NCBI RefSeq assembly: GCF_003053725.1
Contig: NZ_QAYC01000005.1
Location: 124,001-188,000, forward strand
DNA length: 64,000 bases
From: Rhodovulum kholense
Lineage (GTDB): Bacteria > Pseudomonadota > Alphaproteobacteria > Rhodobacterales > Rhodobacteraceae
Reading direction: 5' to 3'
Shown here: piece by piece, positions 1 through 64,000 of the stretch
How positions within the stretch are numbered: position 1 is the stretch's first letter
Layout of the letters: each line of letters opens with the position of its first letter
Notes under the pieces: model-generated
What the model was told of the DNA's origin: nothing
The model's input: the letters and a program-made list of their open reading frames with translations, nothing else
The model's database searches: none
Program-made: the position numbers and the translations under genes

Positions 1-1112
1 TTGCCCAGGCGCGGACCGAAGCCGGCGCCGTGGCCCGGCCGCTGGGGCTGGGTCTGACGTTGCCGGCCGAGGCGCCGCAGGACGAAAGTCGGCGATTCTA
101 CGACCTATCGGGCGAGACCGTCACCGAGACCCTGCGCCGGGGGCTGCCGGGCTTCACCGGGATCGACCTTGCGACGGACACTTCGCGGGTCTGGGTCGGC
201 ATCGAGACTGGCAAGGGGCCGATGGAGGTGTCGTTCAACCGCGGCCGGGTTTCGGCCTCGAACCCGCATCAGCTGCTGGTGCTGATGGTCTTCACCAGCG
301 CGCTGATGACCCTGATCGCCTTCCTGTTCCTGCGCAACCAGCTGCGCCCGATCCGGCGCCTGGCCCGCGCCGCCGACGCCTTCGGCAAGGGGCGCCCGAT
401 TCCCTACCGGCCCTCGGGCGCGACCGAGGTGCGGGCCGCGGGGCGTGCCTTTCTCGACATGCGCGCCCGGATCGAACGCCAGATCGAACAGCGCACGCTG
501 ATGCTGTCGGGGGTCAGCCACGATCTGCGCACGCCGCTGACCCGGCTCAAGCTGGAACTGTCGATGGCCGAGGACACGCCGGAAACCCGGGCGATGCTGC
601 GCGACATCAACGACATGGGGCGGATGATCGACACCTTCCTCGACTTCTCGCGCGCCGATGCGCTGGACGATCCCGAGGAGGTCGATCCGGCCGCTCTGCT
701 GGACCGTGTCGCGCAGCGCGCCGGGGCGGCGGAGGGGACGGTCGAGCTGGGCGCCCTGCCGCGCGGCCAACGGGCCTCGCTGCGGCCGATGGCGGTCGAG
801 CGGGCCTTGCAGAACCTCATCGACAACGGGCTGCGGCACGGCACCCGGGTGGCGCTGTCGCTGTACCTTCGGCCCGGGGCGCTGGTCTTCACGGTCGAGG
901 ATGACGGGCCGGGCATCCCGGAGGATCAGCGCGAGCTGGCGATGCAGCCGTTCCAGCGGCTGGACGAGTCGCGCAACCAGAACCGGGGCTCGGGTGCCGG
1001 TCTGGGCCTTGCGATTGCCGCCGACATCGCGCGCGGCCATGGCGGGGCCCTGCATCTGGGCACAAGTGCGCGGCTGGGCGGGCTGCGGGCCGATCTGGTT
1101 CTGGCGCGCTAG
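1..1112 (+). CDS. Sensor histidine kinase, EnvZ-like (5' truncated)
   Basis: C-terminal 369 codons of a membrane sensor histidine kinase; the start lies before the window and the reading frame enters at base 3. Visible in order: a short extracytoplasmic stretch, one hydrophobic membrane segment (about nt 265-332), a HAMP linker (LRPIRRL), a HisKA domain with H-box SGVSHDLRTPL (phosphorylated His codon at nt 519-521), and a HATPase_c domain with N box NLIDNGLRHG, DDGPGIP and GSGAGLGLAI. The family autophosphorylates on His and passes phosphate to a response regulator, by inference an OmpR-type partner just upstream that cannot be seen. The signal sensed is unknown. It converges on the acyl-CoA dehydrogenase gene 113 bp downstream. 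Confidence 0.93.
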   Translation, partial: AQARTEAGAVARPLGLGLTLPAEAPQDESRRFYDLSGETVTETLRRGLPGFTGIDLATDTSRVWVGIETGKGPMEVSFNRGRVSASNPHQLLVLMVFTSALMTLIAFLFLRNQLRPIRRLARAADAFGKGRPIPYRPSGATEVRAAGRAFLDMRARIERQIEQRTLMLSGVSHDLRTPLTRLKLELSMAEDTPETRAMLRDINDMGRMIDTFLDFSRADALDDPEEVDPAALLDRVAQRAGAAEGTVELGALPRGQRASLRPMAVERALQNLIDNGLRHGTRVALSLYLRPGALVFTVEDDGPGIPEDQRELAMQPFQRLDESRNQNRGSGAGLGLAIAADIARGHGGALHLGTSARLGGLRADLVLAR

Positions 1113-1127
1113 AGCCGCGGCCCAGGC

Positions 1128-1150
1128 GCCGCCCCTTCGGTGGGGGCGGC
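1128..1150. terminator. Hairpin between convergent genes
   Basis: GCCGCCCC (1128-1135) and GGGGCGGC (1143-1150) form a perfect 8-bp stem around a 7-base loop, 15 bases after the kinase stop and in the gap to the convergent acyl-CoA dehydrogenase gene. No T-run follows on either strand, so a terminator role is inferred from position and stem strength only. Confidence 0.4.
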
Positions 1151-1225
1151 CGGTGTCGGGCCGGGAAACAGGCCGGAAGTTGCAGCCCGAAACCGCCTTG
1201 CAGACGGCAACAGGATGCGAAGCCG

Positions 1226-4710
<3,485 letters not shown>

Positions 4711-4802
4711 GCTCTCCCGCCCCGGCCCCGGCACGGGGGCTGCGCCCCCGCTTGGGCCGCGTTGGGCCGGGCGCGCGCTGACGCGCGCGCGCCTCCGGCG
4801 GA

Positions 4803-4859
4803 GGTATTGAGACCAAGAAGAAGGGGCCTGCGCCGATGCTTCTTCTTGGCAAAAATACC
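4803..4859. terminator. Bidirectional hairpin with CCAAGAAGAAG arms
   Basis: CCAAGAAGAAG (4813-4823) is the exact reverse complement of CTTCTTCTTGG (4839-4849), an 11-bp stem with a 15-base loop. An outer GGTATT (4803-4808) pairs with AATACC (4854-4859). The element sits in the 162-bp gap between the convergent pgm and truA genes; on the minus strand the outer arm begins GGTATTTTTG. Its position suits a bidirectional terminator. Similar CCAAGAAGAAG elements are familiar from Rhodobacterales intergenic regions, so it may also be a dispersed repeat. Confidence 0.65.
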
Positions 4860-4872
4860 CAAATCCTGAGGG

Positions 4873-5646
4873 TCACTCCTGCGCGAAAGGGTCCGTCGGA
4901 TAGCCGACCCCGGCGAGGTAGAGCCCGCCCGGCGGGCAGACCGGGCCGCAGGCCGCGCGGTCGCGCGCCTCAAGGGCCGCCTTGACGTCTTCGGGTGTCC
5001 AGGCGCCCGCGCCGACCCGTTCGAGCGTGCCGACGAAGCTGCGCACCTGATTGTGCAGGAAACTGCGGGCGCGGACGTGAAAGCGAAACTCGCGGCCGCC
5101 GGGATAGGGCATGTCCTCGATATCGAGCGCGTCGAGCGTCTTGACCGGCGAGGCGGCCTGGCAGAGCGAGGCGCGGAAGGTGGTGAAGTCGTGCCGTCCC
5201 AGCAGGTGGTGCGCGGCCGCCTGCATCGGCGCGAGGTCCAGATCGTGACTCACGCGCCAGACCTGGCCCCGGTCATGCACCAGCGGGGCCCGGCGCGAGA
5301 CGAGGCGGAAGAGATAGCGCCGCTCGACCGCCGAGAACCGGGCGTGGAAATCGTCCGGCACGCGCGCGCAGTCCACCACCGCGACCGGATGCGGTTTCAG
5401 ATGGTGGTTCAGCGCCTCCGACAGCCGGAACGGGTCCCAGTCCTTTGTCAGGTCGCAATGGGCGACCTGACCCAGCGCATGGACGCCCGCATCGGTCCGC
5501 CCCGCCGCCGCGATCGAGGGCAAGCCCTGTTCCAGCCGCGCCAGCGCCGCCTCGACCGCGCCTTGCACCGACGCGCGGTCGGCCTGGCGTTGCCAGCCGG
5601 AAAACGGCGTGCCGTCATATTCGATCTTCAGCGCATAGCGGGGCAT
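4873..5646 (-). CDS. truA: tRNA pseudouridine(38-40) synthase TruA
   Basis: 257-residue tRNA-modifying enzyme that isomerises uridines 38-40 of the anticodon arm. The start [21 protein letters not shown] is typical of TruA, and the catalytic motif [12 protein letters not shown] places the nucleophilic Asp at residue 52; [19 protein letters not shown] is the conserved C-terminal RNA-binding stretch. The open frame extends 12 codons further upstream, but homology starts at the internal ATG at 5646. It converges with pgm and is divergent from the ycjX-like gene. Confidence 0.95.
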
Positions 5647-5732
5647 GACGCCCCGGTTACCGCGACAATCCTTCCTTGGCAATCGGCACTCCGGGGGGCT
5701 GGCAGCGGCGGCGCGGCATGATTAACTGTCAC

Positions 5733-5772
5733 CCGGACTTCGAAAGGAGCGTCCGGACCTCGAAAGGAGCGA
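5733..5772 (+). repeat. 20-bp tandem duplication carrying two ribosome binding sites
   Basis: CCGGACTTCGAAAGGAGCGT (5733-5752) is followed directly by CCGGACCTCGAAAGGAGCGA (5753-5772), two mismatches apart. Each copy holds AAAGGAG. Only the second is correctly spaced (6 bases) from the TTG start at 5775; the first has no start codon at a usable distance. The period of 20 is not a multiple of three, so the copies are not in-frame coding repeats. Confidence 0.8.
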
Positions 5773-5774
5773 CC

Positions 5775-7205
5775 TTGCGCATCGGCGATCTGGCGGATGG
5801 AATGACACGCGGCGTCGAAGGCATCGCCGCCGCGGTTTCCGAGACCTTCATGGAACCCGTGGTGCGGCTGGGCGTGACCGGCCTGTCGCGCGCGGGCAAG
5901 ACCGTGTTCATCACCTCGCTGGTGGCGAACCTGCTCGACCGGGGGCGGATGCCGCAGCTGCGTGCGGCCGCCTCGGGGGCCATTGTCTCGGCCTATCTGC
6001 GGCCTCAGCCCGACAACACCGTGCCGCGCTTCGATTACGAGGCGCATCTGGCGGCGATGACCGGGTCCGAGCCGCACTGGCCCGATTCGACCCGCGCCGT
6101 TTCGGAATTGCGGCTGTCCTTGAAGGTGCGACCCGGCGGGCTTGGCAGCATCTTCGGCGCGGTGACGGGGCCGCGCACGATCCATGTCGATATTGTCGAT
6201 TATCCCGGCGAGTGGCTGCTGGATCTGGCGCTGATGGACAAGGACTATGCCGAATGGGCGGCCGACACGTTGGGTCGGCTCGACCAGCGTCCGGGGTCCG
6301 AGGGCTTTGTCGCGGCGCTGGGCGGGGTCGATCCGGGCGCGCCCTTCGACGAGGCGACCGCGCAGATGCTGGCCGCGCGCTTCACCGAGGCGCTGAACAT
6401 CGCGCGCGAGGCGGGCTTTTCCGATTGCACGCCGGGGCGCTTCCTGTTGCCGGGCGAGATGGCGGGCTCGCCCGTGCTGACCTTCGCGCCCTTGCCGGTG
6501 CCGGGCGGCAGCACGCCCCGCGGCAGTCTTTGGCGCGAGATGGAACGCCGCTACGAGGCCTACAAGCGCGAGGTGGTCAAACCCTTCTTCCGCGATCATT
6601 TCTCGCGGATCGACCGGCAGGTGGTGCTGGTCGATGCGCTGGGGGCGATCCATGCGGGGCCGCGCGCGGTCGAGGACCTGCGCCGCGCGATGACCGAGAT
6701 CCTCGGCGCGTTCCGGCCCGGGCGCAATGCCTGGCTGACCCGCTTCCTGATGGGCAAGCGGGTCGAGAAGATCCTCTTTGCCGCGACCAAGGCCGACCAT
6801 CTGCACCATTCCCAGCATGCGCGCCTGACCTCGATCATGCAGGCGCTGATGAAGGACGCGCGCCGCCGCGCCGATTTCGCCGGGGCCGAGACCGCGGCGA
6901 TGGCCATTGCCGCGCTTCGGGCGACGGTCGAGGAGACCCGCGAGCAGCGCGGCGAAAGCTATGACTGCGTGCGAGGCACGCTGATGTCCACGGGCCGGCA
7001 GACCGCGCTTTACCCGGGCGAGCTGCCCGAGGACCCGGCGCTGTTGCTGGAACCGGCGCGGGACGGGGCCGAGGACTGGCTCGACGGCGATTATCAGGTC
7101 ATGCATTTCGCCCCGGCTAGGCTGACGCTGAAGCCGGGCGAGGGGCCGCCGCATATCCGGCTGGACAAGGCCGCCGAATTCCTGCTGGGAGACCGCCTGA
7201 GATGA
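5775..7205 (+). CDS. ycjX: YcjX-family P-loop ATPase (DUF463)
   Basis: 476-residue cytosolic protein of the YcjX family, dynamin/Era-like GTPase-related proteins linked with the phage-shock (Psp) envelope-stress response in enterobacteria. The N-terminal region has a Walker A motif GLSRAGKTVF, then DIVDYPGEWLLDLALM as the switch/Walker B-like element, and later FAATKADHLHH resembling a T/NKxD base-recognition motif. The TTG at 5775 is preferred as start because AAGGAG (5763-5768) lies 6 bases upstream and the sequence reads MRIGDLADG; an upstream ATG at 5718 lacks a good site. It overlaps the next gene by 4 bp, so the two are cotranslated as in the ycjX-ycjF pair elsewhere. Confidence 0.9.
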   Translation: MRIGDLADGMTRGVEGIAAAVSETFMEPVVRLGVTGLSRAGKTVFITSLVANLLDRGRMPQLRAAASGAIVSAYLRPQPDNTVPRFDYEAHLAAMTGSEPHWPDSTRAVSELRLSLKVRPGGLGSIFGAVTGPRTIHVDIVDYPGEWLLDLALMDKDYAEWAADTLGRLDQRPGSEGFVAALGGVDPGAPFDEATAQMLAARFTEALNIAREAGFSDCTPGRFLLPGEMAGSPVLTFAPLPVPGGSTPRGSLWREMERRYEAYKREVVKPFFRDHFSRIDRQVVLVDALGAIHAGPRAVEDLRRAMTEILGAFRPGRNAWLTRFLMGKRVEKILFAATKADHLHHSQHARLTSIMQALMKDARRRADFAGAETAAMAIAALRATVEETREQRGESYDCVRGTLMSTGRQTALYPGELPEDPALLLEPARDGAEDWLDGDYQVMHFAPARLTLKPGEGPPHIRLDKAAEFLLGDRLR

Positions 7206-8272
7206 CCCGCCGCCCCGTCGTGTTCGACCTCGAGGACGAGGAGACGGCGCCCGCGCGGCCCGCGCGCAGGCCCGAGCCCGAACCGTTTGCCGGCCCGCCG
7301 CCCCAGGACCCGCCGGTCAGCCCGGCCACGGCGCCGCCGGTGCCCGACGAGGACGAGGACCCGGCCCCCGAGGGGCGCGCCATGAAGACCCTTGCGGCGC
7401 TGGCCGCGCGGCGCCCCTCGCGGCTGGCGCGGTTCTTCTGGTCGTCCTTCGTCACGCTTCTGGGCTTCGTGATCTCGGTCGCGGCTTGGAACTTCGTCTT
7501 CGGGCTGTTCGAGCGCAACCAGATCCTCGGCACCATCGCCCTGACGCTGGTCGGGCTGGTCGCGCTGGCCGTGCTGCTGATCGCGCTCCGCGAGATGGCG
7601 GCCTTCGCGCGCCTCAGGCGGCTCGACACGCTGCATCGCGAGGCCGAGGCCGCCATCGGTGCCAATGACGTGAAGGCGGCCCGGGCGCTGGTCGACCGTC
7701 TGACGGGGTTTTATGCCGCGCGCGAGGACACCCGCTGGGGCCGCGCCCGGCTGGCCGAGCGGCGCGACGAGATCTTCGACGCCGACGGGCTGATGGGGCT
7801 GGCCGAGCGCGAGCTGCTGTTGCCGCTCGATGCGGCGGCCACCCGCGAGATCGAGGCAGCCGCGCGACAGGTGGCGACGATCACCGCCATCGTACCGCTG
7901 GCGCTGGCCGATCTGCTGACCGCATTGACCGCGAACCTCCGGATGATCCGCCGGATCGCCGAGATCTATGGCGGACGCGGCGGCGTGCTGGGCTCGATCC
8001 GGCTGGCGCGCGCGGTGATGACCCATCTGGTGGCGACCGGCGCGGTCGCGGTGGGCGATGACATGATCGGCTCGATTGCCGGGGGCGGCATGCTGGCCAA
8101 GGTCTCGCGCCGCTTCGGAGAGGGCGTCGTCAATGGCGCCCTGACCGCCCGGGTCGGCGTCGCCGCGATGGAGGTCTGCCGTCCGCTGCCCTTCCGCGAG
8201 GCGCGCAGGCCCTCGGTCAGCGCGCTGGTCAAGCGGGCGCTGACCGGCGTCTTCTCGCGGGCCGATTCCTGA
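7202..8272 (+). CDS. ycjF: YcjF-family membrane protein (TIGR01620/DUF697)
   Basis: 356-residue inner-membrane protein, partner of YcjX. The first 60 residues are acidic and proline-rich and probably cytosolic; two hydrophobic segments follow at about residues 78-100 and 110-132 (FVTLLGFVISVAAW; IALTLVGLVALAVLLI). The C-terminal half contains the DUF697-like region IVPLALADLLTALTANLRMIRRIAEIYGG. The start ATG overlaps the ycjX stop (ATGA). In E. coli the homologous pair belongs to the PspF regulon; here no pspA is visible, so a psp role is inferred only from family. Confidence 0.88.
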   Translation: MTRRPVVFDLEDEETAPARPARRPEPEPFAGPPPQDPPVSPATAPPVPDEDEDPAPEGRAMKTLAALAARRPSRLARFFWSSFVTLLGFVISVAAWNFVFGLFERNQILGTIALTLVGLVALAVLLIALREMAAFARLRRLDTLHREAEAAIGANDVKAARALVDRLTGFYAAREDTRWGRARLAERRDEIFDADGLMGLAERELLLPLDAAATREIEAAARQVATITAIVPLALADLLTALTANLRMIRRIAEIYGGRGGVLGSIRLARAVMTHLVATGAVAVGDDMIGSIAGGGMLAKVSRRFGEGVVNGALTARVGVAAMEVCRPLPFREARRPSVSALVKRALTGVFSRADS

Positions 8273-8374
8273 CCGTCGCGGATCTGCCCGGGCCTGCGAC
8301 CTGTCCCCGCGCCCCGGCCGATTAACCCTTGTTTGCTTGAGCTTGACGGTCGGGCCGGGGTAGACTGGGGGCGG

Positions 8375-8393
8375 GCCCGGCGACCCGCCGGGC
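8375..8393 (+). other. 5'-leader hairpin before the VPLPA-CTERM gene
   Basis: GCCCGGCG (8375-8382) and CGCCGGGC (8386-8393) form an 8-bp stem with a 3-base loop, 19 bases before the ATG of the surface-protein gene. The 140-bp gap holds no other clear signal. It could be a leader structure or the end of the ycjF transcript; no T-run follows. Confidence 0.35.
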
Positions 8394-8412
8394 GAACCGG
8401 AGATCGAGCGCC

Positions 8413-9162
8413 ATGACACACGCCCTTCCGGCGGCCCTTCTGGGTGCCGCATGCCTTCTTGCTGGCCAGTCCGCGACCGCGAGCACCGTCTACGGGATCG
8501 ATTTCCCCGCGGGCGATATCTCTTTCGCGGACCGGGTCGCGAGTTTCACGCCGGGTTTCGGCTTTGGCGGCGGCGTGGCGCCCTGCACCGATGCCTCGAA
8601 TGCGCTGGGCGTGGCCTCGGCCGGTCCCGACAGTTCCCTTGGCGAGTGCAACGGCTATGTGTCCCTGGGCGAGGGCGGGATGCTGACGCTGCAATTCACC
8701 GACAACCTTCTCATCCCGTCGGGCGACTCGACCAACGATCTGCAGGTTTTCGCGGGCGGCGATCATGATGAACATTTCATGGTCTGGATCGGCATTGGCG
8801 ACTCGGCCGATACTTGGTTCAAGCTTTCAGGCGCCGAGGGCGACATCTTTTACGGCGGCTCGACCGGTATCGACATCGACAGCGCCGAGGGCGTGCTGCC
8901 GGGAATGAAATTCTCCTATGTCGCGATCTACGACCTGCCGCGCTACTGCAACCCCGAGACCGGATTGATGGAATGGAGCGTGGGCGAAGCCTGCGGTGTC
9001 GATATCGCGCATCTGCCCTATGACGGTCCCTGGGCGGGCGTCGACATCTACGGGGTGGGCGCGATCACCACGGTTCCGGCGCCGATCCCGCTGCCGGCGG
9101 CGGGGCTGATGCTGGCAAGCGCGCTGGGCGGTCTGGTCGCGCTGCGTCGCCGCAGGGGGTAG
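8413..9162 (+). CDS. VPLPA-CTERM / PEP-CTERM-like sorted exported protein
   Basis: 249-residue exported protein. It has an N-terminal Sec signal peptide (MTHALPAALLGAACLLAG, probable cleavage after SATA), a middle domain rich in Gly, Asp and aromatic residues with no recognised enzyme motif, and a C-terminal tripartite sorting signal: PAPIPLPAAGL, a hydrophobic helix, then LRRRRG. That tail is the VPLPA-CTERM variant of PEP-CTERM common in Rhodobacterales, cleaved by an exosortase and linked with exopolysaccharide or biofilm matrix. The four middle Cys residues may form disulfides. No exosortase is in the window. The target and function are unknown. Confidence 0.85.
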   Translation: MTHALPAALLGAACLLAGQSATASTVYGIDFPAGDISFADRVASFTPGFGFGGGVAPCTDASNALGVASAGPDSSLGECNGYVSLGEGGMLTLQFTDNLLIPSGDSTNDLQVFAGGDHDEHFMVWIGIGDSADTWFKLSGAEGDIFYGGSTGIDIDSAEGVLPGMKFSYVAIYDLPRYCNPETGLMEWSVGEACGVDIAHLPYDGPWAGVDIYGVGAITTVPAPIPLPAAGLMLASALGGLVALRRRRG

Positions 9163-9350
9163 CGGCGCTTTACCTTGGTCCGGCCGCTGTCTATAGAGGC
9201 GGCATGCCTTGTTCTGTCCGGCCGATCCGTCGAATTACGGGCCCGGCGCTCTGATCCAGAGCGACCGGGCAAAGGCGCTTGACCCGTCGCGCCGAACTTT
9301 CCAGACATCATCAAGACCGTAATCCGGATCGCATTCCGAGGATTCCTGCC

Positions 9351-12254
9351 ATGTGTGCCGATACACCCGACTACAAAGACACCCTCTTCCTGCCCGAGAC
9401 CGATTTTCCGATGCGCGCGGGCCTGCCCGCCCGCGAACCCGCCTGGCTGGAGCGGTGGGCGCGGATCGGCATCTATGACCGGCTGCGCGAGAAGGAGGGC
9501 CGGGCGCCCTTCACGCTGCATGACGGTCCGCCCTATGCCAACGGGCACCTGCATATCGGCCACGCGCTGAACAAGATCCTCAAGGACTTCATCGTCCGCA
9601 GCCAGCAGATGATGGGCCGCGACGCCCGCTATGTGCCGGGCTGGGACTGCCACGGCCTGCCCATCGAGTGGAAGATCGAGGAACAGTACCGCGCCAAGGG
9701 GCTCGACAAGGACAAGGTCGATGTCGTCGATTTCCGCCAGGAATGCCGCCGCTTCGCCGAGGGCTGGGTCGATGTCCAGCGCGAGGAGTTCAAGCGCCTG
9801 GGCGTCACCGGCAATTGGGCCGATCCCTATCTGACCATGGACTTCCATGCCGAGGCGGTGATCGCCGAGGAGTTCATGAAGTTCCTGATGAACGGCTGCC
9901 TCTATCAGGGCTCGAAACCCGTGATGTGGTCGCCGGTGGAAAAGACCGCGCTGGCCGAGGCCGAGGTCGAGTATCACGACCATCAGAGCCACACAATCTG
10001 GGTGAAGTTCCCGATCGTTTCGGGGGCGTCCGAGGCGCTGGACGGCGCGCAGGTGGTGATCTGGACCACGACGCCCTGGACCATCCCGCAGAACCGCGCG
10101 GTCTGCTTCGGCCCCGAGATCGGCTATGGGCTTTACGAAGTCACGGCAACGCCCGAGGAATGCTGGGCCAAGGTCGGCGACCGCTTCATCCTTGCCGATG
10201 CGTTGGCCGAAAGCGTGCTGGGCTCGGCCCGGCTGACGTCAGAGATGTGGACCCGCGTGGCCGATGTGTCCGCCGACGCGTTGGGCGCGCTGACGCTCGC
10301 GCATCCCTTCCGCGGCATCGAGGGAGGCAACGGCGAATGGGACTATGACGTGCCGATGCTGCCGGGCGATCACGTCACGGATGACGCGGGCACGGGCTTT
10401 GTCCACACCGCGCCCAGCCATGGCGATGACGACTACCAGATCGGGCTGAAGTTCAATCTGCCGATGACCTACAACGTGCTGGAAGACGGCAGCTGCCGGC
10501 CCGACCTGCCGCTTTTCGCCGGCGCCGTCATCATCCGGCCCGACGGCAAGGAGGGCGATGCCAACCGCCGCGTCATCGACACCCTGGTCGAGGTCGGTGC
10601 GCTGATCGCGCGCGGGCGGCTCAAGCACAGCTATCCGCATAGCTGGCGGTCCAAGGCCCCGCTGATCTACCGAAACACGCCGCAATGGTTCGCGGCCATC
10701 GACCACACGCTGGACGACGGCATGGGCACCTATGGCGACACGATCCGGGCGCGCGCGCTGGCCTCGATCGACCAGCTGGTGAAATGGACGCCGCAATCGG
10801 GCCGCAACCGCATCCATTCGATGATCGAGTCGCGCCCCGACTGGGTGCTGTCGCGCCAGCGCGCCTGGGGCGTGCCGCTGACCTGCTTCGTCAAGACCGG
10901 CGCCAAGCCCACCGATCCCGATTTCCTGTTGAAGGACCCCGCCGTCAACGCGCGCATCACCGCCGCCTTCGAGGCCGAAGGGGCCGATGCCTGGTACGCG
11001 CCCGGCGCCAAGGAGCGCTTCCTCGGCAACGATTACAATGCCGAGGACTATACCCAGGTCTTCGACGTGCTGGACGTGTGGTTCGACAGCGGTTCGACCC
11101 ATGCCTTCGTGCTGCGCGACCGCGCCGACGGCACCGAGGATGGCATCGCCGATCTTTACCTCGAAGGCACCGACCAGCACCGGGGCTGGTTCCATTCCTC
11201 GATGCTGCAGGCCTGCGGCACGCTGGGCCGCGCGCCCTATCGCGGCGTGCTGACCCATGGCTTCACGCTGGACGAGAAGGGCAACAAGATGTCCAAATCG
11301 CTCGGCAACACCATCGTGCCCGAAGAGGTCGTCAAGCAATACGGCGCCGACATCCTCAGGCTCTGGGTGGCGCAGACCGACTATACCAACGACCAGCGGA
11401 TCGGCCCCGAGATCCTCAAGGGCGTGGCCGACAGCTACCGGCGTCTGCGCAATACCATGCGCTTCATGCTGGGCAACCTCGCGGGCTTCTCCGAGGCCGA
11501 GAGGGTCGCGCCCGCCGAGATGCCGGAACTGGAACGCTGGGTGCTGCACCGGCTGGCGGAACTGGATGAAAAGGTTCGCGCGGGCTACGACGCCTATGAC
11601 TTCCAGGGCGTGTTCCAGGCGCTGTTCAACTTCTGCACCGTCGATCTGTCGGCCTTCTATTTCGACATCCGCAAGGACGCGCTTTATTGCGACGCGGCCG
11701 ACTCGGCGACCCGGCGGGCGTCTCGGACCGTGCTGGATCTGCTGTTCCAGCGGCTGACGACCTGGCTGGCGCCGATCCTCGTCTTCACCATGGAGGATGT
11801 GTGGCTTTCGCGCTTCCCCGGGGATGAGGGCTCGGTGCATCTGCAGGACATTCCCGACACGCCCGCCGACTGGCGCGACGAGGCGCTGGCGGCGAAATGG
11901 GCGGGCATCCGTCAGGTGCGCCGCGTGGTGACCGCCGCGCTCGAGATCCAGCGTCAGGACAAGGTGATCGGCGCCAGCCTCGAGGCCGCGCCGGTGGTGC
12001 ATGTGCGCGATGCCGAGGTGCTGAAGGCGCTGAAATCGGTCGATTTCGCCGATATCTGCATCACCTCGGCGGTGCAGCTCAGCGGCGACCCGCGCCCGCA
12101 AGAGGCGTTCCGCCTGCCCGATGTCGATGGTGTGGGCGTGGTCTTCGAAAAGGCCGAGGGCGAGAAATGCGGCCGCTGCTGGAAGATCCTGCCCGATGTG
12201 GGCCAGCACGCACATCCGCAGACCTGCGGGCGCTGCAGCGCGGCCCTGGGCTGA
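9351..12254 (+). CDS. ileS: Isoleucyl-tRNA synthetase
   Basis: 967-residue class I aminoacyl-tRNA synthetase charging tRNA-Ile. HIGH motif within PPYANGHLHIGHALNKIL near the N-terminus, the editing (CP1) domain with TTTPWTIPQNRAV, KMSKS loop GNKMSKSLGNTI, the anticodon-binding helical region, and a C-terminal zinc finger with two CxxC pairs (CGRCWKI and TCGRCS). The ATG at 9351 begins MCADTPDYKDTLFLPETDFPM, where homology starts; the frame is open 24 codons further back but that part is not conserved-looking. The gene is monocistronic with a 188-bp upstream gap, and no T-box or leader peptide was recognised in it. Confidence 0.97.
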   Translation: MCADTPDYKDTLFLPETDFPMRAGLPAREPAWLERWARIGIYDRLREKEGRAPFTLHDGPPYANGHLHIGHALNKILKDFIVRSQQMMGRDARYVPGWDCHGLPIEWKIEEQYRAKGLDKDKVDVVDFRQECRRFAEGWVDVQREEFKRLGVTGNWADPYLTMDFHAEAVIAEEFMKFLMNGCLYQGSKPVMWSPVEKTALAEAEVEYHDHQSHTIWVKFPIVSGASEALDGAQVVIWTTTPWTIPQNRAVCFGPEIGYGLYEVTATPEECWAKVGDRFILADALAESVLGSARLTSEMWTRVADVSADALGALTLAHPFRGIEGGNGEWDYDVPMLPGDHVTDDAGTGFVHTAPSHGDDDYQIGLKFNLPMTYNVLEDGSCRPDLPLFAGAVIIRPDGKEGDANRRVIDTLVEVGALIARGRLKHSYPHSWRSKAPLIYRNTPQWFAAIDHTLDDGMGTYGDTIRARALASIDQLVKWTPQSGRNRIHSMIESRPDWVLSRQRAWGVPLTCFVKTGAKPTDPDFLLKDPAVNARITAAFEAEGADAWYAPGAKERFLGNDYNAEDYTQVFDVLDVWFDSGSTHAFVLRDRADGTEDGIADLYLEGTDQHRGWFHSSMLQACGTLGRAPYRGVLTHGFTLDEKGNKMSKSLGNTIVPEEVVKQYGADILRLWVAQTDYTNDQRIGPEILKGVADSYRRLRNTMRFMLGNLAGFSEAERVAPAEMPELERWVLHRLAELDEKVRAGYDAYDFQGVFQALFNFCTVDLSAFYFDIRKDALYCDAADSATRRASRTVLDLLFQRLTTWLAPILVFTMEDVWLSRFPGDEGSVHLQDIPDTPADWRDEALAAKWAGIRQVRRVVTAALEIQRQDKVIGASLEAAPVVHVRDAEVLKALKSVDFADICITSAVQLSGDPRPQEAFRLPDVDGVGVVFEKAEGEKCGRCWKILPDVGQHAHPQTCGRCSAALG

Positions 12255-12262
12255 GACGATGC

Positions 12263-12286
12263 GGGGGCCGGATCGACCCGGCCCCC
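12263..12286. terminator. Hairpin shared by ileS and the convergent EF-hand gene
   Basis: GGGGGCCGG (12263-12271) and CCGGCCCCC (12278-12286) form a perfect 9-bp GC-only stem with a 6-base loop in the 47-bp gap between convergent genes. No T-run follows on either strand, so it may act bidirectionally with Rho or simply protect both 3' ends. Confidence 0.6.
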
Positions 12287-12301
12287 ATCCTTGTCGCGGG
12301 A

Positions 12302-12982
12302 TCAGGCAGCGGCCCCCGAGAACAGCGCCTTGGTGTTCTGGAAGGTGGCAACGCCGGTCTGCAGCGCCAGCTGGTCCTTGAAGACCGACCGGTCGAACGA
12401 GCTGTCGGTCTGGAACTCGCTCTGCAGCAGCCCGGTGGCCGAATCCGGCGGTGGAGTCTGGCGATTGGCCGCTATGTCCGACCGGGCGGCCGCCTTGTCC
12501 TCATCGCCGACCGACACCACCCGGTTGTCCGGATCGAGGAAGTCCGCGATCCTGCTCAGGGCGCTGTCCCGGGTCGAAGGCTGGCTGTTCCCCGTCGGAT
12601 CGTAGGGGCCAGCGGCTTCTTCCGGAGGCTTTGCGGCCTCGGTCTCGAGCTCCATCATGCTTTTCACGAGGTTCTCGGTGGCGCCTGGAGTTCCGAGGGT
12701 TTCCCTGCGCGTTTCCGGTTGGGACAGCGACAGAAGGCCATCGCCATTGTTATCGACATCCGACTTGGCGTTGGCGTCGATCAGGTTCGCGAGGCCGGTG
12801 CTGGCGACCTCGCCATAGGACAGGCCGCCATCCTTGTCCTTGTCGATCTGGCTCAGGATGTCCGTTGCGGACTGGGCCTGGCCGGAGGGCGCAGGCCCCT
12901 GTTGGCGGGAATCGATATGTAGCGCCTTGCGTGCTGCAGCGACGCCCCAGGCGGAGAAGTCGCCTGCGATTGGTGCGGTCAT
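12302..12982 (-). CDS. Unknown acidic protein with EF-hand motifs
   Basis: 226-residue protein without a recognised family name. Residues 47-58 (DKDKDGGLSYGE) are a textbook 12-residue EF-hand calcium loop, with Asp at 1, 3 and 5, Gly at 6 and Glu at 12. A second loop at about 77-88 keeps D-N-D-G but ends in Gln, so it is degenerate or weaker. The rest is rich in Ala, Ser, Asp and Pro; no signal peptide or membrane segment is evident. Its neighbour upstream on the same strand (269 bp away) is another Ala/Ser/Pro-rich unknown protein. Calcium sensing or structural Ca-binding is inferred from the loops only. Confidence 0.7.
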   Translation of the reverse strand: MTAPIAGDFSAWGVAAARKALHIDSRQQGPAPSGQAQSATDILSQIDKDKDGGLSYGEVASTGLANLIDANAKSDVDNNGDGLLSLSQPETRRETLGTPGATENLVKSMMELETEAAKPPEEAAGPYDPTGNSQPSTRDSALSRIADFLDPDNRVVSVGDEDKAAARSDIAANRQTPPPDSATGLLQSEFQTDSSFDRSVFKDQLALQTGVATFQNTKALFSGAAA

Positions 12983-13251
12983 GGTCTCTCCTTCTGAGCA
13001 GACAGGTGGAGCCCCATGCTCGGAAGAAGAGGTTGGTCAAACCTGAACGGCCCCCCTGCGGAAGCCCCGGGCGGCGCAGGTTTTTCCGCAGGATTTTTCC
13101 GGATTTGAAAGCGTTTGGCCGAAGGGTCCCGGTCGCGCGGTGGGCAGTCGGGAAACGTCCCCGGGTGATCCCGAGACTCATGACGGGTACATTCCCCCGG
13201 CCATCAAGCCAGGGGGCAGGTGGTGGGGCAAAGATGACGGCGCGGCCTCGG

Positions 13252-13686
13252 TCAGGCAGCTTTTTCCGTCAGCATCCGTTGCATCGCGGTGTAAAGCGCT
13301 TCGGCCTGGGTCGACGCCTGGTCGTTGGACGAACCGGTGTCGCTCAGGCTGGACAGGACGCCCTGCATGATCGACTCGGTCTGGCTGGGCGCCGGGGTGG
13401 GCCGGGGGTCGTCGACGGCCTCGGGCGGCGCCGCCGGGACGGTCGCGGTTTCGGTCCGCCGGTCGGTCGCCGATGCGTCGTCGGAGGCCGATGCGTCGTC
13501 GGAGGCCGTCAGCGGACGGCGCGCGGACCGGGAGTCCTCGCTTTCCTCGGCTTCCAGAAGCTTGAGGCGCGTATCCTCCGAGCTTCTGGTCTGGGCCTCG
13601 GAGGAGCCGGACGCCGCTGGAGGCGGCGGGGTCTGCCGCGCGGCGCCCAGCCCGGTCAGGGCCGAGCTGGTCATCGAGATGTTCAT
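13252..13686 (-). CDS. Unknown Ser/Ala/Pro-rich protein
   Basis: 144-residue hypothetical protein of low complexity. It has a charged heptad-like middle (RLKLLEAEESEDSR), a duplicated SDDASA block produced by a perfect 18-bp tandem repeat (13469-13504), and a helical C-terminus (AEALYTAMQRMLTEKAA). No signal peptide, membrane segment or catalytic motif is visible. It precedes the EF-hand protein gene on the same strand. The ATG at 13686 follows GGAAAGGAC, an acceptable ribosome binding site. Codon use resembles neighbouring genes, which supports real coding, but the function is unknown. Confidence 0.6.
   Translation of the reverse strand: MNISMTSSALTGLGAARQTPPPPAASGSSEAQTRSSEDTRLKLLEAEESEDSRSARRPLTASDDASASDDASATDRRTETATVPAAPPEAVDDPRPTPAPSQTESIMQGVLSSLSDTGSSNDQASTQAEALYTAMQRMLTEKAA
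13469..13504. repeat. Perfect 18-bp tandem repeat, two copies
   Basis: GCCGATGCGTCGTCGGAG occurs at 13469-13486 and again at 13487-13504 without mismatch. The unit is six codons and in frame, giving the doubled SDDASA block of the overlapping protein, so copy number can change without breaking the gene. Confidence 0.9.
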
Positions 13687-13852
13687 GGCTGTCCTTTCCA
13701 GCAGTCACAATGGAGCAGGCCCGTGTCGGGAAGACACGGTCCGGCTTTCGCCATTGAACACCGGAATGGTGGATCAAATGAGGCGGAACCGGGGGCATCT
13801 GTCGGCAAATACCCCGAATCGCGCGTCTGTGACCGCCGCCGGGCCGGGCCGC

Positions 13853-14776
13853 TCAGGCCTTGGGATGGGCCGCGTCGTAGACGTCCAGAAGCCGTGCCGT
13901 ATCGACCGCCGTATAGGCCTGGGTGGTCGACAGCGAGGCATGGCCCAGCAGTTCCTGAATGGTCCTGAGATCGCCCCCGGCGGCGAGAAGATGTGTGGCG
14001 AAACTGTGGCGCAGCGCATGCGGCGTGGCCGAGGCGGGCAGGCCCAGCCGGGCCCGCGCCCCCTCCATCGCCCGGGTCACCATCCGCGGGTTCAGCGCCC
14101 TGCCGCGCGCGCCGCGAAAAAGCGGCCCGTCGGGCACAAGATCGAACGGGCAGAGGTCCAGATAGGCGGCGACCGCCTCGCGCGCGACCGGCAGGACCGG
14201 CACCAGCCGTTCTTTCCCGCCCTTGCCGACGATCCGCAGCATGTCGGGCAGCGGCGTGTCGCGGCCCCGAAGCCCCAGAGCCTCGGAAATCCTTAGCCCC
14301 GAGCCGTATAAAAGCGTCGCGACGGCCGCGTCGCGCGCCGCGATCCAGGGCACCTCGGGCGTGTCGCCGAGATCGGCGATCACCGCGCGGGCGGCGTCCT
14401 CGGCCAGCGGGCGGGGCAGCTTGCGGGTAAACTTGGGCGAACGCACCGACAGAACGGCGGTCGGTTCGAACCCCTCGCGCTTGCCGAACCAGCGGAAGAA
14501 GCCCTTGACCGCCGACAGCGCCCGCGCCAGCGACCGCGGCCCCAGCCCGCGCCCGCGTTCATGTGACATCCAGGCGCGCAGGTCGCGCAGCTCGATCCGC
14601 GCGAGCCGCGCGGGGGCTGCGGGTTCGCCGTCATAGTCAGCCAGAAACGCCAGAAACCCCCGCAGATCGGTCGCATAGGCCCGGATCGTGGCCTCGGACG
14701 CGCCGTCGATGGCGCGTTCCTCGGCCAGCCAGGCTTCGAGCGCGTCGCGCAGCGCCGGGCTGAGCGCGAGGCTCAT
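13853..14776 (-). CDS. xerC: Tyrosine recombinase XerC
   Basis: 307-residue site-specific recombinase that with XerD resolves chromosome dimers at dif. N-terminal SAM-like core-binding domain, then the catalytic domain with Arg in LYGSGLRISEALGL, Lys in VGKGGKERLVPV, HxxR in PHALRHSFATHLL, and LGHASLSTTQAYT carrying the final His and the nucleophile Tyr. Length and motifs match the housekeeping Xer protein, not a phage or integron integrase. Its ATG overlaps the stop of the DUF484 gene by 4 bp, the same DUF484-xerC order seen in many proteobacteria. Confidence 0.94.
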   Translation of the reverse strand: MSLALSPALRDALEAWLAEERAIDGASEATIRAYATDLRGFLAFLADYDGEPAAPARLARIELRDLRAWMSHERGRGLGPRSLARALSAVKGFFRWFGKREGFEPTAVLSVRSPKFTRKLPRPLAEDAARAVIADLGDTPEVPWIAARDAAVATLLYGSGLRISEALGLRGRDTPLPDMLRIVGKGGKERLVPVLPVAREAVAAYLDLCPFDLVPDGPLFRGARGRALNPRMVTRAMEGARARLGLPASATPHALRHSFATHLLAAGGDLRTIQELLGHASLSTTQAYTAVDTARLLDVYDAAHPKA

Positions 14777-15480
14777 GCCAGCCAGCGCCGCAGCACCCTT
14801 TCAACGGCATCGGCGAAGAATTCCATCAGGTCGGTGCCCTGATTGGGGGTGAATTGCTGCGGATCGGCCGACCCCAGCGCCAGCAGCGCGGGCAGCCGGG
14901 CCTCGCCCAGATCGAGCGTCAGCAACGCCTCGGACCGCAGCTCGGCGGCCCGGCTGCCGTAGATCGACTCGGAATGCGGTCCGGTGCGGCGCAGCACGAT
15001 CCGGCGCGGCGGCCGGCTGGTGCCGTTTCCGGCATAGCTCCGGGCAAATCCTGCGGTCATCACCCGCACTGCGCCGCCGGGCGCGGCCAGCGCCGTCTCG
15101 GCCCGGTCGCCATCGGTTTCCAGAACCAGCCGCACGCAATCGACGCGCAGGATCGCGGCCAGATCGTCGTCCAGAAGCCCCAGCAGGGTTTCGAAATCGG
15201 GCGCCTCCAGCAGGCGCAGCACGGCGCGATGGATCTGGTTGGTGCCTGCGAGGTTTTCGTAGGCGGCGGCGATGACCGACCGGTGGGTCTCTTCCAGCCG
15301 GTCGAGCCGCGCCTCGAGCCGTTCCATCGCGATGCCGCGCAGATCGACGATGTTGGCGCCCATCATCTTGTCATTGGCCGCGACCAGGGCGCGCATCACG
15401 TCCGGATCGTCGAGGATCACCTTGGGCTCGTTGATGATCCTCGCGCGAAGATCGTCCGCTATCGCTGCGGTGCTGCTCAT
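14773..15480 (-). CDS. DUF484 family protein (GAF-like)
   Basis: 235-residue cytosolic protein of the DUF484 family, a GAF-fold-like domain of unknown ligand usually encoded next to xerC. An N-terminal helical part (about residues 20-65, DDPDVMRALVAAND to the arginine-rich ARLDRLEETHRSVI) probably forms a coiled coil, followed by the GAF-like region with LGEARLPALLALGSADPQQF and the C-terminal LMEFFADAVERVLRRWL. The ATG at 15480 is chosen from the start of conserved sequence; the frame runs upstream into the fsa gene but that is a shadow. It is translationally coupled to xerC. Confidence 0.88.
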   Translation of the reverse strand: MSSTAAIADDLRARIINEPKVILDDPDVMRALVAANDKMMGANIVDLRGIAMERLEARLDRLEETHRSVIAAAYENLAGTNQIHRAVLRLLEAPDFETLLGLLDDDLAAILRVDCVRLVLETDGDRAETALAAPGGAVRVMTAGFARSYAGNGTSRPPRRIVLRRTGPHSESIYGSRAAELRSEALLTLDLGEARLPALLALGSADPQQFTPNQGTDLMEFFADAVERVLRRWLA

Positions 15481-15527
15481 GTTTTCTGCCTCGTGTGCTT
15501 TGTATTTTGAGGCAGGATACACCAGCC

Positions 15528-16181
15528 CTAAAGAATTTTCTGCCCCGTTTTTTCCCAGTCGGCCATGAACGCCGCAAGGCCCTTGTCGGTCAGCGGATGC
15601 GCGGCCATCTGTTTCAGAACCGAGGGCGGCGCGGTCACGACATCGGCGCCGATCTTGGCGGCCTCGCTGATATGGTTGACCGAGCGGATCGAGGCCGCGA
15701 GGATCTCGGTCTTGTAATCGTAGTTGTTGTAGATCGTGCGGATATCGGCGATCAGGTCCAGACCGTCGAGGTTGATGTCGTCGAGCCGGCCGATGAAGGG
15801 CGAGACGAAGGTGGCACCGGCCTTGGCGGCAAGGATCGCCTGCGCGGCGGAAAAACACAGCGTGACATTGACCATGTGCCCTTCGCCGGAAAGCGTCTTG
15901 CAGGCCTTCAGCCCGTCCCATGTCAGCGGCACCTTGACCGCGATGTTGGACGCGATCTTCGCAAGCTTGCGGCCTTCCTCGATCATGGCATCGGCGCCGG
16001 TCGCCACCACCTCGGCCGAGACCGGGCCGTCGACCAGGTCACAGATCTCTTTCGTGACCTCCAGGATGTCGCGGCCCGATTTTAGGATCAGCGACGGGTT
16101 GGTGGTCACGCCATCCACGATCCCCAGGTCGTGGAGTTCGCGGATTGCCTCGATATCGGCGGTATCGACAAAGAATTTCAT
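15528..16181 (-). CDS. fsa: Fructose-6-phosphate aldolase / small transaldolase
   Basis: 217-residue (alpha/beta)8 enzyme of the MipB/TalC family, which cleaves or forms fructose 6-phosphate or carries out transaldolase transfer. Motifs: [28 protein letters not shown], and [15 protein letters not shown] with the Schiff-base Lys, then [19 protein letters not shown] and SPFIGRLDD. Sequence alone does not separate aldolase from transaldolase. It lies 47 bp before the DUF484 gene and is divergent from priA over a 90-bp gap. The ATG at 16181 starts the homologous region. Confidence 0.92.
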
Positions 16182-16271
16182 GAAAGCCTCCCCGGGCCTT
16201 GCTGCAATCGGTCGCGCCGGTGATAGCCGATGCGGGGCCGGGCCGAAACCCCGGTGGGACGGGGCGGCGCG

Positions 16272-18461
16272 ATGAGGGAGGTTTTTCCCGAAGGGGCGCG
16301 GGTGGGCGTTCTGACCGCGCAGCCTCTGGGCCGGGTGCTGGACTATCTGGCGCCCGAAGGCGGCTGCGGGCTGGGCGATTATGTCGAGGTGCCGCTGGGC
16401 CCGCGCCGGGTGATGGGCGTCGTGTGGGGGCCGGGCGAGGGCAGCTTCGATGCCGCGAAACTGCGCCGGGTCGGCCGCGTGCTGGACGCGCAGCCGATGC
16501 GGGACGAGATGCGGACCTTTCTGACCCGGGCGGCCGACTACACCCTGACGCCCTTGTCGCTGATGCTGCGGCTTGCCACCCGGACGCCGGGCTTGGGCGA
16601 GGCGCCGGGCGCGCTCAGGGTCTATCGCCGGGGCGAGGGGCAGCCCGACCGGATGACGGTTGCGCGCGAGCGGGTGCTGGTGGTTCTGGAGGCTTTTGGC
16701 GGGCTGTCCTTCACCCTGTCTGAACTGGCGGCCGAGGCCGGGGTTTCGCCCGGCGTGATCAAGGGGCTGGTGCCCTCGGGTGCGGTGCTGGAAGAGGATC
16801 TGCCGCGCGACCGCCCCTATCCCCGGCTCGATCCGACGCGGCCCGGCAAGGCTTTGGCCGAGGATCAGGCCGCCGCCGCGCGGGCGCTGTGTGCGGGCGT
16901 TGCCTCGGGGGCCTACGGCACGACGCTGCTGAAGGGCGTCACCGGTTCGGGCAAGACCGAAGTCTATCTCGAAGCCGTCGCCGCCTGTCTGCGGCAGGGC
17001 CGTCAGGCGCTGGTGCTGCTGCCCGAGATCGCGTTGACCGCCGAATTCCTGACCCGGGTCGAGGCCCGTTTCGGCGCGCGCCCCGCGGAATGGCATTCGG
17101 GCGTGACCTCGGTCGAACGGCGCAGGCTCTGGCGGATGGCGGGCGAGGGGGGCGCGCAGCTGGTGGTGGGCGCGCGCTCGGCGCTGTTCTTGCCGTTTCG
17201 CGATCTGGGCCTGATCGTCGTCGACGAGGAACATGACAGCTCGTACAAGCAGGAAGAGGGCGTTCTTTACAACGCCCGCGATATGGCGGTGCTGCGCGCC
17301 TCGCTGTGTTCGGCGCAGGTGGTGCTGGCCTCGGCCACGCCGTCGCTGGAAAGCTGGGCCAATGCCGATGCGGGGAAATACGCGCGGCTCGATCTGGCGG
17401 CGCGGTTTGGCACCGCGACCCTGCCCGAGATGGCCGCCATCGACATGCGCGCCGAAGACACGGCACCCGGGCGCTGGATCTCGCCCGCGCTCGAAGCCGA
17501 GGTTCGGGCGCGGCTCGGGGCCTCGCGGCAGTCGCTTCTGTTCCTGAACCGGCGGGGCTATGCGCCGCTGACCGTCTGCCGCGCCTGCGGCCACATGATC
17601 GGCTGCGATCACTGCGACGCGCGGATGGTCGAGCATCGCTTCCAGCAGCGGCTGGTCTGTCATCAATGCGGCGAGACGAAGCCCATTCCTGAAACCTGCC
17701 CCTCCTGCGGGGTTGCGGGCAAGCTGGCACCGGTCGGGCCGGGGGTCGAGCGGCTGGCCGAAGAGGCGGTGGCACTGTTCCCCGAGGCGCGGGTCGCGGT
17801 GCTGTCGTCCGACCTGTTCGGGTCGGCCCGGGCGCTGAAGGCCCAGATCGAGGCCATCGCAAGCGGCGAGGCCGATATCGTTATCGGCACCCAGCTCGTC
17901 GCCAAGGGTCACAACTTCCCGCTTTTGACGCTGGTCGGCGTGATCGACGCCGATCTGGGGCTGCAAGGGTCCGATCTGCGCGCGGCCGAGCGCACCTTCC
18001 AGCTGATGCGCCAGGTCGCGGGGCGGGCCGGGCGCGGGGCCGAGCGGGGGCTGGCGCTGTTGCAGACCTACCAGCCCGAGCATCCGGTGATCCGGGCGAT
18101 CCTGACCGGCGACGAAGAGGGCTTCTGGCGCGCCGAGGCCGAAGAACGCCGGGCGGCGGGTGTGCCGCCCTACGGCCGGATGGCTGGGATCATCCTTTCC
18201 GCGCCCGAGGCGAAACCCGCCTTCGATCTGGGCATCTGGCTGGCGCGAAACGACGGCGCGCTGCGCCGGGTGGGGGCGCAAGTCTTCGGCCCGGCGCCCG
18301 CGCCGGTCGCGCGCATTCGCGGGCGCCATCGGGTCCGGCTTCTGGTCAAGGCGCCGAAGGGCGTGCCGCTTCAGGCCGCCATCGCCGACTGGATCGCGCC
18401 GGTCAAGCTGCCGCCGAACCTGCGGCTTGCCGTCGATATCGACCCGCAAAGCTTCATGTGA
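16272..18461 (+). CDS. priA: Primosomal protein N' (PriA helicase)
   Basis: 729-residue superfamily 2 DNA helicase that restarts stalled replication forks by loading the primosome. It shows an N-terminal DNA-binding domain ([18 protein letters not shown]), Walker A in [21 protein letters not shown] box in [17 protein letters not shown], motif III-type SATPSLES, the eight-Cys zinc-binding insertion ([27 protein letters not shown]), and the C-terminal [12 protein letters not shown] and [10 protein letters not shown] motifs. The ATG at 16272 is preferred to an in-frame ATG at 16230 because homology begins with the PriA N-domain. It ends 3 bp from the convergent YeeE gene. Confidence 0.95.
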
Positions 18462-18464
18462 GGC

Positions 18465-19529
18465 TCAGACCGGGCGCGCGGCGCCGTGCGGCTGGTCGAT
18501 CAGGTAATCGGTCGCCATCGCGCCGAGCCACATGCTGAACAGCGCGAGCCAGGCGGTCCCCGCGAAGATCGAGGCCCCGGTCACGCCCGCGCCGATGGAA
18601 CACCCGCCCGCCAGCATGCCGCCGAAGCCCATCAGCGCCGCCCCGATCATCGCCTTGCGCATGTTGACCTCGGATTCGAAGCCCTGCAGCCGCAGATCGC
18701 CCCCGACCCAGGCAGCGGCGAAGGCGCCCAGGAACACGCCGGGCACAAGCCCGATGTCGAATTGCAGGATCGCCGGGCGTTCGAGGAAGAACATCAGCGT
18801 GTTGGCCGAGGGGCCGGTGAAGGTCAGGCTTTGCACCTGCACCGGGTCGAAGGCCACCTGCGACAGCCCGAAGGTCAGCACCCAGCCGACCGCCACGGCA
18901 AAGCCCACCCCCGCGCCGAAGACAAGCTTGCGAAACGAGATCCGGTTGCGCCGCGCCAGATAGAGCGCCAGCACCGCGATCATCAGGCCCAGCCCCAACC
19001 CGCCTTCGCGCGGCAGGCCGAGCCCGCCCAGCAGATCGCTGTTGCGCCCGCCCGCGGTGACCCAGAGCCCCGCGATCCGGTCGCGCAGGGGCGCCAGCCA
19101 GCCATGCAGGCTCATCTGGCCCACGACCGCAAAGATCAGTCCCGAGACCACCGAGCGCAGGTTGCCGGTCGCCGCCAGCACCAGCATCCGCCCGGCGCAG
19201 CCCCGCGCCAGCACCATGCCGATGCCGAAAAGAAGCCCGCCCGCGACCGCGCCCGACCACGAGCCCGGCACCGCCATGATCCGCGCATCCCCCGACCGCA
19301 TCAGGCCCGACAGCTCGGCCGCCTGCACCCAGACGAGCGCGGTCGAAAAGCACAAAAGCCAGACCGCCAGCCGGGCGCCAAGCTGGCCGCGCGCGACCTC
19401 GACCGCCGCCGCGCGCAGGCAGAAGGCCGACCGTTGCGCCGCGACCCCGAAGATCCCCCCGGCGATCAGGCCGAACAGCGCGGCTGTCGGGCCCTCGCCG
19501 ATGCGCTCCACCAGCTGGACGATATCCAT
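18465..19529 (-). CDS. YeeE/YedE family thiosulfate/sulfur-compound transporter
   Basis: 354-residue polytopic inner-membrane protein of the YeeE/YedE (TsuA-like) family, which takes up thiosulfate or related sulfur compounds. Many hydrophobic segments are visible, with the conserved Cys-containing motifs of the family: QRSAFCLRAA near residue 35, VLARGCAGRMLVL, and MLAGGCSIGAGVTG near the C-terminus; these Cys line the substrate path in the TsuA structure. No TusA-like partner gene is adjacent. Neighbours are a divergent MFS transporter gene and, beyond it, a LysR regulator and YeiH exporter, which suggests a sulfur role for the group. An FNR-like box lies in the divergent promoter region. 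Confidence 0.87.
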   Translation of the reverse strand: MDIVQLVERIGEGPTAALFGLIAGGIFGVAAQRSAFCLRAAAVEVARGQLGARLAVWLLCFSTALVWVQAAELSGLMRSGDARIMAVPGSWSGAVAGGLLFGIGMVLARGCAGRMLVLAATGNLRSVVSGLIFAVVGQMSLHGWLAPLRDRIAGLWVTAGGRNSDLLGGLGLPREGGLGLGLMIAVLALYLARRNRISFRKLVFGAGVGFAVAVGWVLTFGLSQVAFDPVQVQSLTFTGPSANTLMFFLERPAILQFDIGLVPGVFLGAFAAAWVGGDLRLQGFESEVNMRKAMIGAALMGFGGMLAGGCSIGAGVTGASIFAGTAWLALFSMWLGAMATDYLIDQPHGAARPV

Positions 19530-19584
19530 GCAGATCTCCTCTCTCCCTGGCCAAGGGTTCTGCCGTCGTCGGACCCGGCCCGCC

Positions 19585-19598
19585 TTGATCTGGGTCAG
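19585..19598. promoter_or_regulatory. FNR/FnrL-like box
   Basis: TTGATCTGGGTCAG fits the FNR/CRP-class consensus TTGAT-N4-ATCAA with a perfect left half and 3 of 5 right-half bases. It lies in the 139-bp divergent gap, centred about 62 bp from the YeeE start and 77 bp from the MFS start, both compatible with activation from about -41.5. It suggests oxygen- or NO-linked control of one or both transporters. Confidence 0.5.
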
Positions 19599-19668
19599 GC
19601 CCCCGCGGCCTGCGAGACCCTGCCGGAATCGTCTCGCCAGCGCAGGATTTCACGGATATGGGAAGACA

Positions 19669-20910
19669 ATGAGCCTGCGATTTGTCCCCCTCCGCCTCGA
19701 TGCCGCCGACACGCTGCCGCTCTGGCGGCGGCCGGTGTCGCTTCTATTCGTGATGGCCTTCGCGATGCCGGTGGCCTTCGCCACCTGGTCGGCGCTTCTG
19801 AACAATTTCGTCATCGAGGCCGCGCGCTTCACCGGGGTCGAGATCGGCTGGCTGCATACCGTGCGCGAGGTGCCGGGCTTTCTGGCGATCGGGGTGATCG
19901 CGCTGATCCTCTTCATGCGCGAACAGGTGCTGGGGGTCGTGTCGCTGCTTCTTCTGGGGGCGGCGACGGCGGTCACCGCCTGGTTCCCCTCGCTGGGCGG
20001 CATCCTCACGATCACCATGCTCAGCTCGATCGGGTTTCACTATTACGAGACGGTGAACCAGTCGCTGCAGCTGCAATGGATCGCCAAGGACAAGGCGCCG
20101 CAGACGCTGGGCTGGCTGATGGCCGCAGGGTCCGCGGCGGCGCTTCTGGCCTACGGGCTGCTGGTCGTCACCTGGAAAACCTTCGAGCTTTCGTACAATT
20201 TCGTCTATCTCGCCTCGGGCGGGTTCACGGCGGTCGTCGCGCTGTTCTGCCTCCTGGCCTATCCGCAATTCGAGGCGCCGAACCCGCAGGTCAAGCGGCT
20301 GATCCTGCGGCGGCGCTACTGGCTTTACTACCTGCTGCAATTCATGTCGGGGGCGCGGCGGCAGATCTTCACCGTCTTTGCCGCCTTCATGATGGTCGAA
20401 CGCTTCGGCTTCGAGGTGAACGAGGTCACCGCGCTGTTCCTGATCAACTTCCTGGCGAACATGGCCTTCGCGCCGCTGATGGGCAAGGCGGTGGCGCGCT
20501 GGGGCGAGCGGCCGGCGCTGGTTTTCGAGTATGCCGGGCTGATCTGCGTCTTTCTGGCCTATGGCGGGATCTACTATCTGGGCTGGGGCGTGGTGCTGGC
20601 CGCCACGCTTTACGTGATCGACCACATGTTCTTCGCGCTGGCCTTCGCGCTGAAGACCTATTTCCAGAAGATCGCCGATCCGGGCGACATCGCCCCGACC
20701 GCCGCCGTGGCCTTCACCATCAACCATATCGCGGCGGTCTTCCTGCCTGCGGCGCTGGGCTATCTCTGGGTCACCTCGCCGGGCGGCGTGTTCCTGCTGG
20801 CGGCGGGCATGGCGGCGACCTCGCTGGCGCTGGCGCTTATGATCCCGCGCCATCCCGCCCCGGGCAACGAAACTGTCTTCGCGCGCTTCGCCCCGGCGCC
20901 GGCCGAATAA
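19669..20910 (+). CDS. MFS transporter
   Basis: 413-residue integral membrane protein with roughly twelve hydrophobic segments, a central basic loop (QVKRLILRRRYW, about residue 215) splitting two six-helix halves, and no signal peptide, as in the major facilitator superfamily. The substrate is not readable from motifs. The ATG at 19669 is chosen because the hydrophobic pattern starts soon after it; the frame is open far upstream but that portion is Arg-rich shadow. Divergent from the YeeE transporter with an FNR-like box between; stops 6 bp from the convergent LysR gene. Confidence 0.85.
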   Translation: MSLRFVPLRLDAADTLPLWRRPVSLLFVMAFAMPVAFATWSALLNNFVIEAARFTGVEIGWLHTVREVPGFLAIGVIALILFMREQVLGVVSLLLLGAATAVTAWFPSLGGILTITMLSSIGFHYYETVNQSLQLQWIAKDKAPQTLGWLMAAGSAAALLAYGLLVVTWKTFELSYNFVYLASGGFTAVVALFCLLAYPQFEAPNPQVKRLILRRRYWLYYLLQFMSGARRQIFTVFAAFMMVERFGFEVNEVTALFLINFLANMAFAPLMGKAVARWGERPALVFEYAGLICVFLAYGGIYYLGWGVVLAATLYVIDHMFFALAFALKTYFQKIADPGDIAPTAAVAFTINHIAAVFLPAALGYLWVTSPGGVFLLAAGMAATSLALALMIPRHPAPGNETVFARFAPAPAE

Positions 20911-20916
20911 GCGCCG

Positions 20917-21804
20917 TCAGGCGCCGCCGATCCGGGTCAGCAGGGCCTCGACCGCGCGGCTGCGATAGCGCTGGGGGTGGATCAGGACCGAAAACGCCCG
21001 CTCGGGCCGCGCGGTCCAGTCGACCTCGCGAAACGAGATCCCGGCCGGGACATGGGCGGCCAGCGTGCCGGCCGACAGGAACGAAGCGTAGTCGCTTTCC
21101 GCGACCACCGCGAGGATCGCCTCGTTCGAGGGCAGCTCCATCGCGAGGCTCAGATCGCCGAGCGCCAGCCCCATCGCCGCCAGATGATCCTCGAAGACCG
21201 CGCGGGTGCCCGAGCCCGGTTCGCGCACGATCCAGTCCTGCGCCAGATAGGCGGCGCGGTCGGGGGCGGGCGCCCCGGCGAGCGGATGGCCCGTGCGGGT
21301 CACCAGCGCCAGCGCGTCGCGGTCGACCACCCGGGTCAGCAGGTCAGGGGCATCGACCTCGCCCTCGACAAAGCCCAGATCGGCGGTGCCCTCGGCCACC
21401 GCCCGGGCGACCTGCGCGGTATTGCCGATCTTCAGCGAGATCGCGACGCCGGGATGGGTTTCATGCAAAGCGACCAGCCGCGGCGGCAGCCAGTAGGACC
21501 CGACGGTCTGACTGGCCGAGATCCGCAGCCGGCCCTGTGCTGTCTGGCCCAGATCGGCCAGCATCAGCTCGGCCGCCTCGCTTTCGGCCAGCAGCGCGCG
21601 GGCGGTGTCCATGAAACGCCGCCCGGCCTCGGTCAGCGCGATCCGCCGCCCGACCCGGTCGAAGAGCCGCACCCGGTGCCGCGCCTCCAGCGCCGCCACC
21701 GCCGAGGAAACCGCCGACTGGGTCAGGTTCAGCGCCTCGGCGGCCCGGGTCACATGCTGGCGTTCGGCGACGGCCAGGAAGATGCGGATCTGTTCTAGGG
21801 TCAT
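20917..21804 (-). CDS. LysR-family transcriptional regulator (YeiE/CysL-like)
   Basis: 295-residue LysR-type regulator. The N-terminal winged helix-turn-helix reads MTLEQIRIFLAVAERQHVT, then AAEALNLTQSAVSSAVAALEA; the remainder is the periplasmic-binding-protein-like effector domain. It sits divergent from the YeiH-type exporter gene, the same pairing as yeiE-yeiH in enterobacteria, where YeiE responds to sulfite. That role is transferred by context, not proven. A 16-bp palindrome lies 19 bp upstream of its ATG. It converges with the MFS gene, 6 bp apart. Confidence 0.9.
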   Translation of the reverse strand: MTLEQIRIFLAVAERQHVTRAAEALNLTQSAVSSAVAALEARHRVRLFDRVGRRIALTEAGRRFMDTARALLAESEAAELMLADLGQTAQGRLRISASQTVGSYWLPPRLVALHETHPGVAISLKIGNTAQVARAVAEGTADLGFVEGEVDAPDLLTRVVDRDALALVTRTGHPLAGAPAPDRAAYLAQDWIVREPGSGTRAVFEDHLAAMGLALGDLSLAMELPSNEAILAVVAESDYASFLSAGTLAAHVPAGISFREVDWTARPERAFSVLIHPQRYRSRAVEALLTRIGGA

Positions 21805-21822
21805 GCATCGGTCTTACAGGCA

Positions 21823-21838
21823 TGCTAATAGATTAGCA
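21823..21838. promoter_or_regulatory. Palindromic LysR operator candidate
   Basis: TGCTAATAGATTAGCA is a perfect 16-bp palindrome, 18 bp from the regulator start and about 88 bp from the yeiH start. It contains a T-N11-A spacing as expected for LysR-type regulators. A second inverted repeat, ATCCAA-N8-TTGGAT (21854-21873), lies closer to yeiH and may be the second half of the operator region. Confidence 0.6.
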
Positions 21839-21926
21839 AAATCGAACGAAAGCATCCAAGCAATCCGTTGGATAAAACGATTGCGCCGGTCCAGCCTGCC
21901 GCCCACGGCAACGGAAAGGCAGACCC

Positions 21927-22949
21927 ATGACCGACACCCCCCTCGACAGCGCCCCGCGCGGGCTGGCCCGGATCGACCGCGCCGGGCTTTTGCCCGGGCT
22001 CGCGCTGACCGGGGGGCTGGCGCTGGTGGCACTGGGGCTGCACCGCGCGCTGGGCATCCCCGCGCTCAGCCCGCTGGTGCTGGCGATGGTGATGGGCATG
22101 GCGATCCGCAACGGGATCGGCCCGGTGCCGCTGGCCGCCCCGGGCATCGCCTTTGCGCTGAAACGGCTGCTGCGGCTGGCCATCGTGCTGTTGGGGTTCC
22201 AGCTGACGCTGGGCCAGCTGGCGGCGGTCGGGCCGCTGGGGCTGGGGATTGTGGCGGTGACGCTCGGATCGACCTTCGTCTTCACCAAGGCGATGGCGCG
22301 GCTTTTGGGGGTCGAGCGGCGGCTGGGCGAGCTGATCGCGGCGGGCACGTCGGTCTGCGGCGCCTCGGCGGTGCTGGCCTGCAACACGGTCACGCGCGGG
22401 TCGGACGAGGATGTGGCCTATGCCATCGCCTGCGTCACCGTCTTCGGGTCGGCGGCGATGCTTAGCTTTCCGCTGATCGGCACCGCGCTGCATCTGACGC
22501 CCCAGGCCTACGGGCTTTGGGCGGGGGCCTCGATCCATGAGGTGGCGCAGGTCGTGGGCGCCTCCTTCGCGCTGGGCGATGCGGCGGGGCAGGCGGGGAC
22601 GGTGGCCAAGCTGAGCCGGGTGATCCTGCTGGCGCCGCTGATCCTGACGCTGGCCCGGGTCGGCCGGTGGCGCGGGCACACGCCCGCCGACGGGGCCGCG
22701 CCGATGCCCTGGTTCGTGGTCGGGTTCCTGGCCATGGTCGGGGTCAACTCGGTCCTCGATCTGCCCGAGGCGGCGCAGCACGGGCTGGCGCTGACGGCCT
22801 CTTTCCTGCTGACCGTGGCGCTGGCGGCGATGGGGCTTGAAACCGACATTCGCAAGCTTCGGCGCAAGGGGCTGCGCCCGCTGCTGCTGGGGGCGGCGGC
22901 CTCGGTCTTCGTGGCGGGCCTTGCGCTCGCGCTGGTGGCGCTGCTCTGA
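21927..22949 (+). CDS. yeiH: YeiH-family putative sulfate/sulfite exporter
   Basis: 340-residue polytopic inner-membrane protein of the UPF0324/PSE family. About ten hydrophobic segments are visible; conserved stretches include [12 protein letters not shown], the [15 protein letters not shown] motif, [15 protein letters not shown] and a C-terminal [19 protein letters not shown]. The family is thought to export sulfate or sulfite released by sulfur-compound breakdown. It is divergent from a LysR regulator as in the yeiE-yeiH pair. msrA follows after a hairpin. Confidence 0.9.
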
Positions 22950-22998
22950 CGTCAAACCCGCGATCCGTTCAAAATTCCTTCAATTCCAGATCTGCCCC

Positions 22999-23024
22999 AT
23001 AGGCGGCCGTCGCGGGCCGCCTAT
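22999..23024 (+). terminator. Hairpin between yeiH and msrA
   Basis: ATAGGCGGCC (22999-23008) and GGCCGCCTAT (23015-23024) form a perfect 10-bp stem with a 6-base loop, 49 bases after the yeiH stop and 34 bases before msrA. There is no T-run, so it may be a transcript end, an mRNA-stability element or an msrA leader structure. Confidence 0.5.
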
Positions 23025-23058
23025 ATCGACTGTGGTGCAAAAGAACGGAGGTGTGTGC

Positions 23059-23709
23059 ATGTTTTCCCTTCTGGGCCGAAAGACCGAGATGGTGCGCGAG
23101 GACGAGGCGCTGAAAGGTCGTCCCGAGCCGATCGCCACCGCCGAGACCCATCACGTCTTCGGGCGTCCGCTGCAGGCGCCGGTTCCCGAGGGGATGCAAG
23201 AGATCGTCTTCGGCATGGGCTGCTTCTGGGGTGTCGAGCGGCTCTTTTGGAAGCTGCCGGGCGTCTGGATGACGGCGGCGGGCTATGCTGGCGGCTTCAC
23301 GCCGAACCCCACCTATGAAGAGATCTGCACCGGCCGCACCGGCCATGCCGAGGTGGTGCGCGTGGTCTACGACCCGGCCGAGATTTCGCTCGACCGGCTG
23401 CTGCGCACCTTCTGGGAAGGGCACGATCCGACCCAGGGCATGCGGCAGGGCAACGACCGCGGCACCCAGTACCGCTCGGCGATCTATGTTTACACCCCCG
23501 ACCAGAAGGCGGCGGCCGAAGCCAGCCTCGCGGCCTATCAGGCCCGGCTGAAGGCGGCGGGCTACCGCGCCGTCACCACCGAGATCCGCGAGGCGCCGCC
23601 CTTCTTCTATGCTGAAGGCTATCACCAGCAGTACCTGTCCAAGAACCCGGGCGGCTATTGCGGGCTCGGGGGCACGGGCGTAAGCTGTCCGGGGGGAGAG
23701 ACCGCCTGA
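23059..23709 (+). CDS. msrA: Peptide-methionine (S)-S-oxide reductase MsrA
   Basis: 216-residue cytosolic repair enzyme reducing methionine-S-sulfoxide using thioredoxin. Catalytic motif [14 protein letters not shown] places the nucleophilic Cys at residue 55; the recycling Cys residues are Cys201 (GGYCGLGG) and Cys210 (VSCPGG) near the C-terminus, and EGYHQQYL is the conserved substrate-pocket motif. The ATG at 23059 follows GGAG at 23047-23050. It sits downstream of sulfur-related transporters and 14 bp before a P-loop protein gene. Confidence 0.96.
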
Positions 23710-23723
23710 TCCGGGGGCCATCG

Positions 23724-24290
23724 GTGACGACTGCGGGGACGCGCCTTCATATCACCGGCGCCAGTGGCGCGGGATGTTCCACTCTTGCCCGGGGGCTGGC
23801 CGTACGGCTGGCCTCGCAATGCTTCGACACCGACGATTTCTACTGGCATCCCTCCGATCCGCCGTTCAGTCGTAAGCGCCCGCCGGAAGAACGCCTGGCG
23901 CTGATGGCCGAGATCTTCCTGCCCCGTTCCGACTGGATCCTCGCAGGTTCGCTGCTGGGCTGGGGCGAGCCGCTGGTGCCGCGCTTCACCCATGTCGTCT
24001 TCCTGACCCTGCCCCCCGCGCAGCGTCTGGCGCGGCTCAGGCGGCGCGAGCGGCTGCGCTATGGCGATGCCATCCTGCCCGGCGGCCCGCAGGCCGGGGC
24101 GCACCGCGCCTTCATGGACTATGCGATGGGCTATGACAGCCCCGATTTCACCGGCCGCACCCGGGTCAAGCACGAGCTCTGGCTTGAGGAGCTGCCCTGT
24201 CCGGTGATCCGGCTCGACTCCTCGGTCGCGCCCGATCTGCTGGCCGACCGGGTAATCGAGGCGCTTGACCAGACCGTCGGCGCGGCCTAG
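23724..24290 (+). CDS. P-loop NTPase-like protein with variant Walker A
   Basis: 188-residue cytosolic protein resembling small nucleotide/adenylate kinase-type P-loop proteins. The N-terminal motif is TGASGAGCSTLARGLA: the position normally filled by Lys in GxxxxGK[ST] is Cys. FDTDDFYWHPSDPPFSRKRPPEERLALM follows, resembling the substrate lid of kinases such as shikimate or cytidylate kinases, and a later Arg-rich stretch (ARLRRRERLRYG) could close over nucleotide. The GTG at 23724 with a G-rich site upstream is taken as start; an ATG further back lies inside msrA. A substrate cannot be named. Proteins with Thr or Ser in place of the Lys are known in related families. Confidence 0.75.
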   Translation: MTTAGTRLHITGASGAGCSTLARGLAVRLASQCFDTDDFYWHPSDPPFSRKRPPEERLALMAEIFLPRSDWILAGSLLGWGEPLVPRFTHVVFLTLPPAQRLARLRRRERLRYGDAILPGGPQAGAHRAFMDYAMGYDSPDFTGRTRVKHELWLEELPCPVIRLDSSVAPDLLADRVIEALDQTVGAA

Positions 24291-24331
24291 GCGCTGGGCT
24301 CTGATCCCAGCCCATCCGAAAGGCCGCCCCG

Positions 24332-25210
24332 ATGCCCACCTATTCCGCGCTGACCACGCTGACCGCGAAAGAGGCCGCCGACGCTCTGGCCGAGGCCATC
24401 GAGGCGCGGATGGACCCCGAACCCATCGGCGTCGGCGTCTTCGAGATCGAGGACGGTTCGGGCCTGTGGGAACTGGGGGCCTTCTTCACCGAGGCCCCCG
24501 ACGAGGCCGGGCTGGCGCTTCTGGCGGTGGTGCACGGGGCGCGGCCCTTCACCGTGTCCGAGGTGCCCGAGACCGACTGGGTCGCCAAGGTGCGGCGCGA
24601 TCTGGCGCCGGTTCAGGCCGGGCGGTTCTTCCTTTATGGCAGCCACGATGCCGACCGCGTGCCCGAAGGGCCGGTGCCGCTGCTGATCGAGGCCTCGATG
24701 GCTTTCGGCACCGGGCATCACGGCACCACGCTGGGTTGCCTGCGCGCCGTCGACCGGCTGGCCGAGGCCGGGCTGGCGCCCGACGCGGTGGCCGATATCG
24801 GCTGCGGTACGGCCGTTCTGGCGATGGCGGCGGCGCATCTGTGGCAGGTGCCGATCCTCGCCTCCGACATCGACCCGGTGGCGGTCGAGGTCGCCGAGGC
24901 CAATGTGGCGGCGAACGGGCTGGCGGGGCGCATCCGCTGCCTCGAGGCGGCGGGGTTCGATCATCCCGAACTGGCAGCCGCGGCGCCCTACGGGCTGATC
25001 TTTGCCAATATCCTCAAGGCGCCGCTGATCGCGCTGGCGCCCGACATCGCGGCGCAGCTGGCGCCGGGCGGGATCGCGATCCTGTCGGGGCTTCTGAACG
25101 AACAGGCCGACGAGGTGGCCGCGGCCTATTCCGCCGCGGGTCTCGATCTGGAGGGGGCGGAACAGATCGGCGACTGGACCACGCTTTGTGTCCTGAAGGG
25201 CAGGGGCTGA
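24332..25210 (+). CDS. prmA: Ribosomal protein L11 methyltransferase
   Basis: 292-residue SAM-dependent methyltransferase that trimethylates ribosomal protein L11. The C-terminal Rossmann domain has MAFGTGHHGTTLGCL, motif I VADIGCGTAVLAMAAA, IDPVAVEVAEANVAANG and the FANILKAPLIALAP motif. The N-terminal L11-recognition region is present but shows the divergence usual in alphaproteobacteria. The ATG at 24332 lies 41 bp after the P-loop protein gene, so the two may be cotranscribed. Confidence 0.92.
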   Translation: MPTYSALTTLTAKEAADALAEAIEARMDPEPIGVGVFEIEDGSGLWELGAFFTEAPDEAGLALLAVVHGARPFTVSEVPETDWVAKVRRDLAPVQAGRFFLYGSHDADRVPEGPVPLLIEASMAFGTGHHGTTLGCLRAVDRLAEAGLAPDAVADIGCGTAVLAMAAAHLWQVPILASDIDPVAVEVAEANVAANGLAGRIRCLEAAGFDHPELAAAAPYGLIFANILKAPLIALAPDIAAQLAPGGIAILSGLLNEQADEVAAAYSAAGLDLEGAEQIGDWTTLCVLKGRG

Positions 25211-25272
25211 GCCGCAAAATTGCCGCTTTCTCCCGGCATCATGGCCGAACTTGGCCGATGCGGGAGAGGGCG

Positions 25273-25620
25273 ATGCAGGATCCCCAATATCGCGACTTCC
25301 AAAACCGGTTGCAGCGGGTGGCCGAGTTGCACCGCTCCGGCCGCGCCTTCGAGGCCGCCGACGCGCCTCATTCCGGCACTCGGCCGCGCCTTGCCCTGCA
25401 TCTTCCGTTGTGGCGCTCGCTGGGGGTCATGGCCGCGACGGTCACGCTGGTGAAGGTGGCGATCCTCGTCCAGATCGGCGCCCCGGCCTATGCCGAGCGT
25501 CTGGCCCAGGCCAAAAGCCGCACGCCGGTCGAGCGTGCGGCGGCTGCCATCATGCAGGTCGACCCGGCGACGGGTTGGGTTGCGCGCAGGGTCTCGGCTT
25601 TGCTCGACCGGGGGCGCTGA
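25273..25620 (+). CDS. Small membrane protein of unknown function
   Basis: 115-residue protein with one clear hydrophobic segment at about residues 48-70 (LGVMAATVTLVKVAILVQIG). The N-terminal 40 residues are charged and cytosolic by the positive-inside rule; the C-terminal part (SRTPVERAAAAIMQVDPATGWVARRV) is helical. GAGAGG precedes the ATG. It follows prmA by 62 bp and converges on the DUF1127 gene. No family was recognised; similar short single-span proteins are common in Rhodobacteraceae. Confidence 0.7.
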   Translation: MQDPQYRDFQNRLQRVAELHRSGRAFEAADAPHSGTRPRLALHLPLWRSLGVMAATVTLVKVAILVQIGAPAYAERLAQAKSRTPVERAAAAIMQVDPATGWVARRVSALLDRGR

Positions 25621-25665
25621 CCGCCGCCGGGCTCATCCGGTCCCATGGGGCAGGGCGCGCCGATC

Positions 25666-25869
25666 TCACCGCAGAAGGGTGTCGATGTCGCCACGGCAGA
25701 GGCCGATATCGTCGAGTTCCCGATCGCTCAGCTGCGACAGCGCCTTGCGCGTGCGGCGCAACTCGTCCCAGGCCTGAAAGCGGGCGACAAGGGCGGTGAC
25801 AAAACCCAGACGCGGGGCCGTCGCCAGCAGGCCGGCCGGTTGCGGGTGCGAGAGTTCGAACATGGCCAT
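25666..25869 (-). CDS. DUF1127 domain peptide (YjiS-like)
   Basis: 67-residue peptide with the C-terminal DUF1127 motif: arginine-rich ELRRTRKALSQLSDRELDDIGLCRGDID. Such peptides in alphaproteobacteria act in phosphate/stress adaptation and RNA turnover; this particular role is unknown. The start MAMFELSHPQ at 25869 follows a purine-rich GGAAGGACC; a second in-frame Met is two codons on. An open frame continues upstream but lacks sequence of this type. A possible promoter lies at 25920-25948. Confidence 0.87.
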   Translation of the reverse strand: MAMFELSHPQPAGLLATAPRLGFVTALVARFQAWDELRRTRKALSQLSDRELDDIGLCRGDIDTLLR

Positions 25870-25919
25870 CTTCAAGGTCCTTCCGTCGCTGCGAGTCGTT
25901 CGTCGACTGCATAAAAGCG

Positions 25920-25948
25920 CAGCTATTCGTCCGGAATGTGGTGCGCAA
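25920..25948 (-). promoter_or_regulatory. Candidate promoter for the DUF1127 gene
   Basis: On the minus strand TTGCGC (25948-25943) is separated by 17 bases from TAGCTG (25925-25920), about 50 bases upstream of the DUF1127 start. The -35 keeps TTG and the -10 is weak, so this is a tentative housekeeping-type promoter. Confidence 0.35.
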
Positions 25949-26140
25949 CTGGGCAATTCTGCATGCGACGCATGCGCCGCGCGCATGTCGGAAACGGTCG
26001 GACAATTCCCCGTCATAAAAGGGAAAAATCGCTTCCCCGTCTGGTCGCTTTCCGACATCCAGAGGCCGTTTCCTGACCGCGGACGCAACCGGTGCCGCGA
26101 TGGGGCATGAAACCGCCCGGCCGCATTCCGTCTGGCCGAT

Positions 26141-26155
26141 GTTCGCTTTTCGTGC
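26141..26155 (+). promoter_or_regulatory. SOS (LexA) box-like sequence before ruvC
   Basis: GTTC (26141-26144), seven bases, then GTGC (26152-26155): one mismatch from GTTC-N7-GTTC, the alphaproteobacterial LexA site. It ends 36 bp before the ruvC start. ruvCAB is in the SOS regulon of some relatives, which makes the match plausible but not secure. Confidence 0.35.
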
Positions 26156-26191
26156 TACTGCGTCCGAAAAGCCACAAGAAATGGGGCAGCC

Positions 26192-26698
26192 ATGCGTGTC
26201 TTGGGCATCGACCCGGGCCTCCGGAACACCGGTTGGGGGGTGATCGACCAGCGGGGCAGCCGACTCGGTCACATCGCGAACGGCATCTGTCACTCCTCGG
26301 GCGAGACCCTGGCCGAGCGGCTTTTGTCGCTGCACATCCAGCTGACCGAGATCGTCGCCCGCTACGCCCCCGAGGAGGCGGCGGTCGAACAGACCTTCGT
26401 CAACCGCGACGCGGCGGGCACGCTGAAGCTGGGGCAGGCGCGGGGCATCGCGTTGCTGGTGCCGGCGCAGGCCGGGCTCGAGGTCGGCGAATACGCCCCG
26501 AACGCGGTCAAGAAGGCTATTGTCGGCGTCGGCCATGCCGACAAGCACCAGATCGACCATATGGTGCGGCTGCAATTTCCCGGGATCGAGATCGCCGGGG
26601 CCGATGCCGCCGATGCGCTGGCCATCGCGCTGTGCCATGCCCATCATCTGGCGGGGGGCGCGCGGCTGGCGGCGGCGCTGGCCCGGGCGGGCGCATGA
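26192..26698 (+). CDS. ruvC: Holliday junction endonuclease RuvC
   Basis: 168-residue resolvase that cuts Holliday junctions symmetrically. The catalytic carboxylates fall at the same numbers as in E. coli RuvC: Asp7 (VLGIDPG), Glu66 (AAVEQTFV), Asp138 and Asp141 ([17 protein letters not shown]). The first gene of a ruvCAB operon, coupled to ruvA by a 4-bp overlap. Candidate LexA-like box upstream. Confidence 0.96.
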
Positions 26699-27372
26699 TC
26701 GGGCGGCTGGCCGGACGGCTGATCCACAAGGGCGCCGATCAGGTGATGATCGATGTCGGCGGTGTGGGCTATGTCGTCCATGTCTCGGACCGCACGCTGA
26801 TGGGGCTTCCGGGGCCGGGCGAGGCGGTCGCGCTTTATACCGACCTGCTGGTCCGCGAGGATCTGTTGCAGCTTTACGGCTTTCCGACGCTGCATGACCG
26901 CGAATGGCACCGGCTTTTGATGGGGGTGCAGGGGATCGGCGCGAAGGCCTCGATGGCGATCCTCGGCACGCTTGGGGCCGAGGGCGTCGGCCGGGCCATC
27001 GCGCTCGGCGACTGGGGCGCGATCAAGGCCGCGCCCGGTGTCGGCCCCAAGATCGCGCAACGCGTGGTCAACGAGTTGAAGGACAAGGCCCCCGCGGTGA
27101 TGGCGCTGGGCGGCCACCTCGCGCCCGAGCCTGCGGCCGGAGCGGTGATCGAACCCGGCCCCGCAGCACCTGCGCCCGCGGCGCGCCCGCAGGCCCCGGT
27201 TTCGACGTCGGTTTCGGCGCAGGCCGACGCCCTGTCGGCGCTGGGCAATCTCGGCTATGCTCCGTCCGAAGCCGCCCAGGCGGTGGCGCGGGCCGCGGGC
27301 GAAACGCCCGAGGCCGACACCAAGGCGCTGATCCGCGCGGCGCTGAAGCTGCTGGCCCCCAAGGCGGACTGA
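26695..27372 (+). CDS. ruvA: Holliday junction branch migration protein RuvA
   Basis: 225-residue protein that binds four-way junctions as a tetramer and loads RuvB. N-terminal OB-fold ([30 protein letters not shown]), two helix-hairpin-helix motifs in domain II ([38 protein letters not shown]), an Ala/Pro-rich linker of about 40 residues, and C-terminal domain III ([20 protein letters not shown]) contacting RuvB. The linker is longer than in E. coli. The ATG overlaps the ruvC stop. Confidence 0.96.
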
Positions 27373-27383
27373 AGGCTGACTGA

Positions 27384-28427
27384 ATGACCGGACCCGACCC
27401 ACTGCTGCGCCCCGAGGCGCGCCCCGAGGATTCCGACCGCGCGCTGCGCCCCGAAACGCTTGACGCCTTCATCGGCCAGGCCGAGGCGCGGGCCAATCTG
27501 CGGGTCTTCCTGCAAAGCGCGCGCCAGCGTGGCGAGGCGATGGACCATGCGCTGTTCCACGGGCCGCCGGGGCTGGGCAAGACCACGCTGGCGCAGATCG
27601 TCGCGCGCGAGCTTGGGGTGAATTTCCGCATGACCTCGGGGCCGGTTCTGGCCAAGGCGGGCGATCTTGCGGCGATCCTGACCAATCTGGAAAAGCGCGA
27701 TGTGCTGTTCATCGACGAGATCCACCGGCTGTCGCCCGTGGTCGAGGAGATCCTTTACCCCGCGATGGAGGATTTCGAGCTGGACCTCGTGATCGGCGAG
27801 GGTCCGGCCGCGCGCACCGTCCGGATCGAGCTGCAGCCCTTCACGCTGGTCGGCGCCACGACCCGGCTGGGGCTGCTGACGACGCCCCTGCGCGACCGGT
27901 TCGGCATTCCGGTGCGGCTGCAATTCTATACCGTGCCCGAACTGGAAGAGATCGTTGCGCGCGGCTCGCGCCTGCTCGGCATTCCCGCCGATCCCGAGGG
28001 CATCCGCGAGATCGCGCGGCGCGCCCGCGGCACGCCCCGGATCGCCGGGCGGCTCTTGCGCCGGGTCGTCGATTTCGCGCTGGTCGAGGGCGACGGGCGC
28101 ATCACCCGCAAGGTGGCCGACCATGCGCTGACCCGGATGGAGGTCGACGCGGTCGGGCTTGACGGCGCCGACCGGCGCTATCTGAGGCTCATCGCGGAAA
28201 ACTACGGCGGCGGTCCGGTCGGGATCGAAACGCTCTCGGCCGCGTTATCGGAATCGCGCGACGCCTTGGAAGAAGTGATCGAGCCCTATCTCCTGCAACA
28301 GGGGCTGATCCAGCGGACGCCGCGCGGCCGGATGCTGGCGCAGAAGGCCTGGAGGCATCTGGGTCTTGCGGCGCCGCGCCCGGCCGGGCAAACCGCGCAG
28401 ACCAGCCTGTTCGACGAAGGCGCCTGA
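27384..28427 (+). CDS. ruvB: Holliday junction branch migration ATPase RuvB
   Basis: 347-residue AAA+ motor that drives branch migration with RuvA. N-terminal [12 protein letters not shown], Walker [14 protein letters not shown], Walker [16 protein letters not shown], sensor 1 [18 protein letters not shown], arginine-finger region, and C-terminal winged-helix domain ([13 protein letters not shown]). Starts 11 bp after ruvA. Length and motifs are normal. Confidence 0.97.
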
Positions 28428-28498
28428 CGGGCCCGGCTGCCGCCCCGCCCTGCGTTCCTGACGACGGCGGCCGCGACAGATGCCGAAAGGAGACCGAG

Positions 28499-29149
28499 AT
28501 GACCCCCGATGAGGTGACCGCGCTCTTTACCCGGTCCGACGGCGACTATCTGTTCGCGCGCTGGGGGCGGCCCATCGCGCCGGTGGTCTTCGGGGTCGAT
28601 GACGCGACGCTGGCGACCTTCAAGGGGGCCTGCGAGGCGGTGGTTTCGCTGGCCGGGCACCAACTGACCGAAACCGACCCGGATCTGGGGTCTAACCTCA
28701 TCGTCTTCTTTTTCGAAGACTGGCTGGAGCTGGTCCGGGTGCCGCATCTCGACCGGCTGGTGCCCGATCTGGTGCGCCGGGTCGGCCGGTTGCAGGCGGC
28801 GGGGGCCAACCAGTACCGGTTTTTCCGCTTCGACGAGGATGGCGCGATCCGCGCCGCCTTCGTCTTCGTGCGGATGGATGCGGATCTGGCCCGGGTCCCG
28901 GCTGAATCGATCGCGCTCAACCAGATGGTCCAGACGATCCTGCTGTGGTCCGATACCGCCTTCGCCGAGCGCAGCCCGCTGGCCCGCACGCCGGACGGTA
29001 CGCTGGTGTTGCGGCCGGAGATTGCGGCGGTGATCCGGGCAGGCTATGACCCGGCGATGCCGACGGTCGCCCGGGATTCCAGCCACGCGCTGCGCCTCGC
29101 CGCCCGGATCGGCCGCACCCTTGGGCAGACACTCGCGCAGGATACATGA
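28499..29149 (+). CDS. Conserved protein of unknown function between ruvB and ybgC
   Basis: 216-residue soluble protein with no recognised family. It has a hydrophobic core stretch (LIVFFFEDWLELV), many Arg/Asp pairs and a C-terminal basic helix (RLAARIGRTLGQTLA). A strong ribosome binding site, AAAGGAG, precedes the ATG, and its stop overlaps the ybgC start (ATGA), so it is cotranslated with the Tol-system thioesterase and is likely part of a ruv-ybgC transcription unit. No signal peptide or membrane helix is evident. The position between DNA repair and envelope genes gives no functional clue beyond coexpression. Confidence 0.8.
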   Translation: MTPDEVTALFTRSDGDYLFARWGRPIAPVVFGVDDATLATFKGACEAVVSLAGHQLTETDPDLGSNLIVFFFEDWLELVRVPHLDRLVPDLVRRVGRLQAAGANQYRFFRFDEDGAIRAAFVFVRMDADLARVPAESIALNQMVQTILLWSDTAFAERSPLARTPDGTLVLRPEIAAVIRAGYDPAMPTVARDSSHALRLAARIGRTLGQTLAQDT

Positions 29150-29541
29150 CCCACCGCTTCGCCGTCCGCGTCTATTACGAGGACACCGACCTTGCCGGCA
29201 TCGTCTATTATGCCAATTATCTCAAGTTCATAGAGCGTGGCCGGTCGGAATGGGTGCGCGAGATCGGGCTTGATCAGGGGCGGCTGAAGGCCGAAACCGG
29301 CATCGTCTTCGCGGTGCGCCGGGTCGAGGCCGATTATCTGAGCCCGGCCAGGTTCGACGACCTGCTGACGGTCGAGACCGATCTCGTGCGGGCGACGGCC
29401 GCGCGGCTGGTATTGGACCAGGCGGTTCTGCGTGGCGACACGCGGCTGTTCGAGGCCCAAGTGACGCTGGCCGCGCTGGGTCCCGAGGGGCGACCGGCGC
29501 GACTTCCGGCAGAGTTTCGCCGAAGCCTCGAAACCGGGTAG
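29146..29541 (+). CDS. ybgC: YbgC acyl-CoA thioesterase (Tol-Pal system)
   Basis: 131-residue hotdog-fold acyl-CoA thioesterase. The N-terminal signature YYEDTDLAGIVYYANYLKFIERGRSEW includes the catalytic Asp of the 4-hydroxybenzoyl-CoA-thioesterase class; the rest follows the compact hotdog pattern. Family members are encoded at the head of tol-pal clusters and may feed phospholipid metabolism. Its ATG overlaps the preceding gene by 4 bp; tolQ starts 107 bp on behind a separate promoter. Confidence 0.93.
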   Translation: MTHRFAVRVYYEDTDLAGIVYYANYLKFIERGRSEWVREIGLDQGRLKAETGIVFAVRRVEADYLSPARFDDLLTVETDLVRATAARLVLDQAVLRGDTRLFEAQVTLAALGPEGRPARLPAEFRRSLETG

Positions 29542-29568
29542 GCGAGGCCCCGCGCTGACGCGGTTGTG

Positions 29569-29598
29569 TTGGCAATCCCCCTTAAAACGCGCTAGCGT
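29569..29598 (+). promoter_or_regulatory. Promoter for tolQ
   Basis: TTGGCA (29569-29574, 5 of 6 against TTGACA), an 18-base spacer, then TAGCGT (29593-29598) inside GCTAGCGTCC, a form frequent in alphaproteobacterial -10 regions. It lies about 50 bp before the tolQ start. Confidence 0.5.
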
Positions 29599-29648
29599 CC
29601 GGTGTAACGCGGGCCGGAAGAACCGGCCCAATCCAACGAGCAGGCAGA

Positions 29649-30344
29649 ATGGAAACCGATACCCTTGCGATGGCGCAGGAGATTGACTTCTCCTTGCTCG
29701 CCCTTTTCTTGCGCGCGACCTTCACGGTCAAGCTGGTGATGCTGTTGCTGATCGTGGCCTCGTTCTGGTCGTGGTCGATCATCATCCAGAAGATCATCAC
29801 CTACCGGAAGGCCCGGGCCGAGGCCGCGCGCTTCGACGAGGAATTCTGGTCGGGCGAGCCTTTGGACGAGTTGTTCGACAAGATCGGCCCCGAACCGCAG
29901 GCCGCGCCGGAACGGATCTTTGCCGCGGGCATGATGGAATGGCGCCGCAGCCACCGGCAGGACGGCAAGCTGATCGCGGGCGCCGCGGCCCGGATCGACC
30001 GGTCTATGGACGTGGCCATCGCCAAGGAGACCGACAACCTGAATGCGGGGCTCTCGTTCCTTGCGACCGTGGGCTCGACCGCACCCTTCGTCGGGCTCTT
30101 CGGCACGGTCTGGGGCATCAAGCATGCCTTCGAGCAGATCGCGCTGCAGCAGAACACCAACCTTGCCGTCGTGGCGCCCGGCATCGCCGAGGCGCTGGTG
30201 GCGACCGCGCTGGGTCTGCTGGCCGCCATCCCGGCTGTGGTCTTCTACAACAAGCTCTCTGCCGACAGCGACCGGCTGGGCGGGGGCTATGAATCCTTCG
30301 CCGACGAATTCTCGACCATCCTGTCGCGCCAGCTGGACGCCTGA
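29649..30344 (+). CDS. tolQ: TolQ, Tol-Pal proton-channel subunit
   Basis: 231-residue inner-membrane protein with three transmembrane segments: about residues 12-36 (SLLALFLRATFTVKLVMLLLIVASFW), 133-155 (FLATVGSTAPFVGLFGTVWGI) and 170-195 (VVAPGIAEALVATALGLLAAIPAVVFY). The second and third carry the channel residues shared with ExbB and MotA. With TolR it uses the proton motive force to drive envelope constriction during division. First gene of the tolQRAB-pal-cpoB cluster, preceded by a plausible promoter. Confidence 0.97.
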   Translation: METDTLAMAQEIDFSLLALFLRATFTVKLVMLLLIVASFWSWSIIIQKIITYRKARAEAARFDEEFWSGEPLDELFDKIGPEPQAAPERIFAAGMMEWRRSHRQDGKLIAGAAARIDRSMDVAIAKETDNLNAGLSFLATVGSTAPFVGLFGTVWGIKHAFEQIALQQNTNLAVVAPGIAEALVATALGLLAAIPAVVFYNKLSADSDRLGGGYESFADEFSTILSRQLDA

Positions 30345-30347
30345 GCC

Positions 30348-30824
30348 ATGGGTGCCAGCCTGACTCCTCGCAAAAGCTCGGGCGGACGGCGGGTGCGCGG
30401 CCACCGCCGCCATCCCGCGGCCATGGCCGAAATCAACGTCACGCCCATGGTCGACGTGATGCTGGTGCTGCTGATCATCTTCATGGTCGCGGCGCCGCTT
30501 CTGACCGCGGGGGTGCCGGTCGAACTGCCCAAGACCGCCGCCAGCGCGCTGCCCGCCGAGCAGGAGGCGCCGCTGACGGTGACGCTGACCGCCGATGGCA
30601 AGGTCGTCTTGCAGGAAACCGAGGTGGCCTCGGACGCGTTGATCCCGAAACTGAAGGCGGTGGCCGCCGAACGCGAGGATGACAAGGTCTATCTGCGCGC
30701 CGACGGCGCCATCCCCTACGAACGTGTGGTGCAGGTGATGGGCGCGCTCAATTCCGCGGGCTTCCGCAATATCGGTCTGGTGACCGATACCGGCGGTCCG
30801 ACCCTCGACGGGCGGGACGAGTAG
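30348..30824 (+). CDS. tolR: TolR, Tol-Pal system protein
   Basis: 158-residue inner-membrane protein with one N-terminal transmembrane helix (about residues 33-55) that carries the conserved protonatable Asp in [19 protein letters not shown], and a periplasmic domain of ExbD/TolR type. Only 3 bp separate it from tolQ and 9 bp from tolA, so the three are one operon. Confidence 0.96.
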
Positions 30825-30833
30825 GGCCGCAAC

Positions 30834-32015
30834 ATGAACACCGGGACCTATATCTCGGGGGGCGCGCATCTGGGTCTGATCGCCTGGGTGATGCTGGCCG
30901 GGCTGTTCGATGCTCCGCCGCCGAAGCCGATGGAGGTGACCGACGTGACGATCCTGTCCGGCGACGAGTTCGCGGCGCTGACGGCTCCGGCCGCGGCCCC
31001 GAAGCCGTCGCAGGAGGTCGCCCCGCCGGAGGCCCCGTCGCTGCCGCGCTCGCCGCGTCCCGCACCCGCGCCCGAGGCGCGCCCGCAACGTCCCGAACCG
31101 CCCGCGCCCCAGGCCCCGGCCGAGCCCGATACCGCGCCCGAGGCGCTGGAGCCCCCGGCCGAGGCCGATGTCGCCGAGACCGTGACCGCCCCAGAGGCGC
31201 CCGAGATCCCAGAAGCCCCCGAGGCGCCGGTGACCGATACCGCGCCGCCGCGCCCCTCGACCCGGATCGCGCCCGAACCCTCGGCGCCGCCGCCCGAGGA
31301 CGCGGTCGTGGCCGAACAGCCTTCGCAGGCCACCCGCCCCGATCCGGCCGCCGAGCGGCCCACGCCCGAGGCCGACGAGGCCGCGCCCGAAGAGGCCGCG
31401 ACCCAGACCGTGACCGAGGCCGAGGAACGGCCCGAGACGGGGCTGGCCATGGCCTCGTCGCCTCGGCCCCGGAACCGACCGAACCGTCCCGCCGCGCCCC
31501 CGCGCGAGACCCCGCCGCCGCCAGAGACCGCCGCCGCACCTCAGGCCCCGGCAGAGCCCGATGCCCCCGCCGAAACCGCCTCGGAAGAGGACAGCCTGGC
31601 CGATGCCGTCGCGGGCGCCGTCGCCGATGCGCTGTCGGAGCCCGCCGCCGCCCCCGAGGGCACCGGCGGGGCCGGGCGCGCCGCCAGCGGCCCGCCCCTG
31701 ACCGCGGGCGAGCGCGACGCGCTGCGCGTGTCGGTCTCGCGCTGCTGGAACGTGGGTTCGCTCTCGACCGAGGCGATGCAGACCTCGGTCGTTCTCGGCG
31801 TGGACATGGAAGAGACCGGAAAGCCCAATATCGGGTCGATCCGGATGATTTCCTGGACCGGCGGATCGGAATCCGCCGCACGCCAGACCTACGAATCGGC
31901 GCGCCGCGCCATAGTGATGTGCGGGTCGTCGGGTTTCCCGCTGCCGGTCGAGAAATACGATCAGTGGCGTCAGATCGAGATGACCTTCGACCCCGGAAAA
32001 ATGAGGATTCGATGA
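30834..32015 (+). CDS. tolA: TolA-like envelope protein, proline/alanine/glutamate-rich
   Basis: 393-residue protein anchored by an N-terminal hydrophobic segment ([19 protein letters not shown]). About residues 55-285 are an extended Pro/Ala/Glu-rich spacer that replaces the long helical domain of E. coli TolA. The C-terminal 110 residues form the TolA III-like domain with [15 protein letters not shown] and a second Cys near residue 362 (IVMCGSSG). It bridges TolQR and Pal across the periplasm. Its stop overlaps the tolB start by 4 bp. Base composition is even more GC-rich than the neighbours because of the repeated Pro/Ala codons. Confidence 0.9.
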
Positions 32016-33340
32016 TGCTGCGCCTTCTGACCGCGATCCTGGCGCTGGTCCTTGGACAAGCCGCGCTGCCGGCGCTGGCCCAGAACGGTCCGCTGAGGAT
32101 CGTGATCGACGAAGGGGTGATCGAGCCCTTGCCCTTCGCCGTGCCCGAATTCGTGGCCGAGAACGCGGCCGCTGCCGAATACGCGCAGAACATCACCCGC
32201 GTGATCGCCGCCGATCTGGAAGGCACCGGCCTTTTCCGCGAGATCCCGCGTGAGGCCTTCCTGTCGACGGTCACAAGCTTTGCCAGCCCGGTGCAATATG
32301 CCGACTGGAAGGCGATCAACGCCCAGGCGCTGATCACCGGCGCGGTCAGCGTCGACGGCTCTGGGCGGCTCAGCGTCAAGTTCCGCCTTTACGACGTCTA
32401 TTCGCAGGCGCCGCTGGGCGACGGGCTGCAATTCGGCGGCGCGACCGGAAGCTGGCGCCGGGTCGCCCACAAGGTGGCCGATCAGGTCTATTCGCGGATC
32501 ACCGGCGAGGGCGGTTATTTCGACAGCCGCGTCGTCTTCGTGGCCGAACGCGGCCCCAAGAACGAACGCGCCAAGCAACTGGCGATCATGGATTACGACG
32601 GCGCCAACATGCAGGCGCTGACCGACGCGAATTCCATCGTGATCGCGCCGCGCTTCTCGCCCACGGGCGACCGCGTGCTTTACACGAGCTATGAAAGCGG
32701 CTTTCCCCGCATCTATCTGCTGGACGTGGCCAGCGGCCAGCGCCGTATGCTGGACGATCAGCCTGGCACCATGACCTTCGCGCCGCGCTTTGCCCCCGAC
32801 GGGCGGCGGGTGCTGTTCTCGCTGGCCCAGGGCGGCAATACCGACCTTTACGAGCTTGACCTGCAATCGGGTCGCCGCAGCCGGCTGACCGACGCGCCCT
32901 CGATCGAGACCGCGCCCAGCTTTTCGCCCGATGGCAGCCAGATCGTGTTCGAATCCGACCGCTCGGGCACCCAGCAGCTTTACGTGATGCCCGCGAATGG
33001 CGGCGAGCCGCGCCGGATCTCGTTCGGGCAGGGGCGCTACGGCACTCCGGTCTGGTCGCCGCGTGGCGATTACATCGCCTTCACCAAGCAGAATCAGGGC
33101 CGGTTCCATATCGGCGTGATGCGGACCGACGGGTCCGAGGAACGCCTGCTGACCGCGTCCTTCCTCGACGAGGGCCCGACCTGGGCGCCGAACGGCCGGG
33201 TGATCATGTTCACCCGGGAAACCGCAGGCGCGGCCGGGGCACCGGGGCTTTACACCGTCGACATCACCGGGCGGAACCTGCGCAAGGTCCCTTATCAGGG
33301 ACAGGGGTCCGACCCGTCCTGGTCTCCGCTTCAGCCCTGA
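32012..33340 (+). CDS. tolB: TolB, periplasmic beta-propeller protein
   Basis: 442-residue periplasmic protein. Start [16 protein letters not shown] leads into a signal peptide with likely cleavage at ALA-QNGPL; the N-terminal alpha/beta domain ([20 protein letters not shown]) is followed by a six-bladed propeller with recurring [28 protein letters not shown] and [14 protein letters not shown] units. It docks to Pal and TolA. Either of two adjacent ATGs (32012, 32015) could be used; the first gives the usual ATGA overlap with tolA. Confidence 0.96.
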
Positions 33341-33350
33341 GACCCGAAAG

Positions 33351-33374
33351 ACGCGCCCGGAGCCCCGGGCGCGT
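33351..33374 (+). terminator. Terminator-like hairpin after tolB
   Basis: ACGCGCCCGG (33351-33360) and CCGGGCGCGT (33365-33374) form a 10-bp stem with a 4-base loop, 10 bases after the tolB stop, followed by TTCCCTC. It may reduce readthrough into pal, 101 bp from tolB, allowing different amounts of Pal and TolQRAB. Confidence 0.65.
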
Positions 33375-33441
33375 TTCCCTCATCCAATGCCGCTGGTAGG
33401 ATGGCCTTGCCGGCGACGATCCGAGAAAAAGGATTTCCTGA

Positions 33442-33951
33442 ATGACCCGCATTACCACATCGATCCTGCTGATGACGGCGCTCGCCGTCTCGGCCTGTTC
33501 CAATGCCGACCGCTTCGGGTCGGCCAATGGCGCCGGGGGCGCCGGGGGGGCCTATGGCGCCAACGGCTCGCCCAGCGACCCGACTTCGGTGGCCTATTTC
33601 AACCAGACCATCGGCGACCGCGTGCTGTTCCTGGTCGACCAGAGCACCCTTTCGCCCGACGCGACGGTCACGCTGGACGGCCAGGCCAACTGGATGAACC
33701 AGAACACCGCCTATTCGGCCACCATCGAGGGCCATGCCGACGAACAGGGCACCCGCGAATACAACCTCGCGCTGGGCGCCCGGCGCGCCAATGCGGTCAA
33801 GGAATACCTGGTCTCGCGCGGCGTCTCGCCGAACCGGCTGCAGACCGTGACCTATGGCAAGGAACGCCCGATCGCGATCTGTTCGGAAGAATCCTGCTAC
33901 GCCAAGAACCGGCGCGCGGTGACCGTGCTGGCCGCCGGCGCGGGGTTCTGA
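33442..33951 (+). CDS. pal: Peptidoglycan-associated lipoprotein Pal
   Basis: 169-residue outer-membrane lipoprotein. The signal peptide ends in the lipobox LAVSACSN with lipidated Cys at residue 19, then a Gly/Ala-rich linker and a C-terminal OmpA-like peptidoglycan-binding domain with ATIEGHADEQGTREYNLALGARRA. It anchors the outer membrane to the wall and is pulled by TolQRAB at the septum. Downstream cpoB starts 10 bp later. Confidence 0.96.
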   Translation: MTRITTSILLMTALAVSACSNADRFGSANGAGGAGGAYGANGSPSDPTSVAYFNQTIGDRVLFLVDQSTLSPDATVTLDGQANWMNQNTAYSATIEGHADEQGTREYNLALGARRANAVKEYLVSRGVSPNRLQTVTYGKERPIAICSEESCYAKNRRAVTVLAAGAGF

Positions 33952-33961
33952 GGAGGACGCG

Positions 33962-34798
33962 ATGATGCGGATTGCGGCGCTTGCCCTGACGGTGGCTCTG
34001 GGGCTGGCGGCGGGCGGGCCCGCCTCCGCCCAGTCGCGCGACGAAACCCTGGCGGATATCCGCCAGGAACTGACGGTGCTGAATGTCTCGGTGCAGGGGC
34101 TCAAGCGCGAGCTGTCGACCACCGGCGGGGCCATGGGCTCGGCCGGGGGCGGCTCGGCCCTGCAGCGGCTCGACGCGATCGAGGAACAGCTGCAGCGTCT
34201 GACCTCGAAGACCGAGGAACTGGAACACCGCATCCAGACGGTCGTCGACGACGGCACCCGCCGGATCGGCGATCTGGAATTCCGGCTGGTCGAGCTTGAG
34301 GGCGGTGACGTCTCGAAGCTGGGCCAGACCTCGACGCTGGGCGGCGGGTCGGTCTCGGCCGCCCCCGCCCCGATGATCACGCCCGCGCCGGATGCGGCCG
34401 ACGGGATGGAACTGGCCGTTGGCGAACGCGCCGATTTCGAGGCCGGAAAGGCTGCGCTCGAGGCCGGTCAGAATGCCAAGGCGGCCGAGATCTTCGCCCG
34501 CTTCGGCGACACCTATCCGGGCAGCCCGCTGTCGGGCGAGGCGCAATTCCTGCGTGGCGAGGCGCTGTCGGCCTCGGGCGACACCTCGCAGGCCGCGCGC
34601 GCCTATCTGGAAAGCTTCTCGGGCAGCCCCTCTGGGCCGCGCGCCTCTGCCGCGCTTCTGAAGCTGGGGCTTGCGCTGAAGGACCTTGGCCAGACCCGCG
34701 AAGCCTGCGTGACGCTTGGCGAGGTGCGCACGCGCTTCTCGGGTTCGGGCGAGGCGCAGCAGGCGGGTGCCGCGATGGCCTCGGCCGGGTGCAACTGA
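33962..34798 (+). CDS. cpoB: CpoB/YbgF, Tol-Pal associated periplasmic protein
   Basis: 278-residue periplasmic protein with a signal peptide (cleavage near ASAQS), an N-terminal coiled-coil (ETLADIRQELTVLNVSVQGLK; EEQLQRLTSKTEELEHRIQ) for trimerisation, a flexible linker, and C-terminal TPR repeats beginning at about residue 155 (ADFEAGKAALEAGQNAKAAEIFARF). It coordinates peptidoglycan synthesis with outer-membrane constriction. The last 10 bp overlap the tilS start. Confidence 0.93.
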   Translation: MMRIAALALTVALGLAAGGPASAQSRDETLADIRQELTVLNVSVQGLKRELSTTGGAMGSAGGGSALQRLDAIEEQLQRLTSKTEELEHRIQTVVDDGTRRIGDLEFRLVELEGGDVSKLGQTSTLGGGSVSAAPAPMITPAPDAADGMELAVGERADFEAGKAALEAGQNAKAAEIFARFGDTYPGSPLSGEAQFLRGEALSASGDTSQAARAYLESFSGSPSGPRASAALLKLGLALKDLGQTREACVTLGEVRTRFSGSGEAQQAGAAMASAGCN

Positions 34799-36033
34799 GC
34801 CCGGGCGCCGCGGCACTGGAAGCGGCGCTGGCCCGGGCCTGTCCCGGCGCGGCGCCGCTGGCGGTCGCGGTCTCGGGCGGCGGGGACTCGCTGGCGCTGT
34901 TGCTGGCGGCGGCGGCGCGGGCCGAGGCCTCGGGGCCGCCGGTCGCGGCCGTCACCGTCGATCACGGGCTTCGCCCCGAGGCGGCCGACGAGGCGCGGAG
35001 CGTGGCCGCGATCTGCGCGCGCCTCGGGGTACCCCACAGCACGCTTGTCTGGCAGGGCTGGGACGGCCGTGGCAACCTGCAGGATGCCGCGCGGCGCGCG
35101 CGGATGCGGCTGATCGCGGATTGGGCCTTGGCACGGGGCATCGGCCGCGTCGCGCTGGCCCATACCCGCGATGACCAGGCCGAAACCCTGTTGATGCGGC
35201 TTGCCCGCGGTGCCGGGGTCGACGGGCTGGCGGCGATGGCGCCCGAACGGCAGGCGCTGGGCGTGACCTGGTTGCGCCCCTTCCTCGACATTCCGCGCGC
35301 CGATCTGCGCGCCTTTCTGACCGAGCGCGGGCAGACCTGGGCCGACGATCCCTCGAATGACGACCCGCGCTTCGACCGGGTCCGGGTGCGGCAGGCGCTG
35401 GCGCTGCTGGCCCCGCTGGGGATCGGTGCCGAGGGGCTGGCGGCGACGGCCGCCCGGCTGGGCGCGGCCCGCACGGCGCTTGACGCCTGTACCGCCGAGG
35501 CCGCCGCGCGGATCGCTGTGGAAGAGGCGGGCGATGTGGTGCTGGACGAGGCCGCCCGTGCGGCCCTTCCCGCCGAGATCGGGCGGCGGTTGCTGCTGGG
35601 GGCGCTGGCCTGGGTCTCGGGCGCCGACTACCCGCCCCGGGCCGAGGCGCTGGCCGCGACCCTCGCACGCCTCGAAACCGCGCCGCGCACCACGCTGCAG
35701 GGCTGTCTTCTGGTCCGCAAGGCCGGGCGGCTGCGGATCGGGCGCGAGCCGGCGGCGGTGGTGGGGCTGTCGGCGCCCCTCGATGCGCTTTGGGATGGAC
35801 GCTGGCGCCTTGCGGGACCGGCCACGGGCGGCGAAGAGGTTCGGGCGCTGGGCGAGGCGGGGCTTGCGCTGTGCCCCGACTGGCGCGCGACCGGACTGCC
35901 GCGAAGCTCGCTTTTGGCCTCGCCCGCGGTCTGGCGCGGGGGGGCTCTGGTGGCCGCGCCATTGGCCGGTCGCGGAACGGACTGGAGCGCGACGGTAAAC
36001 CGTCCTTTCAGGACCCGGCTACTCTCGCATTGA
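34789..36033 (+). CDS. tilS: tRNA(Ile)-lysidine synthase TilS
   Basis: 414-residue ATP-dependent enzyme that converts C34 of tRNA-Ile(CAU) to lysidine. The PP-loop VAVSGGGDSLALLLAAAAR is at residues 26-45, with VDHGLRPEAADEA and HTRDDQAETLLMRLARG following; the C-terminal part is shorter and more variable. The start is GTG at 34789, inside the last codons of cpoB, giving a 10-bp overlap. A tilS-ftsH order is widespread. Confidence 0.93.
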   Translation: MQLSPGAAALEAALARACPGAAPLAVAVSGGGDSLALLLAAAARAEASGPPVAAVTVDHGLRPEAADEARSVAAICARLGVPHSTLVWQGWDGRGNLQDAARRARMRLIADWALARGIGRVALAHTRDDQAETLLMRLARGAGVDGLAAMAPERQALGVTWLRPFLDIPRADLRAFLTERGQTWADDPSNDDPRFDRVRVRQALALLAPLGIGAEGLAATAARLGAARTALDACTAEAAARIAVEEAGDVVLDEAARAALPAEIGRRLLLGALAWVSGADYPPRAEALAATLARLETAPRTTLQGCLLVRKAGRLRIGREPAAVVGLSAPLDALWDGRWRLAGPATGGEEVRALGEAGLALCPDWRATGLPRSSLLASPAVWRGGALVAAPLAGRGTDWSATVNRPFRTRLLSH

Positions 36034-36057
36034 ACATGCGCCCTCAATCGCTATCTT
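36030..36057 (+). promoter_or_regulatory. Candidate promoter for ftsH
   Basis: TTGAAC (36030-36035), 16-base spacer, TATCTT (36052-36057), starting within the last codons of tilS and 55 bp before the ftsH start. Four of six bases match in each element. It would allow ftsH expression independent of tilS; no clear heat-shock sigma motif was recognised. Confidence 0.4.
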
Positions 36058-36111
36058 AGGCCAATGGCCGGGAGCCCTTTGCCCGGCGGACCGAAATTCA
36101 AGGAGTACGCC

Positions 36112-38018
<1,907 letters not shown>

Positions 38019-38022
<4 letters not shown>

Positions 38023-38804
38023 GCCCTCACGGCTTTGAAGACTGGAACCCCGGAACCTACGCAAGGTTCCGGGGTTTGCGTTTGCGCCCGGCGCTCGATC
38101 TTCTGGCGCAGGTACCCGAGCTGCCCGAGGGCGATATCGTCGATCTGGGCTGCGGCAGCGGCGCGGTCGCCGGCGCGCTGCGCATGCGGTTTCCGCTCAG
38201 GACGCTGACCGGGGTCGACAGCTCGCCCGCCATGCTGGACGAGGCCCGCGTCCCGGGTCTTTACGACCGTCTGATCGAGGCCGATGCCGCAACATGGACC
38301 CCCGAGGCGCCGGTCGCGCTGATCTTCTCGAACGCGCTCTGCCACTGGCTGCCCGATCATGCCGGGCTTTTCGCGCGGCTGGCGGGCGCGCTGGGGCCGG
38401 GAGGCACGCTGGCGGTGCAGATGCCCCGCCAGTTCGCCGCCCCCTCGCATGCCCTGATGCGCGAGATCGCCGCGCGCCGCTTTCCCGACCGGTTCGACTT
38501 TTCCGGCTGGCTGCCGCCGGTGGCCGAAGCCGCGGCCTATGCCCGGATGCTGGCGCCGCTGGGCACCGTTTCGGCCTGGGAGACGTCCTATGTGCAGCGG
38601 CTCGACCCCGCGGGCGAGGGCCATCCGGTGCGCCGCTTTACCGAGGCGACGGCGTTGCGCCCCTTTGCGGCCAAGCTCGACGGCGAAGACCTGGCCGCGT
38701 TTCTGACCGAGTACGAGGCCGCGCTGGACCTGGCCTATCCCGCCGGACCGGATGGCAGCGTGCTCTTTCCATTCACCCGCGTATTCTTCACCCTCACCGT
38801 CTGA
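38019..38804 (+). CDS. SAM-dependent methyltransferase, trans-aconitate-like
   Basis: 261-residue cytosolic methyltransferase. Motif I is [20 protein letters not shown]; the acidic loop [12 protein letters not shown] and [13 protein letters not shown] (motif II) follow the pattern of trans-aconitate 2-methyltransferase (Tam), as do the conserved [10 protein letters not shown] and [14 protein letters not shown] stretches. The start is GTG at 38019, overlapping the ftsH stop (GTGA). A 12-bp perfect hairpin lies in its first codons. The enzyme's substrate is inferred from family only. Confidence 0.87.
38046..38076 (+). terminator. Strong hairpin inside the start of the methyltransferase gene
   Basis: AACCCCGGAACC (38046-38057) and GGTTCCGGGGTT (38065-38076) are exact reverse complements: a 12-bp stem, 7-base loop, followed by TGCGTTTGCG. 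It starts 24 bases after the ftsH stop and within codons 10-20 of the next gene, so it could end or pause ftsH transcripts before the downstream reading frame. Confidence 0.55.
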
Positions 38805-38878
38805 TCGTCGAGGGTTCTGGCCCTCGCCGGATGCAGCCGCTATCTGTTGGAAAAACCGGAAACGCGGGAGGATCGGCC

Positions 38879-40555
38879 ATGGCGCCGAAGACGGATATCG
38901 AGATCGCACGCACCGCCGAAAAGCGCCCGATCCAGGAGATCGGGGCCAAGCTCGGCATTCCGCCCGAGGCGCTTCTGCCCTACGGCCATGACAAGGCGAA
39001 GGTCACGGCCGATTTCATCGCGGGCCTCGAGGACCGGCCCGAGGGGCGGCTGATCCTGGTGACCGCGATCAACCCGACGCCCGCGGGCGAGGGCAAGACG
39101 ACGACCACGGTCGGCCTTGGCGACGGGCTGGCGCGGCTGGGCCACAAGACGGCGATCTGCATCCGCGAGGCCTCGCTGGGGCCCTGTTTCGGCATGAAGG
39201 GCGGCGCGGCCGGCGGCGGCTATGCCCAGATCGTGCCGATGGAGGACATGAACCTTCATTTCACCGGCGATTTCCACGCGATCACAGCGGCGCATAACCT
39301 GCTGGCCGCGATGATCGACAATCATATCTACTGGGGCAACGCGCTTGGCATCGACCAGCGCCGGGTCACCTGGCGCCGGGTGATGGACATGAACGACCGG
39401 GCGCTGCGCGACATCGTCTGTTCGCTGGGCGGGCCCTCGAACGGCTATCCGCGCGAGACCGGGTTCGACATCACCGTTGCGTCCGAGGTCATGGCGATCC
39501 TGTGCCTGGCCACCGACCTTGCCGATCTGCAGCGGCGGCTGGGCGAGATCATCATCGGCTATACCCGCGACCGGACGCCCGTGCATGCGCGCGAGCTGAA
39601 GGCCGACGGGGCGATGACGGTACTGCTGCGCGATGCGATCCAGCCCAATCTGGTGCAGACGCTGGAACATACCCCCGCCTTCGTCCATGGCGGCCCCTTC
39701 GCCAATATCGCCCATGGCTGCAATTCGGTCATCGCCACGCGCACGGCGCTGCGGCTGGCCGATTACGTGGTGACCGAGGCAGGCTTCGGGGCCGATCTGG
39801 GCGCCGAGAAATTCATGAACATCAAGTGCCGCAAGGCCGGACTCGCGCCCGCGGCGGTGGTCGTGGTGGCCACGGTCAAGGCGCTGAAGATGAATGGCGG
39901 TGTGGCCAAGGACGATCTTAAGGCCGAGAATGTGGCGGCGGTCCGGACGGGCTGTGCCAATCTTGGCCGCCATATCGAGAATGTCCGGTCCTTCGGGGTG
40001 CCGACGGTGGTCGCCATCAACCATTTCGCGGGCGACACCGAGGCCGAGATCGCCGCCGTGCAGGACTATGTGCGCGGGCAGGGGACCGAGGCGATCCTGT
40101 GCCGCCACTGGGCCGAGGGCGGCGCGGGCATCGAGCCGCTGGCACGCAAGGTCGTGGCGCTGGCCGAGACCGACCATCACAGCTTTGCGCCGCTTTATCC
40201 CGACGAGATGGGGCTTTTCCACAAGATCGAGACCATTGCCCGCCGGATCTACCGCGCCGATCACGTGGTGGCCGACCAGAAGATCCGCGACCAGCTGACC
40301 GCCTGGGAAGAGGCGGGCTATGGCCATCTGCCGGTCTGCATGGCCAAGACCCAGTATTCCTTCTCGACCGATCCCGAATTGATCGGTGCCCCCGAGGGGT
40401 TTGACGTGCCGGTGCGCGAGGTGCGGCTGGCCGCCGGGGCGGGCTTCGTGGTGGCGATCTGCGGGCGGATCATGACCATGCCCGGCCTGCCGCCCGAACC
40501 CGCGGCCCATTCCATCGGTCTCAATGCCGAGGGCCAGATCGAGGGGCTGTTCTGA
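38879..40555 (+). CDS. fhs: Formate-tetrahydrofolate ligase
   Basis: 558-residue cytosolic enzyme making 10-formyl-THF from formate, ATP and THF. The nucleotide-binding motif is [24 protein letters not shown]; other conserved segments are [41 protein letters not shown] and [20 protein letters not shown]. The ATG at 38879 with GGGAGGA upstream is the natural start; the frame is open much further back, through the methyltransferase gene. folD lies downstream, which together recycles one-carbon units. Confidence 0.97.
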
Positions 40556-40629
40556 GGCGCTGCCGCATTGCGGCGCGCGGGCTGGCGGGGTAACACGCGA
40601 ACCAGACGTATCGGAAGTCGAGAGGCCGC

Positions 40630-40938
40630 ATGATCCCCCCCCAGACCTGCCGCAGCATGGACGAGCTTCGCCCCCAGATCGACGCGCTCGACGCGCGTCT
40701 GGTTGCGCTTCTGGCCGAGCGTGCGCGCTATATCGACCGGGCTGCCGAACTGAAGGCCACAGCGGGCCTTCCCGCGCGGATCGACGACCGGGTCGAGGAG
40801 GTGGTGGCCAATGTCCGGGCGCTGGCCGGGGCCGAAGGGCTCGACCCCGATCTGGTCGAAACGTTGTGGCGTGCGCTCATCGAATGGTCGATCGGGCGCG
40901 AGGAACGGGCCCTGGGGGCCAAGGAGGTACGGGGATGA
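40630..40938 (+). CDS. Chorismate mutase (AroQ class)
   Basis: 102-residue all-helical AroQ-type chorismate mutase, converting chorismate to prephenate in Phe/Tyr synthesis. Typical motifs: [24 protein letters not shown], then [15 protein letters not shown] and a C-terminal [17 protein letters not shown]. Distinction from isochorismate pyruvate lyase (PchB), which shares the fold, cannot be made here. It sits between fhs and folD and overlaps folD by 4 bp. Confidence 0.88.
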
Positions 40939-41837
40939 CTGCGACACTTATCGACGGCAAGGCCTTTGCCGCCGGCATCCGCGAGAAGGTCGCGGCCCAT
41001 GTGGCCCCGCTGAAGTCCGATCACGGGCTGACCCCCGGCCTTGCGGTGGTTCTGGTGGGCGAAGACCCGGCCAGCCAGGTCTATGTGCGCAACAAGGGCG
41101 AACAGACGCGCGAGGCCGGAATGGCCTCATTCGAACATCGCCTGTCGGCCGACACCTCCGAGGCCGATCTGCTGGCACTGATCGACCGGCTGAACGCGGA
41201 CCCCTCCGTGCACGGGATTCTGGTGCAACTTCCCTTGCCGGACCACATCGGCGAGGCCAAGGTCATCAATGCGATCGACCCGGCCAAGGATGTCGACGGC
41301 TTTCACATTTCGAACGTCGGGCTGCTGGCGACCGGGCAGAAGTCGATGGTGCCCTGCACCCCTCTGGGCTGCCTGTTGATGCTGCGTGACGCGCTGGGGT
41401 CGCTCTCCGGGCTGAACGCCGTCGTCGTCGGGCGCTCGAACATTGTCGGCAAGCCGATGGCCCAGCTTCTGCTGGCCGACAGCTGCACGGTGACCATCGC
41501 CCATTCGCGTACACGCGACCTGCTCGAGGTCTGCCGCGGCGCCGATATTCTGGTTGCGGCCGTCGGGCGCCCGCAGATGATCCCGGGCGACTGGGTCAAG
41601 CCCGGCGCGACGGTGATCGATGTCGGTATCAACCGCGTTCCCGCGCCTGAAAAGGGCGAGGGCAAGACCCGGCTGGTCGGCGACGTCGATTTCGCCAGCG
41701 CGGTCGAGGTCGCGGGGGCCATCACGCCGGTACCGGGCGGGGTCGGCCCGATGACCATTGCCTGCCTGCTGGCCAATACCGTGACCGCCTGCTGCCGCGC
41801 CAACGGCCTGCCCGAACCCGAGGGCCTGACCGCCTAA
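40935..41837 (+). CDS. folD: Methylenetetrahydrofolate dehydrogenase/cyclohydrolase
   Basis: 300-residue bifunctional enzyme interconverting 5,10-methylene-THF, 5,10-methenyl-THF and 10-formyl-THF with NADP(H). Conserved motifs: [23 protein letters not shown], catalytic Lys within [50 protein letters not shown] for the nucleotide fold, and [23 protein letters not shown] (40921-40927) precedes the ATG, which overlaps the chorismate mutase gene. Its stop overlaps that of the convergent thioesterase gene. Confidence 0.97.
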
Positions 41838-42271
41838 AGCGGGATCGGCACCATCGTTCCGGTGAAACTGGCCACATGAGTGCGGGGACGGTCCCCGGTT
41901 TGGGCAAAGACTTCGGAGCGGACGACGAACAGCCGCCTGCCGGTCTTGACCACCGATCCGGTCGCGATCAGCCGGTCGCCAAGCGCCGGGGCCAGCAGGT
42001 GGATGCTGGCCTCGCTGGTCAGCACGTCATGGTCGGGCGGCATCAGGCTCAGCGCCGTGTAACCCGCGGCGCTGTCGGCCAGCGCGAAGGTGAAGGCGGC
42101 ATGGGCCGCCCCGATCTGCTGGCCGAACTGGGGCCTGATCGGCGCCGAGATCGCCACGGCTCCCGGTGCGACCGATACCAGCCCGGCCCCAAGGGTCGAC
42201 ATCATCGCCTGCCGGGCGAAACTCTCGCGGACGATGGCCTCGAAGTCTGGATTTCTGGGCGCGTGCTGCAT
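41834..42271 (-). CDS. PaaI-family thioesterase (hotdog fold)
   Basis: 145-residue acyl-CoA thioesterase-like hotdog protein. Conserved pattern: [26 protein letters not shown] for the hot-dog helix and active-site region, then [16 protein letters not shown] and [11 protein letters not shown]. The ATG at 42271 follows AGGGAG, a good site; the frame extends 19 codons upstream without such sequence. Its last codons overlap the folD stop, convergent. Confidence 0.8.
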
Positions 42272-42324
42272 GGACTCTCCCTGCACCGGTACGGGATCGA
42301 CGCTAGCTTGGGCGATCTTCGCTG

Positions 42325-43005
42325 TCACGCCCGCATGGGCAGGGCCAGCGCCTTCGGCCCGGTCAGGATCGCCAGCGCATCGGCGCCCATCAGCGCATCC
42401 AGCACCGGGGCGTGCGTCGCAAGCCCGCCCGTATAGGCGCCGAAGGCGGGCAGGATCGCGCGCCTGCGGTCGATCAGGAAACAGGGCCGTGCCACGCTCT
42501 GCCCGCCGAGCCGCCGCCGCATCTTCGGGTGATAATGCCCCGAGACCTCGCCTTCGGCCCCTCGCTCGGCAATATGGCGAAATCGCAGCGGCCCCAGCGC
42601 CAGGTCTGCCAGAGCGCTGCCGCCCAGATCGGGCGGGGCAGGGTCGTGATTGCCCGAAATCCAGATCCAGCGGCGCCCGGCCATCAGCGCCAACAGCCGG
42701 TCGGCTGCGGGCTCTGGCAGATCGCGTGCCGCGTCGTCATCGTCGAAGCTGTCGCCAAGGCAGATGACCGTGCGGGGCGCCAGCGCCTCGATCTCGGCGG
42801 CCAGCCGGGTCAGCGTCTCGTGCGTGTCATAGGGCGGCAACAGGGCGCCCGCGCGCCGGGCCAGCCGGTCGGCCTTGCCCAGATGCAGGTCGGACACGGC
42901 CAGCAGCCGTTCGGCCTCCCACCAGAGCGCGCCGGAGGCACGGGCGGTCAGGACGGTTCCGGCCAGGGGGAAGGCATATCCGTTCATGCTTTGTTTCAAC
43001 CGCAT
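42325..43005 (-). CDS. pdeM: Ligase-associated DNA damage response endonuclease PdeM
   Basis: 226-residue metallophosphoesterase of the PdeM family, encoded beside DEXH helicase genes in a DNA-repair set. Motifs: VSDLHLGKADRLARRAG, GDSFDDDDAA, WISGNHDPAPPD and SGHYHPKMRRRLG, matching the metal-binding pattern D-x-H, GDxx(D), GNHD, GHxH. An alternative Met is six codons in (MNGYAF). It follows the helicase gene by 33 bp. Confidence 0.88.
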   Translation of the reverse strand: MRLKQSMNGYAFPLAGTVLTARASGALWWEAERLLAVSDLHLGKADRLARRAGALLPPYDTHETLTRLAAEIEALAPRTVICLGDSFDDDDAARDLPEPAADRLLALMAGRRWIWISGNHDPAPPDLGGSALADLALGPLRFRHIAERGAEGEVSGHYHPKMRRRLGGQSVARPCFLIDRRRAILPAFGAYTGGLATHAPVLDALMGADALAILTGPKALALPMRA

Positions 43006-43038
43006 CCGGGACCCGGGGGCAAGGCCGATGTCATGGCC

Positions 43039-45441
43039 TCAGCTCAGGCCCGCGGCGGCCATCAGTCGGGCGGCGGCCTCGTCGATCAGCCGCTGTTCGG
43101 CCGCGCCCTTCACCGGAACCCGACCGGCTTCGAGGAACAGCGGCGCCGCCAGCGGCGAGACGCGGTCAAGGCGCCGGTGGTCGATCCGGCCGTGCACGCG
43201 GGCCAGCATCGCCTCGATCCGGCCGAAATCGACAAGACCCTTCATCGCCTCCTCGCGCGTGATCTCCAGCAGAACGTGATCGGGGTCGTAACGCATCAGC
43301 GTGTCGTACAGGATGTCGGACGAAAAGGTAGCCTGCCGCCCGGTCTTGCGCTGCCCGGGCAGGTTTCTCTCGATCAGCCCGGCAATGACCGCAGATGTTC
43401 GAAATGTGCGCTTCATGACCGCATTTCTGGCCAACCAACCAGAGAAGGCGGTATATAGCTCGTTTGAATCCATCAAGTCCGATGGGGCGTTGACAGGCTC
43501 GAGCCCCCAGATCAGCGTGGCATAGTCGGACGCGACAAACCCCAGGGGCGCAAGTCCGGCGGCCTCCATCCGCTGGGTCAGCAAAAGGCCAAGGGTCTGC
43601 TGTGCGTTCCTTCCCGCGAAGCCGTAGACGCACAGATGGTGGCGGCCCTCATAGGGGAAGGTCTCGACCAGCAGCCGGTCGCGCTCGGGCAGCGCCGAGA
43701 CCTCGCGCTGAAGCGCCAGCCAGTCGGCGGTATGGGCGGGCAGGCCGGACCAGTCTGCGGCCCGGAACACCTCCAGGATGCGGTCGGCCAGCCGGGTGGA
43801 GGTGGCGAACTTGGTCCCGGCGAAGACCGCGATCTTCGGGTCGCGGCCGGGGCTGCGACTGACCTCGACCACCATCTCGCGGAGCGTCTCATAGCGCACG
43901 ACCTGCCCGCCGATGAGGAAGGTGTCGCCCGGGGTCAGCGTCGCGGCAAAGGCTTCTTCGACCTCGCCAAGCGGCGCGCCGCCGCGCGCGGGCCGCAGCC
44001 GCACTTTCAGGGTTTCCTCCTCGACGATGGTGCCAAGGTTCATGCGGATGCGTTGGGCCGTGCGCGGGTCGCGCAAGGCCCAGCGGCCGTCGGGCCCCTG
44101 TTTCAGCCGCTGCCAGCGGTCATAGGCGCGCAGCGCGTAGCCGCCGGTGGCCGCGAAGTCGAGGCAGGCGTCGAAACGGGGCCGCGTGAGGTCGGCATAG
44201 GGCCCGGCCGAGCGCACCTCGGCGAACAGGGCCTCGGCGTCGAAGGGGCCTGCAGCGGCGGTGGCCAGAATGTGCTGGCACAGCACATCCCGCGCGCCGG
44301 GGCCGCGCGGCTCGCCATCCAGATCGCCCGCGCGCACAGCGTCGAGTGCTGCCACGCATTCGACCACTTCGAACCGGTTCGCGGGCACAAGCAGGGCCTT
44401 CGACGGCGCGCTATAGCGGTGATTGGCGCGGCCGATCCGCTGCACCAGCCGCTTGACATTCTTCGGCGCGCCGACCTGGATCACCAGATCGACATCGCCC
44501 CAGTCGATCCCGAGATCGAGTGAACCGGTGCAGACGACCGCCCGAAGCCGCCCCTCGGTCATTGTCGTCTCGACCTTTTCGCGGGCCTCGCGCGACAGGC
44601 TGCCATGGTGGATCGCGATCGGCAGGGCATCCTCGTTGGCCAGCCAAAGGTCGCGGAAGAAAAGCTCGGCCTGGGCGCGGGTGTTGTGAAAGATCAGCGT
44701 CGTGCGGTGGCGCGCGATCTGGTCCAGCACCGCCGGGATGGCGTGGCGCCCGCCCCCCCCGGCCCAGGGCGGCGGCGCACCGGTGTCCAGCATCGCGATG
44801 TCGGGTGGCGGGCCCGGATCGGCGGTCAGGATCTCGCAAGGCGCGCTCGTCGGGCCCAGGAACTCTGCCAACGCGGGCGGATCCTCGACGGTCGCGGACA
44901 ACCCGACCCGGCGGAGCCCGGGGCAGAGCCGTTGCAGCCGGGCGAGGCTCAGCGTCAGCAGATCGCCGCGCTTCGACTCGGCCAGCGCATGAATTTCGTC
45001 GACGATGACCCGGCGCAGCCCGGCAAAGATCCGCGGTGCGTCCTCGTAGCTGAGAAGCAGCGCCAGACTTTCGGGCGTGGTCAGCAGGATATGCGGAGGG
45101 TCGGCGCGCTGGCGACGACGACGGGCCTGCGAGGTGTCGCCGGTGCGGTCCTCGACGCGAATCGGAAGGGCCATGTCCTCGATCGGCCGACCGAGGTTGC
45201 GGCGGATGTCGGCAGTCAACGCCTTCAGCGGTGAAATGTAGATAGTGTGCAAGCCCGACGCGGGATTTTTCGAAATCTCGACCAGAGAAGGTAGAAAACC
45301 TGCAAGCGTCTTGCCGCCCCCGGTGGGCGCGATCAGCAGCAGGGAGGGCGCGTCCGCCCGGGTCAGCATCGCGGTCTGATGCGGATGCACGGTCCAGTCC
45401 CGGGCGGCGAACCAGTCAGCGAAGGGCGAAGGCAGGGCCAT
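43039..45441 (-). CDS. Ligase-associated DEXH box helicase (Lhr-like)
   Basis: 800-residue superfamily 2 helicase of the ligase-associated DNA damage response group. Walker A LLIAPTGGGKTLAGFLP, DEIH box VIVDEIHALAESKRGD, motif III SATVEDP, and motif VI VQRIGRANHRYSAPSKALL, followed by a large C-terminal domain (SWL domain region with HHLCVYGFAGRNAQQTLGL). The start MALPSPFADWFAARDWTVHP at 45441 is preferred over an in-frame ATG at 45525. It precedes pdeM on the same strand; the usual ATP-dependent ligase and exonuclease of the set are not in the window. Confidence 0.9.
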   Translation of the reverse strand: MALPSPFADWFAARDWTVHPHQTAMLTRADAPSLLLIAPTGGGKTLAGFLPSLVEISKNPASGLHTIYISPLKALTADIRRNLGRPIEDMALPIRVEDRTGDTSQARRRRQRADPPHILLTTPESLALLLSYEDAPRIFAGLRRVIVDEIHALAESKRGDLLTLSLARLQRLCPGLRRVGLSATVEDPPALAEFLGPTSAPCEILTADPGPPPDIAMLDTGAPPPWAGGGGRHAIPAVLDQIARHRTTLIFHNTRAQAELFFRDLWLANEDALPIAIHHGSLSREAREKVETTMTEGRLRAVVCTGSLDLGIDWGDVDLVIQVGAPKNVKRLVQRIGRANHRYSAPSKALLVPANRFEVVECVAALDAVRAGDLDGEPRGPGARDVLCQHILATAAAGPFDAEALFAEVRSAGPYADLTRPRFDACLDFAATGGYALRAYDRWQRLKQGPDGRWALRDPRTAQRIRMNLGTIVEEETLKVRLRPARGGAPLGEVEEAFAATLTPGDTFLIGGQVVRYETLREMVVEVSRSPGRDPKIAVFAGTKFATSTRLADRILEVFRAADWSGLPAHTADWLALQREVSALPERDRLLVETFPYEGRHHLCVYGFAGRNAQQTLGLLLTQRMEAAGLAPLGFVASDYATLIWGLEPVNAPSDLMDSNELYTAFSGWLARNAVMKRTFRTSAVIAGLIERNLPGQRKTGRQATFSSDILYDTLMRYDPDHVLLEITREEAMKGLVDFGRIEAMLARVHGRIDHRRLDRVSPLAAPLFLEAGRVPVKGAAEQRLIDEAAARLMAAAGLS

Positions 45442-45484
45442 CGACGTCTCCGGACGACGGCGGGTCAGGCCGGGCCGCGCGCGG

Positions 45485-45922
45485 TCATGCCTCGATCCAG
45501 ATCGTGACCGGCCCGTCATTGACAAGCGAGACCTTCATGTCGGCCCCGAACCGCCCGGTCGCGACCGGCACGCCTTCGGCGGCCAGCGCCTCGGCAAACC
45601 GCAGATACAGCCGTTCGCCCTCGGCCGGAGGGGCGGCGCGCGAAAAGCCCGGTCGGTTGCCGCTGGAGGTATCTGCGGCCAGTGTGAACTGGCTGACGAC
45701 CAGCGCCGCGCCGCCGGTATCGAGCACCGAAAGGTTCATCTTGTCGTCCGCGTCACGGAAGATCCGCATCCGCGAGATGCGGCGGGCAAGCTTGTCGGCC
45801 TCGGCCCCGGTATCGCCCGCCATGGCGCAAACGAGGATCATCAGTCCCGGCCCGATCTCGCCGAGACAGGCGCCATCGACCCGAACCGCGGCCTCGCTGA
45901 CGCGCTGGACCAGCGCCCTCAT
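45485..45922 (-). CDS. dtd: D-aminoacyl-tRNA deacylase
   Basis: 145-residue protein that hydrolyses D-aminoacyl-tRNAs. Classic motifs: [38 protein letters not shown] with the active-site region, and the C-terminal [24 protein letters not shown]. The ATG overlaps the stop of the sugar kinase gene by 4 bp. Length is standard. Confidence 0.96.
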
Positions 45923-46845
45923 GCCAGCTCCTCCGCCCAGGGCGGGTTGGCGCCCGCGCGCGAGACGGTGACGCCGGCGGCGCGGATCGCAAAGCCCAGT
46001 GCGGCCTCGATCACGTTCTGTGGCAGACCGGCGGCAAGGGCGTCGCGGTCGAGCCTGCCCGCCTGCGCCAGCCCGGCCAGCAGCCCGGCATTGAACGTGT
46101 CGCCCGCGCCCACGGTATCGACCACCTGCACGGGCGGCGCAGGCACGTGGCACTCGGCCCCGGCGGTCAGCGCATCGGCGCCCTCGGCGCCCCGGGTCAG
46201 CAGCACCAGCCGCGGTCCCCGAGCCAGAAACCCCCGCGCCAGATCGCGCGCGTCCCCCGGCCCCTCGAGCCAGTGCAGGTCCTCGTCCGAGATCTTGAGA
46301 ATGTCGGCCGCCGCGATCATCCGCGCGATCCGGGCGCGATAGGCGGGCACGTCGGCGATGAAGCCGGGCCGGATGTTGGGGTCGAGCATGGTCACCCGCG
46401 CCCCGGCCTCGCGCAGGAACAGCGCCTCATAGGCGCTGCCGCAGGGCTCGGCCATCAGCGAGATGCCGCCGCAGAACAGCGCGCGCACCGACGCGGGAAG
46501 GGTGGGAAGGTCGGCGGGCGTCAGCATCCGCCCGGCCGTGGCCTCGTCATAGAAGGCATAGCGCGCCTGGCCGCCGACAAGCGTGACGAAGGCCAGCGTG
46601 GTCGGCCGGGCCGAACGCAGGCAAAGCCCGGTCTCGACGCCCGAGGCGGCCAGCGCCCCGGCAAGCTGGGTGCCGAAAAGATCGGTCGAGAGGCCCGCCA
46701 GAAAGCCCGTGGGCGCGCCAAGCCGGCCAAGCGCGATCGCGGTATTGAAGACCGCCCCGCCCGCATGGGGGGCAAAGGCCGGTTCGCCCTCGGCACTGGT
46801 CCGGGGCAGCATGTCGATCAGGGCTTCGCCCGCGCAAAGGATCAT
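45919..46845 (-). CDS. PfkB-family sugar kinase (fructokinase-like)
   Basis: 308-residue ribokinase-family sugar kinase. N-terminal [34 protein letters not shown] as the first signature, and C-terminal [19 protein letters not shown] with the catalytic Asp. Family pattern suits fructokinase, but substrate is not certain. The ATG at 46845 is where homology begins; the frame runs 19 codons further. Coupled to dtd by a 4-bp overlap. Confidence 0.88.
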
Positions 46846-46914
46846 GGTCCGCTCGCCGTGTTGGGTCAGACGCAGGCTAGCCTGCCGCCTCTGCCGGTGC
46901 AAACGGGCATCGCC

Positions 46915-48003
46915 TCACTGCTGCAGCGCCGCCAGGTAGCCGATCCCGGCTGCCAGCGCGAGACCCAGCACCACGGCAATGGCGATCTTCCAGGCCGACC
47001 AGGGCCGCTCGCCCCGCACCCGGCCGCTGCGCCCGTTGACGACGAAGCGGTAGGTCTTGCCGCGATAGCGGTAGGCGGCCAGCCAGACCGGCAGCAGCAC
47101 ATGCTTGAAGGTGACGGCCGAAACCTGGGTCTCGAGCCGGTCGATCCGCTGGCTGTCGCCGCCGATGTCGAACATCACGTCGCGGCGGATCACCCGGTCC
47201 ATGGTCCGGCGCGCCTCGGCAAAGCCGGTTTCCAGATCGACCGTGTAGCCTTCGGCCCGGAAGCCCGCCAGATACTGCGGCCGGTAGGGCAGCATCAACG
47301 ACAGATCCCAGGGTTCGAGCGCGTCGGTATAGCGTTTGGGCAGGCTGGTCGCGGCCAGCACCAGCACGTCGTCGAAGAACCGCGCGACCCGGCCCGACAC
47401 CGGGGTCCAGCGGATCTTCTGTATCTGCACCGTTTCCGACCGACCCTCGCGGATCACCCGGCGGCTTTCGTGATAGATCGTGCCGCGCGCACCGCTGTAT
47501 TGCGATTTGGTGTCGGCATCGAAGGTCCAGTAGGGGACGTAGATGCCCTCCATCCGGCGGCCCTTGCGGGCATAGGCCTGCAACCCGTTCGGCGCGAACC
47601 AGAGCCGCCCCAGCCAGTCGGTCATCGCCTTGTGCGCCTCGGCCTCGGACAGCGCGAAGGGCAGCACGCCCTTGGGCTTGATCCGCCGCTGAACCCCGGT
47701 TCCGGTGACGACGGGGGTGGCGCAGAACGGGCATTCGGCGGCATGGGTGGCTTCGTCCAGCTCGAATTCGGCGCCGCAATTGGGGCACTTGATCTGCCGG
47801 ACGTCCTGCATCTCGGCGCCCGGCAGGGCCGCGTCGAGCGCCGCGCGGTAGTCGAGCTCGGCCAGCGGCGCGTCCCAGGGGCCGGTGCCCTCGACGGGCT
47901 CCTCATGGCCGCAATGGTCGCAGATCAGCCGGCCATCCTCGGGCGAGAAGCGCAGGTCGGCCCCGCACTGGTCGCAGGGAAAGCGGTGGTCGGGGGCGGT
48001 CAT
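46915..48003 (-). CDS. Zinc-ribbon membrane protein (YdjG/TFIIB-type ribbon)
   Basis: 362-residue protein with two zinc ribbons at its N-terminus: CxxC pairs at Cys10/Cys13 and Cys28/Cys31, then Cys73/Cys76 and Cys91/Cys94. A middle domain of unknown fold follows (YVPYWTFDADTKSQYSG, then RYTDALEPWDLSLMLPYRPQYLAGF), and a C-terminal hydrophobic segment (about residues 340-358) inserts in the membrane. It resembles B. subtilis YdjG, which with YdjH and the SPFH protein YdjI recruits a PspA-type protein to the membrane. Here the SPFH gene is directly upstream (7 bp). Confidence 0.8.
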   Translation of the reverse strand: MTAPDHRFPCDQCGADLRFSPEDGRLICDHCGHEEPVEGTGPWDAPLAELDYRAALDAALPGAEMQDVRQIKCPNCGAEFELDEATHAAECPFCATPVVTGTGVQRRIKPKGVLPFALSEAEAHKAMTDWLGRLWFAPNGLQAYARKGRRMEGIYVPYWTFDADTKSQYSGARGTIYHESRRVIREGRSETVQIQKIRWTPVSGRVARFFDDVLVLAATSLPKRYTDALEPWDLSLMLPYRPQYLAGFRAEGYTVDLETGFAEARRTMDRVIRRDVMFDIGGDSQRIDRLETQVSAVTFKHVLLPVWLAAYRYRGKTYRFVVNGRSGRVRGERPWSAWKIAIAVVLGLALAAGIGYLAALQQ

Positions 48004-48010
48004 CCTGGGC

Positions 48011-49141
48011 TCAGACCCCGGGCGGAGGCGGTGGCGGGGCGACGGTGAACAGCCGGGCCAGCTCGGGCACCTCTTCGGCGCGCTTCCAGCCGTCCTGGCC
48101 CTGGGTCCAGACGAAGCTGTCGCGGCGGAAGCTGCCCTCGCTGGCCATCCGCCCCAGCCGTGCCATCGAGAACGGCCCCGAGGTCTGGCCGTTCTCGGCG
48201 ATGTGCCAGACATGTTCGACCGGCGGCGGGGGCGGGGGGACCGGCATCGCGGCCTCGGCCGCCGCGCTGCGCGGCACCGTGCCCCAGGGGCCGGTCTGGG
48301 CGACGCTCTGGGCCATCGCCATACCCAGACCCGCGCCGATCCCGGCCGCCATGCCGCTGCCCGCGGGGCTTTGGGCGGCTTCGGTCATGGCTTCGGCCGC
48401 GGAATACTGGGTATAGCGGCCCAGATCGCCCGCGATCCCCATCGAGGTGCGCTTGTCCAGCGCCTTTTCCACCTCGGGCGGCAGGCTGATATTCTCGATG
48501 TAGAATTCGGGCATGGTCAGGCCGTAGGCCTCGAGCGTCTTCGACACCTCGCCCGAAATCAGCTTGCCCAGATCGGCGGTGTTGGCGGCCATGTCCAGCA
48601 CCGGGATGCCGGAGGCCGCGATCACCCGCGAGAATTCCTGCACGATGACATTTCGGATCTGGAAGCCGATCTCGTCCATGGTGAATTCGCCATCGGTGCC
48701 GACGATCTCGACCATGAAGCGGGCCGGGTCGGTGACGCGGACCGCATAGCTGCCGAAAGCGCGGATCCGGGTCGGGCCGAATTCGGGGTCGCGCAGCATC
48801 ACCGGGTTCTTGGTGCCCCATTTGAGGTCGGTGAAGCGGGTGGTGTTGACGAAGTAGATTTCCGACTTGAAGGGCGAGCGGAAGCCGTGATCCCAATGCT
48901 GCAGCGTGGTCAGCACCGGCATGTTGTTGGTTTCCAGCATGTAAAGGCCCGGCGTGAACACATCGGCCAGCTGGCCCTCATGGACGAAGACCGCCGCCTG
49001 ACCCTCGCGCACCGTCAGCTTGGCGCCGTACTTGATGGCATGGCCCTCGCGTTCGAACCGCCAGACCATGGTGTCGCGGGTGTCGTCGACCCAATGGATG
49101 ACGTCGATGAACTCGCCGGAGAGAAAGTCGAAAATGCCCAT
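48011..49141 (-). CDS. SPFH-domain protein with C-terminal GYF_2 domain (YdjI-like)
   Basis: 376-residue cytosolic or membrane-associated protein. N-terminal about 260 residues form an SPFH/band-7-like domain of the virion-core YdjI family (MGIFDFLSGEFIDVIHWVDD; AVFVHEGQLADVFTPGLYML). A Gly/Ala-rich linker is followed by a GYF_2 domain at about residues 310-365 (HVWHIAENGQTSGPFSM; FVWTQGQDGWKRAEEVP), a peptide-binding fold. The zinc-ribbon partner gene lies 7 bp downstream. In Bacillus the related proteins serve envelope stress. Confidence 0.85.
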   Translation of the reverse strand: MGIFDFLSGEFIDVIHWVDDTRDTMVWRFEREGHAIKYGAKLTVREGQAAVFVHEGQLADVFTPGLYMLETNNMPVLTTLQHWDHGFRSPFKSEIYFVNTTRFTDLKWGTKNPVMLRDPEFGPTRIRAFGSYAVRVTDPARFMVEIVGTDGEFTMDEIGFQIRNVIVQEFSRVIAASGIPVLDMAANTADLGKLISGEVSKTLEAYGLTMPEFYIENISLPPEVEKALDKRTSMGIAGDLGRYTQYSAAEAMTEAAQSPAGSGMAAGIGAGLGMAMAQSVAQTGPWGTVPRSAAAEAAMPVPPPPPPVEHVWHIAENGQTSGPFSMARLGRMASEGSFRRDSFVWTQGQDGWKRAEEVPELARLFTVAPPPPPPGV

Positions 49142-49222
49142 GGGTCAGGTCCTCCGTTGTGTCCGGGGCAAACTATAGGGCCGGTGCCGGACGCGGCCAT
49201 GCCGGGCACCAGAGCGCATGCC

Positions 49223-50188
49223 TCAGGCATCGCCCCCCATCAGCTCGGCCGCGATCTGCTCGACGATGGGGCGGGCCTCGGCCGGGGTCATGCCCGGGCG
49301 CAGGCGCCGGTCGTAAAGCATCTTCAGCAGCAATTCGTCATGGGGCGTCAGCAGCGCGAATTCCTCGTCGTCGTTGAAGATCGACGGGCGCACCGAGGGG
49401 TTGTCATTGGCCAGCCCCAGCCCCTGGGACAGTTCCTCATGCAAGCAGGATTGCCGCAGCCGGTCGGGATGTTCGCCGCGGATCACGGCGACGGCGCTGG
49501 AATAGGTGCTGGACTCGCCCTTCGAGAAGGCCAGCACCAGGCAGAAGGTCGATCGCGGCATCACGGCGATCGTGCTTTGGGCGGCGACGTCGATGCCCGG
49601 GATCAGACGTTCGAGCTCGGGACCCAGGCGGCGGCGTTCGTCCTCATTGACGATGAAGACCTGAAAATTGGCCTGTTCGGGGCTGGTCACCCACATCGGC
49701 AGCCCGGTCACCCGCGACAGCCGCCGGACATAGGCCGCGATCTCGGCGCGGTCCTGGCTGCGCTGGGCGGCCGGGATCGTTTCGCCGAAGGTGATGCCAA
49801 AGCGGACGGGCTGTTCCCAGCGCCGGAGCCGGCTTTCGGTTTCGCGCGCCACCAGATGCCCGTCGCGGCTGACATATTCGTCGAACAGCGCGATCCGCAC
49901 GAAATCCTCGACCAGCGCGCGGCGGGTGAAGGGCACATCGGTCTCGCCGCCATCGCTCCGCAGCAGGCCGCGCGACAGAAGATCGGCCTGCACCCGGGCG
50001 TAATGCCGGGCCAGAGCCTGGCTGTCGGGCGAAAGCTGCGGTCGCACCGCTTCGGCGGGGCGGGCGGCGGGCCGTGTCTCGGGCGGCGCGGGTGCCATCT
50101 GACAGCCGGCCAAGGCCACGGCAAGGGCGCTGGCCAGCGCCCCTGGCCGGAGCCCCGGCAGAAAAGAAGGGCGCGATGCGGGCGTCAC
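49223..50188 (-). CDS. DUF2927 lipoprotein
   Basis: 321-residue exported lipoprotein. The signal peptide ends in lipobox ALAGC with Cys at residue 29. The body carries the DUF2927 motif, including QSCLHEELSQGLGLANDNP (His250-Glu-Glu), resembling a zinc-peptidase-like HE site, plus PSIFNDDEEFALLTPHDE. Enzymatic activity is not established for this family. It starts 7 bp after telA and may be cotranscribed with it; SPFH follows after 81 bp. Confidence 0.83.
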   Translation of the reverse strand: MTPASRPSFLPGLRPGALASALAVALAGCQMAPAPPETRPAARPAEAVRPQLSPDSQALARHYARVQADLLSRGLLRSDGGETDVPFTRRALVEDFVRIALFDEYVSRDGHLVARETESRLRRWEQPVRFGITFGETIPAAQRSQDRAEIAAYVRRLSRVTGLPMWVTSPEQANFQVFIVNEDERRRLGPELERLIPGIDVAAQSTIAVMPRSTFCLVLAFSKGESSTYSSAVAVIRGEHPDRLRQSCLHEELSQGLGLANDNPSVRPSIFNDDEEFALLTPHDELLLKMLYDRRLRPGMTPAEARPIVEQIAAELMGGDA

Positions 50189-50195
50189 GATGCGG

Positions 50196-51377
50196 TCACG
50201 CCTCCGGCAGGGCGCCGGCGCCCTGCGCCCGCGATTTGGCGGCGGCGAGCGTGTCGCGCAGCTCTGCCTCCATCTTTTTCAGATCGTCCTCGGCCTGGGC
50301 GCGCCGGGACTTGCCCTCGTCGGCGATGGTCAGGCTTTCCTGGATCGTCGCGATCAGATCGGCATTGGCCTTCTTGACCGCTTCGATGTCGAAGACGCCC
50401 CGTTCCATTTCCTCGCGCACGGTCCTGTTGGCCTGGCGCAGGTTGGCGGCATTGGCGGTCAACAGTTCGTTGGTCAGGTCGCTGGCCTCGCGCACCGCCA
50501 GCGCGGCCTCTTTCGAGCGCTGGATGGTGACCGCCTGCGCCAGCTGGGTTTCCCAAAGCGGCACGGTATTGACCAGGGTCGAGTTGATCTTGCTGACCAG
50601 CGACTTGTCGTTTTCCTGCACCAGCCGGATCGAGGGCAGCGACTGCATCGTCACCTGGCGGGTCAGCTTGAGGTCATGCACCCGGCGTTCAAGATCGTCG
50701 CGCGCGGCGCGCAGGTCGCGCAATTCCTGCGCCCGGATCACCTGATCGGCCTCGGGGGCCGCGGCGACCTCGGCCTCCTTGGCGGGGATCTCGGTCGCGT
50801 CGAGAGCTTTCAGCTTCTCTTCGCCCGCGGCGATGTAAAGCGCGAGCTCGTCGTAGAAATCGAGGGTCTTCTCGTAAAGCTTGTCGAGCGACTTGATGTC
50901 CTTCAGCAGCGTATGTTCATGGGTCAGCAACCGGTCGGTGATCGAGTCGATCTGGCCCTGAACCGTCTCGAATCGCGCAACGAACTTGGCGAAGGGCGCG
51001 GTGCGCCCCATCAGCTTTTCCCACCAGCTCGCCTCGCGCCGCACGTCGAGTTCGGACACCGAAAAGCCCCGGATCGTGGTCACGATCTCGCGGAGCGAGT
51101 CGCCCGCAGGCCCCACGTCCTTGTTGCGCACATCGGCCAGCATGGCCTGGCTGATGGTCTGCAACTCGGCCTGGGCACTGGACCCGAAACCGATGATCGA
51201 ATTGCTGTCGGACATGTCGATCTCGGCCATGCGGGCGCGGATCGCCTCGGCCACCGGCGGCTCGGCCCCTTCCAGCGGGACCAGATCCCGGGCCGGTTCG
51301 GGCAGGACCGCCAATGTCACTTTTTCAACTTCGGCGACGTCCTGCGCCGCCTTCAGGCGATTGTTGTCCGAGCTCAT
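50196..51377 (-). CDS. telA: Toxic anion resistance protein TelA
   Basis: 393-residue soluble helical protein of the TelA/KlaA family, associated with tellurite, nisin and other envelope-stress resistance and with tellurium (Ter) gene sets. Long coiled coils dominate: TLLKDIKSLDKLYEKTLDFYDE and ELRDLRAARDDLERRVHDLKL; the conserved VNTVPLWETQLAQAVTIQRSKEA motif and EEMERGVFDIEAVKKAN are visible. Its ATG overlaps the XpaC gene by 4 bp, the same XpaC-TelA order as in Bacillus xpaC-yceH. Confidence 0.92.
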   Translation of the reverse strand: MSSDNNRLKAAQDVAEVEKVTLAVLPEPARDLVPLEGAEPPVAEAIRARMAEIDMSDSNSIIGFGSSAQAELQTISQAMLADVRNKDVGPAGDSLREIVTTIRGFSVSELDVRREASWWEKLMGRTAPFAKFVARFETVQGQIDSITDRLLTHEHTLLKDIKSLDKLYEKTLDFYDELALYIAAGEEKLKALDATEIPAKEAEVAAAPEADQVIRAQELRDLRAARDDLERRVHDLKLTRQVTMQSLPSIRLVQENDKSLVSKINSTLVNTVPLWETQLAQAVTIQRSKEAALAVREASDLTNELLTANAANLRQANRTVREEMERGVFDIEAVKKANADLIATIQESLTIADEGKSRRAQAEDDLKKMEAELRDTLAAAKSRAQGAGALPEA

Positions 51378-52291
51378 GCATTCTCTCCCGAAATGGGCGC
51401 GACGGGCGCCGGGCGGATGCCTTCCCGTTGCAGCCGGTCGCGCAAGACTTCGATCTCGACGTCAAGATCGGTGCGGTCGTCCTGAATCAGCGCCCGGGTG
51501 CGGGCAGCGAAATTGTCCTCGAGATCGCCCAGAAGCGCCTCGTAATCCCGGCGTGCCGAGGCATCGCGGGTGCGGGCGTAAAGATCGGCGAACTTGACCG
51601 TCGCGTCGCGCGCGCCCAGCAGATAGACGACCAGATAGCGCCGGGCGGCGGTCAGGTCGCGCGGGTCTTCCTCGACGGTGCGGAACATGTCGCGCACGAC
51701 CGCCTGAAACCGCTCGACCCGCGCGTCGAGCCCGCGGTCGCCGGCGCGCCGGATCGCCTCGGACATGGTCGCCAGATGCTTTTCGGCCTCTTCGATGGCG
51801 CGCGCCACTCGGTCCCGCTGAAAGCTGTCGATGCCTTCCATCCCCTTGTCGCTGAGCGGATCGAGGCCGAAGGCAAAGCTGTGAAGGGCGGTGCCCAAGA
51901 CGGCATAGATCGCCGGGGCCAGCCAGTCGCCGCCACCGATCCCCGCCAGCAAGAGCCCCGCGCCTGTCAGGACCGAGCCCAGGATCTTGCGCGGCAGCGC
52001 CGGGCGGCGGGCCACCTTGCGGGCGGCCCAAGCATCCTCGGCCCGCAGCCCCTCGCGGGTCAGCCAGGCGGCAAGGATCAGCACGCCGAAGGCGCCAAGC
52101 GTCAGCGCCAGCCCCGCCGGGTCGGAAAAGAAGGCGCGCGGCAAAAGCGGCAGGGGCGCGAAGAACATCGCATTGGCCCGGCCCGCGGCCCGTGCCGGAC
52201 GCCGCCCCTGGAACGGATGGCGGGGGGGCGCGACCGTCTCGGGGCCGGGCGTGCCGGGGCTGTAGCGGTCGCCGAACCGGTTGGCCATCAC
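51374..52291 (-). CDS. xpaC: XpaC family membrane protein (5-bromo-4-chloroindolyl phosphate hydrolysis)
   Basis: 305-residue inner-membrane protein. A basic, unstructured N-terminus is followed by hydrophobic helices (about residues 55-76, LALTLGAFGVLILAAWL; 105-135, KILGSVLTGAGLLLAGIGGG and the next), then a soluble helical C-domain with EAEKHLATMSEAIRRAGDRGLDARVERF and CID-like repeats. Named for phosphatase-linked phenotypes in Bacillus, with TelA as its regular partner. The GTG at 52291 or the ATG at 52288 may be used; the latter overlaps the 27-residue peptide's stop (TGATG). Confidence 0.88.
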   Translation of the reverse strand: MMANRFGDRYSPGTPGPETVAPPRHPFQGRRPARAAGRANAMFFAPLPLLPRAFFSDPAGLALTLGAFGVLILAAWLTREGLRAEDAWAARKVARRPALPRKILGSVLTGAGLLLAGIGGGDWLAPAIYAVLGTALHSFAFGLDPLSDKGMEGIDSFQRDRVARAIEEAEKHLATMSEAIRRAGDRGLDARVERFQAVVRDMFRTVEEDPRDLTAARRYLVVYLLGARDATVKFADLYARTRDASARRDYEALLGDLEDNFAARTRALIQDDRTDLDVEIEVLRDRLQREGIRPAPVAPISGENA

Positions 52292-52371
52292 GCGCCCCCC
52301 ATGACGGCCACGTAAAGGACCAGCGCGATCAGCAGGAAGAATGACAGTTTCTGCAACCCGGTGCCCGACAT
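52288..52371 (-). CDS. 27-residue single-span membrane peptide
   Basis: A short frame that begins MSGTGLQKLSFFLLI and ends VAVMGGA, with TGA overlapping the xpaC ATG in TGATG. About 18 residues are strongly hydrophobic (LSFFLLIALVLYVAVM), preceded by a single Lys: a one-pass peptide with its N-terminus likely inside. AGAGGGG lies upstream of its ATG on the minus strand, a good ribosome binding site. It is cotranslated with XpaC and TelA. No family recognised; it is too short for automated calling, so similar peptides may be missed in relatives. Confidence 0.6.
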   Translation of the reverse strand: MSGTGLQKLSFFLLIALVLYVAVMGGA

Positions 52372-52453
52372 GATCCCCTCTGTCTTCACGATCTTCCCTT
52401 ATACATGGGATGCGACGCGGCCGTTAAAAGCAAGTGTCGGCGGGTTTTGCCGA

Positions 52454-53455
52454 TCAGCCGGGCGGAGCCTTGCCGCGCCGCCGCATCGGCCGCGCGGCGC
52501 CCGTGCCTCCGGTGCCGCGGGGCGGTTTGCGGCCCGGGGGCGGGTCCGAGATGTCTTCCTGGTCGCGTCCGCCCGTCCGGCGCGCAGGTTTGACGCCGGG
52601 CGGCTTTTGGCCGGTTACCCTGGCGCCGCCGGGCTTCGATCCGGGCGCTTTGGGACCTGCGGGTTTCCCGCTGCCCGATCGGGGACGCAGGGTCTTCGCA
52701 CGGCCGGTTGCCTCGCCCTCGGGGCTTTCGAGCCCCAGCTGATCGCGCAACACGCGGCCGCGGATCTCCTCGACCTCGCCCGCCTTCAAAGCGCCAAGCT
52801 GGAACGGGCCATAGCTGATCCGGATCAGCCGGTTCACGGTCAGCCCGATGGCCTCCATGGCGCGGCGGATCTCGCGGTTGCGGCCTTCGCGCAGGCCGAC
52901 GGTCAGCCAGGCATTGGCGCCTTGTTGACGATCAAGCGTGACCTCCATCGGCCGGAAGCTTTCGCCCGCGATGACAATGCCCTCGCGCAGGGGGGCGAGC
53001 GTGGCGTCCTCGGGCGTGCCCTTGACCCGGACGCGGTACTTGCGCAGCCAGCCGGTCGAGGGCAGTTCCAGCCGCCGCTTGATCGCGCCGTCATTGGTCA
53101 GAAGCAGCAGGCCCTCGGAATTGAGGTCGAGCCGTCCGACCGACATGACCCGGGGCATGTCCTCGGGCAGCTTGTCGAAGACGGTCTCGCGGTCCTTCTC
53201 GTCCTTGGCGGTGGTCACGAGCCCCGCGGGTTTGTGATAGAGCCAGAGCCGCGGCCGGTCGGCCGCCGCCAGCGGGGCGCCGTCGACGGCGATCCGGTCG
53301 GCGGCGGTCACGTTCAGCGCGGGGCTTGATATCCGGCGGCCGTTCACCGTCACCCGCCCGGCGGCGATCATCCGCTCGGCCTCGCGCCGCGACGCGAGCC
53401 CTGCGCGCGCCAGGATCTTGGCGATCCGCTCGCCCTCTTGTCCGGTCTTGTCCAT
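52454..53455 (-). CDS. rluB: Pseudouridine synthase RluB/RsuA family
   Basis: 333-residue rRNA-modifying enzyme. N-terminal S4 RNA-binding domain (RIAKILARAGLASRREAERMI), catalytic motif VGRLDLNSEGLLLLTNDG with the Asp nucleophile, KYRVRVKG and GRNREIRRAMEAIGL. About 75 residues at the C-terminus form a Lys/Pro/Gly-rich tail (APGSKPGGARVTG, RKPPRGTGGTGAARP) typical of alphaproteobacterial members. Divergent from tadA over a 75-bp gap. Confidence 0.92.
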   Translation of the reverse strand: MDKTGQEGERIAKILARAGLASRREAERMIAAGRVTVNGRRISSPALNVTAADRIAVDGAPLAAADRPRLWLYHKPAGLVTTAKDEKDRETVFDKLPEDMPRVMSVGRLDLNSEGLLLLTNDGAIKRRLELPSTGWLRKYRVRVKGTPEDATLAPLREGIVIAGESFRPMEVTLDRQQGANAWLTVGLREGRNREIRRAMEAIGLTVNRLIRISYGPFQLGALKAGEVEEIRGRVLRDQLGLESPEGEATGRAKTLRPRSGSGKPAGPKAPGSKPGGARVTGQKPPGVKPARRTGGRDQEDISDPPPGRKPPRGTGGTGAARPMRRRGKAPPG

Positions 53456-53530
53456 GGGTGGGGTTTACGCCGGATCGAGGGGCGGGGGAAGCGGCTTGCG
53501 CGGGCGACGGGGGCAAGGCATGAGGGAAGG

Positions 53531-53983
53531 ATGAGCCCGTTTCGCAGCCATATGGACAGGGCGCTGGCCGAAGCCCGTGCCGCGGAGCGGCGGGGCGAGG
53601 TGCCGGTGGGCGCGGTCGTGGTGGCGCCCGGCGGCCGCATCGTGGCGGCGGCGGGGAACCGGACCCGGGAACTGGCCGATCCGACCGCCCATGCCGAGAT
53701 CCTGGCCCTGCGGGCGGCCTGCGCGGCGGCCCGGTCGGAACGGCTTCCGGGCCATGATCTCTATGTGACGCTGGAGCCCTGTCCGATGTGCGCCTCGGCC
53801 ATCGGGCAGGCGCGGATCGCGCGGCTGTATTACGGGGCGGCGGACCCGAAATCGGGGGGCGTTGCGCATGGGGCGCGGGTTTTCGATCATCCGCAGAGCC
53901 ATCATGTGCCGGAGGTCTATGACGGCATTGCGGCGACCGAGGCCGAGGCGCTTCTGAAGGCGTTTTTCGCCCCGCGTCGGTGA
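53531..53983 (+). CDS. tadA: tRNA adenosine(34) deaminase / nucleoside deaminase
   Basis: 150-residue zinc deaminase that converts A34 to inosine in tRNA-Arg. Zinc motif: His54 and catalytic Glu56 in PTAHAEILAL, Cys84 and Cys87 in LEPCPMCASA. The C-terminal VFDHPQSHHVPEVYDG matches TadA. AAGG precedes the ATG at 53531. It converges on the UPF0173 gene, with a compound hairpin between. Confidence 0.93.
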   Translation: MSPFRSHMDRALAEARAAERRGEVPVGAVVVAPGGRIVAAAGNRTRELADPTAHAEILALRAACAAARSERLPGHDLYVTLEPCPMCASAIGQARIARLYYGAADPKSGGVAHGARVFDHPQSHHVPEVYDGIAATEAEALLKAFFAPRR

Positions 53984-53994
53984 GCGGGGCGGAG

Positions 53995-54040
53995 GGGCCG
54001 CCGAAGGGCGCGATTTTTCTGCGAAAAATCGTGGCGGCCC
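53995..54040. terminator. Compound bidirectional hairpin CGATTTTTC
   Basis: CGATTTTTC (54011-54019) and GAAAAATCG (54023-54031) form a 9-bp stem with a 3-base loop, enclosed by GGGCCGCC (53995-54002) pairing with GGCGGCCC (54033-54040). It lies between the convergent tadA and UPF0173 genes, and has T-runs in the stem on both strands, suiting a bidirectional terminator or a dispersed genus repeat. Confidence 0.65.
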
Positions 54041-54060
54041 GCGCTGGGGCAGAGGATGCC

Positions 54061-54753
54061 CTATAGCTCGATCGGCACCAGGACCTCGGGTTCGATCACC
54101 CGCACGCCGGGCAGGTTCTGTTTAAGCGCCTCTGCGGACTGCTCGAGAAGCGGGAAAGTGCGATAGTGGCAGGGGATCACCGTCTTGAAATGGAAGAAGG
54201 TCCGGGCCGCATAGGCCGCGCGCTTCATGTCCATGGTGAAGTGTCCGCCGGCACATAGCAGTCCGATATCGGGCGCATGCAGGTCATTGAAGATCTCCAT
54301 GTCCGCCATCACGTCGGTATCGCCGCTGACATAGATCACATGGCCCTCGCCGGCGATCATGAACCCCGATTCGGTGCCGGTATAGACCGGGCCGTCCGCT
54401 CCCTGGGTCGAGGAGGAGTGGGTGGCGTTCACCATCGTCACCGCGACAGTGCCAAGCCGGACCGTGCCGCCCTTGTTGAAGCCGATCACCTCGATCCCTT
54501 CCCGGGATTCCCACCAGCTCATCAGATCGAAGATGCCGACTGCCGGGATCGACAGCTCGCGCGCGATGGCGATGGTGTCCGCGACATGGTCGAAATGGCC
54601 GTGGGTGACCAGGATATGGGTCGCGCCGCCGATGGCTTCGGCCCGCCGCTCTTCGGGGAACATCGGATTGCCCACGAGCCAGGGGTCGATCAGCAGGATC
54701 TGGTCCTCGATCTCGATACGGAAGCCGGAATGCCCGAGCCAGGTGATCTTCAT
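54061..54753 (-). CDS. Metallo-beta-lactamase-fold hydrolase, UPF0173
   Basis: 230-residue zinc hydrolase. The N-terminal MKITWLGHSGFRIE and ILVTHGHFDHVADT carry the metal-binding HxHxDH, with later VSGDTDVMADM and IPCHYRTFPLLEQS completing the pattern. The UPF0173 group (YtkL-like) has no agreed substrate. The ATG at 54753 begins the homologous region; the frame is open upstream. Divergent from the ceramidase-like gene. Confidence 0.93.
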   Translation of the reverse strand: MKITWLGHSGFRIEIEDQILLIDPWLVGNPMFPEERRAEAIGGATHILVTHGHFDHVADTIAIARELSIPAVGIFDLMSWWESREGIEVIGFNKGGTVRLGTVAVTMVNATHSSSTQGADGPVYTGTESGFMIAGEGHVIYVSGDTDVMADMEIFNDLHAPDIGLLCAGGHFTMDMKRAAYAARTFFHFKTVIPCHYRTFPLLEQSAEALKQNLPGVRVIEPEVLVPIEL

Positions 54754-54858
54754 GTCGCGTTCTCCTCTGCCGCGCCGGCCCCGCCCCCGGGTTTCTCCCT
54801 TTGCCGCGCCGGCCGCGTGCTCCATGATTGCCGGGAAAGGTAACAGAGCGGAGCCGGC

Positions 54859-55527
54859 ATGCCCATGGACTGGACGCGACAGATCGACGCCTATTGCGAG
54901 CGGACCGATTTCACCTTCTGGGCCGAGCCGGTGAATGCCGCGACCAATGCCGCCTTCGTCCTGGCCGCGCTGGTGATGTGGCACCGCTGTGCCGGGCTGC
55001 CTTTGGGCCGCGCGCTGGCGGCGGTGCTGGGGGTGATCGGTATCGGCAGCTTTCTCTTTCACACCCTGGCCAGCGAATGGGCCTCATTGGCGGATGTCCT
55101 GCCGATCCTCTGTTTCATCCTGCTATATGTCTTCGTGGCCAACCGCGCCTATTGGGGTCTCGGGCTCTGGCCCGCGCTGGGGCTGACCGCGCTCTTCTTT
55201 CCCTACGCCGCCGTCACCGGCCCGCTTTTCGGGCGTCTCGAGTGGCTTGGGTCGTCGGCGGGCTATGCGCCGGTCGCGCTTTTGATCCTCGTCTATGCGC
55301 TGGCTCTGGCCCGCCGCCTGCCGGAGGTCGCGGCCGGGCTGGGACTTGGCGTCGGCCTGCTGACGGTCTCGCTGACCTTCCGCACCATCGACATGCCGGT
55401 TTGCGCGGTGTTGCCGCTGGGAACGCATTTTCTGTGGCACCTTCTCAACGCGGCGATGCTGGGCTGGATGATCGAGGTTTACCGGCGGCATGTCCGGCGC
55501 GTTTCCATGGACGCCGCGCCGGGATGA
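54859..55527 (+). CDS. Ceramidase-like membrane hydrolase (CREST superfamily)
   Basis: 222-residue integral membrane protein with about seven hydrophobic segments. The alkaline-ceramidase pattern is present: SFLFHTLASEWASLADVLPI (Ser, His and Asp of the zinc site) and GTHFLWHLLNAAMLGWM with two His near the C-terminus. The family hydrolyses ceramides or related lipids in the membrane; sphingolipids are not universal in this clade, so an unknown acyl-amide lipid may be the substrate. Monocistronic, convergent with the receiver-like gene. Confidence 0.83.
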   Translation: MPMDWTRQIDAYCERTDFTFWAEPVNAATNAAFVLAALVMWHRCAGLPLGRALAAVLGVIGIGSFLFHTLASEWASLADVLPILCFILLYVFVANRAYWGLGLWPALGLTALFFPYAAVTGPLFGRLEWLGSSAGYAPVALLILVYALALARRLPEVAAGLGLGVGLLTVSLTFRTIDMPVCAVLPLGTHFLWHLLNAAMLGWMIEVYRRHVRRVSMDAAPG

Positions 55528-55611
55528 CGCCTCGGACCCTGCCGATCTGCCCGCGTCCGGCATCAAATTGAGATCCTGCCCGCCGATCCGGACAGGCCCG
55601 CGGGCGCCCGG

Positions 55612-55893
55612 TCAGTTCCGGCGGCGCCATCGCCCCGTCAGGTCGGATCTGTCGAGATGCCGGGCAATCCGGCATTCCTGCAAAAATGTCAGCGCGCCCG
55701 AGCCTTTGAGCGCCGCCGCGATGTCGGCTTCGGGAACGTCGGCCTCGATTGCAAGAATGGCAAGAGGGATACGCGTTCCCCTGATACGCTCCAGCACATC
55801 CATGCCCGACATCTCCTCCAACGCGGGTTCAAGGCAGCATGGCACATTCTTCAGTAGAATTAAAACATGCGATTTTAAGGGGCAGACATCCAA
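55612..55893 (-). CDS. Short degenerate receiver-like protein
   Basis: 93-residue protein that resembles the FixJ-type receiver domain only in part: MSGMDVLERIRGTRIPLAILAIEADVPEADIAAALKGSGALTFL matches the helix 3 to helix 4 region. The position of the phosphorylated Asp in the usual DVxMP motif is replaced (ALEEMSGMD), and the conserved Lys after the last strand is Gln. The start is TTG at 55893 with AGGAGG (55902-55907) 8 bases before it. The strong site favours a real gene rather than a remnant, but it may be a truncated or decayed regulator. Confidence 0.6.
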   Translation of the reverse strand: MDVCPLKSHVLILLKNVPCCLEPALEEMSGMDVLERIRGTRIPLAILAIEADVPEADIAAALKGSGALTFLQECRIARHLDRSDLTGRWRRRN

Positions 55894-56119
55894 AGGCGTG
55901 GCCTCCTTTTAATGTCGTATAAAATAACGCGCTATCACATTGTGCAAGTCTGGCATTCCGGAATGAAAAGCGGGTGGCTTGGCGAAACGCCGCAAAATGC
56001 GAAAAGGTAAAAAGGAATTGTTGGACAAATTCCCCTTTCTTCGGAAAGGGGGCCTGGGGTCAGCGCCCTGGCCGATGCGCCGGAGGGAGGGGGCCTCCGG
56101 CGAATCGCCATCTCCGGCC
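55894..56119. other. AT-rich intergenic stretch before the receiver-like gene
   Basis: 226 bp between purU and the receiver-like gene, markedly lower in GC over 55860-56030 than anywhere else in the window. On the minus strand TTGCAC followed at 17-20 bases by TTTTAT/TATACG could be a promoter for the receiver-like gene. An 8-bp hairpin with a TTCG loop lies at 56032-56051. No other gene or RNA recognised. Confidence 0.5.
56032..56051 (-). terminator. UUCG-type hairpin downstream of purU
   Basis: CCCCTTTC (56032-56039), TTCG loop, GAAAGGGG (56044-56051): a perfect 8-bp stem on a stable tetraloop in the plus-strand reading, 68 bases beyond the purU stop on the minus strand. The minus strand continues into AATTTG and later CCTTTTTACC, so it may be the purU transcript end. 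Confidence 0.55.
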
Positions 56120-56980
56120 TCAGCCGGGCATGAAGACGACAGTCTTGTGACCGTTCAGCAGGACCCGGCGTTGCAGATGCAGCCGCACCGCCCGCGCCAG
56201 CACCCGGCTTTCGATGTCGCGCCCGACCGCCACATAGTCCTCGGCCGAGAAGGCATGGTTCACGCGCTCGGTCTCCTGCTCGATGATCGGCCCCTCGTCG
56301 AGATCGGCGGTCACGAAATGCGCCGTCGCCCCGATCAGCTTGACCCCGCGCTCATGCGCCTGGTGATAGGGCTTGGCGCCCTTGAACGAGGGCAGGAAGG
56401 AATGGTGGATGTTGATCACCCGCCCCGACAGCGCGCGGCTGAGCTTGTCCGAGAGCACCTGCATGTAGCGCGCCAGAACCACCAGCTCGGCGCCGGTCTC
56501 GGCCACCAGGTCGATCAGCTTCTGTTCCTGCTCGGCCTTGGTCTCTTTCGTCACCGGCCAGCAGTAATAGGGAATGCCCGCCGCCTCGGCCGTGGCGCGG
56601 CTGTCTTCGTGGTTCGAGACCACGGCGACCACGTCGGCCTCCATCCAGCCGACCCGGATCTGATAGAGAATATGCAGCAGCGCATGGTCGAATTTCGACA
56701 CCATCAGGATGATCTTCGGACGCCGCTCGGCATCGACCACCTCGGCGTCCATGCCGTAGCCGTTGATGGCGGGGGCCAGCCGGGCGCGGATCGCCTCGGC
56801 CTCGGACGGGGCCTGCGTGTGGAACGCGACCCGCATGAAGAACCGGTTGCTTTCGGGATCGCGGAACTGGGCGCTGTCCTGGATGTTGCCGCCGAGCGCG
56901 GTGACCGCATTCGCGACGGTGGCGACGATCCCGGGCTGGTCGTCGCAGGTGAGCGTCAGGATGAAATGTGTCGAGGCCAT
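56120..56980 (-). CDS. purU: Formyltetrahydrofolate deformylase
   Basis: 286-residue enzyme hydrolysing 10-formyl-THF to THF and formate. An N-terminal ACT domain (FILTLTCDDQPGIVATVANAV, about residues 5-80) is followed by a formyl-transferase-like domain with RYMQVLSDKLSRALSGRVINIHHSFLPSF, carrying the conserved Asn and His, and GATAHFVTADLDEGPIIEQE with the catalytic Asp. The ATG at 56980 begins where homology starts. Divergent from gatC. With fhs and folD in the window it can cycle formate and THF. Confidence 0.95.
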   Translation of the reverse strand: MASTHFILTLTCDDQPGIVATVANAVTALGGNIQDSAQFRDPESNRFFMRVAFHTQAPSEAEAIRARLAPAINGYGMDAEVVDAERRPKIILMVSKFDHALLHILYQIRVGWMEADVVAVVSNHEDSRATAEAAGIPYYCWPVTKETKAEQEQKLIDLVAETGAELVVLARYMQVLSDKLSRALSGRVINIHHSFLPSFKGAKPYHQAHERGVKLIGATAHFVTADLDEGPIIEQETERVNHAFSAEDYVAVGRDIESRVLARAVRLHLQRRVLLNGHKTVVFMPG

Positions 56981-57148
56981 CGGCGGAATCCTTGCCTGAA
57001 TGTCTTGAACGCGCGTTTCGGCGCCTTGCGTTATGGAGAAAGGCCCGGCGCGAGTGCAAGCGCCATTCCCCCGACGCCGCTTTGCGTCCCGCCCGCGACA
57101 TTGCCTGTCGCCTTGCGGGGCTGGGGGGCTCGGCCCCCGGGCGCGCTC

Positions 57149-57176
57149 TTGCAGCATGCGCGGCAGACGGCTAAAC
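57149..57176 (+). promoter_or_regulatory. Candidate promoter for gatCA
   Basis: TTGCAG (57149-57154), 16-base spacer, CTAAAC (57171-57176) within GCTAAACGCGGGG, about 38 bp before gatC. The -10 resembles those before rpmG (GCTAAAACGCGGGC) and tolQ, which suggests a shared housekeeping sigma form. Confidence 0.4.
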
Positions 57177-57213
57177 GCGGGGACGAATTTCACGAGCACG
57201 GAAAGGCGGCCCC

Positions 57214-57501
57214 ATGTCCATCGACATCGACACCGCGCGGCGGGTGGCGCACCTCGCCCGGATCGCCGTTCAGGAAGACGACCTGCCGGCGCTGGCGCAG
57301 GAGCTGTCGGGCATCCTGACCTTCATGGAACAATTGAACGAGGTCGACGTGACCGGCATCGAGCCGATGACCGGCGTCACCCCGATGCGGCTGAAACGGC
57401 GCGCGGACGTGGTGACCGATGGCGAGATGCAGGACCGGATCCTGGCCAACGCGCCCGACGCGCGCGAGGGCTTTTTCGCGGTTCCCAAGGTGGTGGAGTA
57501 A
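57214..57501 (+). CDS. gatC: Asp-tRNA(Asn)/Glu-tRNA(Gln) amidotransferase subunit C
   Basis: 95-residue subunit that stabilises GatA and bridges to GatB. Typical GatC sequence: [39 protein letters not shown] and C-terminal [21 protein letters not shown]. gatA begins 4 bp later. gatB is not in the window. Confidence 0.95.
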
Positions 57502-57505
57502 CGCC

Positions 57506-58993
57506 ATGAGCGATCTGACCCGGCTGACCATTGCCGAGGCGCGCGACGCGCTGCGCAAGGGCGAGACCACTTCGGTCGCCCTGACCGAAGCTTATCTTTC
57601 GGCCATCGACGGCGCGGGCGCGCTGAACGCCTTCGTCCACAAGACCCCCGAGATCGCGCTGGACCAGGCCAGGGCCGCCGACGCGCGGATCGCGGCGGGC
57701 GAGGCGCCCGCGCTTTGCGGCATGCCTCTGGGGATCAAGGATCTTTTCTGCACCAAGGGCGTGGCCTCGCAGGCCGCCTCGAAGATCCTTGAAGGTTTCC
57801 GGCCCGAATACGAGTCGACCGTGACCCAGAACCTCTGGGATGCGGGCGCGGTCATGCTGGGCAAGCTCAACATGGACGAGTTCGCCATGGGCTCGTCGAA
57901 CGAGACCAGCACCTATGGCAATGCGGTCAACCCCTGGCGGCGCGGCAACGAGGACACGGCCTTGACGCCGGGCGGCTCTTCGGGCGGCTCGGCCTCGGCG
58001 GTTGCCGCAGATCTTTGCATGGCCGCGACCGGTACCGATACCGGCGGCTCGATCCGCCAGCCCGCAGCCTTCACCGGCATCGTCGGCATCAAGCCGACCT
58101 ACGGGCGCTGCTCGCGCTGGGGGATCGTGGCCTTCGCCTCGTCGCTGGATCAGGCCGGGCCGATGACCAAGACGGTGCGCGACGCCGCTATCATGCTGGG
58201 CGCGATGTCGGGCCATGACCCGAAGGATTCGACCAGCGCCGACATTCCGGTCCCGGATTTCGAGGCGATGCTGACGGGCGACATTCGCGGCAAGACCATC
58301 GGTATCCCGAAGGAATACCGCATGGAGGGCATGCCCGCCGAGATCGAGAAGCTCTGGGCCGACGGCAGTGCGATGCTGAAGGATGCAGGCGCCGAGATCG
58401 TCGAGATCAGCCTGCCGCACACGAAATACGCGCTGCCCGCCTATTACGTGATCGCGCCCGCCGAGGCGTCCTCGAACCTCGCGCGCTATGACGGGGTGCG
58501 CTATGGCCACCGGGCCAAGCTGGGGCAGGGCGACGGCATCGTGCAGATGTACGAAAAGACCCGCGCCGAGGGCTTCGGCAAGGAGGTCCAGCGCCGGGTG
58601 ATGATCGGCACCTATGTGCTGTCGGCGGGCTTCTACGACGCCTATTACAACCGCGCCCGCAAGGTCCGCGCGCTGATCAAGCGCGACTTCGACGAGGTGT
58701 TCGCCGGCGGCGTCGATGCGATCCTGACGCCCGCGACGCCCTCGGCCGCCTTCGGTCTGGGCGAGATGGCCGATGCCGATCCGGTGGCGATGTATCTCAA
58801 CGACGTCTTCACCGTGACCGTGAACCTCGCCGGTCTGCCGGGCATTTCGGTGCCCGCGGGGCTTGACGCGCAGGGCCTGCCGCTGGGGCTTCAGCTGATC
58901 GGCCAGCCCTGGGGCGAGGGCGATCTGCTGAACACCGCACATGTTCTTGAACGCGCCGCAGGATTTGTTTCCAAGCCCGCGAAATGGTGGTAA
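57506..58993 (+). CDS. gatA: Asp-tRNA(Asn)/Glu-tRNA(Gln) amidotransferase subunit A
   Basis: 495-residue amidase subunit that releases ammonia from glutamine for tRNA transamidation. Ser-cisSer-Lys triad: Lys in [14 protein letters not shown], and the two Ser in [17 protein letters not shown] and [16 protein letters not shown]. The ATG at 57506 starts [16 protein letters not shown]. Cotranscribed with gatC. Confidence 0.97.
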
Positions 58994-59030
58994 GGCGCGC
59001 CGGATCACTGGGATCGAAACCACGAGCAGG

Positions 59031-59693
59031 ATGGACCCGATGCGTGCCGTGACCTCCGCGATGGCGCTTCTGGCGCTGGCCGCGTGCAATACGCAACTGC
59101 CCGATTCCGCGGCCGGAGTCGGGTTCGACAACTACGCCGATTACAGCGCCCATCGCGAGGGTGTGCTGCAGGGTACGGTCTCGGCCCAACCGCTTGATGC
59201 GGCGCCCGCGCAGGGCGTCGTGACCGAGATCACCGGCGGGCCAATTTCGGCGGTCGAGAGTTCCGATGCCACCGCCATGCCCGGCGCGCAGGCTGAAAAC
59301 CATGCCGGGATCTCGGACGAACAGAGCTTTGCCGCCGTCAGCGCCCGCGAGACCATCGCCAGCGACCGCGAGCGGCTGGAGCAGCAGCGCGAGCAATATA
59401 CCTTCATCCCGCCCGAGCCGCTGCCCCCCCGTCCGGGCGGCGATGGTGCCGGCATCATCGAATATGCGCTGAGCACCACCAATCCGCTCGGCCAGCAGGT
59501 CTACAAGCGCGGCCGCGCCGTTGCGCCCGAAACGCTGGCCCGGCGCTGCGCCAAGTACGGCTCGGACGATCACGCTCAGGAAGCCTTCCTCAAGAATGGC
59601 GGGCCCGAGCGCGACCGGCTGGGGATCGACCCCGATGGCGACGGCTTCGCCTGCTACTGGGACCCCTCGCCGTTCCGGCTTGCCGAAAGATAA
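59031..59693 (+). CDS. Lipoprotein with Excalibur-like C-terminus
   Basis: 220-residue probable lipoprotein. The signal peptide ends in LLALAACN with Cys at residue 19 (start at 59031; the ATG at 59040 is three codons on). The mature part is Ala/Glu/Gln-rich, with a coiled segment ERLEQQREQYTFIPPEPLPP. The last 35 residues, including DRLGIDPDGDGFACYWDPSP, resemble the Excalibur calcium-binding motif DxDxDGxxCE with a Cys nearby. It lies 4 bp before the cell-wall amidase gene, so a wall or envelope role is likely. Confidence 0.75.
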   Translation: MDPMRAVTSAMALLALAACNTQLPDSAAGVGFDNYADYSAHREGVLQGTVSAQPLDAAPAQGVVTEITGGPISAVESSDATAMPGAQAENHAGISDEQSFAAVSARETIASDRERLEQQREQYTFIPPEPLPPRPGGDGAGIIEYALSTTNPLGQQVYKRGRAVAPETLARRCAKYGSDDHAQEAFLKNGGPERDRLGIDPDGDGFACYWDPSPFRLAER

Positions 59694-59697
59694 CCGC

Positions 59698-60387
59698 GTG
59701 ACGCCGCTCTGGCGTCCCTCGCCCAATTGCGGCGCCCGGCGTGGCGGGGCGCGGCCCGACATGGTCGTGCTGCATTTCACCGCCATGGCCGACGCCGCGT
59801 CGGCACTCGACCGGCTCTGCAATCCGGCGGCCGAGGTCTCGGCGCATTACCTGATCGCCGCCGACGGACAGGTCGTCCAGCTGGTCGACGAGACGGCCCG
59901 GGCCTGGCATGCCGGGGCCGGATGCTGGGGCGGGGTGGAGGACGTCAATTCCCGCTCGATCGGGATCGAGCTCGACAATCCGGGCGACCGGCCGTTCCCG
60001 GCGCCGCTGATGGCCGCGCTCGAGGCGCTGTTGGCCGGCATCCTCGCGCGCTGGTCGATCCGGCCCGAACGGGTGATCGGCCATTCCGACATGGCGCCCG
60101 ATCGCAAATGGGACCCGGGCCGGCGGTTCGACTGGCTGAGGCTCGCGCGGCAGGGGCTGGCGGTCTGGCCCGAACCGGTCGGTGCCATCGCCCCCGACGA
60201 GGCCGCCTTCCGCAAGGCCGCCACGGCCTTCGGCTATGGCGCGGGGTGGCAGACGGGCCACGTGCTCGACGCGCTGCGCCAACGCTTCCGCCCCTGGGCC
60301 GAGGGGCCGCTTGCCGCCGCCGACATGTCTGTCATTGCCGATCTTGCCCGCCGCTTCCCCGTTGACCCGGACGGCACGGGCGCCTAG
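59698..60387 (+). CDS. N-acetylmuramoyl-L-alanine amidase (AmpD/amidase_2 type)
   Basis: 229-residue zinc amidase cutting the peptide from murein sugars. Start is GTG at 59698. The zinc ligands fit amidase_2: MVVLHFTAMADAASALD, SIGIELDNPGD and VIGHSDMAPDRKWDPGRRFDW, with the conserved His residues. No signal peptide is visible, so it may be a cytosolic recycling amidase (AmpD-like) acting on anhydro-muropeptides. The end of the gene holds the rnpB promoter, and its TAG stop is part of the -10 element. Confidence 0.9.
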   Translation: MTPLWRPSPNCGARRGGARPDMVVLHFTAMADAASALDRLCNPAAEVSAHYLIAADGQVVQLVDETARAWHAGAGCWGGVEDVNSRSIGIELDNPGDRPFPAPLMAALEALLAGILARWSIRPERVIGHSDMAPDRKWDPGRRFDWLRLARQGLAVWPEPVGAIAPDEAAFRKAATAFGYGAGWQTGHVLDALRQRFRPWAEGPLAAADMSVIADLARRFPVDPDGTGA

Positions 60388-60390
60388 ATC
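60362..60390 (+). promoter_or_regulatory. rnpB promoter overlapping the amidase stop codon
   Basis: TTGACC (60362-60367), 17-base spacer, TAGATC (60385-60390): -35 matches 5 of 6 bases. The expected transcript start, about 7 bases on, coincides with the P1 helix of RNase P RNA at 60398. The -10 contains the TAG stop of the amidase gene. Confidence 0.7.
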
Positions 60391-60395
60391 GGGCG

Positions 60396-60780
60396 TCGCG
60401 CGGATGGCTGGATGGCCGCGGGGGTGCAAGCCTTCGAGGAAAGTCCGGACTCCACGAAGCGACGGTGCCGGGTAACGCCCGGCGGGGGAAACCCCAGGGA
60501 AAGCGCCACAGAGAACAGACCGCCTCCGGTTTCGGAGGTAAGGGTGAAACGGTGGGGTAAGAGCCCACCGCGGGACTGGCAACAGGACCGGCACGGCAAG
60601 CCCCACCGGGAGCAATGCCGAATAGGGACCCCGCGCAGGCTGGACCTGCAGGGCGGCTTCGGCCCAGGGGTCCGGGTTGGCAGCTTGAGCGTATCGGTAA
60701 CGGTACGCCCAGAGGAATGGTCATCCAGGGGGCCTCGCGCCCCCGGACAGAATCCGGCTTACAGGCCATCCGCGCATATC
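60396..60780 (+). ncRNA. rnpB: RNase P RNA component
   Basis: About 385-base catalytic RNA that cleaves 5' leaders from tRNA precursors, with protein RnpA. Conserved blocks include GAGGAAAGTCCGGACTCC (about 60437), the GGGTGAAACGGTGGGGTAAGAGCC region and the closing ACAGAATCCGGCTTACAGGCC. Helix P1 is formed by GCGCGGATGG (60398-60407) with CCATCCGCGC (60766-60775), a 10-bp perfect pairing. Alphaproteobacterial type A. Starts directly behind the amidase gene under its own promoter and ends before a hairpin. Confidence 0.96.
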
Positions 60781-60804
60781 TGGCCTGTCTCCCTCCGAAA
60801 CGCT

Positions 60805-60834
60805 GCCCGGCCCTCGCCGGGACGGGCTGTTTTT
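60805..60834 (+). terminator. rnpB terminator
   Basis: A GC-rich inverted repeat (GCCCGGC with GCCGGG, 60805-60822 region) is followed by CTGTTTTTGG. It lies about 25 bases after the RNase P RNA 3' end, an arrangement consistent with a Rho-independent terminator. Confidence 0.7.
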
Positions 60835-60923
60835 GGTCTTGGCCGATGCCCGAAAGCGTCTAGGTTCCGAGGGTGGGAAGCGCGCTGCCCCGGACAGGGG
60901 ATAGCAGAGGGACGGAAGACCGG

Positions 60924-61640
60924 ATGAGTTTTGTCAGGACGATGGCCACCCTTGCCGTGGGCTTTGCGGCCGCCAAGGGGCTGGAGAAGTTCCAGAAGAT
61001 GGGCGGCGGCGCCGGGATCGCCGATTCCGTGAAATCGGCGGCGACGCGGGCCGGGATCGGCAGCCAGATGGGGCCGCTGCTGGAGCGGATGCAGGTGCCG
61101 GGCGGCGCCGCGGCGCTGAAGGACAACGCCAAGTGGCTGGGCGCGAAGGCGCGCGAGACCGGCGATCACGCGATGGTGGGGCTCGGCGGGCTGATGGCGG
61201 CGCTGGGCGGGGCCGCCTGGGCGGGCTCGGTCAATGCGCGGGATATCCTGAACGCGATGGGCGAGGTCTCGCCGCCCGGCGTCTCGATGGAGAAGAACGC
61301 GCGGCTGCTGATCCGCTCGATGATCATGGCGGCCAAGTCCGACGGCGAGATCGACGCGACCGAGCGCGCCGCGATCCTCGATGTGCTGGGCGATGCCACG
61401 GCCGAGGAACGCGCCTTCGTCGAGGCCGAGATGGGCAAACCCATCGACATCGACGCGCTGGCGGCCGAGACCGGCAACCATCAGCGGACGGCTGTCTATG
61501 CCGCGGCGGTGGTGACGACCAAGGTCGACAGCCCGGCCGAGATCGCCCATCTCGACCGGCTGGCCGAGGCGCTGCATCTGGGCCGCGCCGCACGCCAGCG
61601 GATCCACAAGGCGATGCGGCTGCCGCAGGTGTTGGCCTGA
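60924..61640 (+). CDS. DUF533 / TerB-like domain protein
   Basis: 238-residue protein of the DUF533 (YebE) family. The N-terminus is a helix of amphipathic character (FVRTMATLAVGFAAAKGLEKF) and a Gly-rich segment; residues about 90-110 are hydrophobic (MVGLGGLMAALGGAAWAGSV). The C-terminal TerB-like helical domain includes LLIRSMIMAAKSDGEIDATERAAIL and AEIAHLDRLAEALHLG. TerB domains link to metal and envelope stress; the function of this family is unsettled. Located between rnpB and rpmG. Confidence 0.87.
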   Translation: MSFVRTMATLAVGFAAAKGLEKFQKMGGGAGIADSVKSAATRAGIGSQMGPLLERMQVPGGAAALKDNAKWLGAKARETGDHAMVGLGGLMAALGGAAWAGSVNARDILNAMGEVSPPGVSMEKNARLLIRSMIMAAKSDGEIDATERAAILDVLGDATAEERAFVEAEMGKPIDIDALAAETGNHQRTAVYAAAVVTTKVDSPAEIAHLDRLAEALHLGRAARQRIHKAMRLPQVLA

Positions 61641-61685
61641 GACACGCGCCCCGGGGCGGGCAGGGGCTGCAGGGCCAGAACCCGC

Positions 61686-61713
61686 TTGACTCGGGGGCGC
61701 GGATCGCTAAAAC
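61686..61713 (+). promoter_or_regulatory. Candidate promoter for rpmG
   Basis: TTGACT (61686-61691, 5 of 6), 16-base spacer, TAAAAC (61708-61713, 4 of 6) within GCTAAAACGCGGGC. It is 55 bp before the rpmG start and matches the pattern before gatC. Confidence 0.5.
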
Positions 61714-61767
61714 GCGGGCTTCAAGGAATTCACGGGCGCAATGCCGCCCGCGCGACGGAGATGAGAC

Positions 61768-61935
61768 ATGGCGAAGCCGACAACCATCAAGATCCGCCTG
61801 AACTCGACCGCGGGCACCGGCCATTTCTACGTGACCAAGAAGAACGCCCGCACCATGACCGAGAAGATGGTGGTCAAGAAATACGACCCCGTCGTGCGTC
61901 AGCACGTCGAATACAAGGAAGGCAAGATCAAGTGA
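61768..61935 (+). CDS. rpmG: 50S ribosomal protein L33
   Basis: 55-residue ribosomal protein: [20 protein letters not shown], then [21 protein letters not shown] and [13 protein letters not shown]. It lacks the CxxC zinc pairs, so it is the C-minus form. GGAG precedes the ATG at 61768. Followed by a T-rich hairpin. Short enough to be missed by ORF calling. Confidence 0.95.
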
Positions 61936-61978
61936 TCTAGCCGCCTCCGGGGGTCATCCCCGGCAAGGGTCAGACCGG

Positions 61979-62009
61979 GGCCGCGCCGCAAGGGGCGGCC
62001 TTTCGTTTT
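61979..62009 (+). terminator. rpmG terminator
   Basis: GGCCGC (61979-61984) pairs with GCGGCC (61995-62000), followed directly by TTTCGTTTT (62001-62009), 44 bases after the rpmG stop. A typical Rho-independent form. Confidence 0.75.
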
Positions 62010-62075
62010 GCGCGGGTCCGTTCCTGCAAGGTCTGTTCGCGCAAGGCTCGTTTGCCCGGCTTCCTTTGCCCGGCT

Positions 62076-62131
62076 CCGTTCGTCAGGGGCCGTTCGTCAG
62101 GGGCCGTTCGTCAGGGACCGTCTGTCAGCGG
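62076..62131. repeat. 14-bp tandem repeat, four copies
   Basis: CCGTTCGTCAGGGG repeats at 62076-62089 and 62090-62103, then CCGTTCGTCAGGGA (62104-62117) and CCGTCTGTCAGCGG (62118-62131). It lies in the 237-bp gap after rpmG. Looser CCGTTCCTGCAAGG-like units precede it (62018-62075). Noncoding; the first two copies are identical, so it may vary in copy number. Confidence 0.85.
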
Positions 62132-62172
62132 GGCGGTTTGCGCGGGGGCCGTTTCCCGGGACGCCGGTTGCC

Positions 62173-62979
62173 TCAGGCGCTGGCCTGCATCCGGTGCCGC
62201 CCGAGCGGCAGCATCATCGGCTGGCCCGAGGTCGGGTCGGTCACGACCCGGCAATCGAGCCCGAACACCGCCTTCACCGTTTCCGCCGTCAGCACCTCTT
62301 CGGGGCGGCCCTGCGCGTAAAGCCGCCCGCCCGCCAGCGCGACCAGATGATCGGCGTAGCGTGCCGCGAGATTGAGATCGTGCAGCACCATGACGATGGT
62401 CGTGCCGCGGCTGTGGTTCAGGTCGGTCAGCAGGTCCAGCACCTCGACCTGATGGGCGATGTCGAGAAAGGTCGTGGGCTCGTCGAGCAGAAGCAGCTCG
62501 GTCTCCTGCGCCAGCGCCATCGCGATCCAGACCCTCTGACGCTGGCCGCCCGACAGCTCGTCGACCGCGCGTTCGGCCAGATCGGCGGTGCCGGTGGCCT
62601 GAAGCGCGGCCGCGACTGCCTCGGTGTCCTGCCGGGACCAGCGCGACAGAAGCCCGTGATGCGGATAGCGCCCGCGCCCGACCAGATCGGCGACCGCGAT
62701 GCCTTCGGGCGCGACCGGCGCTTGCGGCAAAAGTCCCATCCGGCGGGCCAGCGCGCGCGGCGCCATGCGGTGGATCTCCTTGCCGTCCAGCAGCACCTGA
62801 CCACGGGCAGGTGCCAGCAGCCGGGCGATGCAGCGCAAGAGCGTGGACTTGCCGCAGGCATTGGCGCCGACGATGGCGGTGATCTGTCCGGGCGGCACGG
62901 CCAGGGTCAGCCCGTCGAGGATGGTGCGCTCGGCGTAGCCTGCCTGAAGATCGCGGACGAGAAGGGGTGGGGCGGTCAC
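62173..62979 (-). CDS. Iron-siderophore ABC transporter, ATP-binding protein
   Basis: 268-residue FepC/FhuC-type ATPase. Walker A VGANACGKSTLLRCIARLL, signature LSGGQRQRVWIAMALAQ, Walker B LLLLDEPTTFLD, and H-loop MVLHDLNLAARYADHLV. The Cys in the Walker A (ANACGKST) is common in this siderophore group. Overlaps the permease gene by 4 bp. The substrate (heme, ferric hydroxamate or catecholate) cannot be told. Confidence 0.92.
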   Translation of the reverse strand: MTAPPLLVRDLQAGYAERTILDGLTLAVPPGQITAIVGANACGKSTLLRCIARLLAPARGQVLLDGKEIHRMAPRALARRMGLLPQAPVAPEGIAVADLVGRGRYPHHGLLSRWSRQDTEAVAAALQATGTADLAERAVDELSGGQRQRVWIAMALAQETELLLLDEPTTFLDIAHQVEVLDLLTDLNHSRGTTIVMVLHDLNLAARYADHLVALAGGRLYAQGRPEEVLTAETVKAVFGLDCRVVTDPTSGQPMMLPLGRHRMQASA

Positions 62980-64000
62980 ATCGAGCCTCCGCCGCGGTTC
63001 ACGCGGATGATGAGATACAGAAGATAGGGCGCGCCCAGCACGCCGGTCACGACCCCGACCGGATAGCGCGAAGGCAGGAGGCTTTGGCCGGCGAAATCTC
63101 CGGCCAGCACCAGGCCCGCGCCGACCAGCGCGGCCGGGATCAGCACCGAGCGGTCGGGCCCGGCCAGACGCGCGGCAATCGGCCCCGAGAGGAAGGCCAC
63201 GAAGGCGATCGGGCCGGTGACCGAGGTCGCGACGGCGATCAGCCCGACCGCCGCCAGCGTCACCAGAAGCCGGGTGCGGCCCAGCCGGACGCCCAGCGCC
63301 GCCGCCTTGTCATCGCCCAGCCGCAGCGCCTCGAGATCGCGCGACAGCGCCAGCAGCAGTCCGCCGAAGACAACAAGCGCGGCCAGAAGCGGCCCGGATT
63401 CGGCCAGTTGGACGCCGTTGAGGCTGCCCGCAAGCCAGCGCATCGCCTCCTGCAGGGGCCAGGCGGGGGCGATCGACAGGATATAGGCGATGGCGCTGTC
63501 CAGCATGGCCGAGATCGCGATGCCGATCAGGATCAGCCGCGCGCCCGCGACCCCGTTGCGCCAGGACAGAAGGTAGATCGCCAGCGCCACGGCCAGCCCC
63601 ATGGCCAGCGCGAAGACCGAGACCTCGGGGCCGCGCCAACCCAGCACGACGATGGCAAAGACCGCAGCAGCGCTGCCGCCTGCGGTGATGCCGACGATAT
63701 CGGGGCTGGCCAGCGGATTGCGCAGCATGGTCTGGAAAGCCGCGCCGCCCAGCCCGAAGCTCATCCCGGCCAGCACCGCCAGCACCGCGCGGGGCAGGCG
63801 CAGCTCGCGCACGGCAAAGCTTGCGCCCGGCACGTCGCCGCCTGCGAGAACCCGCAGCACGTCCAGCGGCGGGGTCAGCGTCGGGCCCGAGATCAGGACC
63901 AGCGCCACGCCCGCGCAAAGCAGCGCGCCAAGTCCCAGCGCGATGCGGGTCCGGCGGCGGGCTCTGGCGCGCCCGGCGGCGACGATCCGGTTGGCGAGGG
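62976..64000 (-). CDS. FecCD-type iron-siderophore permease (5' truncated)
   Basis: 341 visible codons of a BtuC/FecCD-family membrane permease; the start lies past the window end (the frame is open to 63998). Many hydrophobic segments are visible. Conserved motifs include LRLPRAVLAVLAGMSFGLGGAAFQ, MLRNPLASPDIVGITAGGSAA, GLIAVATSVTGPIAFVAFLSG and the C-terminal PSRYPVGVVTGVLGAPYLLYLI. It pairs with the ATPase downstream to import iron complexes. The substrate-binding protein gene should lie beyond the window. Confidence 0.92.
   Translation of the reverse strand, partial: LANRIVAAGRARARRRTRIALGLGALLCAGVALVLISGPTLTPPLDVLRVLAGGDVPGASFAVRELRLPRAVLAVLAGMSFGLGGAAFQTMLRNPLASPDIVGITAGGSAAAVFAIVVLGWRGPEVSVFALAMGLAVALAIYLLSWRNGVAGARLILIGIAISAMLDSAIAYILSIAPAWPLQEAMRWLAGSLNGVQLAESGPLLAALVVFGGLLLALSRDLEALRLGDDKAAALGVRLGRTRLLVTLAAVGLIAVATSVTGPIAFVAFLSGPIAARLAGPDRSVLIPAALVGAGLVLAGDFAGQSLLPSRYPVGVVTGVLGAPYLLYLIIRVNRGGGSM

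Follow-up and report, generated by a model that had tools for sequence, protein, structure and literature searches.

The DNA analysed here (the window) is a 64,000-nucleotide stretch of the Rhodovulum kholense genome (contig NZ_QAYC01000005.1, positions 124,001 to 188,000), and it raises the question of what is encoded by a 28-codon open reading frame (ORF) that lies immediately before an xpaC gene. The frame had been predicted from its letters to specify a small membrane peptide, and we consider here whether it is a real gene, how closely it is tied to xpaC, and what its product might do. The reading that we favour, with a probability of roughly 0.6 and by analogy with known systems, is that it encodes a small membrane protein, translationally coupled to xpaC, that serves as a subunit of an XpaC/TelA complex for envelope stress and acts in a mode like that of TorE/NapE; the partner role we infer.

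Organization of the xpaC-telA region

All of the genes in this region are on the minus strand. A pseudouridine synthase gene (52454-53455) is the upstream neighbour, and is followed by the small ORF (52288..52371), xpaC (51374..52288; PF10112 Halogen_Hydrol, E 2e-27), telA (50196..51377; PF05816, E 6e-107), which shares four bases with the end of xpaC, and a gene for a putative lipoprotein of the DUF2927 type (49223..50188; PF11150, E 5e-63), which is 7 bases from telA and is probably the fourth gene of an operon. A set of named loci, the best 80 of 475 confirmed and therefore leaning toward close relatives, has telA downstream of xpaC in 80/80, the DUF2927 gene in 77/80, and the pseudouridine synthase gene upstream in 62/80; the closest relative among these best 80 is Rhodovulum visakhapatnamense, whose XpaC is 96% identical.

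Just before the peptide is a promoter-like element, CTTGCTTTT-N-CGCATCCCAT (52405..52434, minus strand), and the pattern CTTGCWTTT-N10-13-CGCATCCCAT is found once per genome in 14 of the genus's 16 genomes and is missing from the remaining two; a related promoter-like pattern occurs once in the R. kholense genome. The element presumably resembles a heat-shock sigma-32 type site. A term search of the main text of two R. sphaeroides RpoH sigma-factor papers gave no mention of telA or xpaC, and we thus treat the sigma-32-like appearance as a lead. No site was found before the peptide in a sigma-70 scan, and the folding of the leader RNA is unremarkable (z -0.48). A weak terminator-like hairpin directly follows the pseudouridine synthase gene (52437..52453, minus strand), and is no real evidence for a terminator; two such hairpins were found in the region versus 2.4 expected in shuffles. 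Because a promoter-like element conserved in the genus stands ahead of it, the peptide is probably the head of an operon that continues with xpaC, telA and the DUF2927 gene. The original prediction placed the peptide and xpaC in the same transcript, and this is strongly suggested by the synteny, the overlap, and the conserved promoter-like element; the single transcript itself we infer.

The small open reading frame

Read on the minus strand from 52371 to 52288, the frame translates to MSGTGLQKLSFFLLIALVLYVAVMGGA* (27 residues plus a stop, making 28 codons); the plus-strand frame of 52288-52371 is a different reading, and the original prediction, whose coordinates are correct, had left the strand out. 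Its other particulars also agree with the sequence. A ribosome-binding site, AGAGGGG, is at 52375..52381 (minus strand), ahead of the peptide ATG at 52371-52369; the peptide contains a single Lys (K8); and at 52290-52286 the letters TGATG comprise the peptide stop and the xpaC ATG, with one shared base. An alternative in-frame GTG start (52387..52389, minus strand) would give a 33-residue form and is absent in one relative (L003). The aligned start column of 75 distinct 27-residue sequences contains Met in 59, Val in 13 and Leu in 3, and the ATG is thus favoured over the GTG at 52389. In a plasmid collection two records matched, and the sole full-length relative there is without annotation; gene-prediction length cut-offs of 30, 38 and 60 amino acids are named in PMC11796252.

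Association of the peptide with xpaC across the family

A 22-row profile of the peptide was searched against 198 genomes of the Rhodobacteraceae and matched 169 of them at E<=1, with PF10112 being present in 174 of the 198. At E<=0.01 there are 138 matches in 138 distinct genomes, and all 138 are directly upstream of xpaC (121 by paired tables and 17 on DNA). This level was reached in 137 of the 174 PF10112-positive genomes versus one of the 24 PF10112-negative genomes, and in that exception (G158) XpaC is truncated by the end of a contig. Among the 150 peptide matches listed, 125 are on the same strand as the listed XpaC domain and 291-464 nt upstream of it; 18 places from the remaining 25 were examined on DNA, with XpaC directly downstream in 18/18, and the last seven (three in XpaC-negative genomes and four second matches) all have E>0.01 and were not placed before xpaC. 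The R. kholense genome has one profile match.

These placements bear on the possibility that the product is an independent stress peptide, which would act on another membrane target such as a transporter or a sensor kinase, co-regulation being its sole reason for sharing the operon. There are many small membrane proteins whose known targets are encoded at other places in the genome, and the link to XpaC, as read from gene order, would be indirect. However, the location of all 138 matches at E<=0.01 directly before xpaC argues against this explanation, and we regard it as quite unlikely.

XpaC loci were surveyed separately, using the best 150 places by PF10112 (174 genomes matched), one per genus and with that of the window included; these represent 150 different genomes, and the upstream DNA was read for each. 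The XpaC start was set by its N-terminal motif, which was recognisable in 143 of the 150, and the seven loci in which this failed were read on their own. An ORF was scored if it was hydrophobic, had at least 20 codons, and ended within -30 to +10 nt of the XpaC start. Such an ORF precedes XpaC in 143/143 of the motif-anchored loci and in six of the seven motif-less ones, for a total of 149/150; the remaining locus, in G233, has a PF10112 match and no such ORF. It is also found in 79/79 of the named loci with a readable XpaC start (among the best 80 of 475, L294 is without one), including L310 from a relative of Ruegeria pomeroyi. Within the genus the 27-codon frame and its overlap are kept in 16/16 genomes, that of R. 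kholense and 15 others. The original prediction had named a loss of frame, overlap or hydrophobicity upstream of xpaC in relatives as a result that would count against it, and on the best 150 loci it came through this check very strongly; the observation is confirmed, and more firmly than the prediction had put it. As is typical of an operon-encoded accessory protein, this is a short ORF with a membrane helix (by hydropathy) conserved beside the genes of its presumed partner.

One-helix and two-helix forms

Classed by a rule based on hydropathy, the 143 motif-anchored loci divide into 114 with a single helix and 29 with two, the latter being about a fifth of genera; among the 79 named loci the two-helix form is present in 8. 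The extra helix sits in front, often with a start like MxRLILxxLL, and the xpaC-proximal helix is the part common to both forms. On a tree of 102 XpaC rows (30 loci and 72 of the 80 named loci, leaving out L235, L236, L237, L240, L241, L244, the partial L266, and L294), the two-helix state undergoes five changes, at least three of which are forced by well-supported branches. One locus (L276:2816-3001, plus strand) encodes a whole canonical 27-residue peptide, its own Met included, to which a further helix is joined in frame at the N-terminus.

Across the class, PF10112 is present in 17 of 289 sampled genomes, 4 of these 17 being in the Rhodobacteraceae. In other alphaproteobacterial families an adjacent hydrophobic ORF was found at 3 of 20 loci from 13 genomes (L211, L216 and L226), and the presence of these ORFs before an xpaC-like gene is a thin indication (3/20) that this gene order might predate the family.

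Overlap with xpaC and selection on the frame

At the junction with xpaC, the ORF ends within -5 to +4 nt of the xpaC start in 139 of the 143 motif-anchored loci, and in 72 of the 143 the stop/start overlap has precisely the geometry seen in the window. A GGGGGG stretch (52295..52300, minus strand) lies in conserved Gly-Gly codons and doubles as the xpaC ribosome-binding site. The Gly-Gly pair is present toward the C-terminus in 100 of the 143 loci; in 93 of these 100 a distance of 6-12 nt separates it from the xpaC start, and its first codon is GGG or GGA in 87, relative to a background of 33% (usage within XpaC). Because of this double role the conservation of the glycines is not readable as protein function alone, and what preserves the terminal Gly-Gly may be the xpaC ribosome site and not the protein. 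Since the ribosome site lies inside the ORF and the stop either overlaps the start of xpaC or adjoins it, ribosomes ending the peptide are positioned to start xpaC.

The original prediction had pointed to synonymous-biased codon conservation as support, and this is borne out by a pN/pS of 0.36 in the frame among the 16 genomes of the genus, as compared to values of 1.02 and 2.59 for the two remaining forward frames. On the reverse strand the three values are 0.81, 0.54 and 2.75, of which the lowish 0.54 counts against this. A set of 45 sequences gives 0.43 in frame. Over codons 2-22, which are outside the xpaC ribosome site, pN/pS is 0.31 (0.18-0.47; 16 genomes) and 0.38 (0.29-0.51), and protein-level selection is thus acting on the frame, as for an accessory protein encoded in an operon. 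Residue conservation was assessed in the 75 distinct 27-residue sequences, all having the +1 overlap only; L14 (74/75) and G25 (73/75) are nearly fixed, L17 (68/75) and V21 (66/75) are strongly conserved, and G5-L6-Q7-K8 stand before the helix. Conservation along the helix has a period of 95-100 degrees, a signal of a conserved face that is weak because 196 of 5000 shuffles gave an equal or higher value. We regard it as near certain that the ORF is a protein gene, and from its sequence features its product is a genuine small protein with a single predicted membrane pass.

The selection data also bear on a second alternative, that this is a translated leader ORF, whose translation would serve solely to open the start of xpaC by way of ribosomes passing through the overlap, with the peptide product being discarded. 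The position of the stop close to the xpaC start and the inclusion of the xpaC ribosome site within the ORF are both as this explanation would have them. However, the sequence of a leader or attenuator should be free to vary apart from its control codons, whereas here there is purifying selection on the amino acids outside the ribosome site, a helix that is hydrophobic throughout the loci counted, four nearly fixed or strongly conserved residues, and in some lineages an added second helix that would be pointless for a leader. We consider a discarded product to be distinctly unlikely, and slightly less so the independent peptide discussed above.

A third explanation, that frameshifting at the overlap makes the peptide an extra N-terminal helix of XpaC, could draw on the TGATG-type overlap in half of the loci. 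It is rejected as very improbable, since the relative frame is not conserved (the stop position modulo 3 relative to the xpaC start is 1 in 93, 2 in 28 and 0 in 22 of the 143 loci), and XpaC has its own conserved N-terminus. Lastly, it is scarcely credible that the frame is open by chance or that its product is a hydrophobic peptide of the type I toxin kind. Short hydrophobic ORFs do arise in both ways, but the ORF test applied to the window itself is satisfied at 13 of 1621 ATGs (and at 2 of the 98 ATGs that come first in an ORF of at least 200 amino acids) versus 149 of the best 150 loci, and a chance frame is refuted by these counts. The adjacency to xpaC in those 149 argues against a toxin, and the fixed synteny, the single profile match in the genome, and the lack of a Pfam, PADLOC or PHROG match to the window peptide tell against either origin.

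Relationships to known families and systems

The window peptide matches no Pfam family and no NCBIfam family at E<=1, which is a weak negative with so short a query as 27 residues, and it has no match among the PHROG or PADLOC models. Another member of the family gave only a non-significant Pfam match (OppC_N, E 0.43). Assignment to a described family is therefore rejected, and the peptide is, as judged from its sequence, a putative new small-protein family of a known kind. KdpF, CydX and AcrZ are single helices of roughly 30-50 amino acids on larger membrane complexes, some of them encoded in the same operon as their partners; they are similar as tiny single-helix subunits and differ in that their partners are not XpaC/TelA. 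A literature search of titles and abstract openings, with most subscription papers outside its scope, found no published small protein tied to xpaC, and no account of the working mode of XpaC/TelA.

The closest functional parallel is probably with TorE/NapE. TorE is described in PMC6134056 as a 56-residue protein that binds its operon partner TorC, strengthens its anchoring, and builds a larger complex. Both it and the peptide are small, hydrophobic, membrane-spanning proteins encoded within the operon of a membrane system; TorE, however, is the longer and serves a respiratory cytochrome (PMC6134056), whereas the 27-residue peptide precedes xpaC/telA and has no Pfam match at E<=1. Membership of the TorE/NapE sequence family is unsupported, there being no Pfam or NCBIfam match at E<=1 (again a weak negative with a short query), and we would take TorE as the best working analogue.

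A connection of xpaC and telA to envelope stress is suggested by their Gram-positive relatives. The CesSR paper on L. lactis contains a transcriptome table that lists an XpaC-like gene at 10.3x and telA1 at 3.4x (PMC3139573), the LiaFSR-LiaX paper on E. faecium gives 7x for xpaC in mutant MUT_132 (PMC10269926), and disruption of the TelA-like lmo1967 of Listeria is cited in PMC12791056 as raising nisin sensitivity 4-fold. The protein kinds are the same, and the genes are listed or described as neighbours in Lactococcus and Listeria (PMC3139573, PMC12791056), but the row in the Rhodobacteraceae differs in having the peptide in front and the DUF2927 gene behind.

Features of XpaC, TelA and DUF2927

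At its start (52256-52288, minus strand) XpaC carries a motif of the MAQRFGGKYSP kind, which is strongly conserved and leads into a variable linker. The structural model of XpaC is of low quality (pLDDT 73, pTM 0.45); four N-terminal helices in it may be read as membrane helices, followed by a helical bundle, and a fold search with it gave nothing at E<=0.001. Sequence searches of the PDB with XpaC, TelA and DUF2927 gave non-significant matches only. Among the PHROG models, TelA has a match to one with the name tellurite resistance (E 1.7e-51), and there are weak PADLOC matches of XpaC to ZorA (E 0.042) and of TelA to JetC (E 0.015). The telA gene of R. sphaeroides was reportedly the subject of work by O'Gara and colleagues in 1997.

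For DUF2927 (49223-50188, minus strand) the AlphaFold2 model is good (pLDDT 88.9, pTM 0.82), and its best PDB matches are the catalytic domains of matrix metalloproteinases, the best with an E of 6e-4 and a TM-score of 0.63 by target and only 0.33 by query. The sequence HEExxQGLGLxND is conserved in DUF2927 and occupies the place of the metzincin motif, HExxHxxGxxH; from this and the model, DUF2927 may be a degenerate or unusual metzincin.

A proposed role for the peptide

If the peptide is a small subunit of an XpaC/TelA complex, we envisage that the peptide, xpaC, telA and DUF2927 genes would be expressed as one transcript with the peptide first, and that ribosomes finishing the peptide would start xpaC through the overlapping or abutting stop and start. 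The helix would insert with its N-terminus in and its C-terminus out, with K8 on the N-terminal side, and would pack against the membrane helices of XpaC, as these appear in its weak model, in a fixed ratio. There it may stabilise or tune a membrane complex of XpaC and TelA with a protective role for the envelope during stress. The suggestion in the original prediction that the peptide could assist XpaC/TelA is compatible with these observations, and the peptide is a candidate partner of the two proteins.

A more elaborate version, which we offer tentatively and think somewhat unlikely, is that the peptide is an obligate subunit of an undescribed four-part envelope-stress machine, consisting of the small helix, the membrane XpaC, a cytoplasmic TelA, and a periplasmic metzincin-like DUF2927 lipoprotein. 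Its components would be held in a fixed ratio by one coupled message, it would be near-universal in XpaC-bearing Rhodobacteraceae, and the second helix would be a module that has been repeatedly gained or lost.

Both XpaC and TelA are associated with the ability to tolerate tellurite and membrane-active peptides, and a strictly linked 27-residue partner would provide a compact genetic handle on their working mode. The peptide also illustrates how a protein found throughout a family can slip below the length cut-offs of gene prediction.
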